Of a DNA stretch of 64,000 bases, positions 1-64,000 are shown piece after piece; position 1 is the stretch's first letter, and each line of letters starts with the position of its first letter. Under the pieces are notes generated by a model. It was not told the DNA's origin and did no database searches. It saw only the letters and a list, made by a program, of their open reading frames with translations. The translations under genes were made by a program, and so were the position numbers. The stretch is from Xanthostigma xanthostigma (taxonomy: Eukaryota > Arthropoda > Insecta > Raphidioptera > Raphidiidae), in the NCBI GenBank assembly GCA_963575645.1, contig OY754464.1:74870948-74934947 (forward strand), written 5' to 3'.

Positions 1-199
1 GCATAAACCGATTCATACACGTTGACCGTAGCCGCATGCTTCGACCTCTGATTAAAAACCTCCAATTTAAAAGTATCGGAACCGAAGTCGGAACCGGAGG
101 TGTAAGATCAATCGGATCGGAACCGAAGCCGGGACCGGAGGTGTAAGATCAATCGGAAGTTCCGACATATCGGAGTCGGAGTCGAAGCTCCGTAACATC
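1..199. repeat. Transposon-terminus-like GGAACCG repeats
   Basis: Two copies of a roughly 40-bp unit (cggaaccgaag...ggtgtaagatcaatcgg) lie head to tail at about 75-160, followed by tcggagtcggagtcgaagctccgtaac and 'atccctagta'. Read from the right, the edge is TAGGGATGTTACGGAGC, which fits the YARNG start of hAT elements. The left end is outside the window, so no target duplication can be tested. The class is inference. Confidence 0.35.
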
Positions 200-751
200 C
201 CTAGTACAGAATGCGCTTTCAATTAGCCGTTCTACAAGTACATGATATCTTAAAAATGCAATAAAAGTTCATAAGTGACTTTTTTTCTTGCTTAAATTTC
301 AGAAAATTTGATCATGACGTCACCTGATCATTTTACACATCAATAGTTTTTTAAGTCACTTCAGTCACTCATTTTCGCGGCCGAAAATTCTGTGTCACCG
401 CGCGCTAAAAAGTTTCACTTCAAACACTTGTAAAGTAATTGATTTATGGAATTTTAAAACTTACTTGCTGGAAAATTATTTATTTTAATAAATTTTAAAG
501 GGTTTTGTTCCGCAAATAACTTTTGTTCATATGTGGGAAAAAACAGTTTTAAAATTAACCTCCTCAAACAGTCAATTTAACAATATACACGTATCAACAC
601 TACATAAAATAAATGGCAAAAGGATACATGGTTCATTGTTTTCAGTTGTATATTCAAAATTAATGCATGAGAAGATACAGTTTTCTGATTGTTAAAGTCA
701 AAAGCTAAAAACGTGAAAATAAAAAGCATATAAGTGCAGTCAAATAAGCTA
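200..751. other. AT-rich DNA, nothing recognised
   Basis: No coding frame with family features, RNA gene or clear repeat was seen in this stretch. The open frame near 577-876 mostly reads the end of the neighbouring Family A repeat on the other strand and is not protein-like. Confidence 0.5.
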
Positions 752-1395
752 AAAAAATTCCAGCCAATTGGGCGACGGGACCATTCCAACTTCAAAAATG
801 TTGACATTTGATTATAATAAAGAAAATAAAATGTCTGATATCCCGTGAGGTGACGCGGGTAATGGCTAGTATTCAATATATATTTGCTATTCGTTGCTAT
901 GGTTACCTACATAATACCTATATTCCACGTCATGTAAAAATTAATCACAGCATGCCGAACTAGTTTTTTTCTGACAGATCCATAAAACAAAAGAGCGGCT
1001 GATTTTTTTTATTTTCAAAATATTTCCGAAACTATAAAGTTTAGAAAAAATTTTTTTTAACAAAACTTTCTTGAAAAAATAAATAAAATAATAAGCCGTT
1101 ATGAAAAGTATACCATTATTAAATAAAAAACACCGTTATAGCATATATCTCTTCTGCGCCTGCGCCGATTTTCCCCAAAAACAATAGGGCTCTTCATATT
1201 TGCATACTAAACATCCTTCCAATATTTGGTTTTAATCCGCTCATCCGTTTGACCTGTATCGTGTTCACAGACTAACAGACGCACAGAGTTTTTCCAAAAA
1301 TATGTCTTTTGGATTCGGGGGACTTCAAAACGGAAAGATATTGTAAAATTTTTTACCTAAACCGGTACCATTCCCCACTTGTGGGTTGAAATGGT
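752..1395 (-). repeat. Family A interspersed repeat, full-length copy 1
   Basis: Full-length inverted copy of a 600-660 bp repeat that occurs about ten times in this window. Read on the minus strand it starts ACCATTTCAACCCACAAGTG and ends GGCTGGAATTTTT. Both family ends carry ACCATTCCAAC in opposite orientation, as subterminal inverted repeats, and each end has a small palindrome (CCCACAAGTGGG and CCAATTGG). No open frame is shared between copies, so it is non-autonomous. This copy has diverged words at the NRF-1-like site (GCGCAGGCGC) and the X-box-like site. The class is unassigned; a MITE is the best guess. Confidence 0.75.
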
Positions 1396-1760
1396 AAAAA
1401 AAACCTCGGAATGAGAGGGAATAAGCTGAATGTTTGTATAAACCCTGATTTTAGCATTCTAAATGTTATCTCAAACGCCTCATAAGGTCACGTGTGAGCG
1501 TCCTTAGATATTCAAGGTCGCAAAGTTCGCGAAAATCAGTTTTTTGGAAATAGCTCGCTTTCTTTGCCTCAAATAGTATTTTCTTATATTATAAAAGTTG
1601 TTGAGTATAAAATTCTCTACAAATTTTGTCTCAAATAATTTTTACCATTTTCAAGATAGAGCGCGAAGAGTGTGGAGGTATGATAAAAAGATATTTGACT
1701 ATATAAACGAGTAATTTTATTTATTTGAAAATTGCAGTATACCAAAACTTTAGTCATTTT
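1396..1760. other. Unassigned AT-rich spacer
   Basis: Sequence between a Family A copy and a hAT-like element. No gene, RNA or repeat structure recognised. Confidence 0.4.
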
Positions 1761-2464
1761 TAGTGTCCGATCGAAATTTCGGTTTCGGTTTCGACCACTT
1801 TCAGCCAAAAAACTGGTTTTGGCTTAGTTTCGGTTTCGGCTGCCCATCCGGCCGAAACTACGGCCGAAACCGAAACTACATTCGGGAGGTTTCGCGCTGA
1901 AATGCGATGCAGCTGCGAGCGACGACTTTTTTTAAGTATTATTGGCATTAAAAATATTTATTTAGTTATTGTATTTAGTAGGTAGGCACTTATTAATTAT
2001 AATTTTATTGTAGTTCGTTAACAAGAGTACCATACAAAATAACCAAAGTTTAGAAGAAATAATTTTGTTCTTAAGATGAAAGATTGTTTTCTTTTTTTTT
2101 TGTTGTGTGTACCGCGATACCTAAACATATTTATTAGGTAAATACTTTTGACTAAAAAGTAATTTTGTTTTGTAGCTTTTATTTTATTTCATAATATTAA
2201 AAAAAAGAGTATATTTATCTGTGTTTTTGAAATAAGGGGGGTAATAGTATGATATGATAAGTTAATGATTAGATAAAATATCAGAGGCTGAATGATTAAT
2301 ATGTGATTAATTTAAAAATAAAAAAATAATAATAAAGCCTTATAATGATAATGTTTACCTACTTTATTTTTCCCACGAAAATATGAAGTTTCGGCCGAAA
2401 CTAAGACTCAGGCCAAAATTGGGTTTCGGTTTCAGCCGTAAAAACTAGTTTCGGTCGGACACTA
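1761..2464. mobile_element. hAT-like non-autonomous element, TAGTGTCCGA termini
   Basis: The left end reads TAGTGTCCGATCGAAA and the right end, reverse complemented, TAGTGTCCGACCGAAAC. The ends fit the YARNG rule of hAT transposons. The subterminal parts are packed with GGTTTCGG/CCGAAACC words in both orientations, as in hAT subterminal binding regions, and the middle is AT-rich with no coding frame. No 8-bp duplication could be matched at the flanks, so the exact ends are uncertain. Confidence 0.6.
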
Positions 2465-3082
2465 AACACTTCCTTCAAGAATTGTACTTGAACATAAATA
2501 TAATTCGTTTGTGACATCAAGCTAACACATTTCCTGTTAACGTAGTCAAAATGTACATTTATGCAGTCATAGTTATTAAGAAAATTCGTCACTGGTCACA
2601 ACTCCATCGCGATGTGAATTTAAATTCTAAAGTTAGACGATATGTTGACTTTAAGGCAAGTCAAACTTTAGCCACAAGCATGCGCTGACTACATAATATG
2701 TTACATTTGTTACATCATAAGATTTCAAGTTTTGGTACAGCGCAGATTTATGTTTAAGTGTTAAGTTTATTATTTATTACGGATATTTACAGATGCTAGA
2801 GAATATATAGCGCAATAAATTCATTATTGTTATGAAATAAAATAAAAAGCAGCGTCGGTCAGGCCTCAGGGAATACCGAGACTTGTCCCGGTGGGAAGGC
2901 CAGTCTAGACGTCTAAATTACATGGCCTCGTAGAGGCGTTTGGCATTTTTCCCGATCATTTTTTAGGTCCCAGACCGACTCTGATTCCGACCACTCTCAC
3001 GTATGTATCATTTGTCGTTGAGAAAATATGGCGTTTGTAGGTTTTTCTGAAATAATATAAATAAACGCTTATATTTTCGAAA
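2465..3082. other. Unassigned region with a GC-richer patch
   Basis: About 2850-2990 is richer in GC (ggcctcagggaataccgagacttg...) than its surroundings but has no supported frame. It may be a worn repeat fragment. The rest is AT-rich with nothing recognised. Confidence 0.35.
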
Positions 3083-3972
3083 CAAAAAGTGGTAGAGGGT
3101 TGCAAATTGTCGGAACCGATTCAACTTGACTTTTTCTATTAGTTTGGTTAATATAAAACGGGTCAAAATTCGTTTAGAAAAATTTCCAGATTTGAAGAAC
3201 GCATGAAAATTTGAAAAGATTTACGATATTTAGAAAAATATATTAATATTCCAGATAAGTCTAATATTGACGTGTCTTATAGAAAAAAGTACGCGGAATC
3301 GAATAAGCCTAAGCGCAAATTCGTATCTCGATTGGTTTAGACGCTATGATCTCTGAAACTAAAAGAAATACAGGGTTGCGGATGGTCGGAATCGATTCAG
3401 ATGACTTTTTTCTTTAAGTATGCATAATATCAAATGAAACAAAGCGAACTTATTTTTAAAAAATTTTCCAATTTTGAAAGAAGGGTCCAAAACAGGCCAA
3501 AAACCGTTTAGTGTCTTAAAAAGTTGCGGATTTGCAAAACGCATGAAAACTTGAAAAGATTTACTATATTTGGAAAAATATATAAATATTCTCGGTATGC
3601 CAAATATTGACGTGTCTTATAGAAAAAAGTACGCTGAATCGATTGGGTCTTAGCGCAAATTCGTATCTCGATTAGTTGAGACGCTATGACGTTTTAAAGT
3701 GTTTAACAATAAACACAGTTTAAATTGGCTATATCTCCGAAACTAAAAAAGATACAGGGTTGCGAATGGTCAGAATCGATTCAAAATGACTTTTTCTGCA
3801 TGATATTAAATGAAATTGTCCAATTTTAAAAGAAGGGTCCCCCCGTTCTTACTTTTCCTGTTTAAAAAAAAAAATACTAAAAATCTGTGAGATATTGTTC
3901 GCTTACGAATTACAATTGAGGTTATTCGTGCGTATTGAAAAAATCGCAAGTTCGTATCTCGATTAGTTTGTG
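3083..3972. repeat. Diverged tandem array, about 2.5 units
   Basis: Three successive blocks start near 3098, 3368 and 3752 with 'cagggttgcgaatggtcgg'-like text, then GATTCA and GACTTTTT. The first two continue through TTGAAAAGATTTAC, ATTGACGTGTCTTATAG and AAATTCGTATCTCGATT. The third is cut short, although the last word returns at about 3952. Unit length is roughly 280-385 bp, with indels. It may be an old satellite or internally repeated element; no coding content. Confidence 0.6.
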
Positions 3973-3983
3973 GTGTAATATAG

Positions 3984-4629
3984 TGTTGCGTGCCCCTTGA
4001 TGGGACGCCTCTGGAATCGGTAGAAACTACTAGAAACAACAACAATGAAAACAGGTAAAAACATCCGACCTGCGGCCAATCGCTTGGAGAGACACAAACA
4101 CATGTAAAGGAAGGGATCTCGGTGTGGAAAGCAGGTAGCGAAGTTAGACCCGATTTCTTAGAATCGCTTGGAGAGAACAATAGACGAAATCTCGATTCGT
4201 CCAGAACATTCGATAGAAGCGTGGGACGAAAACTATAAAAAGGCGAGCAGAGTGGGCAAGTCAGTCAGTCAGTTATTGGAGCTGTTCGTGAGTTGTGTTG
4301 ATACAGTGCTCTGGTATTACGACGTAAATTTTACTGTGGAAATAAGTTAACTTTAGTGAGTGGTTTTGACATAAATGATTTACAGTTAATAGACAAGTGT
4401 GCTGATAAACTTTGTGTTGTGTTCCTGTGTACATAATTTAGTGACTCTTTATTCTCTGTTACTTAGTCTTTATTTTATTATTTGGAACTGTCGTTAATTT
4501 ATTTCTGTTAACGTTATTATTTCTGTTAAGTTAAAGAAGTACGCTTTCGTTTGTGTGTTTTACTGTTTGTTAAACGTTTATTAGTGCAAATAAATAATTT
4601 CCGCCACGGACTACCGCAGTTTTGCTACA
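3984..4629 (+). mobile_element. Solo LTR, Ty3/Gypsy type
   Basis: Starts TGTTGCG and ends GCTACA, with a TATA box (CTATAAAAAGG near 4233), an initiator-like TCAGTCAGTCAGT just downstream, and a 3' part ending CCGCCACGGACTACCGCAGT before TTTTGCTACA. The solo LTR at 17931-18560 has the same layout and closely matching 3' end. Flanks are ATAG and ATAC, which fits a mutated ATAT target duplication. No primer-binding site or gag-pol follows, so this is a solo LTR. Class assignment rests on ATAT targeting and LTR structure. Confidence 0.7.
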
Positions 4630-5082
4630 ATACTAATTGACAATCATTTCTGCAAACCAGAATTACTGTGTGTTTACGGTTTCAATCTGACCATAGACGC
4701 CAGAGATCACATATTATATAATTTAGAAGTGTCTAAAACTGTAAAAGGATAACACATAAATATTTAAAGTAAAACGATTCTGCAGTCACACAGCGTTGTA
4801 TAGTGTTACAAATCTTGAGAGTTAAGTAGTGAAAAGGCAAAATGGTTCCAAGGCGTGTGTACATAACAGTTAAACATAATATGTTATGTCATAGTGTCTA
4901 TAACCAACAAACATAGATGGGATACAAGATCACAATACTTATCGTATATACAAGATGTTTGTTGAAGCTTGAAGCGTAATCTAGTACGCGAGTTTAACTT
5001 TTGCGTTAATATTTAACGGTCTAACCATGACCTGAACTGGACCACTTTTCTTTGAAAGTTTACAATTATAATGTTAAAATAT
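4630..5082. other. Unassigned AT-rich spacer
   Basis: No gene, RNA or repeat recognised between the solo LTR and the next TIR element. Confidence 0.4.
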
Positions 5083-5428
5083 TAGAGCTGTAAAAGTAAC
5101 GAGAAATTGTGTACCCGTATGTATTCGTTACTTAAAGAACCAGTACCCGTTACTTTCGTATCGTTACCTTACTCGTAACTTTTCATACGACATACAATCG
5201 TGTATAACAGCATCAAGAAGTGTATGTTCTCTGGCATCAAGCATGTACCCATCCCATCGAGGCGCGTCGCATCGTGATACGGTATGACTTCGTTCGTATA
5301 ACGTATAAGCGCATCAAACGAGTCGAACTGACTCCATGTCATGAATTTGTAAGTAACGATTCAGTACTTCGAGTCAGACGATGTACCCGTTACTCAGTAA
5401 CGAATACATACGGTTTGTTACAGCTCTA
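5083..5428. mobile_element. hAT-like MITE, TAGAGCTGTAA termini
   Basis: The left end TAGAGCTGTAAAAGTAACG is matched at the right by TTACAGCTCTA. Subterminal words (CCGTATGTATTCGTTACT and relatives) recur inverted on both sides. The start fits YARNG. The 8-bp flanks (TAAAATAT and ATCAATAT) agree at 5 of 8 positions, so the duplication is only weakly supported. Confidence 0.55.
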
Positions 5429-5550
5429 ATCAATATTACTTGTGCAATTTTATTCATTATTTCGTTGACTAAAGTTGCAAAATTGGTGTCCACGATAAAG
5501 CGCTTTTATTTTTACGCGATAATATATAGCCTATGCCCATCCTGAGATTC

Positions 5551-6279
5551 TACTCTCTATAAACATGAATTAGTGAAATTTTCACTATCTGCGTAAGTGA
5601 AGCTGTATAATCAATGATTTTCACAACAAACTAGTGAATTTTCACTAATAAATTTACTCTCTAAAACTGAAATAGTGAAAATGTCACTATTTGAAATAGT
5701 GACTTCAGATTCAATTCCGGAATAGTGAATTCAAGTAAAATTCACTGCTAGAATAGTGATACACCTGATTTTTTACGTGCCCCTTGTGGAGCCTCCATAC
5801 AGTTACTATAGAAACTAATTATTATTCACGTAGATCGTTCTATAGCAAGTTCCTTGTAAACCGATAAACAGACAAGTAATATAATTTATCAGGTAAGTTA
5901 ATTAGATTATATTTTAATTATATTTTCATAGATTCAGAGTAAAGCATTGCGTGTATACTATTGTTTTTTTACCGATTTTAAATTGTAGCCAATGACATAG
6001 GATCATAACTAACAATGAATTAAGATTATGTTTTTTGACGCGAATTCTTTATTTTGTATTCAATTTTTAATCGACTTGTAAAAATATAAAAGTAAATTAT
6101 AAGTACTAGTGAAAGTAACGAATGAATAAAACCTTAAAAAAAATCTGTAATCAAGAAATTGTTGATGTCAGATGACATTTAATGGTCACTTATATAATTA
6201 GTGAATTTTTATATTCACTAATTCATATTGTAAGTATTCACTAATTCTGCGTGAAATTAGTGAAAAAAATTAGAGAGTA
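5551..6279. repeat. TIR-bounded region rich in TAGTGAA/TTCACTA words
   Basis: Bounded by TACTCTCTA at 5551 and its complement TAGAGAGTA ending at 6279. The outer parts repeat TAGTGAA and TTCACTA many times in both directions, including TAGTGAAATTTTCACTA. A second ACTCTCTAAAA lies inside at about 5656. It looks like a decayed foldback-type transposon; no coding frame. Confidence 0.4.
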
Positions 6280-6623
6280 AGAATATTGGTGAAAAAAATT
6301 TTAAATTCTGAGAGGAATATATTAGTATAGAAAAGCGAAACATTTTTTGAGAGAGCCTTTAATAATCGAGCAGGCTGTTTTCTTTTTTCTTTAGTTAGCC
6401 ATTATTGAATAAGCAGGTATAGTCAAGGCACGAAAATAGTAAAATACGTGTTATACATATTATATAGTAGTAGGTATATGTATAAATACAGATGGAAGCC
6501 AAGATGTTGTAGAATTTTTCGGTTCATTTGTTGGGCGTCTGTCTGCCTTGCTCAATAGAGAATCATTTTCCGCGTATAAAACGTTATGTGTCACTCTGCG
6601 CTACACTGCATACGTATGTAAAA
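6280..6623. other. Unassigned AT-rich spacer
   Basis: Nothing recognised. Confidence 0.4.
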
Positions 6624-6802
6624 CTAGCTGTAACCCGCGACTTCGTCCGCATGGAATTATTTTTTTTTGTAATAAAAGTAGCCTTAGTTACTTCTTATAA
6701 AATCAGCTATCTGCCAGTGAAAGTTCCGTAAAAATCGGTCCAGTCGTTTCGATAATTAGGCAGAACAAACAGACAGACATTTTATTTATATGTTTAGATA
6801 GA
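6624..6802 (-). mobile_element. Mini-Helitron, 'cccgcgacttcgtccgc' family
   Basis: On the minus strand it starts TCTATCTAAACATATAAA after an A and ends ...GTCGCGGGTTACAGCTAG before a T. This is the Helitron pattern: 5' TC, 3' CTAG, insertion between A and T without duplication. The 3' end has a GC-rich imperfect hairpin. At about 180 bp it has no coding capacity. The terminal sequence is familiar from lepidopteran genomes (recollection, not a search). Confidence 0.65.
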
Positions 6803-7085
6803 TAGGTACAAAAACATAAACAGAAAAAATTGATGAAAACTGAAAATTTGTTCTAGAAATCTTTAAAACTGTTCAATTACAGACTACAAGTTACGATTTT
6901 ATTTATGTGATAATTGAGCTAACGTCTGTATAATTCACTAGCAGTCCCGCCCGGTTTCACCCGGGTGCAAAAGAACGAATGGGGAAGGAAGGGACATGAG
7001 CACGCACATTCATCTTAGTTTACCGAGATGAATGTTGTGTCCAAACTTCATAATGATCGAAGTTACTGTTTAAAATTTTTTGTCG

Positions 7086-7456
7086 TTAAAAAGCAGTATT
7101 TATACTTATTTTAAGTAATAAAGTTCTTTTAATATAATAAATATTTAATTGAAAACACTGTAGGAAAATTATTTTTATATAGGTACCTACCTATAGTTGT
7201 AACAGTTTTCAAATGAGCTATTAATTAGATTTATTTAATTTTAATTAGTCGTAATAACATTTAAAAAAATTGAAATGTAAGCCTTAGAAGAAGCAATGTA
7301 GAAAATAAAAAAAATAAAAATATATTCGCCGACATGGGGCTTTAACCCAAGACTCTGGCATTAAGAGTCTTACGCTCTACCGACTGAGCTATCCGGGCTT
7401 GTGAATGTCAGGCGCTAATATTGCAATATTTAGTTAAGGCATTCCACCTGATAATA
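7086..7456 (-). mobile_element. 371-bp passenger insertion in Helitron
   Basis: The insertion is flanked by TTTGTCG at 7079-7085 and 7457-7463, a 7-bp direct repeat that is single (within TTTTGTCGGAC) in the empty copy at 26.4 kb. In tRNA orientation it starts ATAATATTATCAGGTG, holds a tRNA-Lys-like domain, and ends ...TACTGCTTTTTAA. A copy of the same 371-bp length sits at the same site at 61061-61431. Confidence 0.75.
7327..7398 (-). tRNA. tRNA-Lys(CTT)-like domain, passenger-borne relic
   Basis: Begins GCCCGGATAGCTCAGTCGG and keeps the D arm, a loop with CTT in ACTCTTAAT, and a degraded T arm (GGGTTAAAGCCCC instead of GGGTTCGAGCCCC). The acceptor stem pairs poorly. It resembles insect tRNA-Lys but probably serves, or served, as an internal pol III promoter rather than as a tRNA. 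Confidence 0.6.
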
Positions 7457-7660
7457 TTTGTCGGACGGACTAATTTTGAGATACATCTTGCAACATTTTT
7501 CATTGATGTTCCGCTCCAATTGGTCATAGCGTGATATTATATAGCCTATAGCCTCCCTCGATCAATGGGCTATCCAACAAATTTTTTTTTTAAATTCGAA
7601 CTAGTAGTTTCTGAGATTAGCGCGTTCAGTTAAACAAACAGCTTTATATATTAGTATAGA

Positions 7661-8093
7661 TTAAAAGAACAACTCTCGCAGTATGTGGATTTTGTAGTCC
7701 CTTACTATATATACAGACACAGGAGAATCCTACTATATTATAATATGTAATACATTACAAACAGACACTTCAATTTTATTTGTATATAGAAGGTGTCATT
7801 TTATTGTTCGTGGACTGCTTTTATACATAAACTAAATAGTTTTACTGTTGCAGACATGATTTATTCCGTCACGGGGCGGCCTTACAGCTGAGCGATCGCC
7901 AATTTTGATAACGAAAACGTTTACTTTGAAATCCAAAATTGTTGACATATCATATTTTATACATTCTTGTTTTTAAAAGACAATGTTCACTTTTACTAAC
8001 CTCTAAAATGCGTCTTTCATGCGTTCAAATCATTAAGTCAGAGATCATGGCGCGCAGGGCAATAATATCAAACTTTCGCCCCTTGTGATGTAA
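7661..8093. other. Unassigned spacer
   Basis: No coding or repeat structure recognised. Confidence 0.4.
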
Positions 8094-8524
8094 AAGCCGC
8101 TGCACACTTGGCTAGAAACACTGCTTGGAGTTCTGCTGGCCGATAGGCTGGGTACGAAGCTGGAAATGACGTCACTGCGGGCTCGCCTGATAGCTCACAA
8201 GATAGGTTTTAAAATTAGAACAGATAGGCTATTTTCCTTGCTAGGTCCAATGCTAGGTAATAGCAAGAACCAATCAGGAAATAGTATCTTGTCACAAACG
8301 CCCACAAACCAACATGACGTCATTCTGCTCAGAGTCAGACAACAGACACGTTTTGCTCTGCGTTTATATTCGAACTAACACTGCGCGCGCATCAGATCTA
8401 TCCATAAAACAAGGTTGAAAAGTAGTCTCGTGTGAAGCGAGCACTTAACAGCAATCAAGAAAACCAGCGCTAGCAAAACTAGCAAAGAATCTAGTAGCGT
8501 TTCTAGCCTCGTGTGCAGCGGCCT
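8094..8524. mobile_element. PIF/Harbinger-type MITE, TAA target duplication
   Basis: The TIRs read AAGCCGCTGCACAC...GGCTAGAAAC at the left and, reverse complemented, AGGCCGCTGCACACGAGG at the right. TAA flanks both sides (8091-8093 and 8525-8527), the 3-bp TWA duplication typical of PIF/Harbinger. The copy at 58338-58779 has the same ends and the same TAA duplication. No transposase; the open frame at about 8166-8378 is incidental. Confidence 0.8.
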
Positions 8525-8878
8525 TAATATACTATTATTATTTTACCGTCACTATCATACTCAGTCATCTTTTACCGGGGTATGTGCTCTTTCCGTCACG
8601 GAAATCTTGATTTGTGCAGTTGAGACATATCATAGTTTAAGGTCAGAATAGACTGTATATAGTGCACAAGTAAGCCTTACTAGACTATAGGCTGGAGATG
8701 ACAGTACATAAACCTTAATCTGAACTGTTTTTGGGGCTCTATGGCCACGACCAAAGACTGCCACAAATTGCCAATCACTTGTGCCTATCTTCACACCGAA
8801 TCCGTGAATTCGAAAACACAACGATCATACTTCTACGTTCACCAGAAATATTTCTTCGTTTGTTTATATTTGATTTTT
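8525..8878. other. Unassigned spacer
   Basis: Nothing recognised between the MITE and Family A copy 2. Confidence 0.4.
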
Positions 8879-9540
8879 TACCATTCCAACCCACAAGTGG
8901 AGAATGGTACTAGTTTAGGTCAAAAATCACTTTTCAAAAATTTTACAATATCTTTCCGTTTTGAGGTCCCCCGAATCCAAAAAATATATTTTTGGAAAAA
9001 CTCTGTGCGTCTGTTAGTCTGTTATAGTCTGTGAACACGATACAGGTCAAACGGATGAGCGGATTAAATCCAAATTTTGGGAGGATGTTTGGTATACAAA
9101 TATGAATAGCCCTATTGTTTTTGGGGAAAATCGGCGCATGCGCAGAAGAGATATATGCTATAACGGTGTTTTTTTATATAATACTGGTATACTTTTCATA
9201 ACGACTTATTATTCTATTTATTTTTTCAAGAAAGTTTTGTCAAATTTTTTTTTTAAACTTTATAGTTTCGGAAATATTTTGAAAATAAAAAAATCAGCCG
9301 CTTTTTTGTTTTATGGATCTGTCAGAAATAAACTAGTTCGGCATGCTTTGATTAATTTTTACATGACGTGGAACACATTATGTAGGTAACCATGGCAACG
9401 AATAGCAAATATCATATTGAATACTAGCAATTACCCGCGTCACCTCACCCGATATCAGAAATTTTATTTTCTTTATTATAATCAATTGTCAACATTTTTG
9501 AAATTAGAATGGTCCCGTCGTCCAATTGGCTGGAATTTTT
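8879..9540 (+). repeat. Family A interspersed repeat, full-length copy 2
   Basis: Best-preserved copy, from CCATTCCAACCCACAAGTGG to CCAATTGGCTGGAATTTTT. It carries GCGCATGCGC at 9134-9143 and GTAACCATGGCAAC at 9386-9399, matching the NRF-1/Ewg core and a two-half-site RFX X-box. The open frame at 9102-9389 is not conserved between copies. Confidence 0.8.
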
Positions 9541-10605
9541 GTATCTATTTTGCATACAAGTTCATTACAAACAAATAGGGTATTTTGCACCGTGTAAGAA
9601 AAAATCTAATAATACATATTCTTGATAGACATTGTTAAAAGCAAACGAGAAATGTAGATTTATATTCATAATAATGCACTATAAATTTCATAATTCACTT
9701 TTAAGAATTGCATATTTTAATCTGTTCTTCAAAAGTCTAAAACGGTGTTCGCCATTTTGGATTCTGGCATGTTGGATCGATGGGGACTTTTCACATTTTA
9801 TTTAAAATGACTATTTAAAGGTCTATGTAAATTATTAACTCTGTCGGAATTTTTTCTAGGTTGAATGGAGGTTGATCCGTTACAGTCCCATTCAAAAGTA
9901 ATTTGAATTCTAAATGGGAACTTTTCCAAAATAAATTTTTACAAAAGGTTATAAGTCGATGATACCAATAATATTATTGCCATGAAAGCATAAATAAATA
10001 TTTTTTTTTTAATATTTATTAATTATTTCTAGCTTTTAAATTTTTTGTACAAAGTTAGGTTAAAAAAAATAAATTTATGTAAATATCTGTATTTTACATA
10101 TTTTTTTACAGTAAATAATTAAAAAAAGAAATTAGAAGTAATAAAATTTTAAATTAAATCATTAAAAAGTTGAAAATTCAGTTAAAATTGTTAAAACTGT
10201 CAAAAATAAAAGTCCATAATCGAAAAGTGCTAAGGTTTAATAATTTTTTTTATTGATTAAAAGTCTCCTAATTAAATAGGAATAAATATTAAAATATGCT
10301 TTACATAGATAGTTTTCGGAACTGCTGATATTATTTGGCTATTTGCAAAAAATTAAAATGTACCGTTTGCATGCTAGGTTGACGTATTTTCCATAAAACT
10401 ACATGTAAAAGTTTTTTTTAATTTTTAACTTTATAAATCTCCTAATGATTTTGGATTTTTTACAGAAAATTTTGTCATAAAAATATCTATTAAAAAAACT
10501 TTATTTCAGATTTTTTTCATTATCTTCGTAAAACGGCTCAACCTCCTTATTAAGTTACTTACACAGTTAATGTAATAATCATAGCAATGTTAAATATTTT
10601 ATTAA
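9541..10605. other. Long AT-rich stretch, nothing recognised
   Basis: About 1 kb of low-GC DNA with poly-A/T runs. No gene, RNA, TIR or tandem array seen. Confidence 0.5.
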
Positions 10606-11184
10606 TTGACTACTAGTTTTCTAGTGCTGGTTTTCATAATTGCTTTAATGTGCTCGCTTCACACAAGACGTCTTTTCAAGCTTGTTTTGAGGATGGACTG
10701 ATGCGCGCGCTGCAGTGACAGTTCAAATATAAACACAGAGCAAAACGTGTCTGTTGTCTGACTCTGTGCAGAATGACGCCATATTGGTTGGTGGACGTTT
10801 GTTCAAGTCACCCACGTGACAACTTCTTCCTGGTTGGTTTTTGCTCATACCTAGCAGCAGATCTAACAGGGGAAATAGCCCCTGATGTTCTAATTTTAAA
10901 ACCTATCTTGTGAGCTAGCAAGCTAGCCCGCAGTGACGTCATTTCCAGCTTCGTTCCCAGCCATATTGGTTTGTGGGCGTTTGTTCATGTCGCCCACGTG
11001 ACAAGATACTGTTTCCTGGTTGATTCTTGCTCAGAGCAAGCAGAGGATTTAGCAAGAAAAACAGCCCCTGTTCTAATTTTAAAATCTATCTTGTGAGTCC
11101 GCAGTGATCTCTTTTCCAGCCTCGTACCCAGCCTGCCGGCCAGCAGAAGTCCAAGCAGAGTTTCCAGCCTCGTGTGCTTTGGCG
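10606..11184. mobile_element. Rearranged Harbinger-type MITE with internal duplication
   Basis: Related to 8094-8524 and 58338-58779: it shares CTACTAGTTTTCTAG, GTGCTCGCTTCACAC, AAACACAGAGCAAAACGTGT and TTCCAGCCTCGTGTGC. The first roughly 50 bp with the TIR are missing. A block of about 180 bp (GTTTGTTCA.GTC.CCCACGTGAC ... CAGTGA..TC.TTTCCAGC) is present twice, at about 10790-10950 and 10975-11120. Confidence 0.6.
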
Positions 11185-11441
11185 ATGTGTTTCCAGCCAG
11201 CAGTCGTTTAACGTTACAACTAACAGCCTAATAACATACGGTCCCTGTATAGCGACTTAAAAGTTGTTACCCGTTAAACCGTATAATATGAGGTAGAATT
11301 CATGGCAGCATGTTGTAGAGGTAAAGCATAGGAACGTTACATAATAATATGATGGTTTAATGGTAACAGCTAAAGATCGTCCATAGTTTCCTTATAGCAA
11401 GTATAGTCTGACAAAGTGACTATATCTAGAGCACTTATATA

Positions 11442-12206
11442 CAGGGTGTCCCATTAAGAATGGGACATAGAACAACCGCAGATTCTCCAATTCAAAATAA
11501 AACGATTAAGCGAAATATGCTTAGATAAAATGTTACTCGTTTCCGAAATACGGGGTGTTGAAGTTGAAAACTGAAAAATTATTAATGTCCATAATTTTTT
11601 TAATACACCGTATAATTTTACTCAAATCGGCACACTTGTTAAATATCATAAAATGCACCTAACAATAAAAAAATTAGTTCAGTACGCTCTACCAGTGGCG
11701 TACGGCAGGAGTAAGTAATGCTTGTACCCCTTCTAAATGTTACGCCGCTGTCTAAATTTTAATTTTGACTATAATTTTAATTTTTTTGATATTTTCTAAG
11801 TCAATAATGTACACTTGTTAGTTTGTTGTAAAGTCATTGGTTTTCGAGATATTCGCAGTTTTTTTAAGACAAAATTGTAAAAATGAATATTATTAATAAT
11901 AATACAAATAAAAAGTACATGTCTATCTATCTTTAACTGCGAATATCTCGAAAACCAATGACTTTACAACAAACTAACAAGTGTACATTATTGACTTAGA
12001 AAATATCAAAAAAATTAAAATTATAGTCAAAATTAAAATTTAGACAGCGGGGTAACATTTAGAAGGGGTACAAGCATTACTTACTCCTGCCGTACGCCAC
12101 TGGTAGAGCGAGTAACATTTTATCTAAGCATATTTCGCTTTATCGTTTTATTTTGAATTGGAGAATCTGCGGTTGTTCTATGTCCCATTCTTAATGGGAC
12201 ACCCTG
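11442..12206. mobile_element. 765-bp snapback MITE at a TA target
   Basis: Starts CAGGGTGTCCCATTAAG and ends with its exact complement, flanked by TA at 11440-11441 and 12207-12208. The right arm matches the left arm in reverse over almost its whole length up to about 11870. An extra block of about 160 bp (about 11540-11690) is present only in the left arm. The spacer is about 75 bp. TA duplication and TIRs suggest Tc1/mariner-type mobilisation; no transposase present. Confidence 0.8.
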
Positions 12207-12239
12207 TAGTTCATGCTTTTAAAATCTATATTAATAATT

Positions 12240-12676
12240 TAATAAATAATAATAATAATGCGTTTAACGTCCGTTTCTCGACTTTATGTCATAACAGACG
12301 CTATTCGCACCATTACTATTTTTTTTCTACCACACTTCCCGTTATTTTCTACAATTTTTAAACTTCAACTTATTTAATAGCAATGTGGAATGAAGGAATT
12401 TTTAGGAAATTAGGATAAGGTAGGCAAATTTTGAGCATAGGAGTTTGACAGGTAATCGGCCATAGCCTTGAATAAGGAGCCATCCCGATATTTATCTGGA
12501 ATTGTTGAGAGAAACCATGGAAAACCTCAACAAGATGGCCGGTACAGGAATTACCGTTTCTCGGCGAGAGGCAGTGGGAAAAACTCCCAGCCACAACTGC
12601 CCCCGCCGGGATTCGAACCCGGTACCTCCCGAATGCGAGTCTAGTGCTCTCACCGCTACGGTAGACTTGCTGCAAT
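12240..12676 (-). mobile_element. tRNA-derived SINE, copy 1
   Basis: Minus-strand element with a tRNA-like head at about 12600-12673 (box A-like TAGCGGTGAGAGC, box B GGTTCGAATCCC, CGC in the anticodon position), a body of about 340 bp including TTTCCATGGTTTCTCTCAA and GAGAAACGGACGTTAAA, and a 3' (ATT)n tail at about 12240-12258. Copy 2 at 26836-27282 is collinear. Likely transcribed by pol III and mobilised by a LINE with a similar ATT tail (inference). Apparent ORFs here are read-through. Confidence 0.8.
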
Positions 12677-12680
12677 CTAT

Positions 12681-13356
12681 AAAAAAAATATTAAGCACAA
12701 AAATATTAATTTCGATTCGACAACATACAGTTTGTTCACCGAAAGTGATAAAAGTAAATAATTCGTGTATCCTGTATTAGATAGGTACCAAAAAAGTTTA
12801 AATAGTTTTTTGTTCAACTCGAGATTTATTATCGGAAACGGCTCAAGTATATTTTTTTTACTTCAAACTCAGTGTACATGAATTTTTTTGACAACATATC
12901 TTTTTTACATTTTTTAATCTCCATTTTTTTCTATAAATTCATGTAAAATTTTCATAAGGTTACATAAGAAAATATTCCAGAAAAACGTTGTCACTTTATT
13001 AATTAAATACACATTAATAATTATTATTAATAATTTACACATGTGTGGAGTGCTATGAAAAGTTATTATTATAATCCGACTACGGCGAAGCCAAAAGAAA
13101 GGGTTATGAGTTTAGCAGGCTATGTATGTATGTTTGTATTTACGGATGTTCCACCGTAGCGCCTAAACTATTCATCCGATTTTGATAAAAAAAAGGTGTC
13201 AATCGATTCTTTATTATGGCCCGGGTGACATAGGCTACATTAATTTTTGAATTTTGGTCCCAGAGGGGAGCAAATTGAAAACAAATAAAAAATAAGTTCT
13301 AAAAATAAAACCCGACTACTGAAAAGTATGAAACAAGAAAATATTTTCGTCTGAGG
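12681..13356. other. Unassigned spacer with worn repeat
   Basis: The part at 13075-13260 (CCGACTACGGCGAAGCCAAA... and CCCGGGTGACATAGGCTAC) resembles a common interspersed insect repeat in my recollection. I cannot assign a class. No gene seen. Confidence 0.35.
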
Positions 13357-13499
13357 ATAGCCGTGGTCGTATGCCATCTCATATATATGAGGCTCCTCTA
13401 GATATTAAGCGTGATGCACATTGCCCTAGAGCTTATGATCGCTTATTACTGTTAAAATGTAATGTTTTGTTAGGGTACATGGCATACGACCACGGCTAT
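13357..13499. mobile_element. Short TIR element, 143 bp
   Basis: Ends are 21-bp perfect inverted repeats (ATAGCCGTGGTCGTATGCC...), at 13357-13377 and 13479-13499, around a 100-bp centre. No clear duplication at the flanks. Probably a MITE, or a hairpin-forming unit. Confidence 0.55.
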
Positions 13500-14226
13500 T
13501 CTTGTTCCATATTTCTTTTTAATTGCGCCTCGGGCATCAAACTTTCGGCCCTTGTGGTGTAATATACTGTTTTTCAACGGATATACGTGCCTACATGATT
13601 CCCGAGCATTACGCGTAAAAATAAAACCCAGCACTTTAAACAAATTGATCTCTTTACTCCTAAAAAAATGTTCTATTTACGAGCTATACAAATTGAGGGG
13701 TTAACTAGCCTGCGATACAGTTGGAAAAGTGAGAATCAATTCCGCGGCATTGACACAACATTCCTAATGTGTTGAAATGGTTTCGATTTCTTTCCTTTGA
13801 AATGTATTCAATAGTACAGCGGAGTTCAAAGACGTTTTCAACGTCAACAAAACTGATGTATTGACCTTTGACCGGAACGCAGTGTGTAAGCAGTAGAGAA
13901 TTTAAGAACAGTTTCTTTCAGTAGAGCGGCTTTTGTTTTCTGCGTCATTAATCATGGCCGAACTTGCAATCACACTTTGACTTTTTCCACTTCGATTTTA
14001 CTTTTCTAACATCGCCTCGACTGACTGTGGTATACACAGCTTAGTATTGCATTTACTGAATGAAAAAAAGTAGACCAATATAGAGTAAGTCGTCTATAAA
14101 AACATTTTTGGAACTGTTGTAAAGGGTTCTTGGAATAATTGAAGTGATAATTTATTTTAGTAATTTATATTTATTAGTTAGAAAAAATAATTAGAACTTC
14201 TTTTATATAGGCTTGGAGATACAAAC
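13500..14226. other. Unassigned spacer
   Basis: No gene or repeat recognised. Confidence 0.4.
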
Positions 14227-14724
14227 TAGTGATGCTTCGGATATCCGTATCCGTATCCGTATCCGTATCCGTTAGTTTTTGGTGGATCTTTTACCCTTAT
14301 TAATTTTCAATTAATATTTTGAAAGGTGATTAGGTAATAATGAAAACCTGTTAAATTCCATTCAGATTGTTTTTTATTTTTTAAAATCGTATTTGGCACC
14401 TTTATATTGCAAACATTTATCGTAGTGAGTACCATACTAATTATAGTACATAACTGAAAGGTACTAAATCAACTATCTTTATAATGAGATATTGCACATC
14501 GATCCTTGGAAAGAGACAATCTGTTATGAGAGTTAACTCTTAAAGAGGTCAATAATTTTTTCCCATAACAGATAGTCTCTTTCCAAAGGTCGATGTGCAA
14601 TATTTACCGCCGCGCACTCTAAGAAAGTTAAGATCCGTATCCGTTCCGCAGATCTTGAAACCAAAAATCCGTATTCAGATGCGTATCCGCGGATATACAT
14701 TTTTAACGATCCGGCACATCACTA
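14227..14724. mobile_element. hAT MITE, TAGTGATG termini, copy 1
   Basis: Left end TAGTGATGCTTCGGATAT, right end complement TAGTGATGTGCCGGATCG. The 8-bp flanks ATACAAAC (14219-14226) and ATACAGAC (14725-14732) match at 7 of 8. Subterminal GTATCC/GGATAC words repeat near both ends. An internal inverted repeat of about 40 bp lies at 14500-14600 (CACATCGATC..TTGGAAAGAGAC). Copy 2 at 44564-45877 has the same architecture. Confidence 0.8.
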
Positions 14725-14732
14725 ATACAGAC

Positions 14733-15074
14733 TGGTGCGTTTTTAAAATATCTAAATTAAATACACTGTTACCATTACATAATTGCTTATTCGGTTGCAT
14801 AAATCGGTTATTTATAACAGGAACGAAGTTTCGTATGGAACGTTATAGATTATGAATGGAGAGGGCTAGAAAAAAAAACGTAAAGAAAAAACGCTAAAAA
14901 AATCTGTAACGAAAATCTAATCTAATTACCTATTGTATGTCTGTACGTAGACATAGAAAGTTGAAATTTGGCACACTTATATTATAGAGCATGGGGCAGA
15001 TCCTAGCGGAGTCGAATTTTCAAATTTTGCTTCCAGAAGGGAGTAAATTGAAAACAAAGAAGTATTCGCATATA
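14733..15074. other. Unassigned spacer
   Basis: AT-rich; nothing recognised. Confidence 0.35.
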
Positions 15075-15430
15075 ATTCGCTCAATTTAAATCAGATCGGT
15101 TCGAAACCTGACTTAAACGAGAGAGAACAACATTTTACATATAGATTTCGTATTAACAGAATTCGCGCAAGCACTTTTTTTAAACATAAAAAAGCAGAAA
15201 TAAACACTGCGTATAAATTCGATTTTGCCTAATACATCGCGCACGTGGATCGGTTATCCTTTTCTCTTACACAGTGTATTATGGACATTTAAAGATTGCG
15301 TATGTTCTGTCTTAAAATAAAAAGATTGCATTTGTTCAAAAAGGGATGCCCTTTCAAATAGTAGTTAGTTTTTTGACATTAATATTTTGTGAATTGCAAC
15401 GCCTTCTAACTTCACGATTTGTTATTAAAC
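15075..15430 (+). repeat. Diverged unit shared with the interior of MITE B
   Basis: Words such as CGCTCAATTTAAATCAGATC, CATTTTACATA.AGATTTCGTA and TGCAACGCCTTCTAA occur in the same order as in 15661-15975 and 34538-34855. This is an older neighbour copy of the sequence captured in MITE B. Confidence 0.55.
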
Positions 15431-15452
15431 CGATATAAATAACGATATCTAA

Positions 15453-15513
15453 GCAATGTCAGTGGTTCATTGGTAGAATGTTCATCTGCCATGCGGGTGT
15501 CCCGGGTTAGATT
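15453..15513 (+). pseudogene. tRNA-Gly(GCC)-like relic, cut in the T arm
   Basis: Reads CAGTGGTTCATTGGTAGAAT then GTTCATCTGCCATGCGGG and CCCGGGTTAGATT, close to arthropod tRNA-Gly with GCC in the anticodon loop. The 3' half of the T arm and the acceptor are missing: MITE B starts a few bases later and no tRNA 3' half follows it at 16172. Nonfunctional. Confidence 0.65.
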
Positions 15514-15520
15514 ATTTTTA

Positions 15521-16171
15521 TTTTTGACGTGATAACGTCTTATAAATTGATGAATCACCAATCTTATAAATTGATAAAACACCGGCTGCATGCACGAAAA
15601 AGTGTAACGTAACGTTCCTAACGCGTAACGTTCCGCCTGACCCTGTGCGTGCTTTTTGCTAATTTCTCGCTCAATTTAAATCAGATCGGTTTGAAACCAG
15701 TCTTAAACGAAAGAGGAGAACATTTTACATAGATTTCGTATAACAGAATTTGCCTAAACAGTTTGTTTATACAAATTTATATAGAAAAATAGCTGTATAA
15801 AGGCAATGTTGTCTAATGCATGGCGCGACGCGGTCGGTCGTCTTTGTTTGCCGTACATGGAAATTAGAAGATAACGTATGTCTTGTCTTAACATGAAAAC
15901 GGCTGCATTTCTAATGTTTAATTCAATTTTTTGACATTAGTATTTTGTGAAATGCAACGCCTTCTAAGTTAAGTATTGGAATAACTAATTATTATTAGAA
16001 CATAATACTTTGACAGTTGCAAACGTCACTTTTGACATTTCTTATCATTCCGACACCAAGGATAAGCGGATTGAAACCAAATTTTGGGAGGTTTAGGTTA
16101 TGTATTACGGAATACGTTATCACGTAAAACTATCGTCCGTAAACCGACTTTACAGACAACCAATTTTTTTT
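15521..16171 (+). mobile_element. MITE B, copy 1 (with a captured Family A piece)
   Basis: Left end TTTTTGACGTGATAACGTC. Right end ...ACGTTATCACGTAAAACT then CCGACTTTACAGACAACCAA and a T run. ACGTGATAACGT is inverted near both ends. Near the right end is AGCGGATTGAAACCAAATTT + TGGGAGG, a Family A fragment. Copy 3 at 34394-35381 holds the same fragment in longer form, and copy 2 at 19411-19622 lacks the whole interior. Confidence 0.7.
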
Positions 16172-16609
16172 TGAGTTGCAAATAACACGACTAATTTTTA
16201 TTTAGTAATCATATTATAGGATAAATAAAATTTTGGAATAATTTATAAACAATTTAGTAAAAAAATTATATAAATGATACATAATAAATAGCGAAAACAA
16301 TTTCGTTCCAACCGGGCGTTCCACGACACCTCTCGTCTATTTTTTTTATTCATTAGAGTAGTAATAATTGTCAAGCGTAAAAAACTAGTGTCCAGTGAGC
16401 TTTTTTTTCAAGAGAGCAGCTTCTCCTTTTAGCCACGAGTCGTAGCACTGGTAAGGACAAATACTATTTCGTTAATGTAAGGTTAATGGTCATATTTACC
16501 GAACGTAAGTAGTTATTTATTCGATTCTTTGGTTCCATTCCTCCGAATACATAGCTTCGCCTCGGGTATCATGGCGCGCAGTGCAAGAATATCAAACTAT
16601 CAACCAGTG
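16172..16609. other. Unassigned spacer
   Basis: Nothing recognised. Confidence 0.35.
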
Positions 16610-16783
16610 TAGTAGTCAATGTAAATGGTTTAAGTCACTGTAAGCTTAGTACTATTGCACTTACAGTGTGTCATTCAACATTAATCGACTCACCAAAGAT
16701 AACTCCGTACGTGCCCTGTGCTGTGTGCGCTCTGCATATGTGCGAATGCAACAGTACAGAATAGCTCAGCACAGAGCAATGGC
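16610..16783 (+). repeat. Internal fragment of the hAT element at 22.4 kb
   Basis: Collinear with about 22690-22885: AATGGTTTAAGTCAC, GATAACTCCGTACGTGC, CCCTGTGCTGTGTGCGCTCT, AATGCAACAGTACAGAA. It joins a Family A fragment at 16784, a recombination or nested-deletion junction. Confidence 0.6.
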
Positions 16784-17060
16784 GGAAATATTTTGAAAAT
16801 AAAAAAAATCAGCCGTCTTTTGTTTTATGGATCTGTCAAAAATAAACTAGTTCGGCATGCTTTGATTAATTTTTACATGACGTGGAACATAATATTATGT
16901 AGTTAACCATGGCAACGAATAGCAAATATCATATTGAATACTAGCCATTACCCGCGTCACCTCACACGATATCAGAAATTTTATTTTCTTTATTATAATT
17001 AAATGTCAACATTTTTGAAGCTGGAATGGTCCTGTCGCCCATTTGGCGGGTATTTTTTCT
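16784..17060 (+). repeat. Family A, 3' fragment (copy 3)
   Basis: Corresponds to the last 40% of the family, from GAAATATTTTGAAAATAAAA to a diverged right end (CCATTTGGCGGGTATTTTTT). It keeps AACCATGGCAAC, with the outer half-site changed. Confidence 0.7.
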
Positions 17061-17127
17061 TTTCAGCCGCCCGAACGTACGTACTTCCCGCATCAGTGCG
17101 TGTAATCCCACCAAAGCGTAAATGTTA

Positions 17128-17640
17128 GATAAGATAAGATAAGATTTATTTTGCACTAATACATATAATTATGAATAGTGACGTCATATAAAGTTACTAT
17201 ATATGTTAAAAATAGATTTAAAAAACAAATGTTAGGAATTCATCAGTGGCATAAAAACAATTACAGGTTAAAAACATTTTCAGTTTTTTTTTTAAATTTT
17301 TCCATAGGCAAGCTTGCATATGATTAGGAAGCTTATTAAAAAATTTTATTGCTAAATAATTATAGCTATGTTGTACCGAATTTAATCTGTGCAGCGGCAA
17401 GGCTAGGCAATCTTTATTCCTATAAGTGTTGTAAGTGTGAAAAGTGGAATTAGTTTCTAGACTATTGTAGTTTTTCTTAGCATATATTAAACAATGGTAT
17501 ATGTAGATATTTGGTAAGGTCATTATTTTATGTTCTATGAATAGTGGCCGGCAATGTTCATTCCTCCAGACTTTTGATCGAGGGAAGAAATGTCCTTTTA
17601 ATACTTTTTGAATTTTACCGACCCTGTCGATATATTATAA
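17128..17640 (-). pseudogene. LINE ORF2 C-terminal fragment, 5'-truncated
   Basis: The minus-strand frame, open from about 17635 to the stop at 17218, encodes the region after the reverse transcriptase domain: KIQKVLKGHFFPRSKVW, HCRPLFIEHKIMTLPNIYIY, AIKFFNKLPNHM. These match in order the same region of the LINE fragments at 24.3 kb and 51.4 kb (KIQK..R, HCKPLF, IMTLPS.FIYH, FFNKLP). The 3' end carries a pentanucleotide tail, (TTATC)n on the minus strand, at 17128-17145. A dead-on-arrival copy of a CR1/Jockey-like non-LTR retrotransposon. The clade is inference. Confidence 0.8.
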
Positions 17641-17646
17641 TGTATT

Positions 17647-17856
17647 TGTGACACAATCGAACACGAATGACAGTCAGCTGAGTCAGTCAGTCTCTTTCAA
17701 ATGGCACGACGACGAGAGAAGACGCTAAACAGCGAGCAGTGAGTTTATGCGGATGCAGCAGATAAGTGATCTTGCATTTAAATCTGTTCTGAATAATAAA
17801 TGAACCTGTCAATCACACTCACTACTATCTCGGTTTACGGTCTTCTATTCGTCACA
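17647..17856 (+). mobile_element. Short solo LTR, probable
   Basis: Starts TGTGACACAATCGAACACG and ends TCTTCTATTCGTCACA, with an AATAAA-like site (AATAATAAATG) and a GTCAGCTGAGTCAGTCAGTC block. TG...CA ends and about 210 bp suit an LTR. The flanks GTATT/ATAAG do not match, so truncation or an old insertion is possible. Confidence 0.45.
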
Positions 17857-17930
17857 ATAAGCGATTTGTTTCAGTGACATTTAGGTCAAATTTAACGTCG
17901 AAATGTGAATTAAACTTATAATATTAATAT

Positions 17931-18560
17931 TGTAACAAAACTGATGTAGTCTGTGGCGGAAATTATTTATTTACAATGTTAACTGTTTAACAAACAGTAA
18001 AAACACACAAACGAAAGCGTATAACGTTAACAGAAATAAAACTAATAGTTCTAAATTATACAATGTAACACTAAGTAACAGAGAATAAAGAATTATGTAC
18101 AAAGAAATATTTACAACACACAACACAGAGTTTATCAGCGCAATTGTCTATTCACTATAAGTTATTTATTGTAAAATCACTCACTAGAGTTATATTTATT
18201 TTATTAGATTAACGGAATTTATGTTGTAACGCCAGAGGCAAGCACAATTTATGTAACACAGTTATCTGTACGTCAACTCAATGTTAACACGCTGTAACTG
18301 ACTGTACCGCCTTATATAGATTTTGGTCTTTGTTCCAGAACGTTCGAATTGCGATTTCCTGTCCTCTCTACTCGTTCGGGTCTCTACGGCCTGGTGCCGG
18401 CTACCTGCATTCATTGTTGCCTGTCGTTACATGCGTGGGCGCCTCTAACGGTCGGATGTCCGTTACCTGCGTGCATTGTTTGTCCGTTGACCTTCGAGCG
18501 TTTAGTAGACTTTTCTAGAAATTCCATAGGCGTAACATTTTGGGGTAAAAATGCGCAACA
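17931..18560 (-). mobile_element. Solo LTR, Gypsy type, ATAT target
   Basis: On the minus strand it starts TGTTGCGCATTTTTACCCC and ends CAGTTTTGTTACA, with a TATATAAGGCGG promoter followed by CAGTCAGTTACAGCGTG. ATAT flanks both sides (17927-17930 and 18561-18564), a perfect 4-bp duplication. It is a relative of the LTR at 3984-4629. No internal region remains, so it formed by LTR-LTR recombination. Confidence 0.85.
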
Positions 18561-18633
18561 ATATCAATAAGTAAATTTTCGTGCTTGTATATGTTCGCAA
18601 TTCTAAGTATTAAAAACACTATATAAAGCTATT

Positions 18634-19030
18634 ATCGTTCCAACCCACAAGTGGAGAAAGGTACTACATTTTTGAATTAGCTTTATATACTTTCATAAAT
18701 AAAGATAAATATGAACTAGGTTCTGATATTCACAACATAAATACACGCCAAAAAAGCACTCTAAGAGTTCCTTATAGTCGCTTAAATTTGAGCAAAAGAT
18801 CCCCAGCCCATCTAGGGGTAACTATTTTTAATAAACTGCCTGCACATATTAAATTAGCTACTGATGTAAAACATTTCAGAAATTCTCTGAAAATGTATTT
18901 ACTGGAAAACGCGCCTTTTTATAATTTAAATGAATATTTACAGTAATGTTCATTCACCTGACATTTTTAATACTGTACTTTACCGTTTCTTAAAATAAAA
19001 GCTTATTATTATTAGTTTAGGTCAAAAATC
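18634..19030 (+). repeat. Family A 5' end, interrupted by a LINE tail (copy 4)
   Basis: CGTTCCAACCCACAAGTGG..GGTACTA (18634-18667) continues after the LINE as TTAGTTTAGGTCAAAAATC (19012-19030). Only the first 60 bp of the family are present. Confidence 0.7.
18667..19012 (+). pseudogene. LINE ORF2 C-terminal fragment, 5'-truncated
   Basis: The plus-strand frame encodes NINTRQKSTLRVPYSRLNLS, IFNKLPAHIK and LKMYLLENAPFYNLNEYLQ, then stops (TAA 18944-18946). These are the landmarks of the ORF2 C-terminus (NTR, NKLP, final acidic-aromatic block). AATAAAAG and a (TTA)n tail follow. It is inserted within Family A, so it is younger than that copy. Confidence 0.8.
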
Positions 19031-19410
19031 GATATTCGAGGTGTCAGACATTTTAAATGGTTCATGTTATTTGTCAGAGAACATTACTTTAGCGTTTTGG
19101 TTGAAGTTTTTAAGCTATCCAATTACAAAAACATACAGTATCTATAAATTTTACATGTCGTCAAAACGACATCTTTCGGAAAATTTAGAGGGAAAACGTC
19201 CCAAAATCAAGAAGAGTCATAGAGGAAATAGGTGTCAGACTAGGCCTAATGAAGCCATATACAAAGTTTAGGGAGAGTATTTGTCAGTAAAATTTTGCCG
19301 ACGGGCACTGACTATTTCTTCCATAAACAAAAAAATAATAATGAAGTTACTTCTATTTTTTTTTTAAATTTTACGATTTAATATTAAAGAGAAGCAAATT
19401 TTTAAAAACT

Positions 19411-19622
19411 AAAAAATTGGTTGTCTGTAAAGTCGGTTTACGGACGATAGTTTTACGTGATAACGTATTCCGTAATACATGACCTAAATTTTAGTAGCTG
19501 TCAAACTTGGGCCGAAGCCTACTGCGCTCTCGCTTGCACGCACAGGGTCAGGCGGAACGTTACACTTTTTCATGCGTGCAGTCGATGTTTCATCAATTTA
19601 TAAGACGTTATCACGTCAAAAA
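19411..19622 (-). mobile_element. MITE B, copy 2 (212-bp deletion derivative)
   Basis: Retains both ends (AATTGGTTGTCTGTAAAGTC at the left, ATAAGACGTTATCACGTCAA at the right), with the middle reduced to about 100 bp. It defines the minimal mobile form of MITE B. Confidence 0.75.
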
Positions 19623-20591
19623 GGATTTCTACCCCATCCTTCGAGCTTAGATAAATCTGTGTGTAAATCAGAAGCAACAGTGCGACATCAAGTATGTATG
19701 TAGTAAGTAGGGATGAGAGAGGTCGCCCGCATGAATGCATAGGAGCTTTTTACTATTCATTCCATTCTGTCAGTTCTCCTGCCATTTCTATTGGACAGTC
19801 ACACTGTCCACAAAACTCCTAAGGGAGATGTTTTCCCTACACGTAATACATTAAGGGTGCAACACACTGATCAGGCAATTTAACTGTGTGCTATGAACGT
19901 TCCTCGTCCTTATTCGCTATGTGCAGCTGCTTGGAAGAGAGGCGTCGAACGACCGTGCGCGCTTAGCGGCGAAAGCTGGCATTTTTACGGCACATCTACT
20001 GATATAAAATCAAAGGTAAAAATAGAATAAAATATAACAATTATTAAAATATAGATACATAGGTACTGAATACTAATATTATTGAACTATTTGATCACAG
20101 TTTTTATAAACTTTAACTTTTCTTTTTTCGTATTTGGTTTGAAACTTTGATTTTGCACATTAATTTGAATTCACTTTTTACTAGTTGTCCCATTTGAAAT
20201 AATGTATAAAAGTGGCAGTGGGTTCGCCGGTCAATGGCGCTAGATGTCACGACTTCTATGTTACATATAGCGAATAATTTAAGACTGAACGTTGAGTAAA
20301 ACAACAGACGATCTACTTAAATCATTATTAAACGCAATTCAATGACAGTTTCATTTTTACACCAAGAGATGGCGTTAATATATGTAATTCTACTATATTA
20401 TTAAACGAACTTTTTTTCTCGAAAGCGGCTCTAACAATTTGGATGAAATTTACTAAAAATGGGTCTCGGGGGGATCTAGGCAGATCTTATCACTTCAATA
20501 AAAAACGATTTTTTGTGTTTTAAAACAAGGTTATGTAGTGTAAGATTATTTATAAAAATTTACCATTTTTGTTTTGTTTTTGACATTGGTA
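19623..20591. other. Unassigned spacer
   Basis: No gene seen. A GC-richer patch at 19700-19980 has no supported frame. Confidence 0.4.
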
Positions 20592-20875
20592 GATAATAAT
20601 AATAATATTTTATTTCCAAAAGATCTACAAGATGCTTGGATTGTCATACAAAAATCGGTTTTAGAAAAATTCGCTAATTTTATAAAAAGACTTTGAAACT
20701 AAAAACTTTTTAAGCGCTATTTTGAATTTAGAATTTGTTGGAATATTTTTTATATGAGATGGCAGATTGTTAAAAACTTCTATGGAAAAATTCATAGGAC
20801 TTCTTTGAAAGCTCACAGTATTACATTTGGGAGCTTTGATAGCTGTATCATGCCTAGTATTATACTGATGTGTGT
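20592..20875 (-). pseudogene. LINE ORF2 C-terminal fragment, 5'-truncated
   Basis: The minus-strand frame reads YNTRHDTAIKAPKCNTVSF, VFNNLPSHIKNIP, KIALKKFLVSKSFYKISEFF and a stop at about 20663. An (AAT)n run at 20594-20606 is the 3' tail. It has the same module order as the other LINE tails here, but different sequence, so it belongs to a separate lineage. Confidence 0.75.
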
Positions 20876-21467
20876 CCCCTACCAGGGGAAGGAGTGATCA
20901 CGAGTTTTTATATTTCAACATAATCGTGTTATGAAAACGTGCACGTAAGACACGCTCTCCCACCACCAGCACCGGGACTACCACCACATTGGACCTCAAA
21001 TTGGACAAGTGGATGCAAATAAAAAATTTAACCCTTAGAGAAAAGTGAATTAATTAAGCAATAAGCAATGCTATATGAATTGAAGGGTCAGTATTTTAAT
21101 TTAAATTGAATTGTTTCTTCATTGCAAAATAGTGTTATCAAATATTTACTCGTTTTTTTTTTTTTATTTTAAGAAGTCTACTAATTGTGACAGATTTCAA
21201 AATGGCGGTCAAATAGTAAATCGCTAAAATGGCATAATTGTGAAAATACTTCGATAAAGCTGATGTTCAGAATTCTTGCTTAAAAATGCCTACCAAGAGT
21301 GAAAATTACAACAAGGTAGGAAAATTTTAACTGATTCGAACATTTTTTTAACACCGATCCTTTTAAAAATCGGTTTTGCAATTAACAAAAATATAACTAT
21401 ATATAATATATACCTATTATAAATTTCGATGTTGTCAAAGTGTATTACCTAAATTTTGTACCTTGTA
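20876..21467. other. Unassigned spacer
   Basis: Nothing recognised. Confidence 0.4.
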
Positions 21468-22077
21468 TTCCAACCCACAAGTGGGGAATGGTGCTAGTTT
21501 AGGTCAAAAAACACTTTTCAAAAATTTTACAATATCTTTTCCTTTTTAAGATCCCCCGAATCCAAAAAAATATATTTTTGGAAAAACTGTGTGCGTGAAC
21601 ACGATACAGGTCAAACGGATGAGCGGATTGAAACCAAATTCTGGGAGGATGTTTGGTATGCAAATATGAAGAGCCCTATTGTTTTTGGGGAAAATCGGCG
21701 CATGCGCAGAAGAGATATATGCTATAACGGTGTTTTTTATATAATAATGGTATACTTTACAGAAAACCAGATATATGTTTACTCAAATCAGCATTGTTTT
21801 GTATCATTAGTTAGCACAGAGATAAGGAATTTTTCTCTCTCTGAATTGCAGACCATTTCACGACTCACTCGCGTACTCTAGTATAATATCTCTATGCCTG
21901 GAACATAATATTATGTAGGTAACCATGGCAACGAATAGCAAAATATCATATCGAATACTAGCCATTACCCGCGTCACCTCACGCGATATCAGAAATTTTA
22001 TTTTCTTTATTATACTATATCAAATGTCAACATTTTGAAGTTGGAATGTTCCCGTCGCCCAATTGGCTGGAATTTTT
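21468..22077 (+). repeat. Family A copy 5 with nested repeat
   Basis: Left and right ends are present. A 129-bp foreign block at 21768-21896 replaces the middle. It keeps GCGCATGCGC (21698-21707) and GTAACCATGGCAAC (21919-21932). Confidence 0.75.
21768..21896. repeat. Short dispersed repeat nested in Family A
   Basis: Reads AGAAAACCAGATATATGTTT, AATCAGCATTGTTTTGTATC and ...TCTAGTATAATATCTCTATG. The same text, inverted, is at about 41995-42150. CAGAGATA near one side and TATCTCTATG at the other form a short inverted repeat. Confidence 0.6.
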
Positions 22078-22374
22078 AAATTTATTCTTGTGCCAAAGTT
22101 GTCTCGTTTTGTTTCGCGTCGCCGTTGTGTGTCCACTCAAAAGTTTCATATCTCAGCTCAGTATTGAGATAAGATCAAGAACTCAGACACACGTAACGTA
22201 ATAAAATTCCACAAGACTTTCGCGCTAGCCAGTTTCTATTGGCAATTAAGTGCATAGTTTGCGAGCTTTGCGTATTCTAGTTCGGACCCTACGTCTCGTC
22301 GTCATGATGGCTGCGGGCAGTTGTGCCAACTGTATGTGTGCGATGGGGGTACTGTGCTGTCTCTGTGTTGGCAG
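22078..22374. other. Unassigned spacer
   Basis: Moderate GC, with a weak frame at 22250-22516 that runs into the hAT element. No family recognised. Confidence 0.35.
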
Positions 22375-22975
22375 TAGTGATGTGTCCACACGACTCTTTA
22401 TTGGGAGCTGGCTCCGTGCGCTCCGCTCACTAAAAAGAGTCGCTCAGAGAGAGTCATTCAAAGGAACGACACTAGACAGTACGCACTACACAAGTGTGCA
22501 GACTGCAGAGGTGTGAACTGTCATCATGGAGTCATGTAGCATTGCACAACACAATACACACACTCAGCTCTGAGCTCATTTTAATATGATTCTGATCTTA
22601 TATTATTCGCATTTCGGATAAACTATAAAGTATAATAAAAGCTTAACAATAACAACGTTTATTGTTACAATATTATATCTTTGTCAACGACGTCAATGTG
22701 AATGGTTTAAGTCACGGTTAAGCTTAGTACTATTACACTTACAGTGTGCCATTCAACAATAAATGACTCAGCAAAGATAACTCCGTACGTGCAAAGTTCA
22801 CTAGTGTCTCTGTGCCCTGTGCTGTGTGCGCTCTGCAAATGTGCGAATGCAACAGTACAGAACAGCTCAGCACAAAGCAATGGCGCTCGGAGTGAGTCGT
22901 TCACAAAAAAAAGAGCGACTAGCTCCGCTCCGAGAAAGGAGTCGTTCATTCTCGCTCAGGAGCGACACATCACTA
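22375..22975. mobile_element. hAT non-autonomous element, TAGTGATGTGTC termini
   Basis: Left TAGTGATGTGTCCACACGAC, right complement TAGTGATGTGTCGCTCCTGA. Subterminal GAGTCGNTC words repeat in both directions. The 8-bp flanks GTTGGCAG and GTTAGCGT match at 5 of 8. Termini resemble those of the 14.2-kb and 44.6-kb hAT MITEs, so one transposase family may have moved all three (inference). Confidence 0.65.
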
Positions 22976-23449
22976 GTTAGCGTAGCATTGCTTGTCAGCT
23001 GCCCCCGACTGCACACAACACCAACACACAGAGTTTCTTATTCTTCGTGTCCGACTGTTTCACCAAAGGTCGAATCAATCACTTTTTGACATTGCTGACG
23101 TAAGACTTTTTATAAAGCTTTCTGGCTTAAAACGGCGCTACGACTTTTTATTGTACTCACGTGGAAAGTTCAAATATAAAAAAAAAATAAATAACTAAAT
23201 ATCATGACAAAAGTTTTAAGTTGGGGAATGTACAAGAATATTTCGATTCATTTTTATGGTGTAGCAAGCGACCCGGTCTGACTTCGTCCTGATTTTCAGA
23301 TTGCGTATCAATGATAACATGTTCATTTGGATGAGAATTATAACTATGTCCTTCAAAATAGCTTTGCATGTCTCACCAATCAATATTAGATGCTTGGGAA
23401 GACCACATTCCAAAAAAAATTTTTTTGTTTAAAAAGTTTGAAAAACCTT

Positions 23450-23492
23450 TAATGAGCTGCTTTCGTATCATAATAGGTACATCATCAGATTA
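23450..23492 (-). ncRNA. Hammerhead ribozyme candidate, minimal type
   Basis: Minus strand: core CTGATGA (complement of 23482-23488), stem II GTA/TAC closing CCTATTATGA with one bulged T, GAAA (23461-23464), a 2-bp stem III (AG/CT) around loop CAG, cleavage triplet CTC (23454-23456), and 4-bp stem I pairing TAAT (before the core) with ATTA (after the triplet). The very short stem III is the form reported for hammerheads of Penelope-like elements. Stem II is weak, so activity is uncertain. Confidence 0.55.
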
Positions 23493-23663
23493 CAATAAAT
23501 CCTCTCTACAAACAATATAAAATGTGATATCAGTGAATTGTAATTATAATTATATGAAATTTTTTAACCTAATTTTACTTACATAATTTATGAAGAAAAA
23601 GTTATCCTTATCAAGAATTCAAATTAATGAAGTTTGAAGCGAAATTTTATAACTATAAATGAA

Positions 23664-23732
23664 GAAAAGAGATAATTTAATTTAATACTGAGCATTATTT
23701 GAGCTCAGTATTAAATTAAATTATCTCTTTTC
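23664..23732. other. 30-bp perfect hairpin
   Basis: AGAAAAGAGATAATTTAATT + TAATACTGAG faces its complement CTCAGTATTAAATTAAATTA + TCTCTTTTCT across a loop of about 9 bases. It sits inside the inverted-repeat unit and may be its symmetry centre or a nested inversion. Confidence 0.75.
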
Positions 23733-23934
23733 TTTGGAATGTGGTCTTCCCAAGCATCTAAAATATTGATATGTATTTCCAAAACTCTTCACCGCATCTA
23801 TCATATAATGTCTCACCAAACCATAATTACCATAATTATTTTGTTGCGAGTAATCTTTAAATCTGTGATATCTTCTAAGTGTTCTATGTCCGTTAAATAA
23901 TATAATTGAATTTTAAAGAGTAATCTAGGACTAC

Positions 23935-24003
23935 TTAGTGCAGTTAATTATTTATTCCACCAACGTTTCGATCGATATTCGATCTTTTTCAAGGTTCTAA
24001 AAA
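23935..24003 (-). repeat. Penelope-like terminal fragment, degenerate hammerhead
   Basis: Minus strand: TTGAAAAAGATCGAATATCG + ATCGAAACGTTGGTGG. The GATCG/CGATC stem II and GAAAC are intact, but the CUGANGA core reads TTGAAAA, so no cleavage is expected. This is the common remnant form of Penelope-like terminal repeats in insects (recollection). Confidence 0.5.
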
Positions 24004-24059
24004 GTCTAAGATAATATTTATTTAAATGATATTATGGTGTAATGGTCAGCTTTGATCGC

Positions 24060-25108
24060 CACGGGTGGCGAACCTATGGCACGCGTGGCACAGGTGGCTC
24101 GCGACAGATTATTGTTGGCACGGCATTGATTGAGGTGCAAAATCGAAATAATTGAAAATATGCTAGATCACCAAATAATAATAATAATAATAATAATTTT
24201 ATTTGGTCATTAATTGAGATACATAAGTATCTATATGACATGTCATACAATTTAAAAATACAATTTAAAATACAATTCTAAAATACAATTTAAAAATACA
24301 AGTTTAAAAATACAATTTAAAAATACATTTTATCAAATTCACTGATTTCATACAGGCACGCTTCAGTTAGGATTTTTTTAATTTTCTTTTTAAAAATTGT
24401 CTCATTTAGATCCTTATCAGATTGTGGTAACTTATTGAAAAATTTTTGGGCCAGGTAGTGAAAACTGTTCTGGGTTCTAGTTAGATGGCACATAGGCAGT
24501 CGTAAAGCTTCCTTATTCCGCGTGTTATAATTATGGTTATTGTTTCTATTGAAAGATGGTAGATTTTTTTTGGCATATAATAATAAATGATAAATAAATA
24601 AGGATGGTAAAGTCATTATTTTAAAATTTCGGAAGAGTGGTTTGCAGTGTTCACGAGGTGCGGCCCTAGCCAAAATACGAACTGCCATTTTTTGAATTTT
24701 AAATGCTCTATCTGTAAAAGTCGAGCTACCCCACAACAAAATGCCGTATTCTAATAAGGACTGGAAAAGACCGAAATAACAGGTTAGAACTGCGGAAGTG
24801 GATGCAACCTCTGCTACCCTTCTCATGGCATACGTAGCGCTGCTCAGCTTATTGCAAACATGATCTATCTGAGTTCGCCATTTTAAGTCGGGATCAAGAT
24901 AAATACCCAGAAATTTTATATTCATATAACAAGCATACAAAAAAGTTTCATGGCGCTCAATGTATTATCAGAATTATTATTTATATCTATGTTTGGTCCA
25001 TTTTTTTGACAACTAAATTTCTTTGGTTACTTGTTGGCACGTCATAGCTACATTAAACATTTTCGAAAAAAAAATGGCACGTCGGTGTAAAAAGGTTTGA
25101 CACCCCTG
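24060..25108. mobile_element. hAT-like element split by a LINE
   Basis: Left end CACGGGTGGCGAACCTATGG, right end complement CAGGGGTGTCAAACCTTTTT. Both then contain GGCACG-type words (GGCACGCGTGGCAC and GACGTGCCA). The ends fit the CAGGGGT class of hAT termini. Without the LINE insertion it is only about 270 bp. No 8-bp duplication seen. Confidence 0.6.
24178..24948 (-). pseudogene. LINE ORF2 C-terminal fragment (207 codons), 5'-truncated
   Basis: The minus-strand frame 24940-24317 starts inside the post-palm region (IKFLGIYLDPDLKW), continues with LLEYGILLWGSS, KIQKMAVRILARAAPREHCK, IMTLPSLFIYH, YNTRNKEALRLP and FFNKLPQSD, and stops. This is the thumb and C-terminal part of a CR1/Jockey-like reverse transcriptase; the catalytic palm with YADD is missing. 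A 3' UTR of about 100 bp with a repeated AAATACAATTTAA word is followed by an ATT trinucleotide tail at 24178-24197. A typical truncated integration into the hAT element. Confidence 0.85.
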
Positions 25109-25596
25109 GCCTAAAGTAACTCACATATTTAATTGGATAAGGATTAATTAATATGATGTCTTTCAAAATAATTTTGCAAATAACTCATTATTTTTTATCA
25201 ATTTTTTTAAAGATAACAGTGGTTACTGTGGGTCAACCTTAGAAAATAGACATAATATGCTATCGCGGATTTTTCTGTAGCTCTCTTTTGGGATCTATAA
25301 TTCTGTAGTACTTACATTAATTTGATACTCTTATGATGTAGTCAGAGTAAACCATGTAAGCGCCCTAAATCACTCTTACCAAAACTTCGAAATTTCTCTA
25401 CTTTAAATTTTACGTAAACGGAAGCGCCATCTATTGAGTACAGCACCATCTGTTGGCCGTTAAAGCAACACGCGCTATACTAAATAGTTTACGGGCAAAT
25501 CTGTTGAACGTGCATTCAAACTAGACTGCAATGCGTGGCCGGGTACAACTAGTATAATGATACAATAATAGTTGGGGATCGTCTTTATATATCTGC
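25109..25596. repeat. Spacer with two inverted CTCF-like minisatellite units
   Basis: At 25424-25500, GCGCCATCTATTG and GCACCATCTGTTGG followed by GCAACACGCGCTATACTAAA are the reverse of the units at 48.9 kb. The rest is unassigned. Confidence 0.5.
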
Positions 25597-25860
25597 AGTT
25601 ATTTTTTTGAAGTGAAAACTTCTTTAGCGGCGTTGAACACTTTTTTTGTAATGGGTAAAAAATCCTAAACTCGCCGTCAGGTCACGTGTCCTGATCGGTC
25701 ACGTGTGCGTAAGACGGAAACTTTTATTTATACAACGTTAGACATCTAGCGTAGAAATATCGTACATAAAAAAATGCTATCTATGATACAAACCATTTTG
25801 ATCTTAATATTCAATTTTTCACTTCCGCTGGCACTCCCAGAGTGCAAACCTTTTTTTTTT
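25597..25860 (+). repeat. Repeat family C, copy 1
   Basis: Begins GAAGTGAAAACTTCTTTAGC, then GGCGTTGAACACTTTTTTTG and TAATGGGTAAAAAAT; ends GCTGGCACTCCCAGAGTGCA. Contains GTCACGTG twice. The 31.06-kb copy is collinear. Class unknown; short and non-coding. Confidence 0.6.
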
Positions 25861-26439
25861 TTGGAGGTAGGTGTTTTGAATATTAGTCGCATCTAAAATT
25901 CTATTTCAGTTATAAATTGAAACATTAAATAACGACCTTTATCTGTTCAAAGCAAAAGAAACAAAAATTCATTAAATTACAGATCTTTCACATAATTTCG
26001 ACTTTTTAATTCCAATTTACATTTAAAGTATTTTCACAGTATAACTGCAATAACAAAGTTACTTTCAGACACAATATTTTTTCAATTCTCTTTTTGACAA
26101 AATGAAAAGGTTTTAAAACCGGTCAGAGCAGTGTTAATATTAAATAAAAATGAATAATATATTAATGCCGTCCTCGTCTATAGTGAATAAAATCCCAGCA
26201 GCGACAAAAGACTGTCACTGTTTAAGAGCGTGACAAAAGTGAAACGTAAAATAAAAACTTGAGTCCCAGAGCAGAACTTTGCCGACAAAACAATTAGAAG
26301 GAGAGCCCACTGTCAAATTTCTTATTAGTTTGTGTGAAATAGCAACGTGGCAAACAAATAAAGAGACACAATTAATACTATTTTTATTCTGCCGAGGTGT
26401 GGAATAGGTATTGATTTTTAATCCGATTATTTTTTGAAA
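25861..26439. other. Unassigned spacer
   Basis: AT-rich; nothing recognised. Confidence 0.4.
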
Positions 26440-26805
26440 TCTATACTAATATGTAAAGCTGAAGAGTATGCTTGTTTGTTTGTTTGGTTGGTTGGTTTGG
26501 AGCGGTAATCTCAGGAACTACTGGTTCGAATTGAATTTTTTTTTGTTGGATAACCCATTTATCGAGGAAGACTATAGGCTATATAATATCACGCTACGAC
26601 AAATAGGAACGGAGCATCAATGAAAAATGTTGCAAAATGTAACTCTGAATTTGTCCGTCCGACAAAAACTTTTGAACGGTAACTCCGATCATCATGAAAT
26701 TTTGACACAACATTCATCTCGGTAAACTAAGATGAACGTGCGTACTCATGTTCCTCCCCACCATTCGTTCTTTTGCACCCGGGTGAAACCGAGCGGGACC
26801 GCTAG
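26440..26805 (+). mobile_element. Non-autonomous Helitron, empty form (366 bp)
   Basis: A precedes TCTATACTAATATGTAAAGC; the 3' end has a CACCCGGGTG hairpin, then GGGACCGCTAG followed by T. The interior reads straight through TTGTCCGTCCGACAAAAACT, the site occupied by the passenger in four other copies. This defines the backbone of the family. Confidence 0.85.
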
Positions 26806-26835
26806 TGTCTTATAAAGTCATTGACTAGCTATCTA

Positions 26836-27247
26836 CATAAATAACCGAGCGGGTAGTGTAGTGACACGCATTCGGGATGTACCGGGTTCGAATCCCGGCG
26901 GAGGCAGATGTGGCTGGGACTTTTTCCTGCTGTCACTCGTCGAGAAACGGTAGTTCCTGTACGGGCCATCTTGTTGAGATTTTCCATGGTTTCTCTCAAT
27001 AATTCCAGATAGCTGATATCGAGATGGTTCCTTATTCAAGGTCATGGCCGTTTACCTGTGAAACTCTTATGCTCAAAATTTGCCTACCTTTTCCTAATGT
27101 CCTAAAATTTCTTCATTCGTCCATCGCTATTAATTAAGTGGAAGTTTAAAATTGTAGAAAATAACGGAAAGTACATGATAGATGGAAAATAGTAATGGTG
27201 CGGATGGCGTCTGTTATGACACAAAGTCGAGAAACGGACGTTAAATG

Positions 27248-27280
<33 letters not shown>

Positions 27281-27282
27281 CT
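26836..27282 (+). mobile_element. tRNA-derived SINE, copy 2
   Basis: Head at about 26845-26910: box A region GGGTAGTGTAGTGACA, box B GGTTCGAATCCC. Body collinear with copy 1, including GAGATTTTCCATGGTTTCTC and TCGAGAAACGGACGTTAAAT. 3' (ATT)n tail, about ten repeats (27250-27282). It begins only 30 bp after the Helitron. Confidence 0.8.
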
Positions 27283-27472
27283 ATCTTCATAAATAAAATT
27301 GATGTCAAAATGTCGACTGCAACGAATTCTTTCATATCATCATTTAGTGCAATATTTCATTCCACCGCGGCCCCTTGGAAGCCATAATTATTAATTTCGG
27401 GCAGAATAGAAATACTAATTAAGTATTATTATGGCTCTCTACTTGTCTGTCCCAATGTTAATTCTTGTATTG

Positions 27473-27733
27473 CAGCGGTTTCCAAACTTTGTGTACTAAC
27501 GCCCTCCTTATAAAAATTTTACTTCTGCCTCCCCCACTTTTGAAAAATGTGTATAAAGAATTTGTAAATAATTATTTTACTGAAAAAAATCAGTGTTAAT
27601 ATAAAATGTCCATTATTTGGTAATTATGTTTGAGCACTTATTATTAAAACCATGATTTTATCAGCATAACGACGATTTTTGCAATTAATCTGCGCCCCCC
27701 AGGGAGGCACGTCCCCGACTTTGAAAACCGCTG
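27473..27733. mobile_element. hAT MITE, CAGCGGTTT termini
   Basis: Left CAGCGGTTTCCAAACTTTG, right complement CAGCGGTTTTCAAAGTC. The 8-bp flanks TTGTATTG (27465-27472) and GTGTATTG (27734-27741) match at 7 of 8. 261 bp, non-coding. Confidence 0.8.
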
Positions 27734-27834
27734 GTGTATTGGATACATAGAAAATCCGACTGTCGGCTCTGAGACTAAATTTGATAAACACGTGCATTGT
27801 GGCATTTTAATTGTAGGTATTGTTATATGGACTT

Positions 27835-27925
27835 AACAAATGGAGCTGTATTCAACGGATGGCGCTTACGTTGCAGTAAAATATTTAGCATAGCGTGTGT
27901 TGCTTTAACAGATGGCGCTGTTTTT
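27835..27925 (+). repeat. CTCF-like minisatellite units
   Basis: ACAAATGGAGCTG, ACGGATGGCGCTTACGTTGC + AGTAAAATATTTAGCATAGC and AACAGATGGCGCTGTTTTTC follow the unit structure of 48867-49060. Confidence 0.55.
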
Positions 27926-27967
27926 CAAGAAAAACATGTTTTCACTTGTCACAGGTATAGTACGGGC

Positions 27968-28266
27968 CACGGATCTAAAAGGTTCGGAAGTTAGTCACAA
28001 ACAGCGACGCAAAGGCACATTTTAGAGCCGTTGATACTCCCACCACCTCCCAGCTACCTGCACGGAACGTGCGCTCGTCGGTGATTGGCCGTGATCGCTC
28101 GTTGCCTTTGTTACTTGTCGCTGTCCTGCTTTAAAGTACAGTTGAGTACGCTATTGTCAAGTTATTATTGCTATGTTAGTTTTGTTGAGTTGCGTGTTTG
28201 TAGTTTTTCAACAGACTGTATACAAGCCTGTATTCGCATTTAACTTCCGAGCCTTTTAGAGTCGTG
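27968..28266. mobile_element. TIR element (MITE D), copy 1
   Basis: Left CACGGATCTAAAAGGTTCGG + AAGTTA, right complement CACGACTCTAAAAGGCTCGG + AAGTTA. The interior is GC-richer than its surroundings (GCACGGAACGTGCGCTCGTC, GATTGGCCGTGATCGCTCG). The copy at 33441-33740 is collinear. No duplication identified. Confidence 0.65.
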
Positions 28267-28791
28267 GCGGTCCCGTCCGGTTTCACCCGTGTGTAAAAGA
28301 ACGAATGGGGAAGGGAGGAACATGAGTACACACATTCATCTTAGTTTACCGAGATGAATGTTGTGTCCAAACTAATAATTTTTTTTAATTAAATAAAATT
28401 AAAATAAATTTAAATGTAAGCCTTAAAAGAAAGCAATGTAGAAAATAAAAAAAAAATACAAATATTTTGGCCCAACGTGGGGCTCGAACCCACGACCCTA
28501 ATATTGACAGTCGCATGCTCTATCGATTGTGTACTCACAACGCTAATATGACTATATTTAGTTAGTGCATTTCACCTGAATAGAAGCTTATTTTTGAGAT
28601 ACATTTTGCAACATTTTTCATTAATGCTCCGCTCCTAATGGTCGTAGCGTGATATTATATAGCCTATAGCCTTCCTCGATAAATGGGCTATCCAACAAAA
28701 ATTTTTTTTTCAATTTGGACCAGTAGTTCCTGAGATTAGCGCGTTCAACAAAATAAACAAACTCTTCAGCTTTATATTATATTAGTATAGA
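28267..28791 (-). mobile_element. Non-autonomous Helitron with passenger, internally deleted
   Basis: The 3' end is slightly decayed (GGCGGTCCC where CTAGCGGTCCC is expected), with the hairpin still visible (CCGGTTTCACCCGTG). The 5' end is GA at 28790-28791 (TC on the minus strand). The passenger lacks part of its AT-rich arm. Confidence 0.7.
28468..28538 (-). tRNA. tRNA-Lys-like domain, passenger-borne relic
   Basis: The T arm and 3' acceptor GTCGTGGGTTCGAGCCCCAC + GTTGGGC look identical to insect tRNA-Lys as I know it, and better than in the other copies. The anticodon arm is decayed (CTT replaced by GTC in ACTGTCAAT) and the D arm reads ATCGATAGAGC. Not a functional tRNA. Confidence 0.55.
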
Positions 28792-29385
28792 GTTAAAACA
28801 CGTGCGCATTTGAACGTAACGTTGTTTCAAAATTTCAGAGCAATCGAACATATACATTTTCATTTATATACGGATGTTAATTTTGAATAGCACGAATTTC
28901 GTATATTTATTCGCTTCACTGTAACTGTATAAGTGGTGTCGTGCAAAACAAATAATATTTTATATAACAACTTCCTGCCGGTGACGTACAGCAGTGTCTG
29001 CACTTCCGGTTTATCATAAGTTTTGACATCGCCTGGCTTTTCACACCGACACGTTAACTTGCAACGTCGCGTTGACTGTCACACTAAAAGATGATATAAC
29101 ATTCGCATCTACCTAACAGTGTCTTCTCCACAGTACATACTCTGTCCTTTTTCCCACTTTATTCTATTGCATTAACATGACCGGTTTGCTATAAAACTTT
29201 GTTAAAACTAAGATAAAACGGACAATATTCATTCTGTTTTCCGTTAAAGGAATGTTCGACTATTACGTAATGTTTTATTTTCGATATTTTTAGCCGCGTG
29301 CACACCCACTTCACACATCGTGCCCCCCAGCGATTTTTTTTTGTTTAATCTAAGCACACTATGGGGATATTTGTTTTTTAGTTTT
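28792..29385. other. Unassigned spacer
   Basis: Nothing recognised. Confidence 0.4.
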
Positions 29386-29421
29386 ACCATTCCAGCCCAC
29401 AATTGGGGAATAGTACTAGTT
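29386..29421 (+). repeat. Family A, 5' terminal fragment (copy 6)
   Basis: ACCATTCCAGCCCACAATTG + GGGAATAGTACTAGTTT only. Confidence 0.6.
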
Positions 29422-29450
29422 TGGACGTGCATGAACTGCGTACTTTCTTA

Positions 29451-29645
29451 TAGTACTAACAGACGGTCGAACTTGGTTCGAAGCGGACAGCGTATCTGGT
29501 CCGCTCCGTACCAAATCTGTTCGTCTGTACAGTAGTCTGCGTGTCCGCCCGGTTCGATGGGAACAGATTCGGTCGTCTGTTGCAAGATCCGCCGTACCAT
29601 GTCCGTTGTCGGACCGGACCAAGTTCGACCGTGTATTAGCACTAT
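29451..29645. mobile_element. GC-rich TIR element, 195 bp
   Basis: Left TAGTACTAACAGACGGTCGA + ACTTGGT, right complement TAGTGCTAATACACGGTCGA + ACTTGGT. The interior is rich in GGTCCG/CGGACC words. The ends fit hAT; flanks do not match. Confidence 0.6.
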
Positions 29646-30120
29646 AAATCTTTTAATGAAGGTTCGTTTTATTACCTGTAATACTTAACATGAATTCCGC
29701 ACTAGTCCAATTTCTGGTATTTACAAAAATAATTATTAATTCCTTTTCTTAATTGATTTATCTTCGCATTGTCAGATAGATGTGCATTTGCTTTTGATGG
29801 AAATGTTCATTTTTCAATTGTTCTTCAGATTTGTTTTGTGGAGGTGCTTGTAGGTGAAGTCTTGCTAAAGTTCAGATATTCATTATTGTTAAGTTATTAA
29901 AGTGTTTTAATATTAAGTTTGATTTTTGTTTGAAATAAAAATATTACGTAAAATGTATATTTAGTTTAAAAGTAATATTATGCAATTCATTTTTTTTTTT
30001 GGTACGATATAAAAACACAATTCCTTTTGTAAAATAATCTATTCCATTCATTTTTGTTCAACAAATTATATTATAATTAATAAAATAAAATCTTTATTTA
30101 ATAAAAACGAGTAAATTTAA
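29646..30120. other. AT-rich spacer
   Basis: Nothing recognised. Confidence 0.4.
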
Positions 30121-30125
30121 CAATT

Positions 30126-30335
30126 ATGAATCCCGTTTTTGAGTATAGTGAAAGAAGAAACGAAGTTTTGGTTTTGGAAGGTGTAAAGTTTTCCTTTTCG
30201 AAGATTTTAAAAAATGGCGAGTCGTTTTGGCGCTGTGCTTTTAAAACTTGCAGAGCTGTTAAGTTTTATTTTTCTCTCCTTTATTCATACATAATTATTA
30301 TTATAATTGCCTGGTGCGCATTTCGTGTACTGTGA
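30126..30335 (+). CDS. FLYWCH zinc-finger domain fragment
   Basis: The ATG-initiated frame has about 47 residues that fit the FLYWCH zinc finger: an opening F-E-Y-S-E-R-R-N-E-V-L-V, EGVKFSF, then SFWRCAFKTCRAVKF, with the WRC and second cysteine in place. The distal histidine pair is lost, and the frame runs into an (ATT)n-like isoleucine stretch and Family C-like text. FLYWCH domains occur in chromatin proteins such as Mod(mdg4) and in MULE-type transposases. With this context a transposon origin is more likely, but a relic host exon cannot be excluded. Truncated and probably not functional. Confidence 0.55.
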   Translation: MNPVFEYSERRNEVLVLEGVKFSFSKILKNGESFWRCAFKTCRAVKFYFSLLYSYIIIIIIAWCAFRVL

Positions 30336-30420
30336 ATTTTTATGGTTTTTGTACAGTGCGCAGTTCGTGTAATAAAGATTAGGAGCCAGGTATATAGTGC
30401 GCAGTTCAAGGCCGTCGAAC

Positions 30421-30985
30421 AGTTTAGGTCAAAAGTCACTTTTCAAAATTTTACAATATCTTTTCGTTTTGAAGATTTTTGGCAAAACTCCGTGCGTCTG
30501 TTTGTCCGTGAACGCGATACAGGATGACCGGATTGAAACCAAATTTTGGAAGGATGTTTGATACGTAAATATGAAGAGCCCCATTGTTTTTGGGGAAAAT
30601 CGGCGTATGCGCAAAAGAAATATATGCTATAACGTTGTTTTTTATATACTAACGGTATACTTTTCATAACGGTTTATTATTCTATTTTTTTTCTCAAGAA
30701 AGTTTTCTTAGAATTTTTTTTCTAAACATTATAGTTTTGGAAATATTTTGAAAAAAATCAGCTGCGTTTTTTGTTTTATGGATCTTTCAGAAGTAAACTA
30801 ATTAAGCATGCTTTGATTAATTTTTATATGATGTGGAACATATTATGTAAACACGGCAATGAATACTAGTCATTACTCGCGTCACCTCACACAATACCAG
30901 AAATGTTAGTCTCTTTTTATACTATATCAAATATCAATCTTTTTGAAGTTGGAATGGCCCCGTCGCCCAATTGGCTAGAATTTTT
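30421..30985 (+). repeat. Family A copy 7 (left end missing)
   Basis: Starts at AGTTTAGGTCAAAAGTCACT and ends CCAATTGGCTAGAATTTTT. Motif words have diverged (GCGTATGCGC; GTAAACACGGCAAT). Confidence 0.75.
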
Positions 30986-31057
30986 ACTGCATTATCGATT
31001 GTACAATAAAAGCGTTTAACTTAAAAGTTTTTTTACCTATTTTTTGAGCGAGGTTCA

Positions 31058-31392
31058 ATTTTTGAAGTGAAAACTTCTTTAACGGCGTTGTACACTTTTT
31101 TTGTAATGGGTAAAAAATGTTAAACTCGCGTCAGGACACGTGACCTGTTCGAAAATTCGTAAGACGGACGTCAGAACACGTGACCTGATCGAAAATTCGT
31201 AAGACGGATGGAGAGTAGACAGCCGGCGCGGCATAGGAGAGGAAGTATCCCCCTCTCTTTCTACGGCGCGGCGAAAATGTATGCCTGTGCCTGCTGTTTC
31301 GTTTTGGCGGCGCAGGGCGCTTGCGCGAATGTTCGTGTGTGTTTATGTTTTCACATCTGCCGGCACTCCCGGAGTGCAACCCGTCTTTTTTT
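31058..31392 (+). repeat. Repeat family C, copy 2
   Basis: GAAGTGAAAACTTCTTTAAC to CCGGCACTCCCGGAGTGCAA. Two 42-bp tandem units at about 31126-31207 each carry ACACGTGACCTG and CGAAAATTCGTAAGACGG. The GC-rich part (31208-31340) produces overlapping meaningless frames on both strands. Confidence 0.6.
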
Positions 31393-31777
31393 TATTTTTT
31401 ATTGATAGCACAGTTCAAGTATAGTTTTATATCGGGTTAGATGTGCTCTATACACGTATACATATATGTATATCCTAAGTTAGCGTCTAGTTGACTTGTT
31501 GCATGTATTTATTGACATAACTCGACTACAGTCTGGTTTCTACCTTTTTCTATCAAATATACATAAAAAAGTTTTTATCTCAGACACAATGTTATCAATT
31601 GGCTATTCACTAAAGATTTATAGCAGGATAATATTTACTCTGAGCTTCTGTATAAATATTTGGAAATTAAATAAGAATGACGGGAAAGACATTTATGGTA
31701 TTTACGTTTTCGAATACGAAAATGAAATTAACAATCTTTTGAAAAGTGGCAAATTATACCCTTTTACAACTTTTAAG
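31393..31777. other. Unassigned spacer with orphan frame
   Basis: The plus-strand frame 31496-31795 (99 codons, hydrophobic and aromatic) has no recognisable domain, and its end overlaps a transposon terminus. I do not call it a gene. Confidence 0.3.
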
Positions 31778-31804
31778 TTGATTCTTCTTTTTTAACAAAT
31801 ACAC

Positions 31805-32133
31805 CAGGGGTCGACAACTTGCGGCTCTTTTGATGTAAAGTTTCGGCTCTCCAGTTCCATACGCAAAAAATAATTATTTTATTATTTAAACCCTTAAAAA
31901 TCGTCCAATCTATCCATGATTGAGTACCATGTCTATCTCTCAGCCATTTCCACTCGCGTCTCACCCGCACCGCCCCTGTCTCGACGTGTCGTCCTCGGAT
32001 ATATAATATATTATATCTATATAAGCAAATACTATAATAGTGAAACGAAAATGTTTAGTGGCTCTTTAAAAACTGGGAAATTTTGTAAATTGTAACTTTT
32101 GGCTCTTCCGTCTCAAAAGGTTGCCGACTCCTG
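31805..32133. mobile_element. hAT MITE, CAGGGGTCG termini
   Basis: Left CAGGGGTCGACAACTTGCGG + CTCT, right complement CAGGAGTCGGCAACCTTTTG. The 8-bp flanks AAATACAC (31797-31804) and AAACAGAC (32134-32141) match at 6 of 8. 329 bp, non-coding. Confidence 0.75.
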
Positions 32134-32497
32134 AAACAGACAAACAAATATTTTAAGTCACTTTTTATCAAAACTGAAAAATAAGAGAGAAAAAGCCTTT
32201 CAAAGTTTAATTAAAGTTTATTTAATTAATTCAAAAGCCCGGTTAACACATGTCAAAAAATTATAGCACGAATAAATGCATCTCATCGCTATTACAAGCA
32301 TGTACAGAAGCATGGCCACGCCATCTTTGTGTCCAACAAAACGGGGACAATTTCGAACAATTTCTGTGAATACTTGATAATGACATAACATATTTCCGTA
32401 CTGACATAACATAACCCCAGGACTGACCTCAAAATTCGATAAAATTTAATAAAACTGTGAAAGCCTGTTTCTCTTTCATTTTTGAGTGTTAATATAA

Positions 32498-33094
32498 GCC
32501 AGGCCCCACATCAAGGAAACTAGAAACGTGAAATATGAAATCTGAAACATGAAATATGAAATACGAAACAGATAGTTTTGTGCTTCATTGATGCACAAAC
32601 CAGAGAAAATTAAATTATTTTGTTTCAGTTAGCCATGGACACCGATGATAGTTTGGACAACGCAGTAGTTGGGGTTGTAAGCACATTATTATTATTAAAA
32701 CCCAAAAATAAATCAAAACGAAAGAAACGACGTTACTGGGTACATCCGTATAACCACATAAATCTAAAACATGGTTCTTATATAGTGTCAAAAGAATTAA
32801 GTGAGCATCCGGACAAATCTTTTTATAGAATGTCAATAACTGACACAAACACTACATTAAATTCTTCATCGTCTTTCATTTTTGAAATTGATCAAATATT
32901 GCCTGCAACGCGAAATAACGAGAAACAAGAAACAAAAATATAGGATTTGCTTCGCTATGACGTCACATGAAACACATTTCGTTAATGTGCGTATTCTCAT
33001 TTACGGCAATGTGTACCTACTTATTTCATGAAACGTGTTTCATGTTTCTTGTTTCACATTTTATGTTTCATGTTTCCTTGATGTGTGGCCGGCC
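32498..33094 (+). mobile_element. PIF/Harbinger-type element, internally deleted
   Basis: Ends GGCCCCACATCAAGGAAACT and complement GGCCACACATCAAGGAAACA, each followed by a run of GAAACATGAAA-like words in inverted orientation. It contains a transposase N-terminal frame. Its edges are set by the break in the surrounding element E. The exact target duplication is unclear. Confidence 0.65.
32635..32943 (+). CDS. Harbinger-type transposase N-terminal fragment
   Basis: From ATG 32635 the frame gives about 102 residues: a lysine/arginine-rich KNKSKRKKRRYWVHP, then LKHGSYIVSKELSEHPDKSF and YRMS. RRYWVHP...HG...EL..HP..F..RMS is the N-terminal signature of HARBI1/PIF transposases, ahead of the DDE domain. 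The DDE catalytic part is absent; the frame stops within about 60 residues, so this is a deletion derivative. A polypyrimidine tract and AG (TTTTGTTTCAG, ending 32629) directly precede the ATG, as at a 3' splice site. Nonfunctional as an enzyme; the surrounding TIRs support the assignment. Confidence 0.6.
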   Translation: MDTDDSLDNAVVGVVSTLLLLKPKNKSKRKKRRYWVHPYNHINLKHGSYIVSKELSEHPDKSFYRMSITDTNTTLNSSSSFIFEIDQILPATRNNEKQETKI

Positions 33095-33156
33095 AAGTTA
33101 CTTGAAATGTTTCTCCGTCTATTTGATTTGTACACGCTGTTAAAAAAAAGAATCAA

Positions 33157-33440
33157 CAAAAAATCAACTTGTATAAAAATATGTATAATGTACATTGAAA
33201 TATGACTGTTAATATCGTCTTTATTATTGACGTTTTTCTTTAATGTGTTACAAGAATTGAGAGATTTAATGTCAAAAATTTTTATGAATAGACAATTATC
33301 AAGAACACAGTTTAAGAATTTCTTTGAGAATGTTAGCTACTTTTCTATACGAAATTTACTCTCATGGCCAACCCTCAACTATTGCTATCAGAGAGAATAC
33401 TGCTTGTCTTGGTTTTCATTTCATGAAGTATAATACGCGT
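33157..33440. other. Unassigned spacer
   Basis: A frame at 33227-33433 has no recognised domain. Confidence 0.3.
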
Positions 33441-33740
33441 CACGGATCTAAACGGTTCGGAACTTAGTCACAAACAGCATCGCAAAGGCACATTTTAGAG
33501 CCGTTAAGACTCCCACCGCACCTCCCAGCTACCTGCACGGAACGTGCGCTCGTCGGCGATTGGCCGTGATCGCTCGTTGCCTTTGTCACTTGTCGCTTTC
33601 CTGCTTTAAAGTACAGTCGAGTACGCTATTGTCAAGTTGTTACTGTTATTTTAGTTTTGTTGAGATGCGAGTTTGTAGTTTTTCAACAGACTCTACAAGC
33701 GCAAGCCCGCAAACGCATCTAACTTCCGAGCCCTTTTTTG
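33441..33740. mobile_element. TIR element (MITE D), copy 2
   Basis: Collinear with 27968-28266 from CACGGATCTAAACGGTTCGG to AACTTCCGAGCCC; the right TIR is partly eroded. Confidence 0.6.
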
Positions 33741-34393
33741 AATCTGTATAACATTGTTCTGAATTACTTACGTCTTACAATATTTAATATGCTGAGGGTT
33801 TCAGCGCATTGTGCACCTTTGCATAATACACCATGTAATAATAAAGTGCTTAATTTCTATTGTCGATCGTCTTAGTGCTTATCGTGCTTATTAACTAAAA
33901 TGTCGGCAAAGGGGTTCTCTGTGTTTTGTGTAGTATTTACTACGACTGTTTAACTACGCTCTGCTACATATTGTACATAAAACGTTCGTTATATTTACTT
34001 CCAGTTATTTATTCAGAATAATTCTAATGTACTTACATTATACCAGCGGTCCTTAATCGTAGTCGAGATCAGGAGTCGGGATTTTCTTGGGCTTTTGCTT
34101 TTTTTGCCAGAGCGCCCCCCCCTTTGTTTTCGAGGTCGCACAGTTACAATATGAGTCCTGCCCTAGCACTGGCATCGCCAAGTTGGGCAGGAAACATTTC
34201 ACTATAAAGATATTGTGAACATTATTTGTATTTTTGTATAATTGTATTTAATTAAATTAAATAAATAAATTAGATTTTAAATGCCAAATTTAAATTAAGT
34301 TCGTTATTATGACATGTTAATATAATAATTTCAACGAATATTACTTAACAGGGGTGGCAGTAACAAAAAAAAATGTCCTACAAAATTTGTTTA
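33741..34393. other. Unassigned spacer
   Basis: Nothing recognised. Confidence 0.4.
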
Positions 34394-35381
34394 TTTTTGA
34401 CGTGATAACGTCTTATAAATTGATGAATCACCAATCTTATAAATTGATAAAACACCGACTGCATGCACGAAAAAGTGTAACGTAACGTTCCTAACGCGTA
34501 ACGTTCCGCCTGACCCTGTGCGTGCTTTTTGCTAATTTCTCGCTCAATTTAAATCAGATCGGTTTGAAACCAGTCTTAAACGAAAGAGGAGAACATTTTA
34601 CATAGATTTCGTATAACAGAATTTGCCTAAACAGTTTTTTTATACAAATTTATATAGAAAAATAGCTGTATAAAATATAAATGCAATGTTGTCTAATGCA
34701 TGACGCGACGCGGTCGGTCGTCTTTGTTTGCCGTATATGGAAATTAGAAAATAACGTATGTCTTGTCTTAACATGAAAACGGCTGCATTTCTAATGTTTA
34801 ATTCAATTTGTTGACATTAGTATTTTGTGAAATGCAACGCCTTCTAAGTTAACTATTGGAATAACTAATTATTATTAGAACATAATACTTTGACAGTTGC
34901 AAACGTCACTTTTGACATTTCTTGTCATTCCGACACCAAGCATAAGCGGATTGAAACCAAATTTTGGGAGGATGTTTGATATGCAAATATGAAGTGGTCT
35001 ATTGTTTTTGGGGAACATCGGCGCATGCGTAAAAGAATATATCTCTTATAATGATGTTTTATATAATAATAATATAGTTTTTAAAACGGTTTTTACTCTA
35101 TCTATTTTTACTAGAAATTTTTGTAAATTTTTTGGGGAAAATCGGCGCATGCGCAAAAGAGATACATGCCATAGTTGTTTTTTATATAATAATAGTGTAC
35201 TTTTTATAGTGTTTTATTATTCTACTTAATAAAATTTGCCTAAATTTGAAGCGAAAGATGCAATATCATAGATTCGAATTATTATAATTATTATATAAAT
35301 TTAGGTTATGTATTACGGAATACGTTATCACGTAAAACTATCGTCCGTAAACCGACTTTACAGACAACCAATTTTTTTTTT
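34394..35381 (+). mobile_element. MITE B, copy 3, carrying a Family A segment
   Basis: Same ends as copy 1. The interior matches 15521-16050 closely, then holds about 285 bp of Family A (34948-35230), including two GCGCATGCG sites from an internal duplication. Copy 1 keeps only the first 30 bp of this Family A segment at the same junction. Confidence 0.7.
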
Positions 35382-35845
35382 AAAGATCTTTTCAACAATA
35401 CCAATTTAGACCTATCGTTCCATTTAAAATTCCGGTGTTTTGGAGTAAACAAATAAAAAAGCCGACTTTTCCGGAGGAAAAAAATATCACCATTCGATTC
35501 TTCATTAAGGCTTTTAAAATACAGATTTTTGACACAACTCTCTACGACTAACCGTTTTCGAAAAAACGACCGGTACGGGTGAACTGACTCATTCTGTAGT
35601 ATATAGCAAATACAATAACATTACATTTGATCCCAGGTTACCCAATAGTAAGTCTTACCGTGCATTATGAAAATACATTATTACGTCTTCTCAATAACAA
35701 TGTGCGCTTTGAGAAGATTTGTGCATATACTCAAGTGGAACAAAATCTTCTGAACGCCAAAGAAAAACGACATACAGTTAATATATTAGAATTATAATGC
35801 ACTATTGTTATTCAGCAGATGCATTGTGAAATTGTGTTTGTTTTT
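35382..35845. other. Unassigned spacer
   Basis: Nothing recognised. Confidence 0.4.
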
Positions 35846-36506
35846 TACCATTCCAACCCACAAGTGGGGAATGGTACTTAGCTAGTTTAGGTTAAAAATC
35901 TTTTTTCAAAAATTGTACAATATCTTTCCGTTTTGAGGTCTCCCGAATTTGAAACACATATTTTTGGGAAAACTCTGTGCGTCTGTTAGTCTGTGAACAC
36001 GATACAGGTCAAACGGATGAGCGGATTGAAACCAAATTTTGGGAGGATGTTTGGTATGCAAATATGAAGAGTCCTATTGTTTTTGGGGAAAATCGGCGCA
36101 TGCGCAGAAGAGATATATGCTAAAACGGTATTTTTTATATAATAATGGTATACTTTTCATAACGGCTTATTATTCTATTTACTTTTTCAAGAAAGTTTTG
36201 TTAAAAAAATTTTTTTTGTAAACTTTATAGTTTCGGAAATATTTTGAAAATAAAAAAAAATCATCCGCTCTTTTGTTGTGATGGATCTGTCAGAAGTAAA
36301 CTAGTTGGGCATGCTTTGATTAATTTTTACATGACGTGGAACATATTATATAGGTAACCATGGCGACGAATAGTTAATATCTTATTGAATACTAGCCATT
36401 ACCCGCGTCACCTCACGCGATATCAGAAATTTTATTTTCTTTATTATAATCAAATGTCATTTTTTTAAGCTGGAATGGTCCGTCGCCCAATTGGCTAGAA
36501 TTTTTT
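35846..36506 (+). repeat. Family A, full-length copy 9
   Basis: TTACCATTCCAACCCACAAG to CCAATTGGCTAGAATTTTTT. NRF-1-like GCGCATGCGC at 36096-36105. The X-box-like word has one change (GTAACCATGGCGAC). Confidence 0.8.
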
Positions 36507-37646
36507 ATGTATTTTTGTGTGAAGTTATTTAGTATCTTTAAAAAACTATTTTCGAGACGTAAAATCCGAAAAATAACCAACAAGCAACAATTGTACGACT
36601 GAGCTCGATCATAATTATATCGATTGTTTCGCTCGAAGAGATCACTAAATAGTACATGTCTTTGTACACAGATAGCACCACAAATCAGATAAAATAAGAA
36701 AAAGACAGCCCTATGCCATCTCGACAAACTCGAGAGGGATTCTATATAGGGTTTTGTTTTTTCTACTGAACCCTAAAAACAGGCGGTCGTGTGGAGAGCC
36801 ATCTAGTTGCCTCATATTGCATACGCATTCCAAATGAGAACTTACGGGAATTTACCATCTGTTATAAATACTATTAAAGGTAGGAAATTACGAGTTTTCT
36901 CCCTGATATCATTAAGTTTAATATTTTTTTGTATGTAATGGCGGTCGCAGATGCGCTGAATCTCCATCTTAGACTCCTTTGAAATGACAAGACAATAATA
37001 AGTGTTTATAATAACTTTGAAAATTATAGCTACAGAATAATGAACAAACACTAAAAACACCTAAACATTTCCTACCGTTAAATCGTCGTTAAATAAATAA
37101 TTAAACAAACTAATAAAAACCAAATGTGGACATTTAGTTTATATTTAATGGGGTTTACCCGGTATTCTCAGGGGTGCATTTAAATTAACGTGATTACAAA
37201 AATGAAAACACAAATAGGCAGGTTATTATTTAAAAATAAATATATATTTTTTATATCAACGCACTGAAAATTAGAAAATACTTTTCTTTCTCTTCTATAA
37301 GGCTTAAAAGCATAACGCACTCCATGGATTGAATGAAATATATTAAGTAGAATGAGCATCCCACGCTTTTATACGTTATAGAAGAGAAAGATGTTTATTT
37401 TTTACTTTTTAGTGCATATCAAAAGTAGAAAATAAACCTCTATAAAGTGCAAAACTTATATGTCATTTAATTCATCAAGTGCCTTATGCTTTTAAACATT
37501 AGCGTGTTTTAAAAAAAAAAAATATGTCCTTTTTATTTTTAAACCTTTTTTCTCTACATGTTATATTACCTATTATATTTAATTTTAAATAACTGGAGAC
37601 ACATATTTTTCTCACTGTGAATACCGTCACTTCCACTAGATGGTTC
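36507..37646. other. Unassigned 1.1-kb spacer
   Basis: Frames at 36413-36727 and 36842-37060 on the minus strand have no family features. An AACCCTAAAAACAG end near 36770 resembles the repeat end at 56.52 kb. Otherwise nothing. Confidence 0.4.
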
Positions 37647-37778
37647 TTATTAGTGTATTTGCCATAATGGCACATATTATACTATTGCCGCTGGTCGGAT
37701 GGCGGAACCTAGTGGTCAGACAAAATTTCTCGACTTTTAGTATCTACCCTCCTGAATAAATCGGCACTATTTTTGGAA
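37647..37778 (+). repeat. Fragment of the 54.46-kb hAT-like element
   Basis: TTAGTGTATTTGCCATAATG, GGTCGGATGGCGGAACCTAG and CAAAATTTCTCGACTTTTAG match 54460-54560 in order. Confidence 0.6.
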
Positions 37779-38251
37779 ATTGCTCGTATTCCTCTCGGGA
37801 TAAAAACTATGACTAATTTGGAATGATTAACCTCTATCACTTGGGGGCCTGGAATGCGTCATTTTTTTATGATAATGACACTTCTGTGAAGAATATTTTA
37901 TTTTACTTTTTTTATTTATTGTAAGTTTTACCACACAACATAAAATCTAACAGTTTTCGTGGTTTTTAGCTTTAGTAAGATTGGCAAATTAGTAAGCTAT
38001 CGGATCATGGGAGAATTCAGGCCAAAAAGTGACAATATTTTTTTTTATTTTTAACTCCCGAAATTCGAATTTTTGTAAATAGAAAGAAGTAGATTTTCTC
38101 GAAAATGACGCATTTCCGATCCCCAAGTGATAGAGGTTAATTTTTTTAATTTTTCAATTAGGTACGCCATAAATTTGGAAATTTCAAAAGAAAATTTTAT
38201 TATAGAAAAGAAACGAAACGGTTGATTTATGAGTCAAATTTGTTTATTGTT

Positions 38252-38296
38252 GGAAGACTACGTTTCGACACCTGTTTTGGTGTCTTCCTCAGGTCT
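38252..38296 (-). ncRNA. Hammerhead-like motif (left arm)
   Basis: Minus strand: CTGAGGA, 6-bp stem II GACACC/GGTGTC around AAAACA, GAAAC, 2-bp stem III AC/GT with loop GTA, and triplet GTC. Stem I is not convincingly paired (C opposite T at the first position), so self-cleavage is doubtful. Confidence 0.4.
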
Positions 38297-38409
38297 TTAA
38301 TTAATTGACATTAATTGACCATAACATCACAAAATCTAATTCATACTTTACTGAAATTTAACAACGATCGCAATAAACTTGATCTAAGTATTACATTCTT
38401 ATTAATTAA

Positions 38410-38454
38410 AGACCTGAGGAAGACACCAAAACAGGTGTCGAAACGTAGTCTTCC
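38410..38454 (+). ncRNA. Hammerhead-like motif (right arm)
   Basis: Exact mirror of the left-arm motif on the plus strand: CTGAGGA 38414-38420, GAAAC 38440-38444, GTC 38448-38450. Same weak stem I. Confidence 0.4.
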
Positions 38455-38678
38455 TACAATAAACAAATTTGACTCATAAATCAACCGTTTCGTTTCTTTT
38501 CTATAATATACAATTGAGTGATCATGATTATTAAAGAAAATTTTATTTATTAAGCGCCTTAAATAAAATTTTTTTGGAAAGGATTTCTTCTTATTTTCAT
38601 CTGATAAACGTTAAACCATTTCAAATTAATCATAGTGTCTTCACTGGAGAAGAATACGAGCAATTACCGGTCACTCTG

Positions 38679-39243
38679 TATTATGTAAGAATATATATAA
38701 AAAAAACCTTTGCGAATTATTCTTGTACATTTTGAAGTACCTACATTTCCATAAATCACTTAAGTTCACACCTGACTACAACCCTGAACGCGAGTCACTT
38801 GAACGCAATATTACTTCGCATTTATGACCATTGTTATTAAAATCAATAATTAATGTGTACGAGACTGTACTAATTGCCACAGTGTTTTCAATTACCTACG
38901 TTGGCAGTACTGCGTGAATAAAAGTACCTACATGTATAGCGGAGCGCGCGACGTAGAAATTTTGTCGCCGTGTTTATTTAAACGTATTTTTAATTGAAAT
39001 ACGAAGTGCAGAATCGCTTCAAATTTAACACGAAAAAGTTTTTTTCAAATATTGGTTTAAGTCAAAAATTGTTCAATATTTTTTAGTAATGAAGATTATT
39101 TTTTAAACTGAATTTGTTAATGTTAACAGAAACCAAAACACAAAAAAATTAAACAAACTTGCCCATTTATTCCACTCCATTGTATTTATATTAAATAAAA
39201 TAAATATAAAAATTTTTAATATACCACCTCATTTGAAAGACAA
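38679..39243. other. Unassigned AT-rich spacer
   Basis: Nothing recognised. Confidence 0.4.
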
Positions 39244-39296
39244 AAATAAAATAAATAAAACAATTAAGTTAAAAAGATTTTCACTTTATTATAAAA

Positions 39297-39338
39297 ATAT
39301 GACATATGTTTCGCTGTCACAGCAGCTTCATCAGATAT
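39297..39338 (-). ncRNA. Hammerhead ribozyme candidate, canonical minimal fold
   Basis: Minus strand: stem I 5' ATAT, core CTGATGA (complement of 39328-39334), stem II AGCTG/CAGC around CTGTGA-like loop, GAAAC (39308-39312), 2-bp stem III AC/GT with loop ATAT, cleavage triplet GTC (39301-39303), stem I 3' ATAT. All conserved core residues and the preferred GUC triplet are present, and stem I pairs perfectly over 4 bp. Two-base-pair stem III is the form known from Penelope-like elements. Confidence 0.7.
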
Positions 39339-39376
39339 ACAGTATTACTGTTTACAAAAATCATCTATATAGGTAT

Positions 39377-40585
39377 ATATTCAAAGCAATGGCACGTCAG
39401 TCCGGTGTCGGAGAGGCAACCGGATGGCGAGTGGTAATCTGGGCCTATGAGTGGTACAGAACCCCCTGGTAGCGGCCAAAGTGACCCCAAATGGACGGGG
39501 GCGGCGATATGGGGGTGGGGCAAAATCGAAAAATGTTTGAAAAGGCAACCGGATAAAAATGCGGTTGCATTGAAGGAAATACCCTAATTATATAATCAAT
39601 TTTTTTTGCCATCCGATCCACGCGGGCCGTTTTTGCACTAGCGAATAAAAAAAAAATTAAAAAAAAACTGAAAAGGCAACCGCTTCAAAATTAGTGAGCA
39701 TACTTATTGACACCACCAAACGTTGGAAAAAAATTGCCATCCGATCCTGATGGGCAGTTTCGGAGAAACAACCCCTCAAAGTCGCCGAAAAACCCTTTTT
39801 TTCGATTTTTTCAACAATAAGTAAAAAAAACACACTAAAAATTGTTCAAATCGGATGGCATTCGAAATTTATACTGTCCTAAGTACAAATAATAGTGTGT
39901 ATCAATGCCATCCGATTTCGATTAAATTTACCCCTATTTAGCCACCCCCAAAACTCATGAAAATAACAATTTTATGCAGCGTATGGCATTATTTTTCTTG
40001 TTATTGAGTTTTGGGGGTTGGCTAAATAGGGGTAAATTTAATCAAAATCGGATGGCATTGATACACACTATTATTTGTACTTAGGACAGTATAAATTTCG
40101 AATGCCATCCGATTTGAACAATTTTTAGTGTGTTTTTTTTACTTAATGTTGAAAAAATCGAAAAAAAGGGTTTTTCGGCAACTTTGAGGGGTTGTTTCTC
40201 CGAAACTGCCCATCAGGATCGGATGGCAATTTTTTTCCAACGTTTGGTGGTGTCAATAAGTATGCTCACTAATTTTGAAGCGGTTGCCTTTTCAGTTTTT
40301 TTTTAATTTTTTTTTTATTCGCTAGTGCAAAAACGGCCCGCGTGGATCGGATGGCAAAAAAAATTGATTATATAATTAGGGTATTTCCTTCAATGCAACC
40401 GCATTTTTATCCGGTTGCCTTTTCAAACATTTTTCGATTTTGCCCCACCCCCATATCGCCGCCCCCGTCCATTTGGGGTCACTTTGGCCGCTACCAGGGG
40501 GTTCTGTACCACTCATAGGCCCAGATTACCACTCGCCATCCGGTTGCCTCTCCGACACCGGACTGACGTGCCATTGCTTTGAATA
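39377..40585. mobile_element. 1.2-kb near-perfect palindrome (foldback element)
   Basis: Arms of about 590 bp (39380-39969 and 39998-40582) are inverted copies with few mismatches, separated by about 28 bp (TTTTATGCAGCGTATGGCAT + TATTTTTC). Outer ends ATATTCAAAGCAATGGCACG. The direct repeat ATATAGGTAT flanks it at 39367-39376 and 40586-40595, a 9-10 bp duplication of Mutator-like size. Each arm repeats the words GCCATCCGAT(C) and GGCAACCGGAT several times. No coding frame. Also explainable as an inverted duplication, but the duplication at the edges argues for transposition. Confidence 0.75.
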
Positions 40586-40640
40586 ATATAGGTATTTCAT
40601 CAAGTAAAGGCAGAAACTATTAGATTCATTTGAAAGACAA

Positions 40641-41104
40641 TTTCCATTCGGGTGTGTCAATTTTTTTTATTCTGTCGCTTAGTTACGGAGATAATGATAT
40701 TTGAAAACCATAACGGCTAACAATTCATGAACTATTTTGTAGGTTTTATGAGTAATTCAACTCTTATTATTGGTAGGCATTATGATCAGCGGTAGTAATA
40801 TTTATTAGTAATAATATAGTACGTATCAACACAAAGTAAGTACTATTCTACAATGAATAACTAACACAAAACACATATGTTCACGTTAGCGACACAATTA
40901 AATACACAAAATAGTGTCGCCAACATAACAATCACATTATTTGATTATATGCATGCGAACATATAAAGTTAGTAGGACGTTATGTAACTTTGTTTAATAG
41001 TTACTATAATCCATTAGGTATTAAACTATTTATGTGAATTGCCCCACTGCGTTCAGAGTTCATGTCGGCATATTATATAGATTTACAGTTTGAGTTTCAA
41101 ATAT
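40641..41104. other. Unassigned spacer
   Basis: Nothing recognised. Confidence 0.4.
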
Positions 41105-41290
41105 CTTTCAAAATACTTTTTGAAGTAAAACTTCTTTAGGCACGCTTGACTTGGGGAGTAAGCTGGTAAATGCTTGACGAAATCGTTTACGGTAGTGCAT
41201 CATCGCGATGCCTGATGAAATCGTTTACGGAAGTGCATCATCGCGAGATATAAGTTAGTGAGTGCGACAAAGACGGAGCATTAATACAAC
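41105..41290 (+). repeat. Family C-like head plus two-unit tandem
   Basis: TTTTTGAAGTAAAACTTCTT resembles the Family C start. GA(C/T)GAAATCGTTTACGG then (T/A)AGTGCATCATCGCGA is present twice (about 41178-41213 and 41214-41251). Confidence 0.5.
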
Positions 41291-41994
41291 TGTTTGACGT
41301 TTAAAATGAAAACAATTGTTTTTTTGTATCAAAAATAAATTTCATCGAATTTTGCTGCATGTAACGGGAAATAATGTAGATTAGTTAATATATCCTTTTA
41401 AATGTATTATTAATATAAATATATATACATATTTTGCCTATTAATTAATCAAAAATTATATTTTGTAGATATGTGCTACAGAGTGAGGTTATATTGTGTT
41501 CGATAAACTTTGAGACGAACCGACTGCGTATTATTGTTTGATTATGAATTTAACATGAGCAAATTTGAGGTATTTACGCATTATTCTTAATAAATGTATT
41601 TAAAATAATTATGGCAGGAAGAAGTTTTACTTCAGTCGTGTGGTCTAAAGCACACTCTTTTTTTTATGTGAGAGATCTAATGGTGCGTTTAGTTCGGAAT
41701 AAAACCGTGCAATTGCCGCGACACTTTTATGGGACGACGCTTTATGAGAAGAGACTACGTTTGTGTGCATTGGAACAATTAGTTGAAGACGACATCTAGA
41801 TAAAAGGGCGATATTTAAAAGCTTGGTGTGTGTATGCGTTGGATAATAACTTGGCTTTATGTTAAAAGCGACAAATAGATGACAGGGATGTGAAACTTCT
41901 AATGGCGCGTTTGGTTGGGAGTAAAACCGTGCAATTGACGCGAAGCTATGCACGGAACGTGTTTTGTTTCGTTTGCTCTCAAACTCTATTTTAT
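41291..41994. repeat. Unassigned region with a 45-bp duplication
   Basis: AATGGTGCGTTTAGTTCGGA + ATAAAACCGTGCAATTGCCG (41679-41720) recurs diverged at 41901-41941 (AATGGCGCGTTTGGTTGGGA). The minus-strand frame over 41645-42181 reads through these repeats and has no recognised domain. Confidence 0.4.
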
Positions 41995-42150
41995 ACTGTT
42001 TATACCATAGAGATATTAGACTAGAGTTCGCGAGAAAGCCGTGAAAGTGCAATTCAGACAGAGAACAGTTCCTTATCTCTATGGTAACTAATGATACAAA
42101 ACGATGCTGATTTGAGTAAACAAATATCTGATTTTCTGGAATTTGTGCAG
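41995..42150 (-). repeat. Short dispersed repeat, second copy
   Basis: Reverse copy of 21768-21896: ACCATAGAGATATTAGACTA at the left, CTTATCTCTATGGTAACTAA inside, and TGATTTGAGTAAACAAATAT. ACCATAGAGATA/TATCTCTATGGT are inverted around a 50-bp core. Confidence 0.55.
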
Positions 42151-42218
42151 CGTTCTCTCTCTTAACTGAGGACACTTTCACTTATGGCAAGCATACGAAC
42201 TAGCGTACTCTATATATA

Positions 42219-43165
42219 AAGCCTTCTAAAAAATATTATGACGATAAAATCGTTTAATATTATGCTTTCACTAATTCAGTGAAAAAAAAACTTTTTAACA
42301 AAAAAATTAAACCTCCGAAAAACTGAAAAGCAAAAAATAATAAATCTTTTTATTTAACTAAGTTCTATTTAAGTAGTTGAACGTATGTGACAGTCTAGTA
42401 TATCTAAGAAATTTTGAGTCGGCGTCAACAATCCTTCGCCGGAAATCTCTGAGAGTTCACGAAGTTAATGTCAGCGACAGAGCAACCCGAACGGGCACAC
42501 ACTGAGGGCACACGTCTTTGCGAGTGGTCGTGTGGAGAGCGCATGTTTAGAATGTTAATGTTTATCGCTGGTTGTTAATTTGATTTGGTTATTTCTTTTA
42601 GTGATCTTTGTTCATTGATTGTTTGACGCCGACTCAAAATTACTTAGATATACTAGACTGTCACATACGTTCAACTACTTAAATAGACTTGAGAACCTCC
42701 TCCGTTTTTGTTTTTCGTCGGTTAAAAATATGTTGTAGTTGGAATTTTATCGTAATGATTATCATTAGCCATTGTAAAAATAATACAGTAAATAAAAATC
42801 TTTCTCTCGGTTTATTAGTTTAAAATTAAGCAAGTCCGGCTAAAATGGAGAAAGTCAACATTCTTGTAATGTTGTTATTAAAATAGCTCTCGAAGGTAGT
42901 CGATTCTGCGGTGCATTGTGTTATATATGAGAGAAATCAAAAATTAACTGTCGTGGGCACTGTAGAGTAATGTAACTCAGCCAACGCGAAATTGGTTGTT
43001 TCGGGTTCAAGTCCTGACAGTGACATTTAAATTTTTCTTATATAATATGTTGCCTTCTAAAATATTATGACGATAAAATCGTTTAATATTATGCTTTCAC
43101 TAATTCAGTGAAAAAAATATGCTGTACTAGTTGGAATTTTATCGTAATGATTATTATCATTAGCC
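42219..43165. repeat. Composite repeat region
   Basis: GCCTTCTAAAATATTATGAC + GATAAAATCG...CACTAATTCAGTG occurs at 42219-42285 and 43050-43112, and TGGAATTTTATCGTAATGAT + TATCATTAGCC at about 42738 and 43128. Between the copies lies a snapback element (42360-42690). At 42965-43025, GGGTTCAAGTCCTGACAGTG resembles a box B, but no tRNA fold is evident. Confidence 0.5.
42360..42690. mobile_element. Snapback MITE with about 68-bp arms
   Basis: TTCTATTTAAGTAGTTGAAC + GTATGTGACAGTCTAGTATA + TCTAAG..TTTTGAGTCGGCGTCAA at the left is mirrored at 42624-42690. The spacer is about 195 bp. Flanking duplications not identified. Confidence 0.7.
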
Positions 43166-43548
43166 ATTGTAGCGTACCCTAGTTACCTATATCTCTATGG
43201 TTTATATCGATCAACTTTTTTGCAATAATATTCATTAATAACTAATTAATTGGCTATGGTAGAAACACACGCAGTGAAAGTGTTAAAGTTTAAGTTCGTA
43301 ACTTGACGCGAATATATCGTGCGAGCTTTACTATAAAGTATACATATTAATACGATTGCAATTGCAACATTTAATACGGAACGAGTTTAAACAACACAGA
43401 AAGCGTTAATTGATACGGTTGTGCTTCAACTGTTTGATGTAGAACACACCTAACTGCGCACAAGTAGATGTCCTATCGACGACCCAGAGGCAAATGTGTT
43501 TAAGTCATAATTTTGATATTTTTTTTATAGCTCGAATTTCAGATCGAA
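43166..43548. other. Unassigned spacer
   Basis: Nothing recognised. Confidence 0.4.
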
Positions 43549-44239
43549 TCTATACTAATATATAAAGCTGAAGAGTTTGTTTGTTTGTTTGTTTCGTTGA
43601 ACGCGCTAATCTAAGAAACTACTGGTTCGAATTGAAAAAAAAAATTGTTGGATAGCCCATTTATCGAGGAAGGCTATAGGCTATATAATATCACGCTACA
43701 GCCAATTGGAGGGGAACATCAATGAAAAATGTTGCAAGATGTATCTCAAAATTAGTCCGTCCGACAAAATAATATTATCAGGTGAAATGCCTTAACTAAA
43801 TATTGCAATATTAGCGCGTCACGTTCACAAGCCCGGATAGCTAAGTCGGTAGAGCGTAAGACTCTTAATACCAGGATCTTGGGTTTAAGCCCCACTTCAG
43901 CGAATATATATTTTTTTTATTTTCTACATTGCTTTCTTTTAAAGGCTTACATTTCAATTTTTTTAAATTTTATTACGACTAATTAAAATTAAATAAATCT
44001 AATTAATAGCTCATTTGAAAATTGTTATTTGAAAATTATAGGTACCTATATAAAAAAAATTTTTCTAGTGTTTTCAATTAAATATTTATTATATTAGAAG
44101 AAATGTATTACTTAAAAAAAGTATAAATACTGCTTCTTAAATACAAAAACTTTTGAACGCTACCTCCGATCGTTATGAAGTTTGAACACAACATTCATCT
44201 CGGTAAACTAAGATGAATGTACGTACTCATGTCCTTCCC
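43549..44239 (+). mobile_element. Helitron with passenger, 3' end lost
   Basis: Starts TCTATACTAATATATAAAGC after an A and runs to ACTAAGATGAATGTACGTAC, where it stops before the hairpin and CTAG. The passenger sits at about 43769-44141, between CGACAAA and an eroded ACAAAAA. Confidence 0.75.
43831..43902 (+). tRNA. tRNA-Lys(CTT)-like domain, passenger-borne relic
   Basis: GCCCGGATAGCTAAGTCGGT + AGAGCG, CTT in ACTCTTAAT, T arm GGGTTTAAGCCCC. The anticodon stem is mispaired (AAGAC/ACCAG). Box A and box B are recognisable but imperfect. Confidence 0.6.
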
Positions 44240-44563
44240 TTAAGTATTAAGAAATAATGTTAAATTATATGAATATTAATTTCTGTTATATTTTAATTAT
44301 TATTATCCATTTATTATCTTTGATTTAATATATTTCTATATAATAAATACTTATTAATAATTATAAATCATAACGGCCGATCACAAAATTAGCTTGTGTC
44401 CGTATAGCATGTTTCACCTTTCGTTCAAGATGGTTTGTACATATTGATGCCGCCATCTGTCAGTAGATATCTCTAAATAGCGGAATCTGCATATACACCT
44501 TACTTCTGTTCGAAAGAAGCCTAAAGAAGTTTTACGTCAAAAATGAAAAGTCTTCGTACATAC
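44240..44563. other. Unassigned spacer
   Basis: Contains GCCGCCATCTGTCAGTAGAT, an isolated CTCF-like word in reverse. Otherwise nothing. Confidence 0.4.
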
Positions 44564-44793
44564 TAGTGATGTGCCGGATATCCGTATTCGTATCCGCGGA
44601 TATCCGAGGGAGACGACAGATCCGTATCCGTTTCCGTTAGTTTTTGGCGGATCTTTTACCTTATTATTTTCAATTCATAGATGAAATTTTTTATGTATAG
44701 GTAATTAAGTAATAATGAAAAACTCTTAAATTCCATTCAGATTATTTTTTATTTCTTAAAATCGTATTTGGCACCTTTATATTGCAAAAATTT

Positions 44794-45558
44794 GGTTCCA
44801 CCACGAAATCTCCCCGGACAAAATCTCCCCGACAAAATCTCCCCGACAAAATCTCCCCGACAAAATCTCCCCACGACAAAATCTCCCCACGACAAAATCT
44901 CCCCACGACAAAATCTCCCCACGACAAAATCCCCCCCCGTCAAAATCTCCCCACGACTTCCCGTTTCACTGCGAGACAATTCGCATACCCGTTTATCGTT
45001 CTCCTCGGAATTGTTTTTTTAAAAACTCCACATTTGCCCCTTCCCGTTTCACTGCGAGACAATTCGCATACCCGTTTATCGTTCTCCCCGGAATTGTTTT
45101 TTAAAAAACTCCACATTTGCCCCTTCCCGTTTCACTGCGAGACAATTCGCATACCCGTTTATCGTTCTCCTCGGAATTGTTTTTTTAAAAACTCCACATT
45201 TGCCCCTTCCCGTTTCACTGCGAGACAATTCGCATACCCGTTTATCGTTCTCCCCGGAATTGTTTTTTAAAAAACTCCACATTTGCCCCTTCCCGTTTCA
45301 CTGCGAGACAATTCGCATACCCGTTTATCGTTCTCCTCGGAATTGTTTTTTTAAAAACTTCAAATTTGCCCCTTCACGTTTCACTGTTTTGATAGAAAAT
45401 TAATGTTATAATCAATAAAATTTTATCGTGGGGAGATTAAGTCGTGGGGAGATTTTGACGGGGGGGGATTTTGTCGTGGGGAGATTTTGTCGCGGGGAGA
45501 TTTTAGAGGGGAGATTTTGTCGGGGAGATTTTTTCCGGGGAGATTATGTCGTGTCACC
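44794..45558. mobile_element. Foldback element with GGGGAGATTTTGTC arrays, 9-bp target duplication
   Basis: A perfect 9-bp duplication CAAAAATTT (44785-44793 and 45559-45567) brackets 765 bp. The empty site is visible in the related hAT copy near 14408 (CAAACATTTATCG). Ends GGTTCCACCACGAAATCTCC and complement GGGTGACACGACATAATCTC. About ten ACAAAATCTCCCC(A/C)CG units at the left face a shorter inverted array at the right. A five-unit 83-bp tandem repeat fills the middle. Duplication length and foldback ends fit Mutator-like foldback elements. Frames across it (e.g. 44782-45270) are repeat artefacts. Confidence 0.8.
44960..45385 (+). repeat. 83-bp tandem repeat, five units in alternating types
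   Basis: The unit CGTTTCACTGCGAGACAATT + CGCATACCCGTTTATCGTTC recurs every 83 bp. Units 1, 3 and 5 have CTCCTCGGAA, units 2 and 4 CTCCCCGGAA, with matching T/A-run differences, so duplication proceeded in two-unit steps. No unique spacers, so not a CRISPR array. Confidence 0.85.
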
Positions 45559-45885
45559 CAAAAATTTATCGTAGTGAGTACCATACCAATAGTACCTACA
45601 TAACTCAAAGGTACTAATAAAAAACTATCTTTATAATAAGATATTGCACATCGATCTTTGGAAAAAGACAATCTGTTATGAGAGTTAACTCTTAAAGAAG
45701 TCAATAACTTTTTCCCATAACAGATAGTCTCTTTCCAAAGGTCGATGTGCAATATTTACTGCCGCGTACTCTAAGAAAGTTAAGATCCGTATCCGTATCC
45801 GCGGATCTTGAAACCCAATATCCGTATTCAGATCCGTATCCGCGGATATACATTTTTAACGATCCGGCACATCACTAGTACATAC

Positions 45886-46822
45886 ATAATGATTAATGAT
45901 GTATAAAAAATAGTAACTGATTCAGTTGAGTTCGGGTAGTTCAGAACCTATCATTTAATGGACAGCCTCCGGCGACCTATTTGTGTCTTTACTATAGCCA
46001 CGAAAAGAACAATTCTCGACGTTTGAAGTACGTAATTAAAATTATTTGTGCATGTTGTAAATAATGAACCTCAAATAATGAACACACAAGTGTGACTACC
46101 ATCTTGTTATGTGAGTATCATCATTGTGAAACCGTAAAAAACGAGGAAAAAGTACACCATTCATGTTAACTAAATCTACTCAGCAAGACTTACATATAAT
46201 ATAATTAAATCGATTTATCACAACAGCACAACCGTGGAAAATAATTAACCAAAACGGTTGTTGGAAAAAACAATAAATCGGTATGATAATACCAAAAAAA
46301 GTATAAATTACTTTACGGGAGGAGATCGAGTACGTGAAATAAAATGTTGGAAATAGTCTTGAAGAAGTTTAATCACAATACAAATCACTGATTATTACTC
46401 TACGTACTTCAATAAACTTTAAATATTATACAATCAGTCTCAATAATAATCTTTGAGAGTAACCAAATTAAGTAAGTATATCTTAACTCAACTTAACAAA
46501 AAATAATCATTCTTGTCATGAAAAAGGAACTTGAATTTCAAATTTAATAAATTGTACCTATCCAGACTGGTTTTGAAAAATTCACAGGCGACGATTACAG
46601 CATTTACAGCTTGAAAAAATAGTTAAAACATTTAAATTAGTAGATATAATTTTTTGTAGTAACGGAATTCCCGGGAAATGGGTTTCCCGGTACTGAAGGC
46701 GATGAAACTTTCCCGGAATTCCCGGGAAATTCAGTACCGGTACTTCCCGGGAGCAATCCCTAATTATGATGGTTGGATACCTTAACAACTATTATTAGGT
46801 GAAAATTGAATTATTATAATAT
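45886..46822. other. Unassigned spacer with a CCCGGG-rich terminus
   Basis: At about 46660-46765, AATTCCCGGGAAA and TTCCCGGGA recur three times with GTACCGGTAC, ending GGGAGCAATCCCTAA. This looks like one end of a transposon; no partner end found. Confidence 0.4.
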
Positions 46823-47261
46823 TGTAACAAAACTGTTCTTCGGTGTGGTGGCAAATATTATTTACAAGAATAAAATGTTAGAAAAACCAATAAACAAACA
46901 AGCTAAAAGTACTTCTCTTATATACCTAATGGAAATGAAATAGAAATAATGTAACAAAAAAAACGGTAACTTTTAAGTAATAAAAATAATACAAAGTCAA
47001 AGAAATATATACACAGGAATTTATACCAGAAATATCTATCTAAGCGCTCTGGAAAGTTTATACTTATATGAACTCAATGGTTTATGTATAGCCAGTGTGT
47101 GTACTTGCGCCGGCCTACACAGACTGTCTATACTGTCGCGTGGTCGAACATTTTGGAAAAAATCAACCTGCGTCAATATTCTTCTACGCAATTCTAGAAA
47201 GTTCCGGATTTTTCCACCTGCTTCTACAAAACTCTTCTACCTGCGCGCAGCGTGCGTCACA
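46823..47261 (-). mobile_element. Solo LTR, Gypsy type, ATAT target
   Basis: Minus strand: TGTGACGCACGCTGCGCGCA ... CAGTTTTGTTACA, with ATAT on both sides (46819-46822 and 47262-47265). 439 bp. Shares the GTTTTGTTACA 3' end with the LTR at 17.9 kb. Confidence 0.85.
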
Positions 47262-47867
47262 ATATTAATATTGCACTGTAATTAAAAGCAATTAATAATG
47301 AAAATTTTATTGTTTATTTTTATAGTTCACGCATTTATTTGTTAAAAAAATCTAACTGACATGAATCGCTACTCATTATTGCTTATTAGAGTGTAGTATT
47401 TATTTTAAGATAATATAAAATAAATAAATTTCCCATGTTGTATAGCAAAAAGCTTTCAACATTTTTTGTACATTATCACACAAACAATAGGCCATGCGAA
47501 CGTATCGAGTGGTTGTTTTTAAGCTTCAATGTATGGTATTAAAGAGCGCGAATGTTGCTATTTTGTAGACATGGAACTATAAGGAGTCTTAAGTGCACCT
47601 AAAATACGTTGCTCATACAGTAAACTGAAATTTGGTGATGATGTCGAACAGTAATTTCGCATATGTTTGCGATTTTTAAATGTTTTAAAAATCTTTTTCA
47701 TTTTTTTTTAAGTGGAAAACTTGCGGGATGTGCACTTTTGATTTTGCCAACTATTCTATGTGGCTTACTCACGGGTATCGAATCCACAAAATCTTTGTTT
47801 TTGCAAAAGATGATAAAACAAAAAAGAGTATTGCTTGAATTTAAAAGCTAGTCTACAATATAAACAG
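47262..47867. other. Unassigned spacer
   Basis: AT-rich; nothing recognised. Confidence 0.4.
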
Positions 47868-48343
47868 CAGCGTTGCCAGACGTCCCGATTTTGGCGGGAC
47901 GTCCCGATTTTTAAATCAAAATTAAATGTCCCGCGCGGGACAGGCTCAGTCCCGCTTTTCAGGGATAACTTTAAAAGAAGTTAAATCTTCACAGAAATAT
48001 CGTGAATAAGTAATTCTTATAAATAATTATTCTCTTATTGTAAGTTGCAATTTGTAACACTCACTTCACAGACTATTGTTTGACACACCATATTTTTCTA
48101 ATGAATAAAACTTTTTTGATTTTGATTTCTGTTTTTTTTTTTTTTAATACATTTTCTATGGCTATTTTTGCTACCTGTCTATTGTCACGTAAACGTAATT
48201 TTAATTCAAATAAAAAGATAAATAGGTATTTGAAAACTTCTGATTATATACGTTTTTTTACTATGTTTCGCGGAAAGAATCCCGCTGTTTTCACTCAAAG
48301 AGTTCCAAAATCCCGACTTGGCAAAAAAAAACTGGCAACGCTG
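47868..48343. mobile_element. hAT MITE with perfect 8-bp duplication
   Basis: CAGCGTTGCCAGACGTCCCG at the left, complement CAGCGTTGCCAGTTTTTTTT at the right, and ATAAACAG at 47860-47867 and 48344-48351. TCCCG/CGGGA words repeat in both orientations near the ends. 476 bp, non-coding. Confidence 0.85.
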
Positions 48344-48351
48344 ATAAACAG

Positions 48352-48866
48352 GTACCCGGTGTAGGTGACTTATTTTTGACCATGCTTTATATCTGGTGGA
48401 AGTCATCTCTGACCGTTATTAATGAAGTATTTCAAAGTTTGATTGTTATGGAGAAGGGACAGTTCTCCACCAAAGCAACGCTATGTTGGACATCGGTTTA
48501 TTAAGGCCATTGTTAGCGGCACAATGGCTTTGAGAAGAGGCCAGTCTGGGCATCCAGTATCTATCCGCGTGAACGGTGAGTTACAGCTTTCTGGTCGATC
48601 TGGGTTACGTTCAAAATAGCCCGGGATAAACAAATATATCGTTCGAGCACGAGGCAAAAACCACTGATTAACCTTATAATTCTTTCATATGATAAAATAA
48701 CACGGTATAGCTGTTAATTTTTAATCAACTTTGAAAGTTTGCGTCTAAAATTTGTTCCAGTTTGTTCAGTGTAACATTAATCAACTTGATTAAAGATTAT
48801 ACAAACATACTATAGCTGTAATGCGTTGCTGTGGTTCAGTCTAAATTGCATGTGTTGCTGTCACGT
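48352..48866. other. Unassigned region with a short exon-like piece
   Basis: At 48489-48575 one plus frame reads GHRFIKAIVSGTMALRRGQS + GHPVSIRVNG and ends at CGGTGAGT, a good 5' splice-site match. Too short to identify; possibly chance or an exon relic. Confidence 0.3.
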
Positions 48867-49060
48867 TCAACACATGGCGCTCACATTGCCGTAAAATATT
48901 TAGTATAGCGTGTGACGCTTTAACGTCCAGCAGATGGCGCTCCCGTTGCCAATGTTCAATATAGTGTGTGTTGGTTTAACGTCCAACAGATGGCACTCCT
49001 ATATTACCGTAAAATATTCAGTATAGCGTATGTTGCTTTAAGGTCCAACAGATGGCGCTG
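48867..49060 (+). repeat. Minisatellite of CTCF-like motifs, four units
   Basis: Units of about 60 bp contain TCAACACATGGCGC (48867), CCAGCAGATGGCGC (48927-48940), CCAACAGATGGCAC (48983-48996) and CCAACAGATGGCGC (49045-49058), separated by GTAAAATATTTAGTATAGCG-like text. The second fits the consensus CCASYAGRKGGCRS at every position. Related units at 25.4 and 27.8 kb. Confidence 0.7.
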
Positions 49061-49186
49061 TTTTTCAAAAAAAGCATGTTTCTGCCTGTCATAGGTGTGA
49101 CATCTATATAAAAACATGCGCGTATTCGAATGCAAAATTTCAGGGCAATCGGTAAAGAGCTTACGAATATTTATATTTTATTTATG

Positions 49187-49605
49187 TAGGGTGACCGGTA
49201 ATTGCTCGTATTCCTCTCGGGAGAAGTAACTATGACTAATTTGGAATGATTGAACCTTATCAATTGGAGGTCGGAAATGCGTCATCTTTTCACGATGTGA
49301 AGAATTTTTATTTATTGTAAGTTTTAACACACAACATAAAATATAACAGTAAATTTCGTTGTTTTTTTATCTTTAGGAAGGGGCCAATTAGTAAGCTATC
49401 AGATAATGAAAAAATTCAGGCAAAAAAGTGAAAATATTTTTTTTATTTTTAATTCCTAAAAATCGAATTTTTGTAAAAAGAAAACCGGAGTAGATTTTCT
49501 CGAAAATGACGCATTTCTGACCCCCAAGTGATAGAGGTTAAATAATTCCAAATTAGTCATAGTTTCTTCTCCCGAGAGGAATACGAGCAATTACCGATCA
49601 TTCTG
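49187..49605. mobile_element. TIR element F, copy 2
   Basis: TAGGGTGACCGGTAATTGCT + CGTATTCCTCTCGGGAGAA at the left, inverted at the right with about 100-bp arms (down to CGTCAT and ATGACG). The interior includes ACACACAACATAAAATATAA and ATTTTTGTAAAAAG. Target duplication unclear; TA follows the right end. Confidence 0.7.
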
Positions 49606-49835
49606 TATAGATTGTGCCGTTATTTCATGAAAACTTATAATGTTATATATTTTAAAATTAAATAAAACACAGTTTAAACTACTTCATCAGATAATAAACT
49701 TTAAACTATGAAACATCTGCAACATAATTCAAAAACTTGAGTTCTTTTTAATTGTAAGATGTTATTAAAAATTGCTTGTTCTAAATTCTTTGTGAACATT
49801 CCACTCATTTTATTGACCTCTATATCAAATGATAT

Positions 49836-50210
49836 TGTACCAAAACTGCGCAAAACTGTTCTTTATTATGGTGAAAAATATTTATTTGCAACAATAAAGT
49901 GTTAACAAAACAAATAACTAAAAAGTACTTCTTTTGTATAATTGAAAAATGAAATAAAAGTAACAACGTAACAAAACAACGAAATTCTAATTAATAAAAT
50001 ACACTACTAAATCTCTATAATAATATACAAAAAAACTACTATTTACAAGATTTATTTATGTGAACGTTCTTTATCGATATATAAAGTATAAACGCAATGG
50101 TTATTCATGTCTTAACTGTGTTTGTTCTACCCTGTCGCGTGGGGTACAGATTCTATTTTTTTCTCGATCTTTCCATTGATTCCAGTGGCGTAACAATTCG
50201 GGGCGTTACA
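49836..50210 (-). mobile_element. Solo LTR, Gypsy type, ATAT target
   Basis: Minus strand: TGTAACGCCCCGAATTGTTA ... CAGTTTTGGTACA; ATAT on both sides (49832-49835 and 50211-50214). 375 bp. TATATATCGATAAAG region may hold the promoter. Confidence 0.8.
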
Positions 50211-50214
50211 ATAT

Positions 50215-50878
50215 AATCAGACATGTCAATACGTTCGAAACGATGCCGGAAAAAAAATACGATAATTTTTTCCAAATTATATATTATAGAGTTGAAATGC
50301 ATCCGTTTTATGTACCCGTTAATGACTTTGAAAGTCTTAAAAATATATGAAATTATCCACTAAAAGTATACATCGTGCTATTCGTGTTTCCTTATTAATA
50401 CATACAATTTTAAGCAATTTTCTGCCAATATGTTTACTTGAGATGTAATTTGCTTTATGGTAGTTTAAACTCAATCATTTTGTGTTTTGTTTGAGTTTTA
50501 AAGCTTTTCCGACCTTTAAAGTATTTTAATAAATTCAATATTGTATGAATCGCAAATTTATTGATACGTAAAGGAACGATTCTATCATCTGATGTCTACG
50601 AAAAAAATAAGGAGGCTTTATATTAAGTTAAAAACGACGCCAGTATCAATTTTTATTTATCTCCATTATGTAAATATATTTCATTGAATAAAATGAATCT
50701 GATACAATTGTTATATTAGATCTTAGATCAAATACAACTTTCAAATTATAAATAAGGCGGTTATTTAGAAGTCCCAATAGTATTTTTTATTTATATTTAT
50801 ATTTTCATGAACTCTTTTAAATTCGTAAAAAATAATTTGGAAATGAACAATATCTTCACTTATATTAAATATAAAAAT
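50215..50878. other. Unassigned AT-rich spacer
   Basis: Nothing recognised. Confidence 0.4.
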
Positions 50879-51159
50879 CTCGTGTCACGATGCTCGTCCG
50901 CGTTAATCTCCGAAACCACTGAACCGATTTCAATGAAATTTTGTAAATGTGCCTTGCGTGGTCCAACTTACGCTGTAGGATAGTTTTATTAAATAGTTTG
51001 TACAAAATTACGGTGTTTTCTCAAAAGAAGTCATAGAATTTACTCAAAGCTATTAGTTCAGAACTAAACAAAAAAAATGTTTTAGTACCAAGTAGCGACA
51101 TCTGATAGAATTAGTACAGACGCAGAATTATATCTATCGCACCCGGGATGGACAGCTAG
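50879..51159 (+). mobile_element. Mini-Helitron, second family
   Basis: A precedes TCTCGTGTCACGATGCTCGT; the end is CGCACCCGGGATGGACAGCTAG then T. The GC-rich 3' end and CTAG fit Helitrons. Interior words ACTCAAAGCTATTAGTTCAG and AAGTAGCGACATCTGATAGA recur in tandem at 63.0 kb. Confidence 0.6.
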
Positions 51160-51379
51160 TATTCTTTATATATCGTTTTATTATTTTTTTTATTATTTGG
51201 AAAAGGTGCTTAGCTACTTAGGCTATATGGACATGATAAAATATATGGTAAGTAATTTATCATAGAATAGAATAGAATAGAATAGAAATATATCTTTATT
51301 TAAAATTCCAATGGAATGTTATAGCGTCAAGTAGGTACATTAAAATTACACAAAGAAAATTTGAATAAAAAGTATTATA

Positions 51380-54259
51380 TTAATATTTAAAATCGTTAAC
51401 TGAGTATAAACAACATGATTGCAATCTTTTCTTTAATTCAGACTTAAATTTAGAATATGGCATTGTAGTTAAATGTGCCGGTAGTGCGTTGTGTATTCGT
51501 AGCGCCGCACACTCAGGACTATTGAAAAGTAGTGATAAGTTACACTTAGGTAAAATGATTTTCTTATTGTGACGTGTTTGATAATTATGTTTAGTACAAG
51601 AAAGAGAAAATCTGTTTTTATGTTTTTGTATATAGCACAAAGAAAAATATATGTACATTGAAGGAACAGTTAAGATGTGATGTTTCACAAAATACTCCTT
51701 ACAACTATCTCGAAACCCAAGATTAAAAATAGTTCTAATGGCTTTTTTCTGCAGCAAAAAAATTCTATTGATCGCGGAGGTGCTACAGCCCCAAAACATG
51801 ATTCCATATTTGACGTGTTGGAAGAAATATGCGTAATAAGTAGTCAGGTCTAAATTAAGATCATAACAACTATGATGTATTTTTCGTAGCGCAAATAAAG
51901 ATCTTGCTAGCTTAGAACTTAAATTGGAAATGTGTTCAGTCCAGTTTAGGGTATCAGAAATAGTCACACCTAAGAAGTTGAAGGAATGTGTTTTTTCTAG
52001 CGGAATGTTATTAGATACTACGGTCAGATTAATATCCCTATTTCCCTGAGGAGTATGGAAAACCATATACTGAGTTTTACTCAGATTTAAGCATAAAGAG
52101 TTATCGTGGCACCAATAAGAAAATTCATCAATAGAAGATTGAACCTTATTTTGAAGTTCGAGTGGATTGTTAGCAACCGATATGAAGCAGGTATCGTCAG
52201 CATACATCACTAAACGATCACAAGTTACGCAAGAGGACAGGTCGTTAATATATAAGATAAAAAGTATCGGGCCCAAAACGGACCCTTGAGGAACGCCAGT
52301 TGTAATACTTTTGGGCTCAGATGTTGAACTAGCAATGCGGACGAGTTGCTTACGATCACTGAGATAGGATTTGATCCAGTTTAATGCATTACCACGTATC
52401 CCAATATGTTGAATTTTTGTTAATAACCGTTTATGGTCGACTGTATCGAAAGCTTTGCTTAGATCACAAAAAACAGCTGAAACATATTTCTTATTGTTTA
52501 GGCTTTCGGATATGATTTGGATCAACTCGTAAATTCCATCCTCCGTACACTTATTTTTACAAAAGCCATTTTGAGCAGAGCAGATTATGTTGTTTTTTTG
52601 CAAAAACGAATTAATTCTCAAGCAAAAAGCACATTCAAAAATCTTAGAGAATGTCGGTAACACAGATATCGGTCGATAGTTTGCCATATCGGTTTTATCA
52701 CCCTTCTTGAAAACAGGGATGGTTTTCGCAAATTTTAGAACTGATGGAAAGACACCATTAGAAAAGGAGATATTAATAAGGTGAGTAAGGGGTTTAATTA
52801 AAAAGTTACAGTTTTTTATCAACATGTTTGGTATCTCATCTACGCCACATGAAAAATCATTTTTTAAATTTTCAAGAAGTTTTTTTGTTTCGTTATCAGA
52901 AAATGGCACAAGAAACATTGAATCAACCATGCTAGAAATTGGATTATAAATGTGATTTGCAGATGCTAGCTTAAGAACATTGGTAACATTAAGAAAATGT
53001 AAATTAAAAGCATTAGCAATTTCCTTATTGTTTGAAACTAAGGATCCGTTTATAGAGATGGAATGCTGGGCAATTTCCTGATTGGATACTCCTTTTAATT
53101 CGGAGTTAACTATGGACCACATAGCCTTTCCCTTATTGGTTGCATTATTAATTTTATTTTTGTAATAATTTGATTTTGTTGATTTTAAAATTTGTTTATA
53201 CTCAGTTTTCAATGCCGTGAAGGCATCATTAAAAATTGGATATCGTTTACTTAAGAAATAAAGATTGTCTAAATTATTTTTTAATTCTAAGAGATCATTA
53301 GTCATCCACATATTTTTATGTTTTCTTTCATTAAGATTAACCTTTTTTAAAGGGAACGCAATATTAAAATAATATAAAAAGGTCTCATAAAATATATTAA
53401 AAGCCTTATCGATATCAAAACAAGATAAGACGTCAGTCCATAATTCATTACTAAATAAATAGGAAAAGTATTGTTTATTTACGTCTGTATAAAATCTTCT
53501 TCGTATGAAAGTCGATTTATTTTTTAAAACATCATAGATAGGAAACTGCAATATCTGAGAGTAATGGTCGGAAATATAAGTCTGTATATTGTAAGCACTA
53601 GTATGCTTAAAATTAATTGCGATATTGTCAATTACAGTTGCAGAATTATTTTTAACACGAGTAGGTGAGTTAATAGTAATTTCTAGATTAAAGCTTTTGA
53701 GAAAATCGCACAGTAAGTTTTTATTACGACTTTCAACTGAAAAATCAACATTAAAATCACCGGCAATTATGATATTATCATTATTTTTGTCAAATTTAAT
53801 TAAAACTTGATTCAAAAGATCAATAAAGTCTATAACAGATTCATGCGGTGATCTATAAATCGTAAGTACAACATACTTTACAGAATTTAACGAAAACTCG
53901 ACACCACAGCACTCAAAAACTTGCTCAATACACAAGTTCTCAATAAAATTTATCTTTTGAAAATTAAGATTATTACGCACAAAAATGACAACACCACCAT
54001 GAATATTCACTTTTCTACAAAAAGAACTAGCAAGGCAAAAATTGTTCAGATGTATTGTTTGGATTTCTGCAGGATAAAGCCAACTTTCAGAGATGCAAAC
54101 CATATCAGATTTTGTATCCGATAATAATAGATTAAGTTCTTCCGTTTTGTCTCTGATGGAACATATATTCATATGTAAGATAGTAAAAACTGTAGAGGCA
54201 ATCGAGCTAGATGAGCTAATTTTGGCGGTTTCTGTATCGCAGAAAAAACCGCTTGACAA
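51380..54259 (-). CDS. LINE ORF2: APE endonuclease and reverse transcriptase
   Basis: An uninterrupted frame of about 959 residues encodes the enzyme that nicks target DNA and copies the element's RNA in the nucleus. The AP-like endonuclease spans about 25-240: ESW at 58-60, AGDFNVDF at 166-173, SDH at 230-232. The reverse transcriptase spans about 470-750: PVFKKGD at 515-521, FCDLSKAFD at 597-605, GVPQGSVLGP at 655-664, catalytic YADD at 686-689. The thumb and C-terminal part (FLGVTISDTLNW, FWGCSTSA, NYQTRHNKKIILP) matches the truncated LINE tails nearby. The first codon of the open frame is TTG and the first ATG is at residue 30, so the start is uncertain. ORF2 overlaps the end of ORF1 by about 44 bp, suggesting reinitiation. 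No stop or frameshift is visible and all key residues are present. Confidence 0.92.
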   Translation of the reverse strand: MSSGFFCDTETAKISSSSSIASTVFTILHMNICSIRDKTEELNLLLSDTKSDMVCISESWLYPAEIQTIHLNNFCLASSFCRKVNIHGGVVIFVRNNLNFQKINFIENLCIEQVFECCGVEFSLNSVKYVVLTIYRSPHESVIDFIDLLNQVLIKFDKNNDNIIIAGDFNVDFSVESRNKNLLCDFLKSFNLEITINSPTRVKNNSATVIDNIAINFKHTSAYNIQTYISDHYSQILQFPIYDVLKNKSTFIRRRFYTDVNKQYFSYLFSNELWTDVLSCFDIDKAFNIFYETFLYYFNIAFPLKKVNLNERKHKNMWMTNDLLELKNNLDNLYFLSKRYPIFNDAFTALKTEYKQILKSTKSNYYKNKINNATNKGKAMWSIVNSELKGVSNQEIAQHSISINGSLVSNNKEIANAFNLHFLNVTNVLKLASANHIYNPISSMVDSMFLVPFSDNETKKLLENLKNDFSCGVDEIPNMLIKNCNFLIKPLTHLINISFSNGVFPSVLKFAKTIPVFKKGDKTDMANYRPISVLPTFSKIFECAFCLRINSFLQKNNIICSAQNGFCKNKCTEDGIYELIQIISESLNNKKYVSAVFCDLSKAFDTVDHKRLLTKIQHIGIRGNALNWIKSYLSDRKQLVRIASSTSEPKSITTGVPQGSVLGPILFILYINDLSSCVTCDRLVMYADDTCFISVANNPLELQNKVQSSIDEFSYWCHDNSLCLNLSKTQYMVFHTPQGNRDINLTVVSNNIPLEKTHSFNFLGVTISDTLNWTEHISNLSSKLARSLFALRKIHHSCYDLNLDLTTYYAYFFQHVKYGIMFWGCSTSAINRIFLLQKKAIRTIFNLGFRDSCKEYFVKHHILTVPSMYIYFSLCYIQKHKNRFSLSCTKHNYQTRHNKKIILPKCNLSLLFNSPECAALRIHNALPAHLTTMPYSKFKSELKKRLQSCCLYSVNDFKY

Positions 54260-54431
54260 TAATTCCAGAAGGCCAAGTGTCTTCAGAATTTAGTTGGTTA
54301 TTTAATTTAAAATTAGCACCAACTTTGAAGCATTTGTTTAGACCTTTTGAAGGCAGCTGTTCACAAATGAAAGATTCATCCGGAAATCGAGTTTGCAAAT
54401 AAGAGATGATGTTAGATGTTAGATTCTGTGG
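54216..54431 (-). CDS. LINE ORF1 C-terminal fragment
   Basis: Open frame without its own ATG, reading into the window of ORF2: TRFPDESFICEQLPSKG, then TWPSGIIVKRFFLRYR and a stop. The WPSGIIVKRF ending is typical of ORF1 nucleic-acid-binding proteins of Jockey/CR1-like LINEs. A stop codon lies at 54432-54434, near the truncation point. Only about the last 71 residues remain. Confidence 0.65.
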   Translation of the reverse strand, partial: PQNLTSNIISYLQTRFPDESFICEQLPSKGLNKCFKVGANFKLNNQLNSEDTWPSGIIVKRFFLRYRNRQN

Positions 54432-54456
54432 TTATAAGGTAACTATTAATATTGTC

Positions 54457-55120
54457 TATTATTAGTGTATTTGCCATAAGGCACTTACACTATTGGCGTC
54501 GGTCGGATGGCGGGACCTAGGGGTCGGACCAAAATTTCTCGACGTTTCATAACTTTCTAAGAAGTTTGGCACTATTTTTGAAAATGTTTATATATATATG
54601 TATGTATGTATATATACATATATATATTTATATATATATATATATATGTGAGCGGGCTATAACTTTCGAAGGAGTTAATCGATTTTAACGAAATTTGGAC
54701 CACATGTTGGAATCCACCACCGCACGAAGCCTATTTAAAATGGGCCTAATCGGGCCACTTTAAGGGTGGTTTTTAGGGGTTGAAAATTTTTTTTGGGCCC
54801 AAAAATACCGAAAAATATTTCAGAATCGTTTCAAAATTGAAATCTAACCTACTATTAAAGATGAAAATGTGCTGCTAAAATTTCATTAAAATCGGCCCGA
54901 CAGGACCGGACTTAAAAATTTTATGAAAACATCAGTTTGTAGATATGGATTTATTTAGTGAACGGTGGATTTAATTTGGTAAATTGATAGTAATATTTAT
55001 ATTAAGAAAAAAACATTATTTTAAGGGATGTATTAAGGGGTTAAATTTTTTATTTTGACCAAAAACAAAAGAGTTAGGTTCACGTAATAAAGCCACGCTG
55101 CCTGTGTTAGCAAATACACT
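54457..55120. mobile_element. hAT-like element, TAGTGTATTTGC termini
   Basis: TAGTGTATTTGCCATAAGGC at 54463 and, in complement, AGTGTATTTGCTAACACAGG at the right. ATATTGTC flanks both sides (54449-54456 and 55121-55128), an 8-bp duplication, although the TIRs start 6 bp inside on the left. Contains a (TA)n-rich microsatellite at 54586-54648. A fragment of the family lies at 37647-37778. Confidence 0.55.
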
Positions 55121-55128
55121 ATATTGTC

Positions 55129-55918
55129 GGTAGGGTTTCGCACTGCGACCCGAGTTTTTAATTATTAAAATATATAAATAGATATGTTTTTCACGTAATA
55201 ATTAATTAAATTTTGTTTATTAGGTTGGTGATGTCCAGGAGCTGTAGCACTTTCACAACGCAGGTGTTGTCGTCTTTAAGGGCTTCTTAAATTAAGTTAG
55301 GTAAGTCGGCTATTTTTCTTTCATTTGCGTAGTTTGGGCATGTGATTAATATATGTTGTTTTATTATTATTTTGTAGCAATTACTTATTAATTCATGTCT
55401 TCAATAAATTACGTTAATACCAAATAATAGAAGTCTTACAATAATTAATTTAAGAGTAATGGAACGTTTATTTTGAACACACCTCAGAATATTGACCTGT
55501 GAAGCCCTTCTTCAATGCAACAATAAGAAACAATATAAGACCTCGAAGAGATAACAAAATGTTACATTTGTAACCCGACGCTGTCCAAATCTAAACACAA
55601 CTAAATACAATTTGTTACAGGTAGATATTTAAAAAATCGGTTAAGGCGTTTGGGCTGTACGCGTGACACAAAAAAGCGTGACACACAGATTCACAGACAA
55701 ACCGAGTGCATATAGACGCTTCCAGCTAAAGCTTGGGTCGCGCCTAAAAATGAGACGCATAACGCTTAAATATGCGTAACATTAAAACACGAAGTCGTTT
55801 AAGAGAAATTTAAATGTCCCTGTCGACAGTAGTTGAATTAGAAACACCAAACACGTTGGTGTAGTAATAGCGCAAATATTTCAGTTTCAAGTCCTAATAG
55901 TGTCATTATTATATAAAA
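55129..55918. other. Unassigned spacer
   Basis: At 55840-55910, TTTCAAGTCCTAATAGTGTC resembles the box-B-like repeat at 43.0 kb. Otherwise nothing. Confidence 0.4.
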
Positions 55919-56219
55919 CTAGCGATCCCGCCCGGTTTTACCCGGGTGAAAAAGAACGAATGGGGGGAACATGGAACATGAGTACGCAAATTCATATTAG
56001 ATTATCGAGATGAATGTTGTGTCCAAATTTCATGATGATCGGAGTTACCGTTCAAAAGTTTTTGTCGGACGGACAAATTTTGAGGTTATATTTTGCAACA
56101 TGTTTCATTGATGCGCCGCTCCTATTGGTCGTAGTGTGATATTATATAGCCTATAGCCTTCCTCGATAAATGGGCTATCCAACAAAAAAAAGTTTCAATT
56201 CGAACCAGTAGTTCCTGAC
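55919..56219 (-). mobile_element. Helitron, 5' end lost, no passenger
   Basis: 3' end CTAG (55919-55922 in complement) with the CACCCGGG.. hairpin (CCGGTTTTACCCGGGTG). It runs through the intact site TTTTTGTCGGACGGACAAAT without the passenger and stops at GAACCAGTAGTTCCTGA. Confidence 0.7.
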
Positions 56220-56310
56220 AAATTCTGTTATATAAAATGTAAAATTGTCTCCTCTATCGTTTAAGACAGGTCTCGAAACGATCTGATTTAAATTGAACGA
56301 ATTATAAGCA
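56220..56310 (-). repeat. Fragment of MITE B interior
   Basis: Complement of CGCTCAATTTAAATCAGATC to CATTTTACATA.AGATTTCGTA as at 15.7 and 34.6 kb. Joined directly to the broken Helitron. Confidence 0.55.
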
Positions 56311-56349
56311 AAAAACTTAGTTTGCTCCTCTTTTGGGAGTTTTGGGGGG

Positions 56350-56530
56350 TTTTTAATTATTTGTTGTTCTAGCGGCGATAGAAATACACACTCTGTGAAA
56401 ATTTCAACCCTCTATCTATTACGGTTCTTGAGATACAGCCCGCTGACAGACAGACAGACAGACGGACGGACAGCGGAGGCTTAGTAATAGAGTCCCGTTG
56501 AGCACTCTTCGGGTACGGAACCCTAAAAAC
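56350..56530 (+). repeat. Interspersed repeat ending GGGTACGGAACCCTAAAAAC
   Basis: GTTCTTGAGATACAGCCCGC, CAGACAGACAGACAGACGGA, AATAGAGTCCCGTTGAGCAC and CGGGTACGGAACCCTAAAAA. A well-known type of repeat end in lepidopteran genomes (recollection). Probably a LINE or SINE 3' end; class not assigned. Confidence 0.45.
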
Positions 56531-56970
56531 AAGGTTTTTATTTTTTTTTAGACTGTTAAAAAAAGTCTTCTCTATCTTTTTAGGCAAACAATTTTGACGG
56601 AAACTGTCGATATTACCATTTGGAATACATCCAATAAATTTTAAAATCTTAAAAATTATTTTATACTTTGGAATCGATCCTAGATATAAAATTATAATAA
56701 ATCTTTTCAAACTTGGACATAAACTTGTTCTAAATCTAAAAGCTCTACTTCGGCAGATTATTATTTCTGAGAAATAAAACAAATGTCTGATCGTAACTTA
56801 AGATGAACAACAAATAAATGTAAACAAAAGAAATATGTAATTAAAGAGTAATTAAAATGCATTATGTTTCACCCCAATCATTTCCACAAAATTTTATACT
56901 TTTTTCTAGAAATTTACTTTACTCACTATTTTCAACATTTAATATTTCGTCAGCAAATATACAGAGTGAT
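56531..56970. other. Unassigned spacer
   Basis: A minus-strand frame at 56369-56782 partly covers the repeat above and has no recognised domain. Confidence 0.35.
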
Positions 56971-57235
56971 TTTTAAGGATTGATTCTTCTTTTTTAACAG
57001 CGTGTAAAAATCAAATAGGCGAACAAATATTTTAAGTAACTTTTTTATTAAAACTCAAAAATATGATAGAGAAACGGGCTTTTAAAGTTTTTTTTTAATT
57101 TTATCAAATTTTGAGGTAAGTCCTGGCGTTATGTTATGTCACTATGTTATGTCATTATCACATATTCACCGAAATTGTTCGAAGTTGTCCCCGTTTTGTT
57201 GGACACAAAGATACGTAAATTTAGATACTTTGGTA
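56971..57235 (+). repeat. Element E, partial second copy
   Basis: TTGATTCTTCTTTTTTAACA + GCGTGTAAAAATCAAATAG, GAACAAATATTTTAAGTAAC, TTGTCCCCGTTTTGTTGGAC match element E at 31.8-33.2 kb in order. It shows the empty site of the Harbinger insertion. Confidence 0.6.
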
Positions 57236-57759
57236 ATTTATATTTTGTTTGACACCTTCCTTCGTGAGTATTCTTGTGTGATATTAATAAAACTTAAAAA
57301 AAATGTTTTTTGCTTTACCCCCCCCCCACCCTCTCAGAAAAAACGCCGTTGAACAGAACGTACACTTTTAACTGAGTTATCTATACTACACTAATATTCT
57401 GAGCATGCCTTATACTTTCTTGAATAACAAAGTACAATTCAATAGCTTTGAAGACATCACAGTAAACTTACAACAAATAGACTATAATATACGGCCGAAA
57501 GTCAAAACAGCTTATGTCGAACTTTTTGTAATTAATATTCTGTATTTGCTGTTTGTTTTTACTTTATTTTATGTAGCATTATATTAACTGTTCACATGTT
57601 CTAGATGGAAAATTGCATGTTTTGATTAGTATCACTTCTTGTTTTTCTATTATGTCTTCCAATAAGGGCTTCCGAACTTTGACAGTCGATGACGACTATC
57701 TTGTTGAAGCTACGTCTGTCATATTGACTCATTTATTCAGTCTGTTTTACCAAATCACA
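57236..57759. other. Unassigned spacer
   Basis: The short frame at 57405-57587 is AT-rich and has no recognised domain. Confidence 0.4.
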
Positions 57760-58907
57760 ATGGACGGATATAGCGTTCAACAACACGTGCAAATGATAAT
57801 ATTGTTTTATCAAAAAGGGTTGGCAACTGATCCTAATTTTCATCGAAAAATCATCTCCAGCGATGAGGCCCATTTCTGGATGAATGGGTTCGTGAACAAA
57901 CAAAATTGTCGAATTAGGGACGATACCAATCCACATGAGATCCAAGAGCAGCCAATGCATCCTGTAAAAGTCACTGTTTGGTGTTGATTTTGGGCTGGCG
58001 GCGTCATCGGTCCATATTTTTTTGAGAACGACGTTGGCCAGGCCATCACCGTCAACGGCGAGCGCTATAAGTCAATGATTACCAACTGAATTGGATGATG
58101 TGGACACCAACGACATGTGGTTTCAACAGGACGGCGCTACGTGCCACAGAGCTCATGCCACATTGAATATTCTGCACGAGCGATTTGAGGGCATGGTCAT
58201 CTTACATGGAAATGATGTGAACTGGCCACCGAGATCATGCGATTTGACCCACTTAGACTTTTTCTTGTGGGGTTTTCTTAACTCGCAGGTCTATGCAAAT
58301 AAGCTACAAACCACAGCGGCTCTCAAAGCCAACATAAATGCCGCTGAACACGAGGCTAGAAACGCTGCTAGATTCCTTGCTAGATTTGCCTACTAGTTTT
58401 CTAGCGTTGGTTTTCTTGATTGCTGTTAAGTGCTCGCTTCACACGAGACTATTTTTCAAGCGTGTTTTGTGGATAGATCTGGTGCGCGCTCAGTGACAAC
58501 TGACATTTCGAATATAAACACAGAGCAAAACGTGTCTGTTGTCTGGCAGAATGACGCCATGTGGGCGTTTGTTCAAGTGCCCACGTGAAGATACTGCTTC
58601 CTGATTGGTTCTTGCTCATACCTAGCAACAAATCTAGCAGGGAAAATAGCCCCTGTTGTAATTTTAAAATCTTCTGAGCTACCAAGGCAGCCCGCAGTGA
58701 CGTCATTTCCAGCTTCGTACCCAGCCTACCGGCTAGCAAGAACTCCGAGCAGCGTTTCTAGCCTCGTGTGCAGCGGCCTTAACCCATGCAATCGGCCAAA
58801 TTCAGCCTAATTTAAGCGTCAGAGTCATGGAAAATTGGATATTTCGGATGCGCGCCACCCAGAGAAGCAGCGGCGGACATTTGAACGATGTTATATTCCA
58901 CACATAA
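57760..58907 (+). pseudogene. Mariner/IS630-type transposase pseudogene, split by a MITE
   Basis: ATG 57760 begins MDGYSVQQHVQMIILFYQ, the N-terminus of a transposase that excises and reinserts DNA at TA sites. An internal deletion removes most of the helix-turn-helix region (about 120 residues). The catalytic domain resumes at TDPNFHRKIISSDEAHFWMN (first D), then VTVWC and an in-frame TGA (57985-57987), then IGPYFFENDVGQAITVNG in a second frame, then WFQQDGATCH (second D) and PRSCDLTHLDFFLWG (third D, about 36 residues after the second). At KANI a Harbinger MITE (58338-58779) interrupts. After it HAIGQIQPNLSV, NWIFRMRATQ and GGHLNDVIFHT follow, then TAA at 58905-58907. The motif order matches the Tc3-like insect family I recognise. 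Dead through deletion, stop, frameshift and insertion. Confidence 0.85.
58338..58779. mobile_element. PIF/Harbinger-type MITE inside the transposase
   Basis: ATGCCGCTGAACACGAGGCT at the left, complement AGGCCGCTGCACACGAGGCT at the right. TAA lies at 58335-58337 and 58780-58782. Excising the element plus one TAA joins the codons for N-I-T-H-A-I-G in frame, which confirms both the edges and the 3-bp duplication. Same family as 8094-8524. Confidence 0.9.
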
Positions 58908-59499
58908 TGGTATCGATATCTCACACACACTTTGTTTTATTTAAATTTAAAGATAGGAAGCGCTTGAGACGACTCAAACTGGCTCAAGAAGTTACATTTC
59001 AAGTCCTTATTTCACCAAAACTCGACATACGTGGTTTTGCCTTCCGACGAAGATATATTATGTCCTAGATCTGAGCTATTAAACTGTCTTTAATTAAACA
59101 AATTATTCACAGACTCCAAAGTTTATAGAGAGGTGATATGTTAAACTTTGTGTATATTCACGAGTTATTGATTTCAATACGATAATAGGGTTCTCTGGCA
59201 TCTATATATACGTACATTGTACATATATAACAATATATATAGGTGCAAATTTCCCAAAACTCATTGACAGAGTTCCATTTCGACACATAAGTATGTTTAC
59301 GAACTTTAGAAAGCGATAACTTTGCGAGAGAAAAGACATTGAATTTATCAGGCAAACTTACATTTTACCGGGTACAATAATCATAATATCTTCATTGGGT
59401 TTGAGTAGAAAACATTAAAGACTTGACAATTTTTAACACTCTTATACTTGAATTCAAATCTTTGATTAACGTCTGATTAGAACTCTTCAATAAATAAAA
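58908..59499. other. Unassigned spacer
   Basis: Nothing recognised beyond the end of the transposase. Confidence 0.4.
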
Positions 59500-59564
59500 T
59501 TATCGACCAATTTTTCAGACAATATATTAACAAAAAAATATATAAATTAATACATTAACGTTTC

Positions 59565-59612
59565 GATCCGGATTTGGACCTTCTTCAGAACTGATCTAAA
59601 AATATAAAAAAT
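59565..59612 (-). ncRNA. Hammerhead-like motif of the Penelope-like terminus
   Basis: Minus strand: CTGAAGA, stem II GGTCC/GGATC around AAATCC, GAAAC, then GTTAATGTA. The core fits CUGANGA...GAAA; stem III could be AC/GT with triplet GTA. Stem I does not pair well, so activity is doubtful. Confidence 0.45.
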
Positions 59613-59759
59613 AATTAATATGTAGTTATTATTTATTTTTAATGAAATTCGTGAAATATTTTTTATTATTGAAATATTAAAAACATAATAACAAACAATT
59701 TTTTATTAAGTAGTCATGGAAATAATTGTGAGCACCTAAAAAGAAAGAAAAAATTATTA

Positions 59760-60080
59760 AAAACAAAATAATATTATATATATTACTTAATTTTTCCGTA
59801 TCTAATTGAGCATTGAGAGAATTTTTATTTGATTTTATATGTAACATTTCCGAAATATTTCTTTTAAAAAAATTAGTTCATTATCTAAAATTTGTATATT
59901 GTCCCAATTAATTTTGTGGTCAAGTTCTAATTTATGTTTAGTTATTACATTATGTTTGTCAGGGATTAATTTATGATTATTTTGGTGTTCTCTTATTATT
60001 GTTTTAAGAGCTCTTTTTGTTTGGCCAATATAATTCTTAGCACAATTTTCAGAATTAATTTTATATATAAAATTAATTAT
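59760..60080 (-). pseudogene. GIY-YIG endonuclease remnant of a Penelope-like element
   Basis: In one frame (60080 down to the stop at 59835) FIYKINSENCAKNYIGQTKR, then IIREHQNNHK and KHKLELDHKINWDNI. YIGQTKR is the second half of the GIY-YIG motif; the K-H..DH..W pattern follows as in Penelope-like endonucleases. Near codon FRK a one-base shift moves the coding sequence to the next frame, where SEMLHIKSNKNSLNAQLD is the usual continuation, ending about 59760. The first six residues of the apparent frame come from the adjoining Family A repeat. Nonfunctional. Confidence 0.75.
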
Positions 60081-60284
60081 CAAACATCCTCCCAAAATTT
60101 GGTTTCAATCCGTTCATCCGTTTGACCTGTATCGTGCTCACAAACAGATAGAAGCACAGTTTTTTCTCAAAAATATGTTTTTTTTATTCCAATGGCCTCA
60201 AAAAGAAAAAATATTTTAAATTTTTAAAAAGTGAATTTTGACCTAACTAGTACCCATTCCCCCACATACGGGTTGGAATGGTAA
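60081..60284 (-). repeat. Family A, 5' third (copy 10)
   Basis: Minus strand: ACCATTCCAACCCGTATGTG to CCAAATTTTGGGAGGATGTT + TG. Breaks at the Penelope-like remnant. Confidence 0.75.
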
Positions 60285-60474
60285 ATTATGTAACTGAAAA
60301 TATGATTGTTTGTTGCGTCAAATTAAAAATATGGCATACAGCCAAGTAGCTCTAAAAACTCGCCGACCTCTACTCTTCAAAAATATAATGATTTATAATG
60401 ACTGTTTGTGCTGACTTTAAGCTATAAGTAGTTGGCAACATTGCAATCATTATATTGTAGCTAATAGGTTAGGT

Positions 60475-60850
60475 AGTGCAGTGGTACCAATACAAGGACA
60501 AAACAGAGACCCTTACCGAGCGAGCGGCGACCGCCAGCGTGGTGTTTCATTAGCCGAGACGAACAGTGGTAATTTATGTTGTTATGTTGGAACTGCCTGC
60601 TGCTCGAGGGACTTGCGAACATTTCTTTGGGAGATACACAGCACTCGGCATGTCCTGTTACAGCTCCTGGTCCGTGCTTGGTGCTTGTTAACCGATATTC
60701 ATTATCCTTTGAGGTTCAACAATGTCTACTGGTAGGTGGAGTGCAGACCGCGTTTTATAATAATGTAATACATATGGCCTGCAGTAGCCGTGTTAAACTC
60801 CCTCGTGAGAAACGTATAGAAATTGCTCTAAGTAATTGATTTTTTTGCAG
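60475..60850 (+). other. GC-richer island, exon-like but unidentified
   Basis: About 360 bp with higher GC than its surroundings, no long shared frame, and a 3' splice-acceptor-like TTTTTTTGCAG at its right end (60841-60851). Frames at 60481-60735 and 60576-60839 are mutually exclusive and show no domain. Could be the 5' region of a transposon or an exon relic. Confidence 0.3.
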
Positions 60851-60913
60851 TTATACACTACAGTGTAAAATCTATATAGCGCAACTGAAGGAACCGGGTA
60901 TTTTATTGCGTTA

Positions 60914-61653
60914 CTAGCGGTGCCGTCCGGTATCACCCGGGTGCAAAAGAACGAATGGGGAAGGGAGGGACAGAGTACGCACATTCATCTTAGTTTACCG
61001 AGATGAATGGTGTGTCCAAACTTCATAATAATCGGAGTTACCGTTCAAAAGTTTTTGTCGTTAAAAAGCAGTATTTATACTTTTTTAAAATAATTTTTTT
61101 TTAATATAATAAATATTTAATTGAAAACACTGTAGGACAATTATTTTTATATATAGGTACCTATATAGTTGTAACAGTTTTCAAATGAGTTATTAATTAG
61201 ATTTATTTAATTTTAATTAGTCGTAATAAAATTTTAAAAAAATTGAAATGTAAGCCTTAGAAGAAATCAATGTAGAAAATAAAAAAAATAAAAATATATT
61301 CGCCGCTCGTGAGGCTTCAACTCAAGACCCTGGCATTAAGAGTCGTACGCTCTACCGACTGAGCTATAGGGGCTTGTGAACGTCACGCGCTAATATTGCA
61401 ATATTTAGTTAAGGCAATTCACCTGATAATATTTGTCGGACGGACTAATTTTGAGATACATCTTGCAACATTTTTTATTGATGTTCCGCTCCAATTGGTC
61501 GTAGCGTGATATTATATAGTCTATATAGCCTTCCTCGATAAATGGGCTATCCTGCAATTTTTTTTTTTAATTCGAACCGGTAGTTTCTGAGATTAGCGCG
61601 TTCAAACAAACAAACAAACAAATAAACTCTTCAGCTTTATATATTAGTATAGA
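60914..61653 (-). mobile_element. Non-autonomous Helitron with tRNA-Lys-like passenger
   Basis: 3' CTAG at 60914-60917 (complement) with the CACCCGGGTG hairpin; 5' TC at 61652-61653. 740 bp. The passenger at 61061-61431 is 371 bp, between TTTGTCG copies (61054-61060 and 61432-61438), exactly as at 7.1 kb. GTTTGTTTGTTTG repeats near the 5' end. Confidence 0.8.
61301..61373 (-). tRNA. tRNA-Lys(CTT)-like domain, passenger-borne relic
   Basis: GCCCCTATAGCTCAGTCGGT + AGAGCGTACGACTCTTAATG, T arm GGGTCTTGAGTTGAAGCCTC. CTT anticodon kept; stems decayed. Pseudogene. Confidence 0.55.
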
Positions 61654-62989
61654 TGTATTTTATTCATAGGTATCTCGAGATAATATAGTGGAATCATCTT
61701 CGTTAAATAAAAATATTTTTTCTAGCAATTTTGCTGCATGCTGACCTTGTTCAATGCTTGGTGGTGGCTCCCACTTCTTCTTTTCATCATCTTGTTCATT
61801 CTCATTTTTCCTCAGATTCAAGAATTTCTAAGCATCACATATCTAATGACGTATTGTTTCGCTATTGAGAGTGGTTGTTACGCTATATAGAATGTTTCAA
61901 TATGGGGATAACAATGTAAACTAAACAAACCTTAGCAATTTTCAAGTTTTAAGGAGTATTTTGTTAAATAGAAGTTTGCCATATAGAGTTTAAATATACT
62001 GTATATATTATTTCTCACCACTTGTACGTGAAATCCACATACCAAATTTCAGGGTTCTGGAAGTACGGACCTATAGAAGTCTGTACCTTGGGGATTGAAG
62101 AGGGAAATCGTAGATGTTTTACTTTTCTCGTTATTTGTACGTGAAATATAGCTTTCTAAGACTAGGGGAATACTCTAAACGTTTTACCGTTTTGATGATC
62201 ATATAAATGAGTGAAGAAAGCAATAAAGTTTGCATATTAATAAAATCTTAATTAGCACGGCTATTAAAATGATATTTGGTATGTTGCATAAACTTGGCGA
62301 CTCTAACCTATCCTGAAATTTTCAAACTTGGAGTGTCATTCGGACCGAAGTTACGAGGGTTCAAATAATTGTTTCGAAAAAGATATGCCAGACAGTGCTC
62401 GACCGTGCAACCCAGACATCAATGATGTTAGTGGCATCTGTTAATATATGTACCCGAAGTGTGATATTACGATAAAAAATCTTATGATTGTATCACGTTG
62501 TTTCTATAAAAAGTATACAGTACATGTGACATTAAAAAACGGTACAAAAAAGAAATAAACTTTAAATATTGAATTTAACCAGATTCTCGTTTTGTGAAGT
62601 ATTGATTTAAAGTTGAGAATATGTAAGAAGCGAAACTGGAAAGAGATAGATATATAAACATATATAACACCTGGTTTGAAGTTGTGCGCTTCTAGTAGTC
62701 ATAGTTCAGAGCCCATTGCCAGAAGTTATAAAGTAGTTTCTGAAAAGTGGACACTATACACACACACGCTGAACACACTGAAACTTTATTTGCGTCCAGA
62801 ACTAACTGTGTCGTCCTGAATTATGTCACTAAACTAGAAATAAAACTATAACTTTGACGCCTTAGCTCACAAATGAATTAAGAAGTTTCCCGTATTTTTT
62901 TTTGCTCTTAATCCCATAATCCTAGTCCTAAAATTTACCAAATTTGTGGAGAAATAATTATTGTAATATCTTTAAAAATACCGAAGTTA
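61654..62989. other. 1.3-kb spacer, nothing recognised
   Basis: AT-rich, with no coding frame of interest, RNA gene or repeat recognised. TACGTGAAAT(C/A) words at 62025 and 62149 hint at an old local duplication. Confidence 0.45.
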
Positions 62990-63260
62990 TGCTACCTATA
63001 AATTCTTCAAAAAACTGTTTAGTAACATGTAACGACATCTGATAGAATTTACTCAAAGCTATTAGTTCAGAAGGAAGCAAAAAAAAACTGTTTTAGTAAC
63101 CAAGTAGCGACATCTGTTAGAATCCGCTCAAAGCTATTAGTTCAGAAGCAAATCTTGCAGAATTTGCTCAAAGCTATTAGTTCAGACGCCGGGCCGCAAA
63201 CGAAATACATTTTGCAGAATTATATCTATTGCACCCGGGTGATCCGGGACGAACAACTAT
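62990..63260 (+). repeat. Tandem-expanded relative of the 50.9-kb mini-Helitron
   Basis: CTCAAAGCTATTAGTTCAGA occurs three times at about 63052, 63127 and 63168. TAGCGACATCTGTTAGAATC and ATTATATCTATTGCACCCGG + GTGATCCGGGACG follow the 3' part of 50879-51159. The CTAG terminus is lost. Confidence 0.55.
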
Positions 63261-63262
63261 TA

Positions 63263-63843
63263 GGCTAGACGGCGAGGAGTTTTGGGTGTATTTTTCGGGC
63301 ACAGGCGAGATTATTGTTGGAATCGCTTCATTTTAGGGTGTAGTTCAACCCCCTAAGTTTGATTACAAATTGTTGGTGTGCTTGATTTTATAATTAACAA
63401 TTAGTGACGAAAATAGTGTTTTTTTCTCTATTTCCTTTAATATCTCCGTTCCTCTTGACTTTTAGTATAGCATATGCTTTGAGAAAGTTGTTCCTTATGA
63501 AAATTCTCAAAAAGGATGTCTATGTTGACCCAAACATGTATGAATAATTTTAGCGTCATCGGTCAATTACTTCTCGAGTAATTAACGCTCATTTTTTTTT
63601 TTGTTTCCTTAATTGCAAATTGCGCCATTTTTTTCATACACGGGTTTCGCTGGTCGGACTAAGCCAGAAAAATCACAAATCCATTCAACTTTAGTATCCC
63701 GTTGGAATTTTTGGAAGAAATTAATTCTAACCGATTTTATAGGGGGTTGAACTACACCCTAAAACGAAGCGATTCCAACAATAATCTCGCCTGTGCCCGA
63801 ATAATACACTTTTTTAATGATTTTACCTCCTCGCCGTCTAGCC
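63263..63843. mobile_element. Long-TIR element, 581 bp
   Basis: GGCTAGACGGCGAGGAG at the left; the arms also share GGGCACAGGCGAGATTATTG + TTGGAATCGCTTC and AGGGTGTAGTTCAACCCCCT, inverted at the right, for about 95 bp. TA follows and precedes it (63261-63262 and 63844-63845). The interior is AT-rich. Probably a TA-targeting MITE. Confidence 0.7.
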
Positions 63844-64000
63844 TATATCTATATATTTCTAGTATAATATTTTATTTTTTAGTTATTTATTTTCTCTAAT
63901 AGATAGATACTTATTTAGTCTATCTATTCATAATTCATAAATTTGCTTTGACAGTTAATCCTTGTAAATTTTCCAATGTAAGAGAACACCACGTATTTAT
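63844..64000. other. AT-rich edge of window
   Basis: Nothing recognised. Confidence 0.4.

Follow-up and report, generated by a model that had tools for sequence, protein, structure and literature searches.

A small hammerhead motif in a truncated, inverted stub of a Penelope-like element from Xanthostigma xanthostigma

A complete small hammerhead motif occurs on the minus strand of a stretch of 64,000 nucleotides from Xanthostigma xanthostigma (contig OY754464.1), the whole of which is called the window in the following. Very probably, this motif is a small, dimer-type hammerhead of a family of endonuclease-bearing Penelope-like elements (PLEs), and the copy in the window is a truncated and inverted stub which was later split by a foldback transposon. 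The features of the locus are listed in Table 1.

Table 1. Features of the PLE stub and of the foldback transposon inserted into it (window positions).
Feature	Position	Strand	Basis or remark
Left copy, 15-bp target duplication of PLE stub	39229..39243	+	exact repeat
Tailless PLE arm with hammerhead, inverted	39244..39374	-	family matches; boundaries
Small hammerhead motif	39297..39338	-	motif letters, full-motif scan, family alignment; predicted cut between 39301 and 39300
Palindromic stem III ACATATGT	39302..39309	-	letters, fold energies, comparison of motif strings
Left copy, 3-bp duplication ATA of palindromic transposon	39375..39377	+	
Palindromic (foldback) transposon, 1,208 bp, ends TATTCAAAGC/GCTTTGAATA	39378..40585	.	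later insertion into stub
Right copy, 3-bp duplication ATA	40586..40588	+	
Tailed PLE arm TTTCATCAAGTAAAGGCAGAAACTATTAGAT	40595..40625	+	
Right copy, 15-bp target duplication	40626..40640	+	exact repeat

The hammerhead motif and its palindromic stem III

On the minus strand, the complete motif reads ATAT-CTGATGA-A-GCTG(CTGTGA)CAGC-GAA-ACATATGT-C-ATAT. The first ATAT (39338-39335) is followed by CTGATGA (39334-39328) and one unpaired A (39327). Stem II is formed by GCTG and CAGC (39326-39323 paired with 39316-39313) around the loop CTGTGA, and the 3′ part consists of GAA (39312-39310), the palindrome, C17 (39301) and the second ATAT (39300-39297). The core of a type I hammerhead (CTGANGA, GAAA, UH) is present; helices I and II have 4 bp each, and helix III would comprise 2 bp in the monomer and 8 bp in the dimer. 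A preliminary description of this DNA had proposed a hammerhead at this place, and direct reading confirms the letters that it gave, including CTGATGA and a stem II of at least 4 bp, except that one extra base (39327) separates these two.

When the window was scanned for complete minimal hammerheads, three candidates were found (39297-39338, 23454-23488 and 56909-56953), as compared to an expected number of 0.055 per 64 kb (200 Markov shuffles). The motif described here is the best formed of the three, and for a stem II and a stem I of at least 4 bp each combined with a short stem III, 200 Markov shuffles give an expectation of 0.005 per window. The candidate at 56909-56953 is weak. The one at 23454-23488 (minus strand) reads CTGATGA-T-GTACC..GATAC-GAAAGCAGCTC, with a stem I of 4 bp.

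The preliminary description had also called for a covariance-model search. Rfam reported no hammerhead, neither for the whole window at gathering scores nor for positions 38900-41000 when relaxed to E = 10, where the matches are microRNA precursors and others, mostly inside the palindrome of the foldback element. This is what could be said for a chance match to the hammerhead consensus, an explanation which we consider negligible given the 0.005 motifs of this quality expected per window and the conserved core of the repeat family of which the motif is a member. As no hammerhead family appeared among the Rfam matches, we refer to the element as a variant motif and do not claim membership of any Rfam family. 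Judged by its letters, the small hammerhead motif is complete, and it exceeds what chance would produce.

Stem III had been described as 2 bp long with a loop ATAT. These letters are correct, but they represent a perfect 8-nt palindrome, and the hammerhead fold of the monomer is unstable (+0.5 kcal/mol, whereas these 42 nt reach -6.2 kcal/mol in their best fold). For the dimer, the hammerhead fold has a computed energy of -10.8 kcal/mol and the lowest other fold one of -20.0 kcal/mol. The modelled energies thus agree with a dimer hammerhead only in part, and energy alone prefers other folds for the monomer as well as for the dimer. Three single-strand folds around the motif are no stabler than shuffled sequences (z of 0.17, 0.83 and 0.53).

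We scanned 310 kb, made up of the window and of partly overlapping loci picked for the hammerhead family or the foldback element, for strings in which CTGANGA is followed by a stem of 4 bp or more and GAAA. Stem III is palindromic in 21 of the 22 distinct strings, a count that does not come from a random sample because the loci overlap and were chosen by family; the sole exception is the weak candidate at 56909-56953. The palindromes found after the GAAA core are ACATATGT, ACATGT, ACATATATGT, ACGT, ATGTACAT and ACGATCGT, and each is followed by C, T or A. A looser scan which also allows CCGANGA adds two strings; that from L039 has a palindrome, and that from L052 (1386) does not. In 172,612 of the scanned bases, 20 palindromic motifs were observed while 0.13 were expected (60 simulations), but many of the 20 are copies of one family. 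In copies from L049 and L023, stem III is ACATATATGT or ACATGT, so that its length has changed and the palindrome has been kept. The extra base between CTGANGA and stem II, represented by A 39327 in the window motif, is found in 20 of the 22 strings. Such a base may be typical of PLE hammerheads elsewhere.

Hammerheads that act as dimers would be expected to have a palindromic stem III, since two ribozymes, from adjacent units or from two RNAs, would pair through it into the active fold. Motifs with ACGT as stem III probably could act as dimers only, because ACGT is unable to close a hairpin. That PLE hammerheads may self-cleave as dimers is stated in a review (PMC7761336), and for a hammerhead from Aedes a palindromic loop III was described and a dimer proposed (PMC3088659).

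The repeat family of the stub

A search with positions 39245-39381 against the host genome (623 Mb, 28 contigs) gave at least 44 matches when 40 of 1278 candidates were scored; this number includes the window copy as well as some partial pieces. The relatives share a stretch of several hundred bases that ends at one place. In the first 30 loci we found 42 units, of which 34 have the whole motif; the other eight lack it and were skipped. The core (CTGATGA and GAAACATATGT, then C or T) is kept in 31 of the 34 whole-motif units, so that genomic copies with a conserved core, as sought by the preliminary description, do exist. Deviations were found in the second unit of L008 (core), in L010 (core and stem I) and in the second unit of L023 (shorter palindrome). 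Within the 42-nt motif, 17 of 1428 letters are off the majority, 8 of these being C or T at the cleavage-site position, as compared to 142 of 3264 letters in the rest of the unit, a figure that is inflated by truncated copies. Of 150 cells examined for the ten base pairs of the proposed fold (15 distinct rows from 17 sequences chosen from the 34), 99.3% are consistent with pairing, and no pair covaries within these 17 sequences, a result which is uninformative.

This conservation has to be weighed against the possibility that the ribozyme is a fossil, out of use in the window copy and perhaps in the whole family. An unstable monomer fold, the lack of an Rfam match and the truncation of the copies would all be compatible with a fossil, and recent spread from one master would likewise preserve the motif. 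However, the core has been kept in nearly all whole-motif units, the motif has few off-majority letters compared to the rest of the unit (with the caveat given above), and several other motif families with the same architecture occur in the 310 kb scanned. We are inclined to doubt that the ribozyme is a fossil, although this explanation retains appreciable weight.

In relatives, a frame reading NKSGVYQLNCGSCPKTYIGQTGRAFKTRIKDH is found upstream of the motif. With the GIY-YIG model from Pfam, one of four fragments scores 24.2 bits (cut-off 22.6) and the other three remain just below the cut-off with 21.7, 22.1 and 22.3 bits; a comparison of the endonuclease fragment to PDB sequences gave no match up to E = 1. 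This GIY-YIG endonuclease frame is present in relatives and absent from the window copy. In L049, 135 nt separate the endonuclease stop from the hammerhead motif that follows it, and in L005 the predicted cut precedes the ATG of the tail by 61 nt. There are two places where family copies stop. One is a T-rich run that immediately precedes ATGGATTTTCATCAAG, and the other, at GAAACTATTAGA, is 36 nt further in when counted from the ATG. Further PLE features of the family are a constant tail at the copy ends, inverted ends with short target duplications, and a hammerhead, recognized as a sequence motif, in the unit junction (pLTR). The copies that were read are all 5′-truncated, and neither a reverse transcriptase nor an autonomous copy of the family was seen among them. 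The assignment to an endonuclease-bearing PLE, and thus the Penelope-like origin of the hammerhead which the preliminary description had suggested, is supported by these sequence features.

Within the window, the stub had been regarded as a single unit between 15-bp direct repeats. These repeats are exact, and without the foldback transposon the stub between them has 171 bp, similar to the 160-bp unit that was proposed, but most of the interval belongs to a separate transposon. This foldback transposon occurs in at least 39 other genomic places (40 of 807 candidates were scored), and its 3-bp duplications are found in all 12 loci compared, window included; L034 also has ATA on both sides. Its arms are 99% complementary, there are many near-identical genomic copies, and by its look it is non-autonomous. 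As it has its own 3-bp duplication and is found in 39 other places, it must have been inserted later. For the same reasons, we do not assign the foldback arms to the ribozyme unit.

The absence of coding sequence from the stub, correctly stated before, is explained by truncation. It had been taken to mean that the stub could be a ribozyme-only mobile unit. Such a unit would be an animal retrozyme of about 160-170 bp which spreads via self-cleaved circular RNA. The window copy is indeed short and non-coding, and has a type I hammerhead as well as 15-bp duplications; moreover, there are animal retrozymes of about 170-400 nt, and PLEs have been suggested to mobilize them (PMC7229834). However, the sequence shared by the relatives extends upstream into the endonuclease frame, and the break point of the window stub is not common to the other loci inspected. 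In addition, neighbouring motif pairs in the loci of the 35 insertions analysed below are on opposite strands in eight cases and on the same strand in none, so that dimeric (tandem) copies, for which the preliminary description proposed a search, were not seen there. A retrozyme is therefore very improbable, and we consider the window copy to be a 5′-truncated, twin-ended (inverted) PLE stub that is unable to move by itself.

Several other elements were noticed in the window. A second PLE-like inverted stub (38198-38508) has two opposite hammerhead-like motifs, at 38245-38304 (minus strand) and 38402-38461 (plus strand), which read CTGAGGA-A-GACACC..GGTGTC-GAAACGT-A; their stem III is ACGT without a loop, and model E-values are only 0.4 and 0.15. 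A hammerhead-like core of a third type, CTGAAGAAGGTCCAAATCCGGATCGAAACGTT, is found at 59557-59588 (minus strand), and similar strings occur in L016, L017, L043, L048 and L052. At about 23940-24000 (minus strand), GATCGAATATCGATCGAAACGTTGG follows an altered CTGANGA-like stretch and, by eye, is possibly a decayed PLE hammerhead. Finally, an open frame of 959 codons (51380-54259, minus strand) with reverse transcriptase and endonuclease/exonuclease domains represents an apparently intact non-LTR retrotransposon.

Unlike ends of PLE insertions

We examined the ends of 35 insertions, a sample chosen by similarity to one arm and from which the duplicate loci L003, L006 and L029 had been excluded. 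A single recognizable end was found in nine of them. The other 26 have two ends, and in all 26 one end is tailed and the other is tailless; not a single two-ended insertion has two like ends. The second end is long in 17 and 4 cases, and in the remaining five it is a short remnant of roughly 6-13 nt, with lengths judged by reading. End motifs served to assign the end types. The best of the direct repeats is not always beside the ends (e.g. in L014 and L046; there is none in L027).

A tail at one inverted PLE end is already in print, where it is called optional. The PLE literature that was searched, which missed important papers and was available in part, contains no statement of an obligatory tailed/tailless rule. 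For the element from Anolis, the two strands were reported not to differ in their start site in vitro (PMC11167929). The strictness of the pattern may be informative. Whether two different RNA sites are regularly, rather than optionally, used to start the two insertion ends is in our view evenly balanced. If they are, priming of the two target strands would follow a fixed order, perhaps on a single RNA that an enzyme dimer holds, and the tail would be an obligatory footprint of twin priming.

Proposed origin of the stub and comparison with known PLEs

The sequence of the PLE hammerhead suggests cleavage, dimerization and a role in the life cycle of the element. In a tandem transcript, the predicted cut would fall between units, and this would provide the next unit with a defined 5′ end. 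The stub, whose anatomy is directly observed, may have arisen by the following order of priming. Each of the two nicked target strands would have served as a start point for cDNA synthesis, one using the tail site and the other the tailless site; both reactions would have stopped early, leaving the inverted stub between its target duplications. Subsequently, as its own duplication shows, the foldback transposon was inserted between the two arms.

The family resembles Pen2a from Adineta (PMC3846280) and PAc from Anolis (PMC11167929) in having a GIY-YIG frame, inverted copies at two ends, a tail of 30-40 bp on one end, short target duplications and a hammerhead near the unit junction. In PAc (PMC11167929), the hammerhead contains the start codon, and the cut lies 26 bp downstream of this codon, whereas in the present family the predicted cut precedes the ATG. 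Also, one tailed end is found in each of the two-ended insertions described here, while the tail is optional in published PLEs. With the small dimer-cleaving PLE hammerheads (Cervera and de la Pena 2014; Luense, Weinberg and Breaker 2017; both via PMC7761336) our motif shares the CTGANGA and GAAA core and a stem III that is missing or minimal; in a comparison by description, no difference has been established (PMC7761336). The hammerhead from Aedes aegypti is similar in that its stem and loop III are self-complementary and a dimer is possible, the dimer stem having 10 bp as compared to 8 bp here (PMC3088659). Animal retrozymes (PMC7229834) also have a type I hammerhead in a short non-coding stretch, but the present family differs from them in that no tandem direct copies were seen and a coding region is located upstream.

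For the one PLE hammerhead tested in the study of the Anolis element, protein was needed for cleavage, and the hammerhead was dispensable for insertion in vitro (PMC11167929). How PLEs move was still considered an open question in this 2024 paper.

In summary, a striking motif could be assigned to a Penelope-like hammerhead, and the case illustrates that a truncated, twin-ended copy can mimic a ribozyme-only mobile unit. The palindromic stem III, which points to dimer cleavage, and the unlike ends, which may reflect ordered twin priming, are testable regularities that bear on the movement of PLEs.
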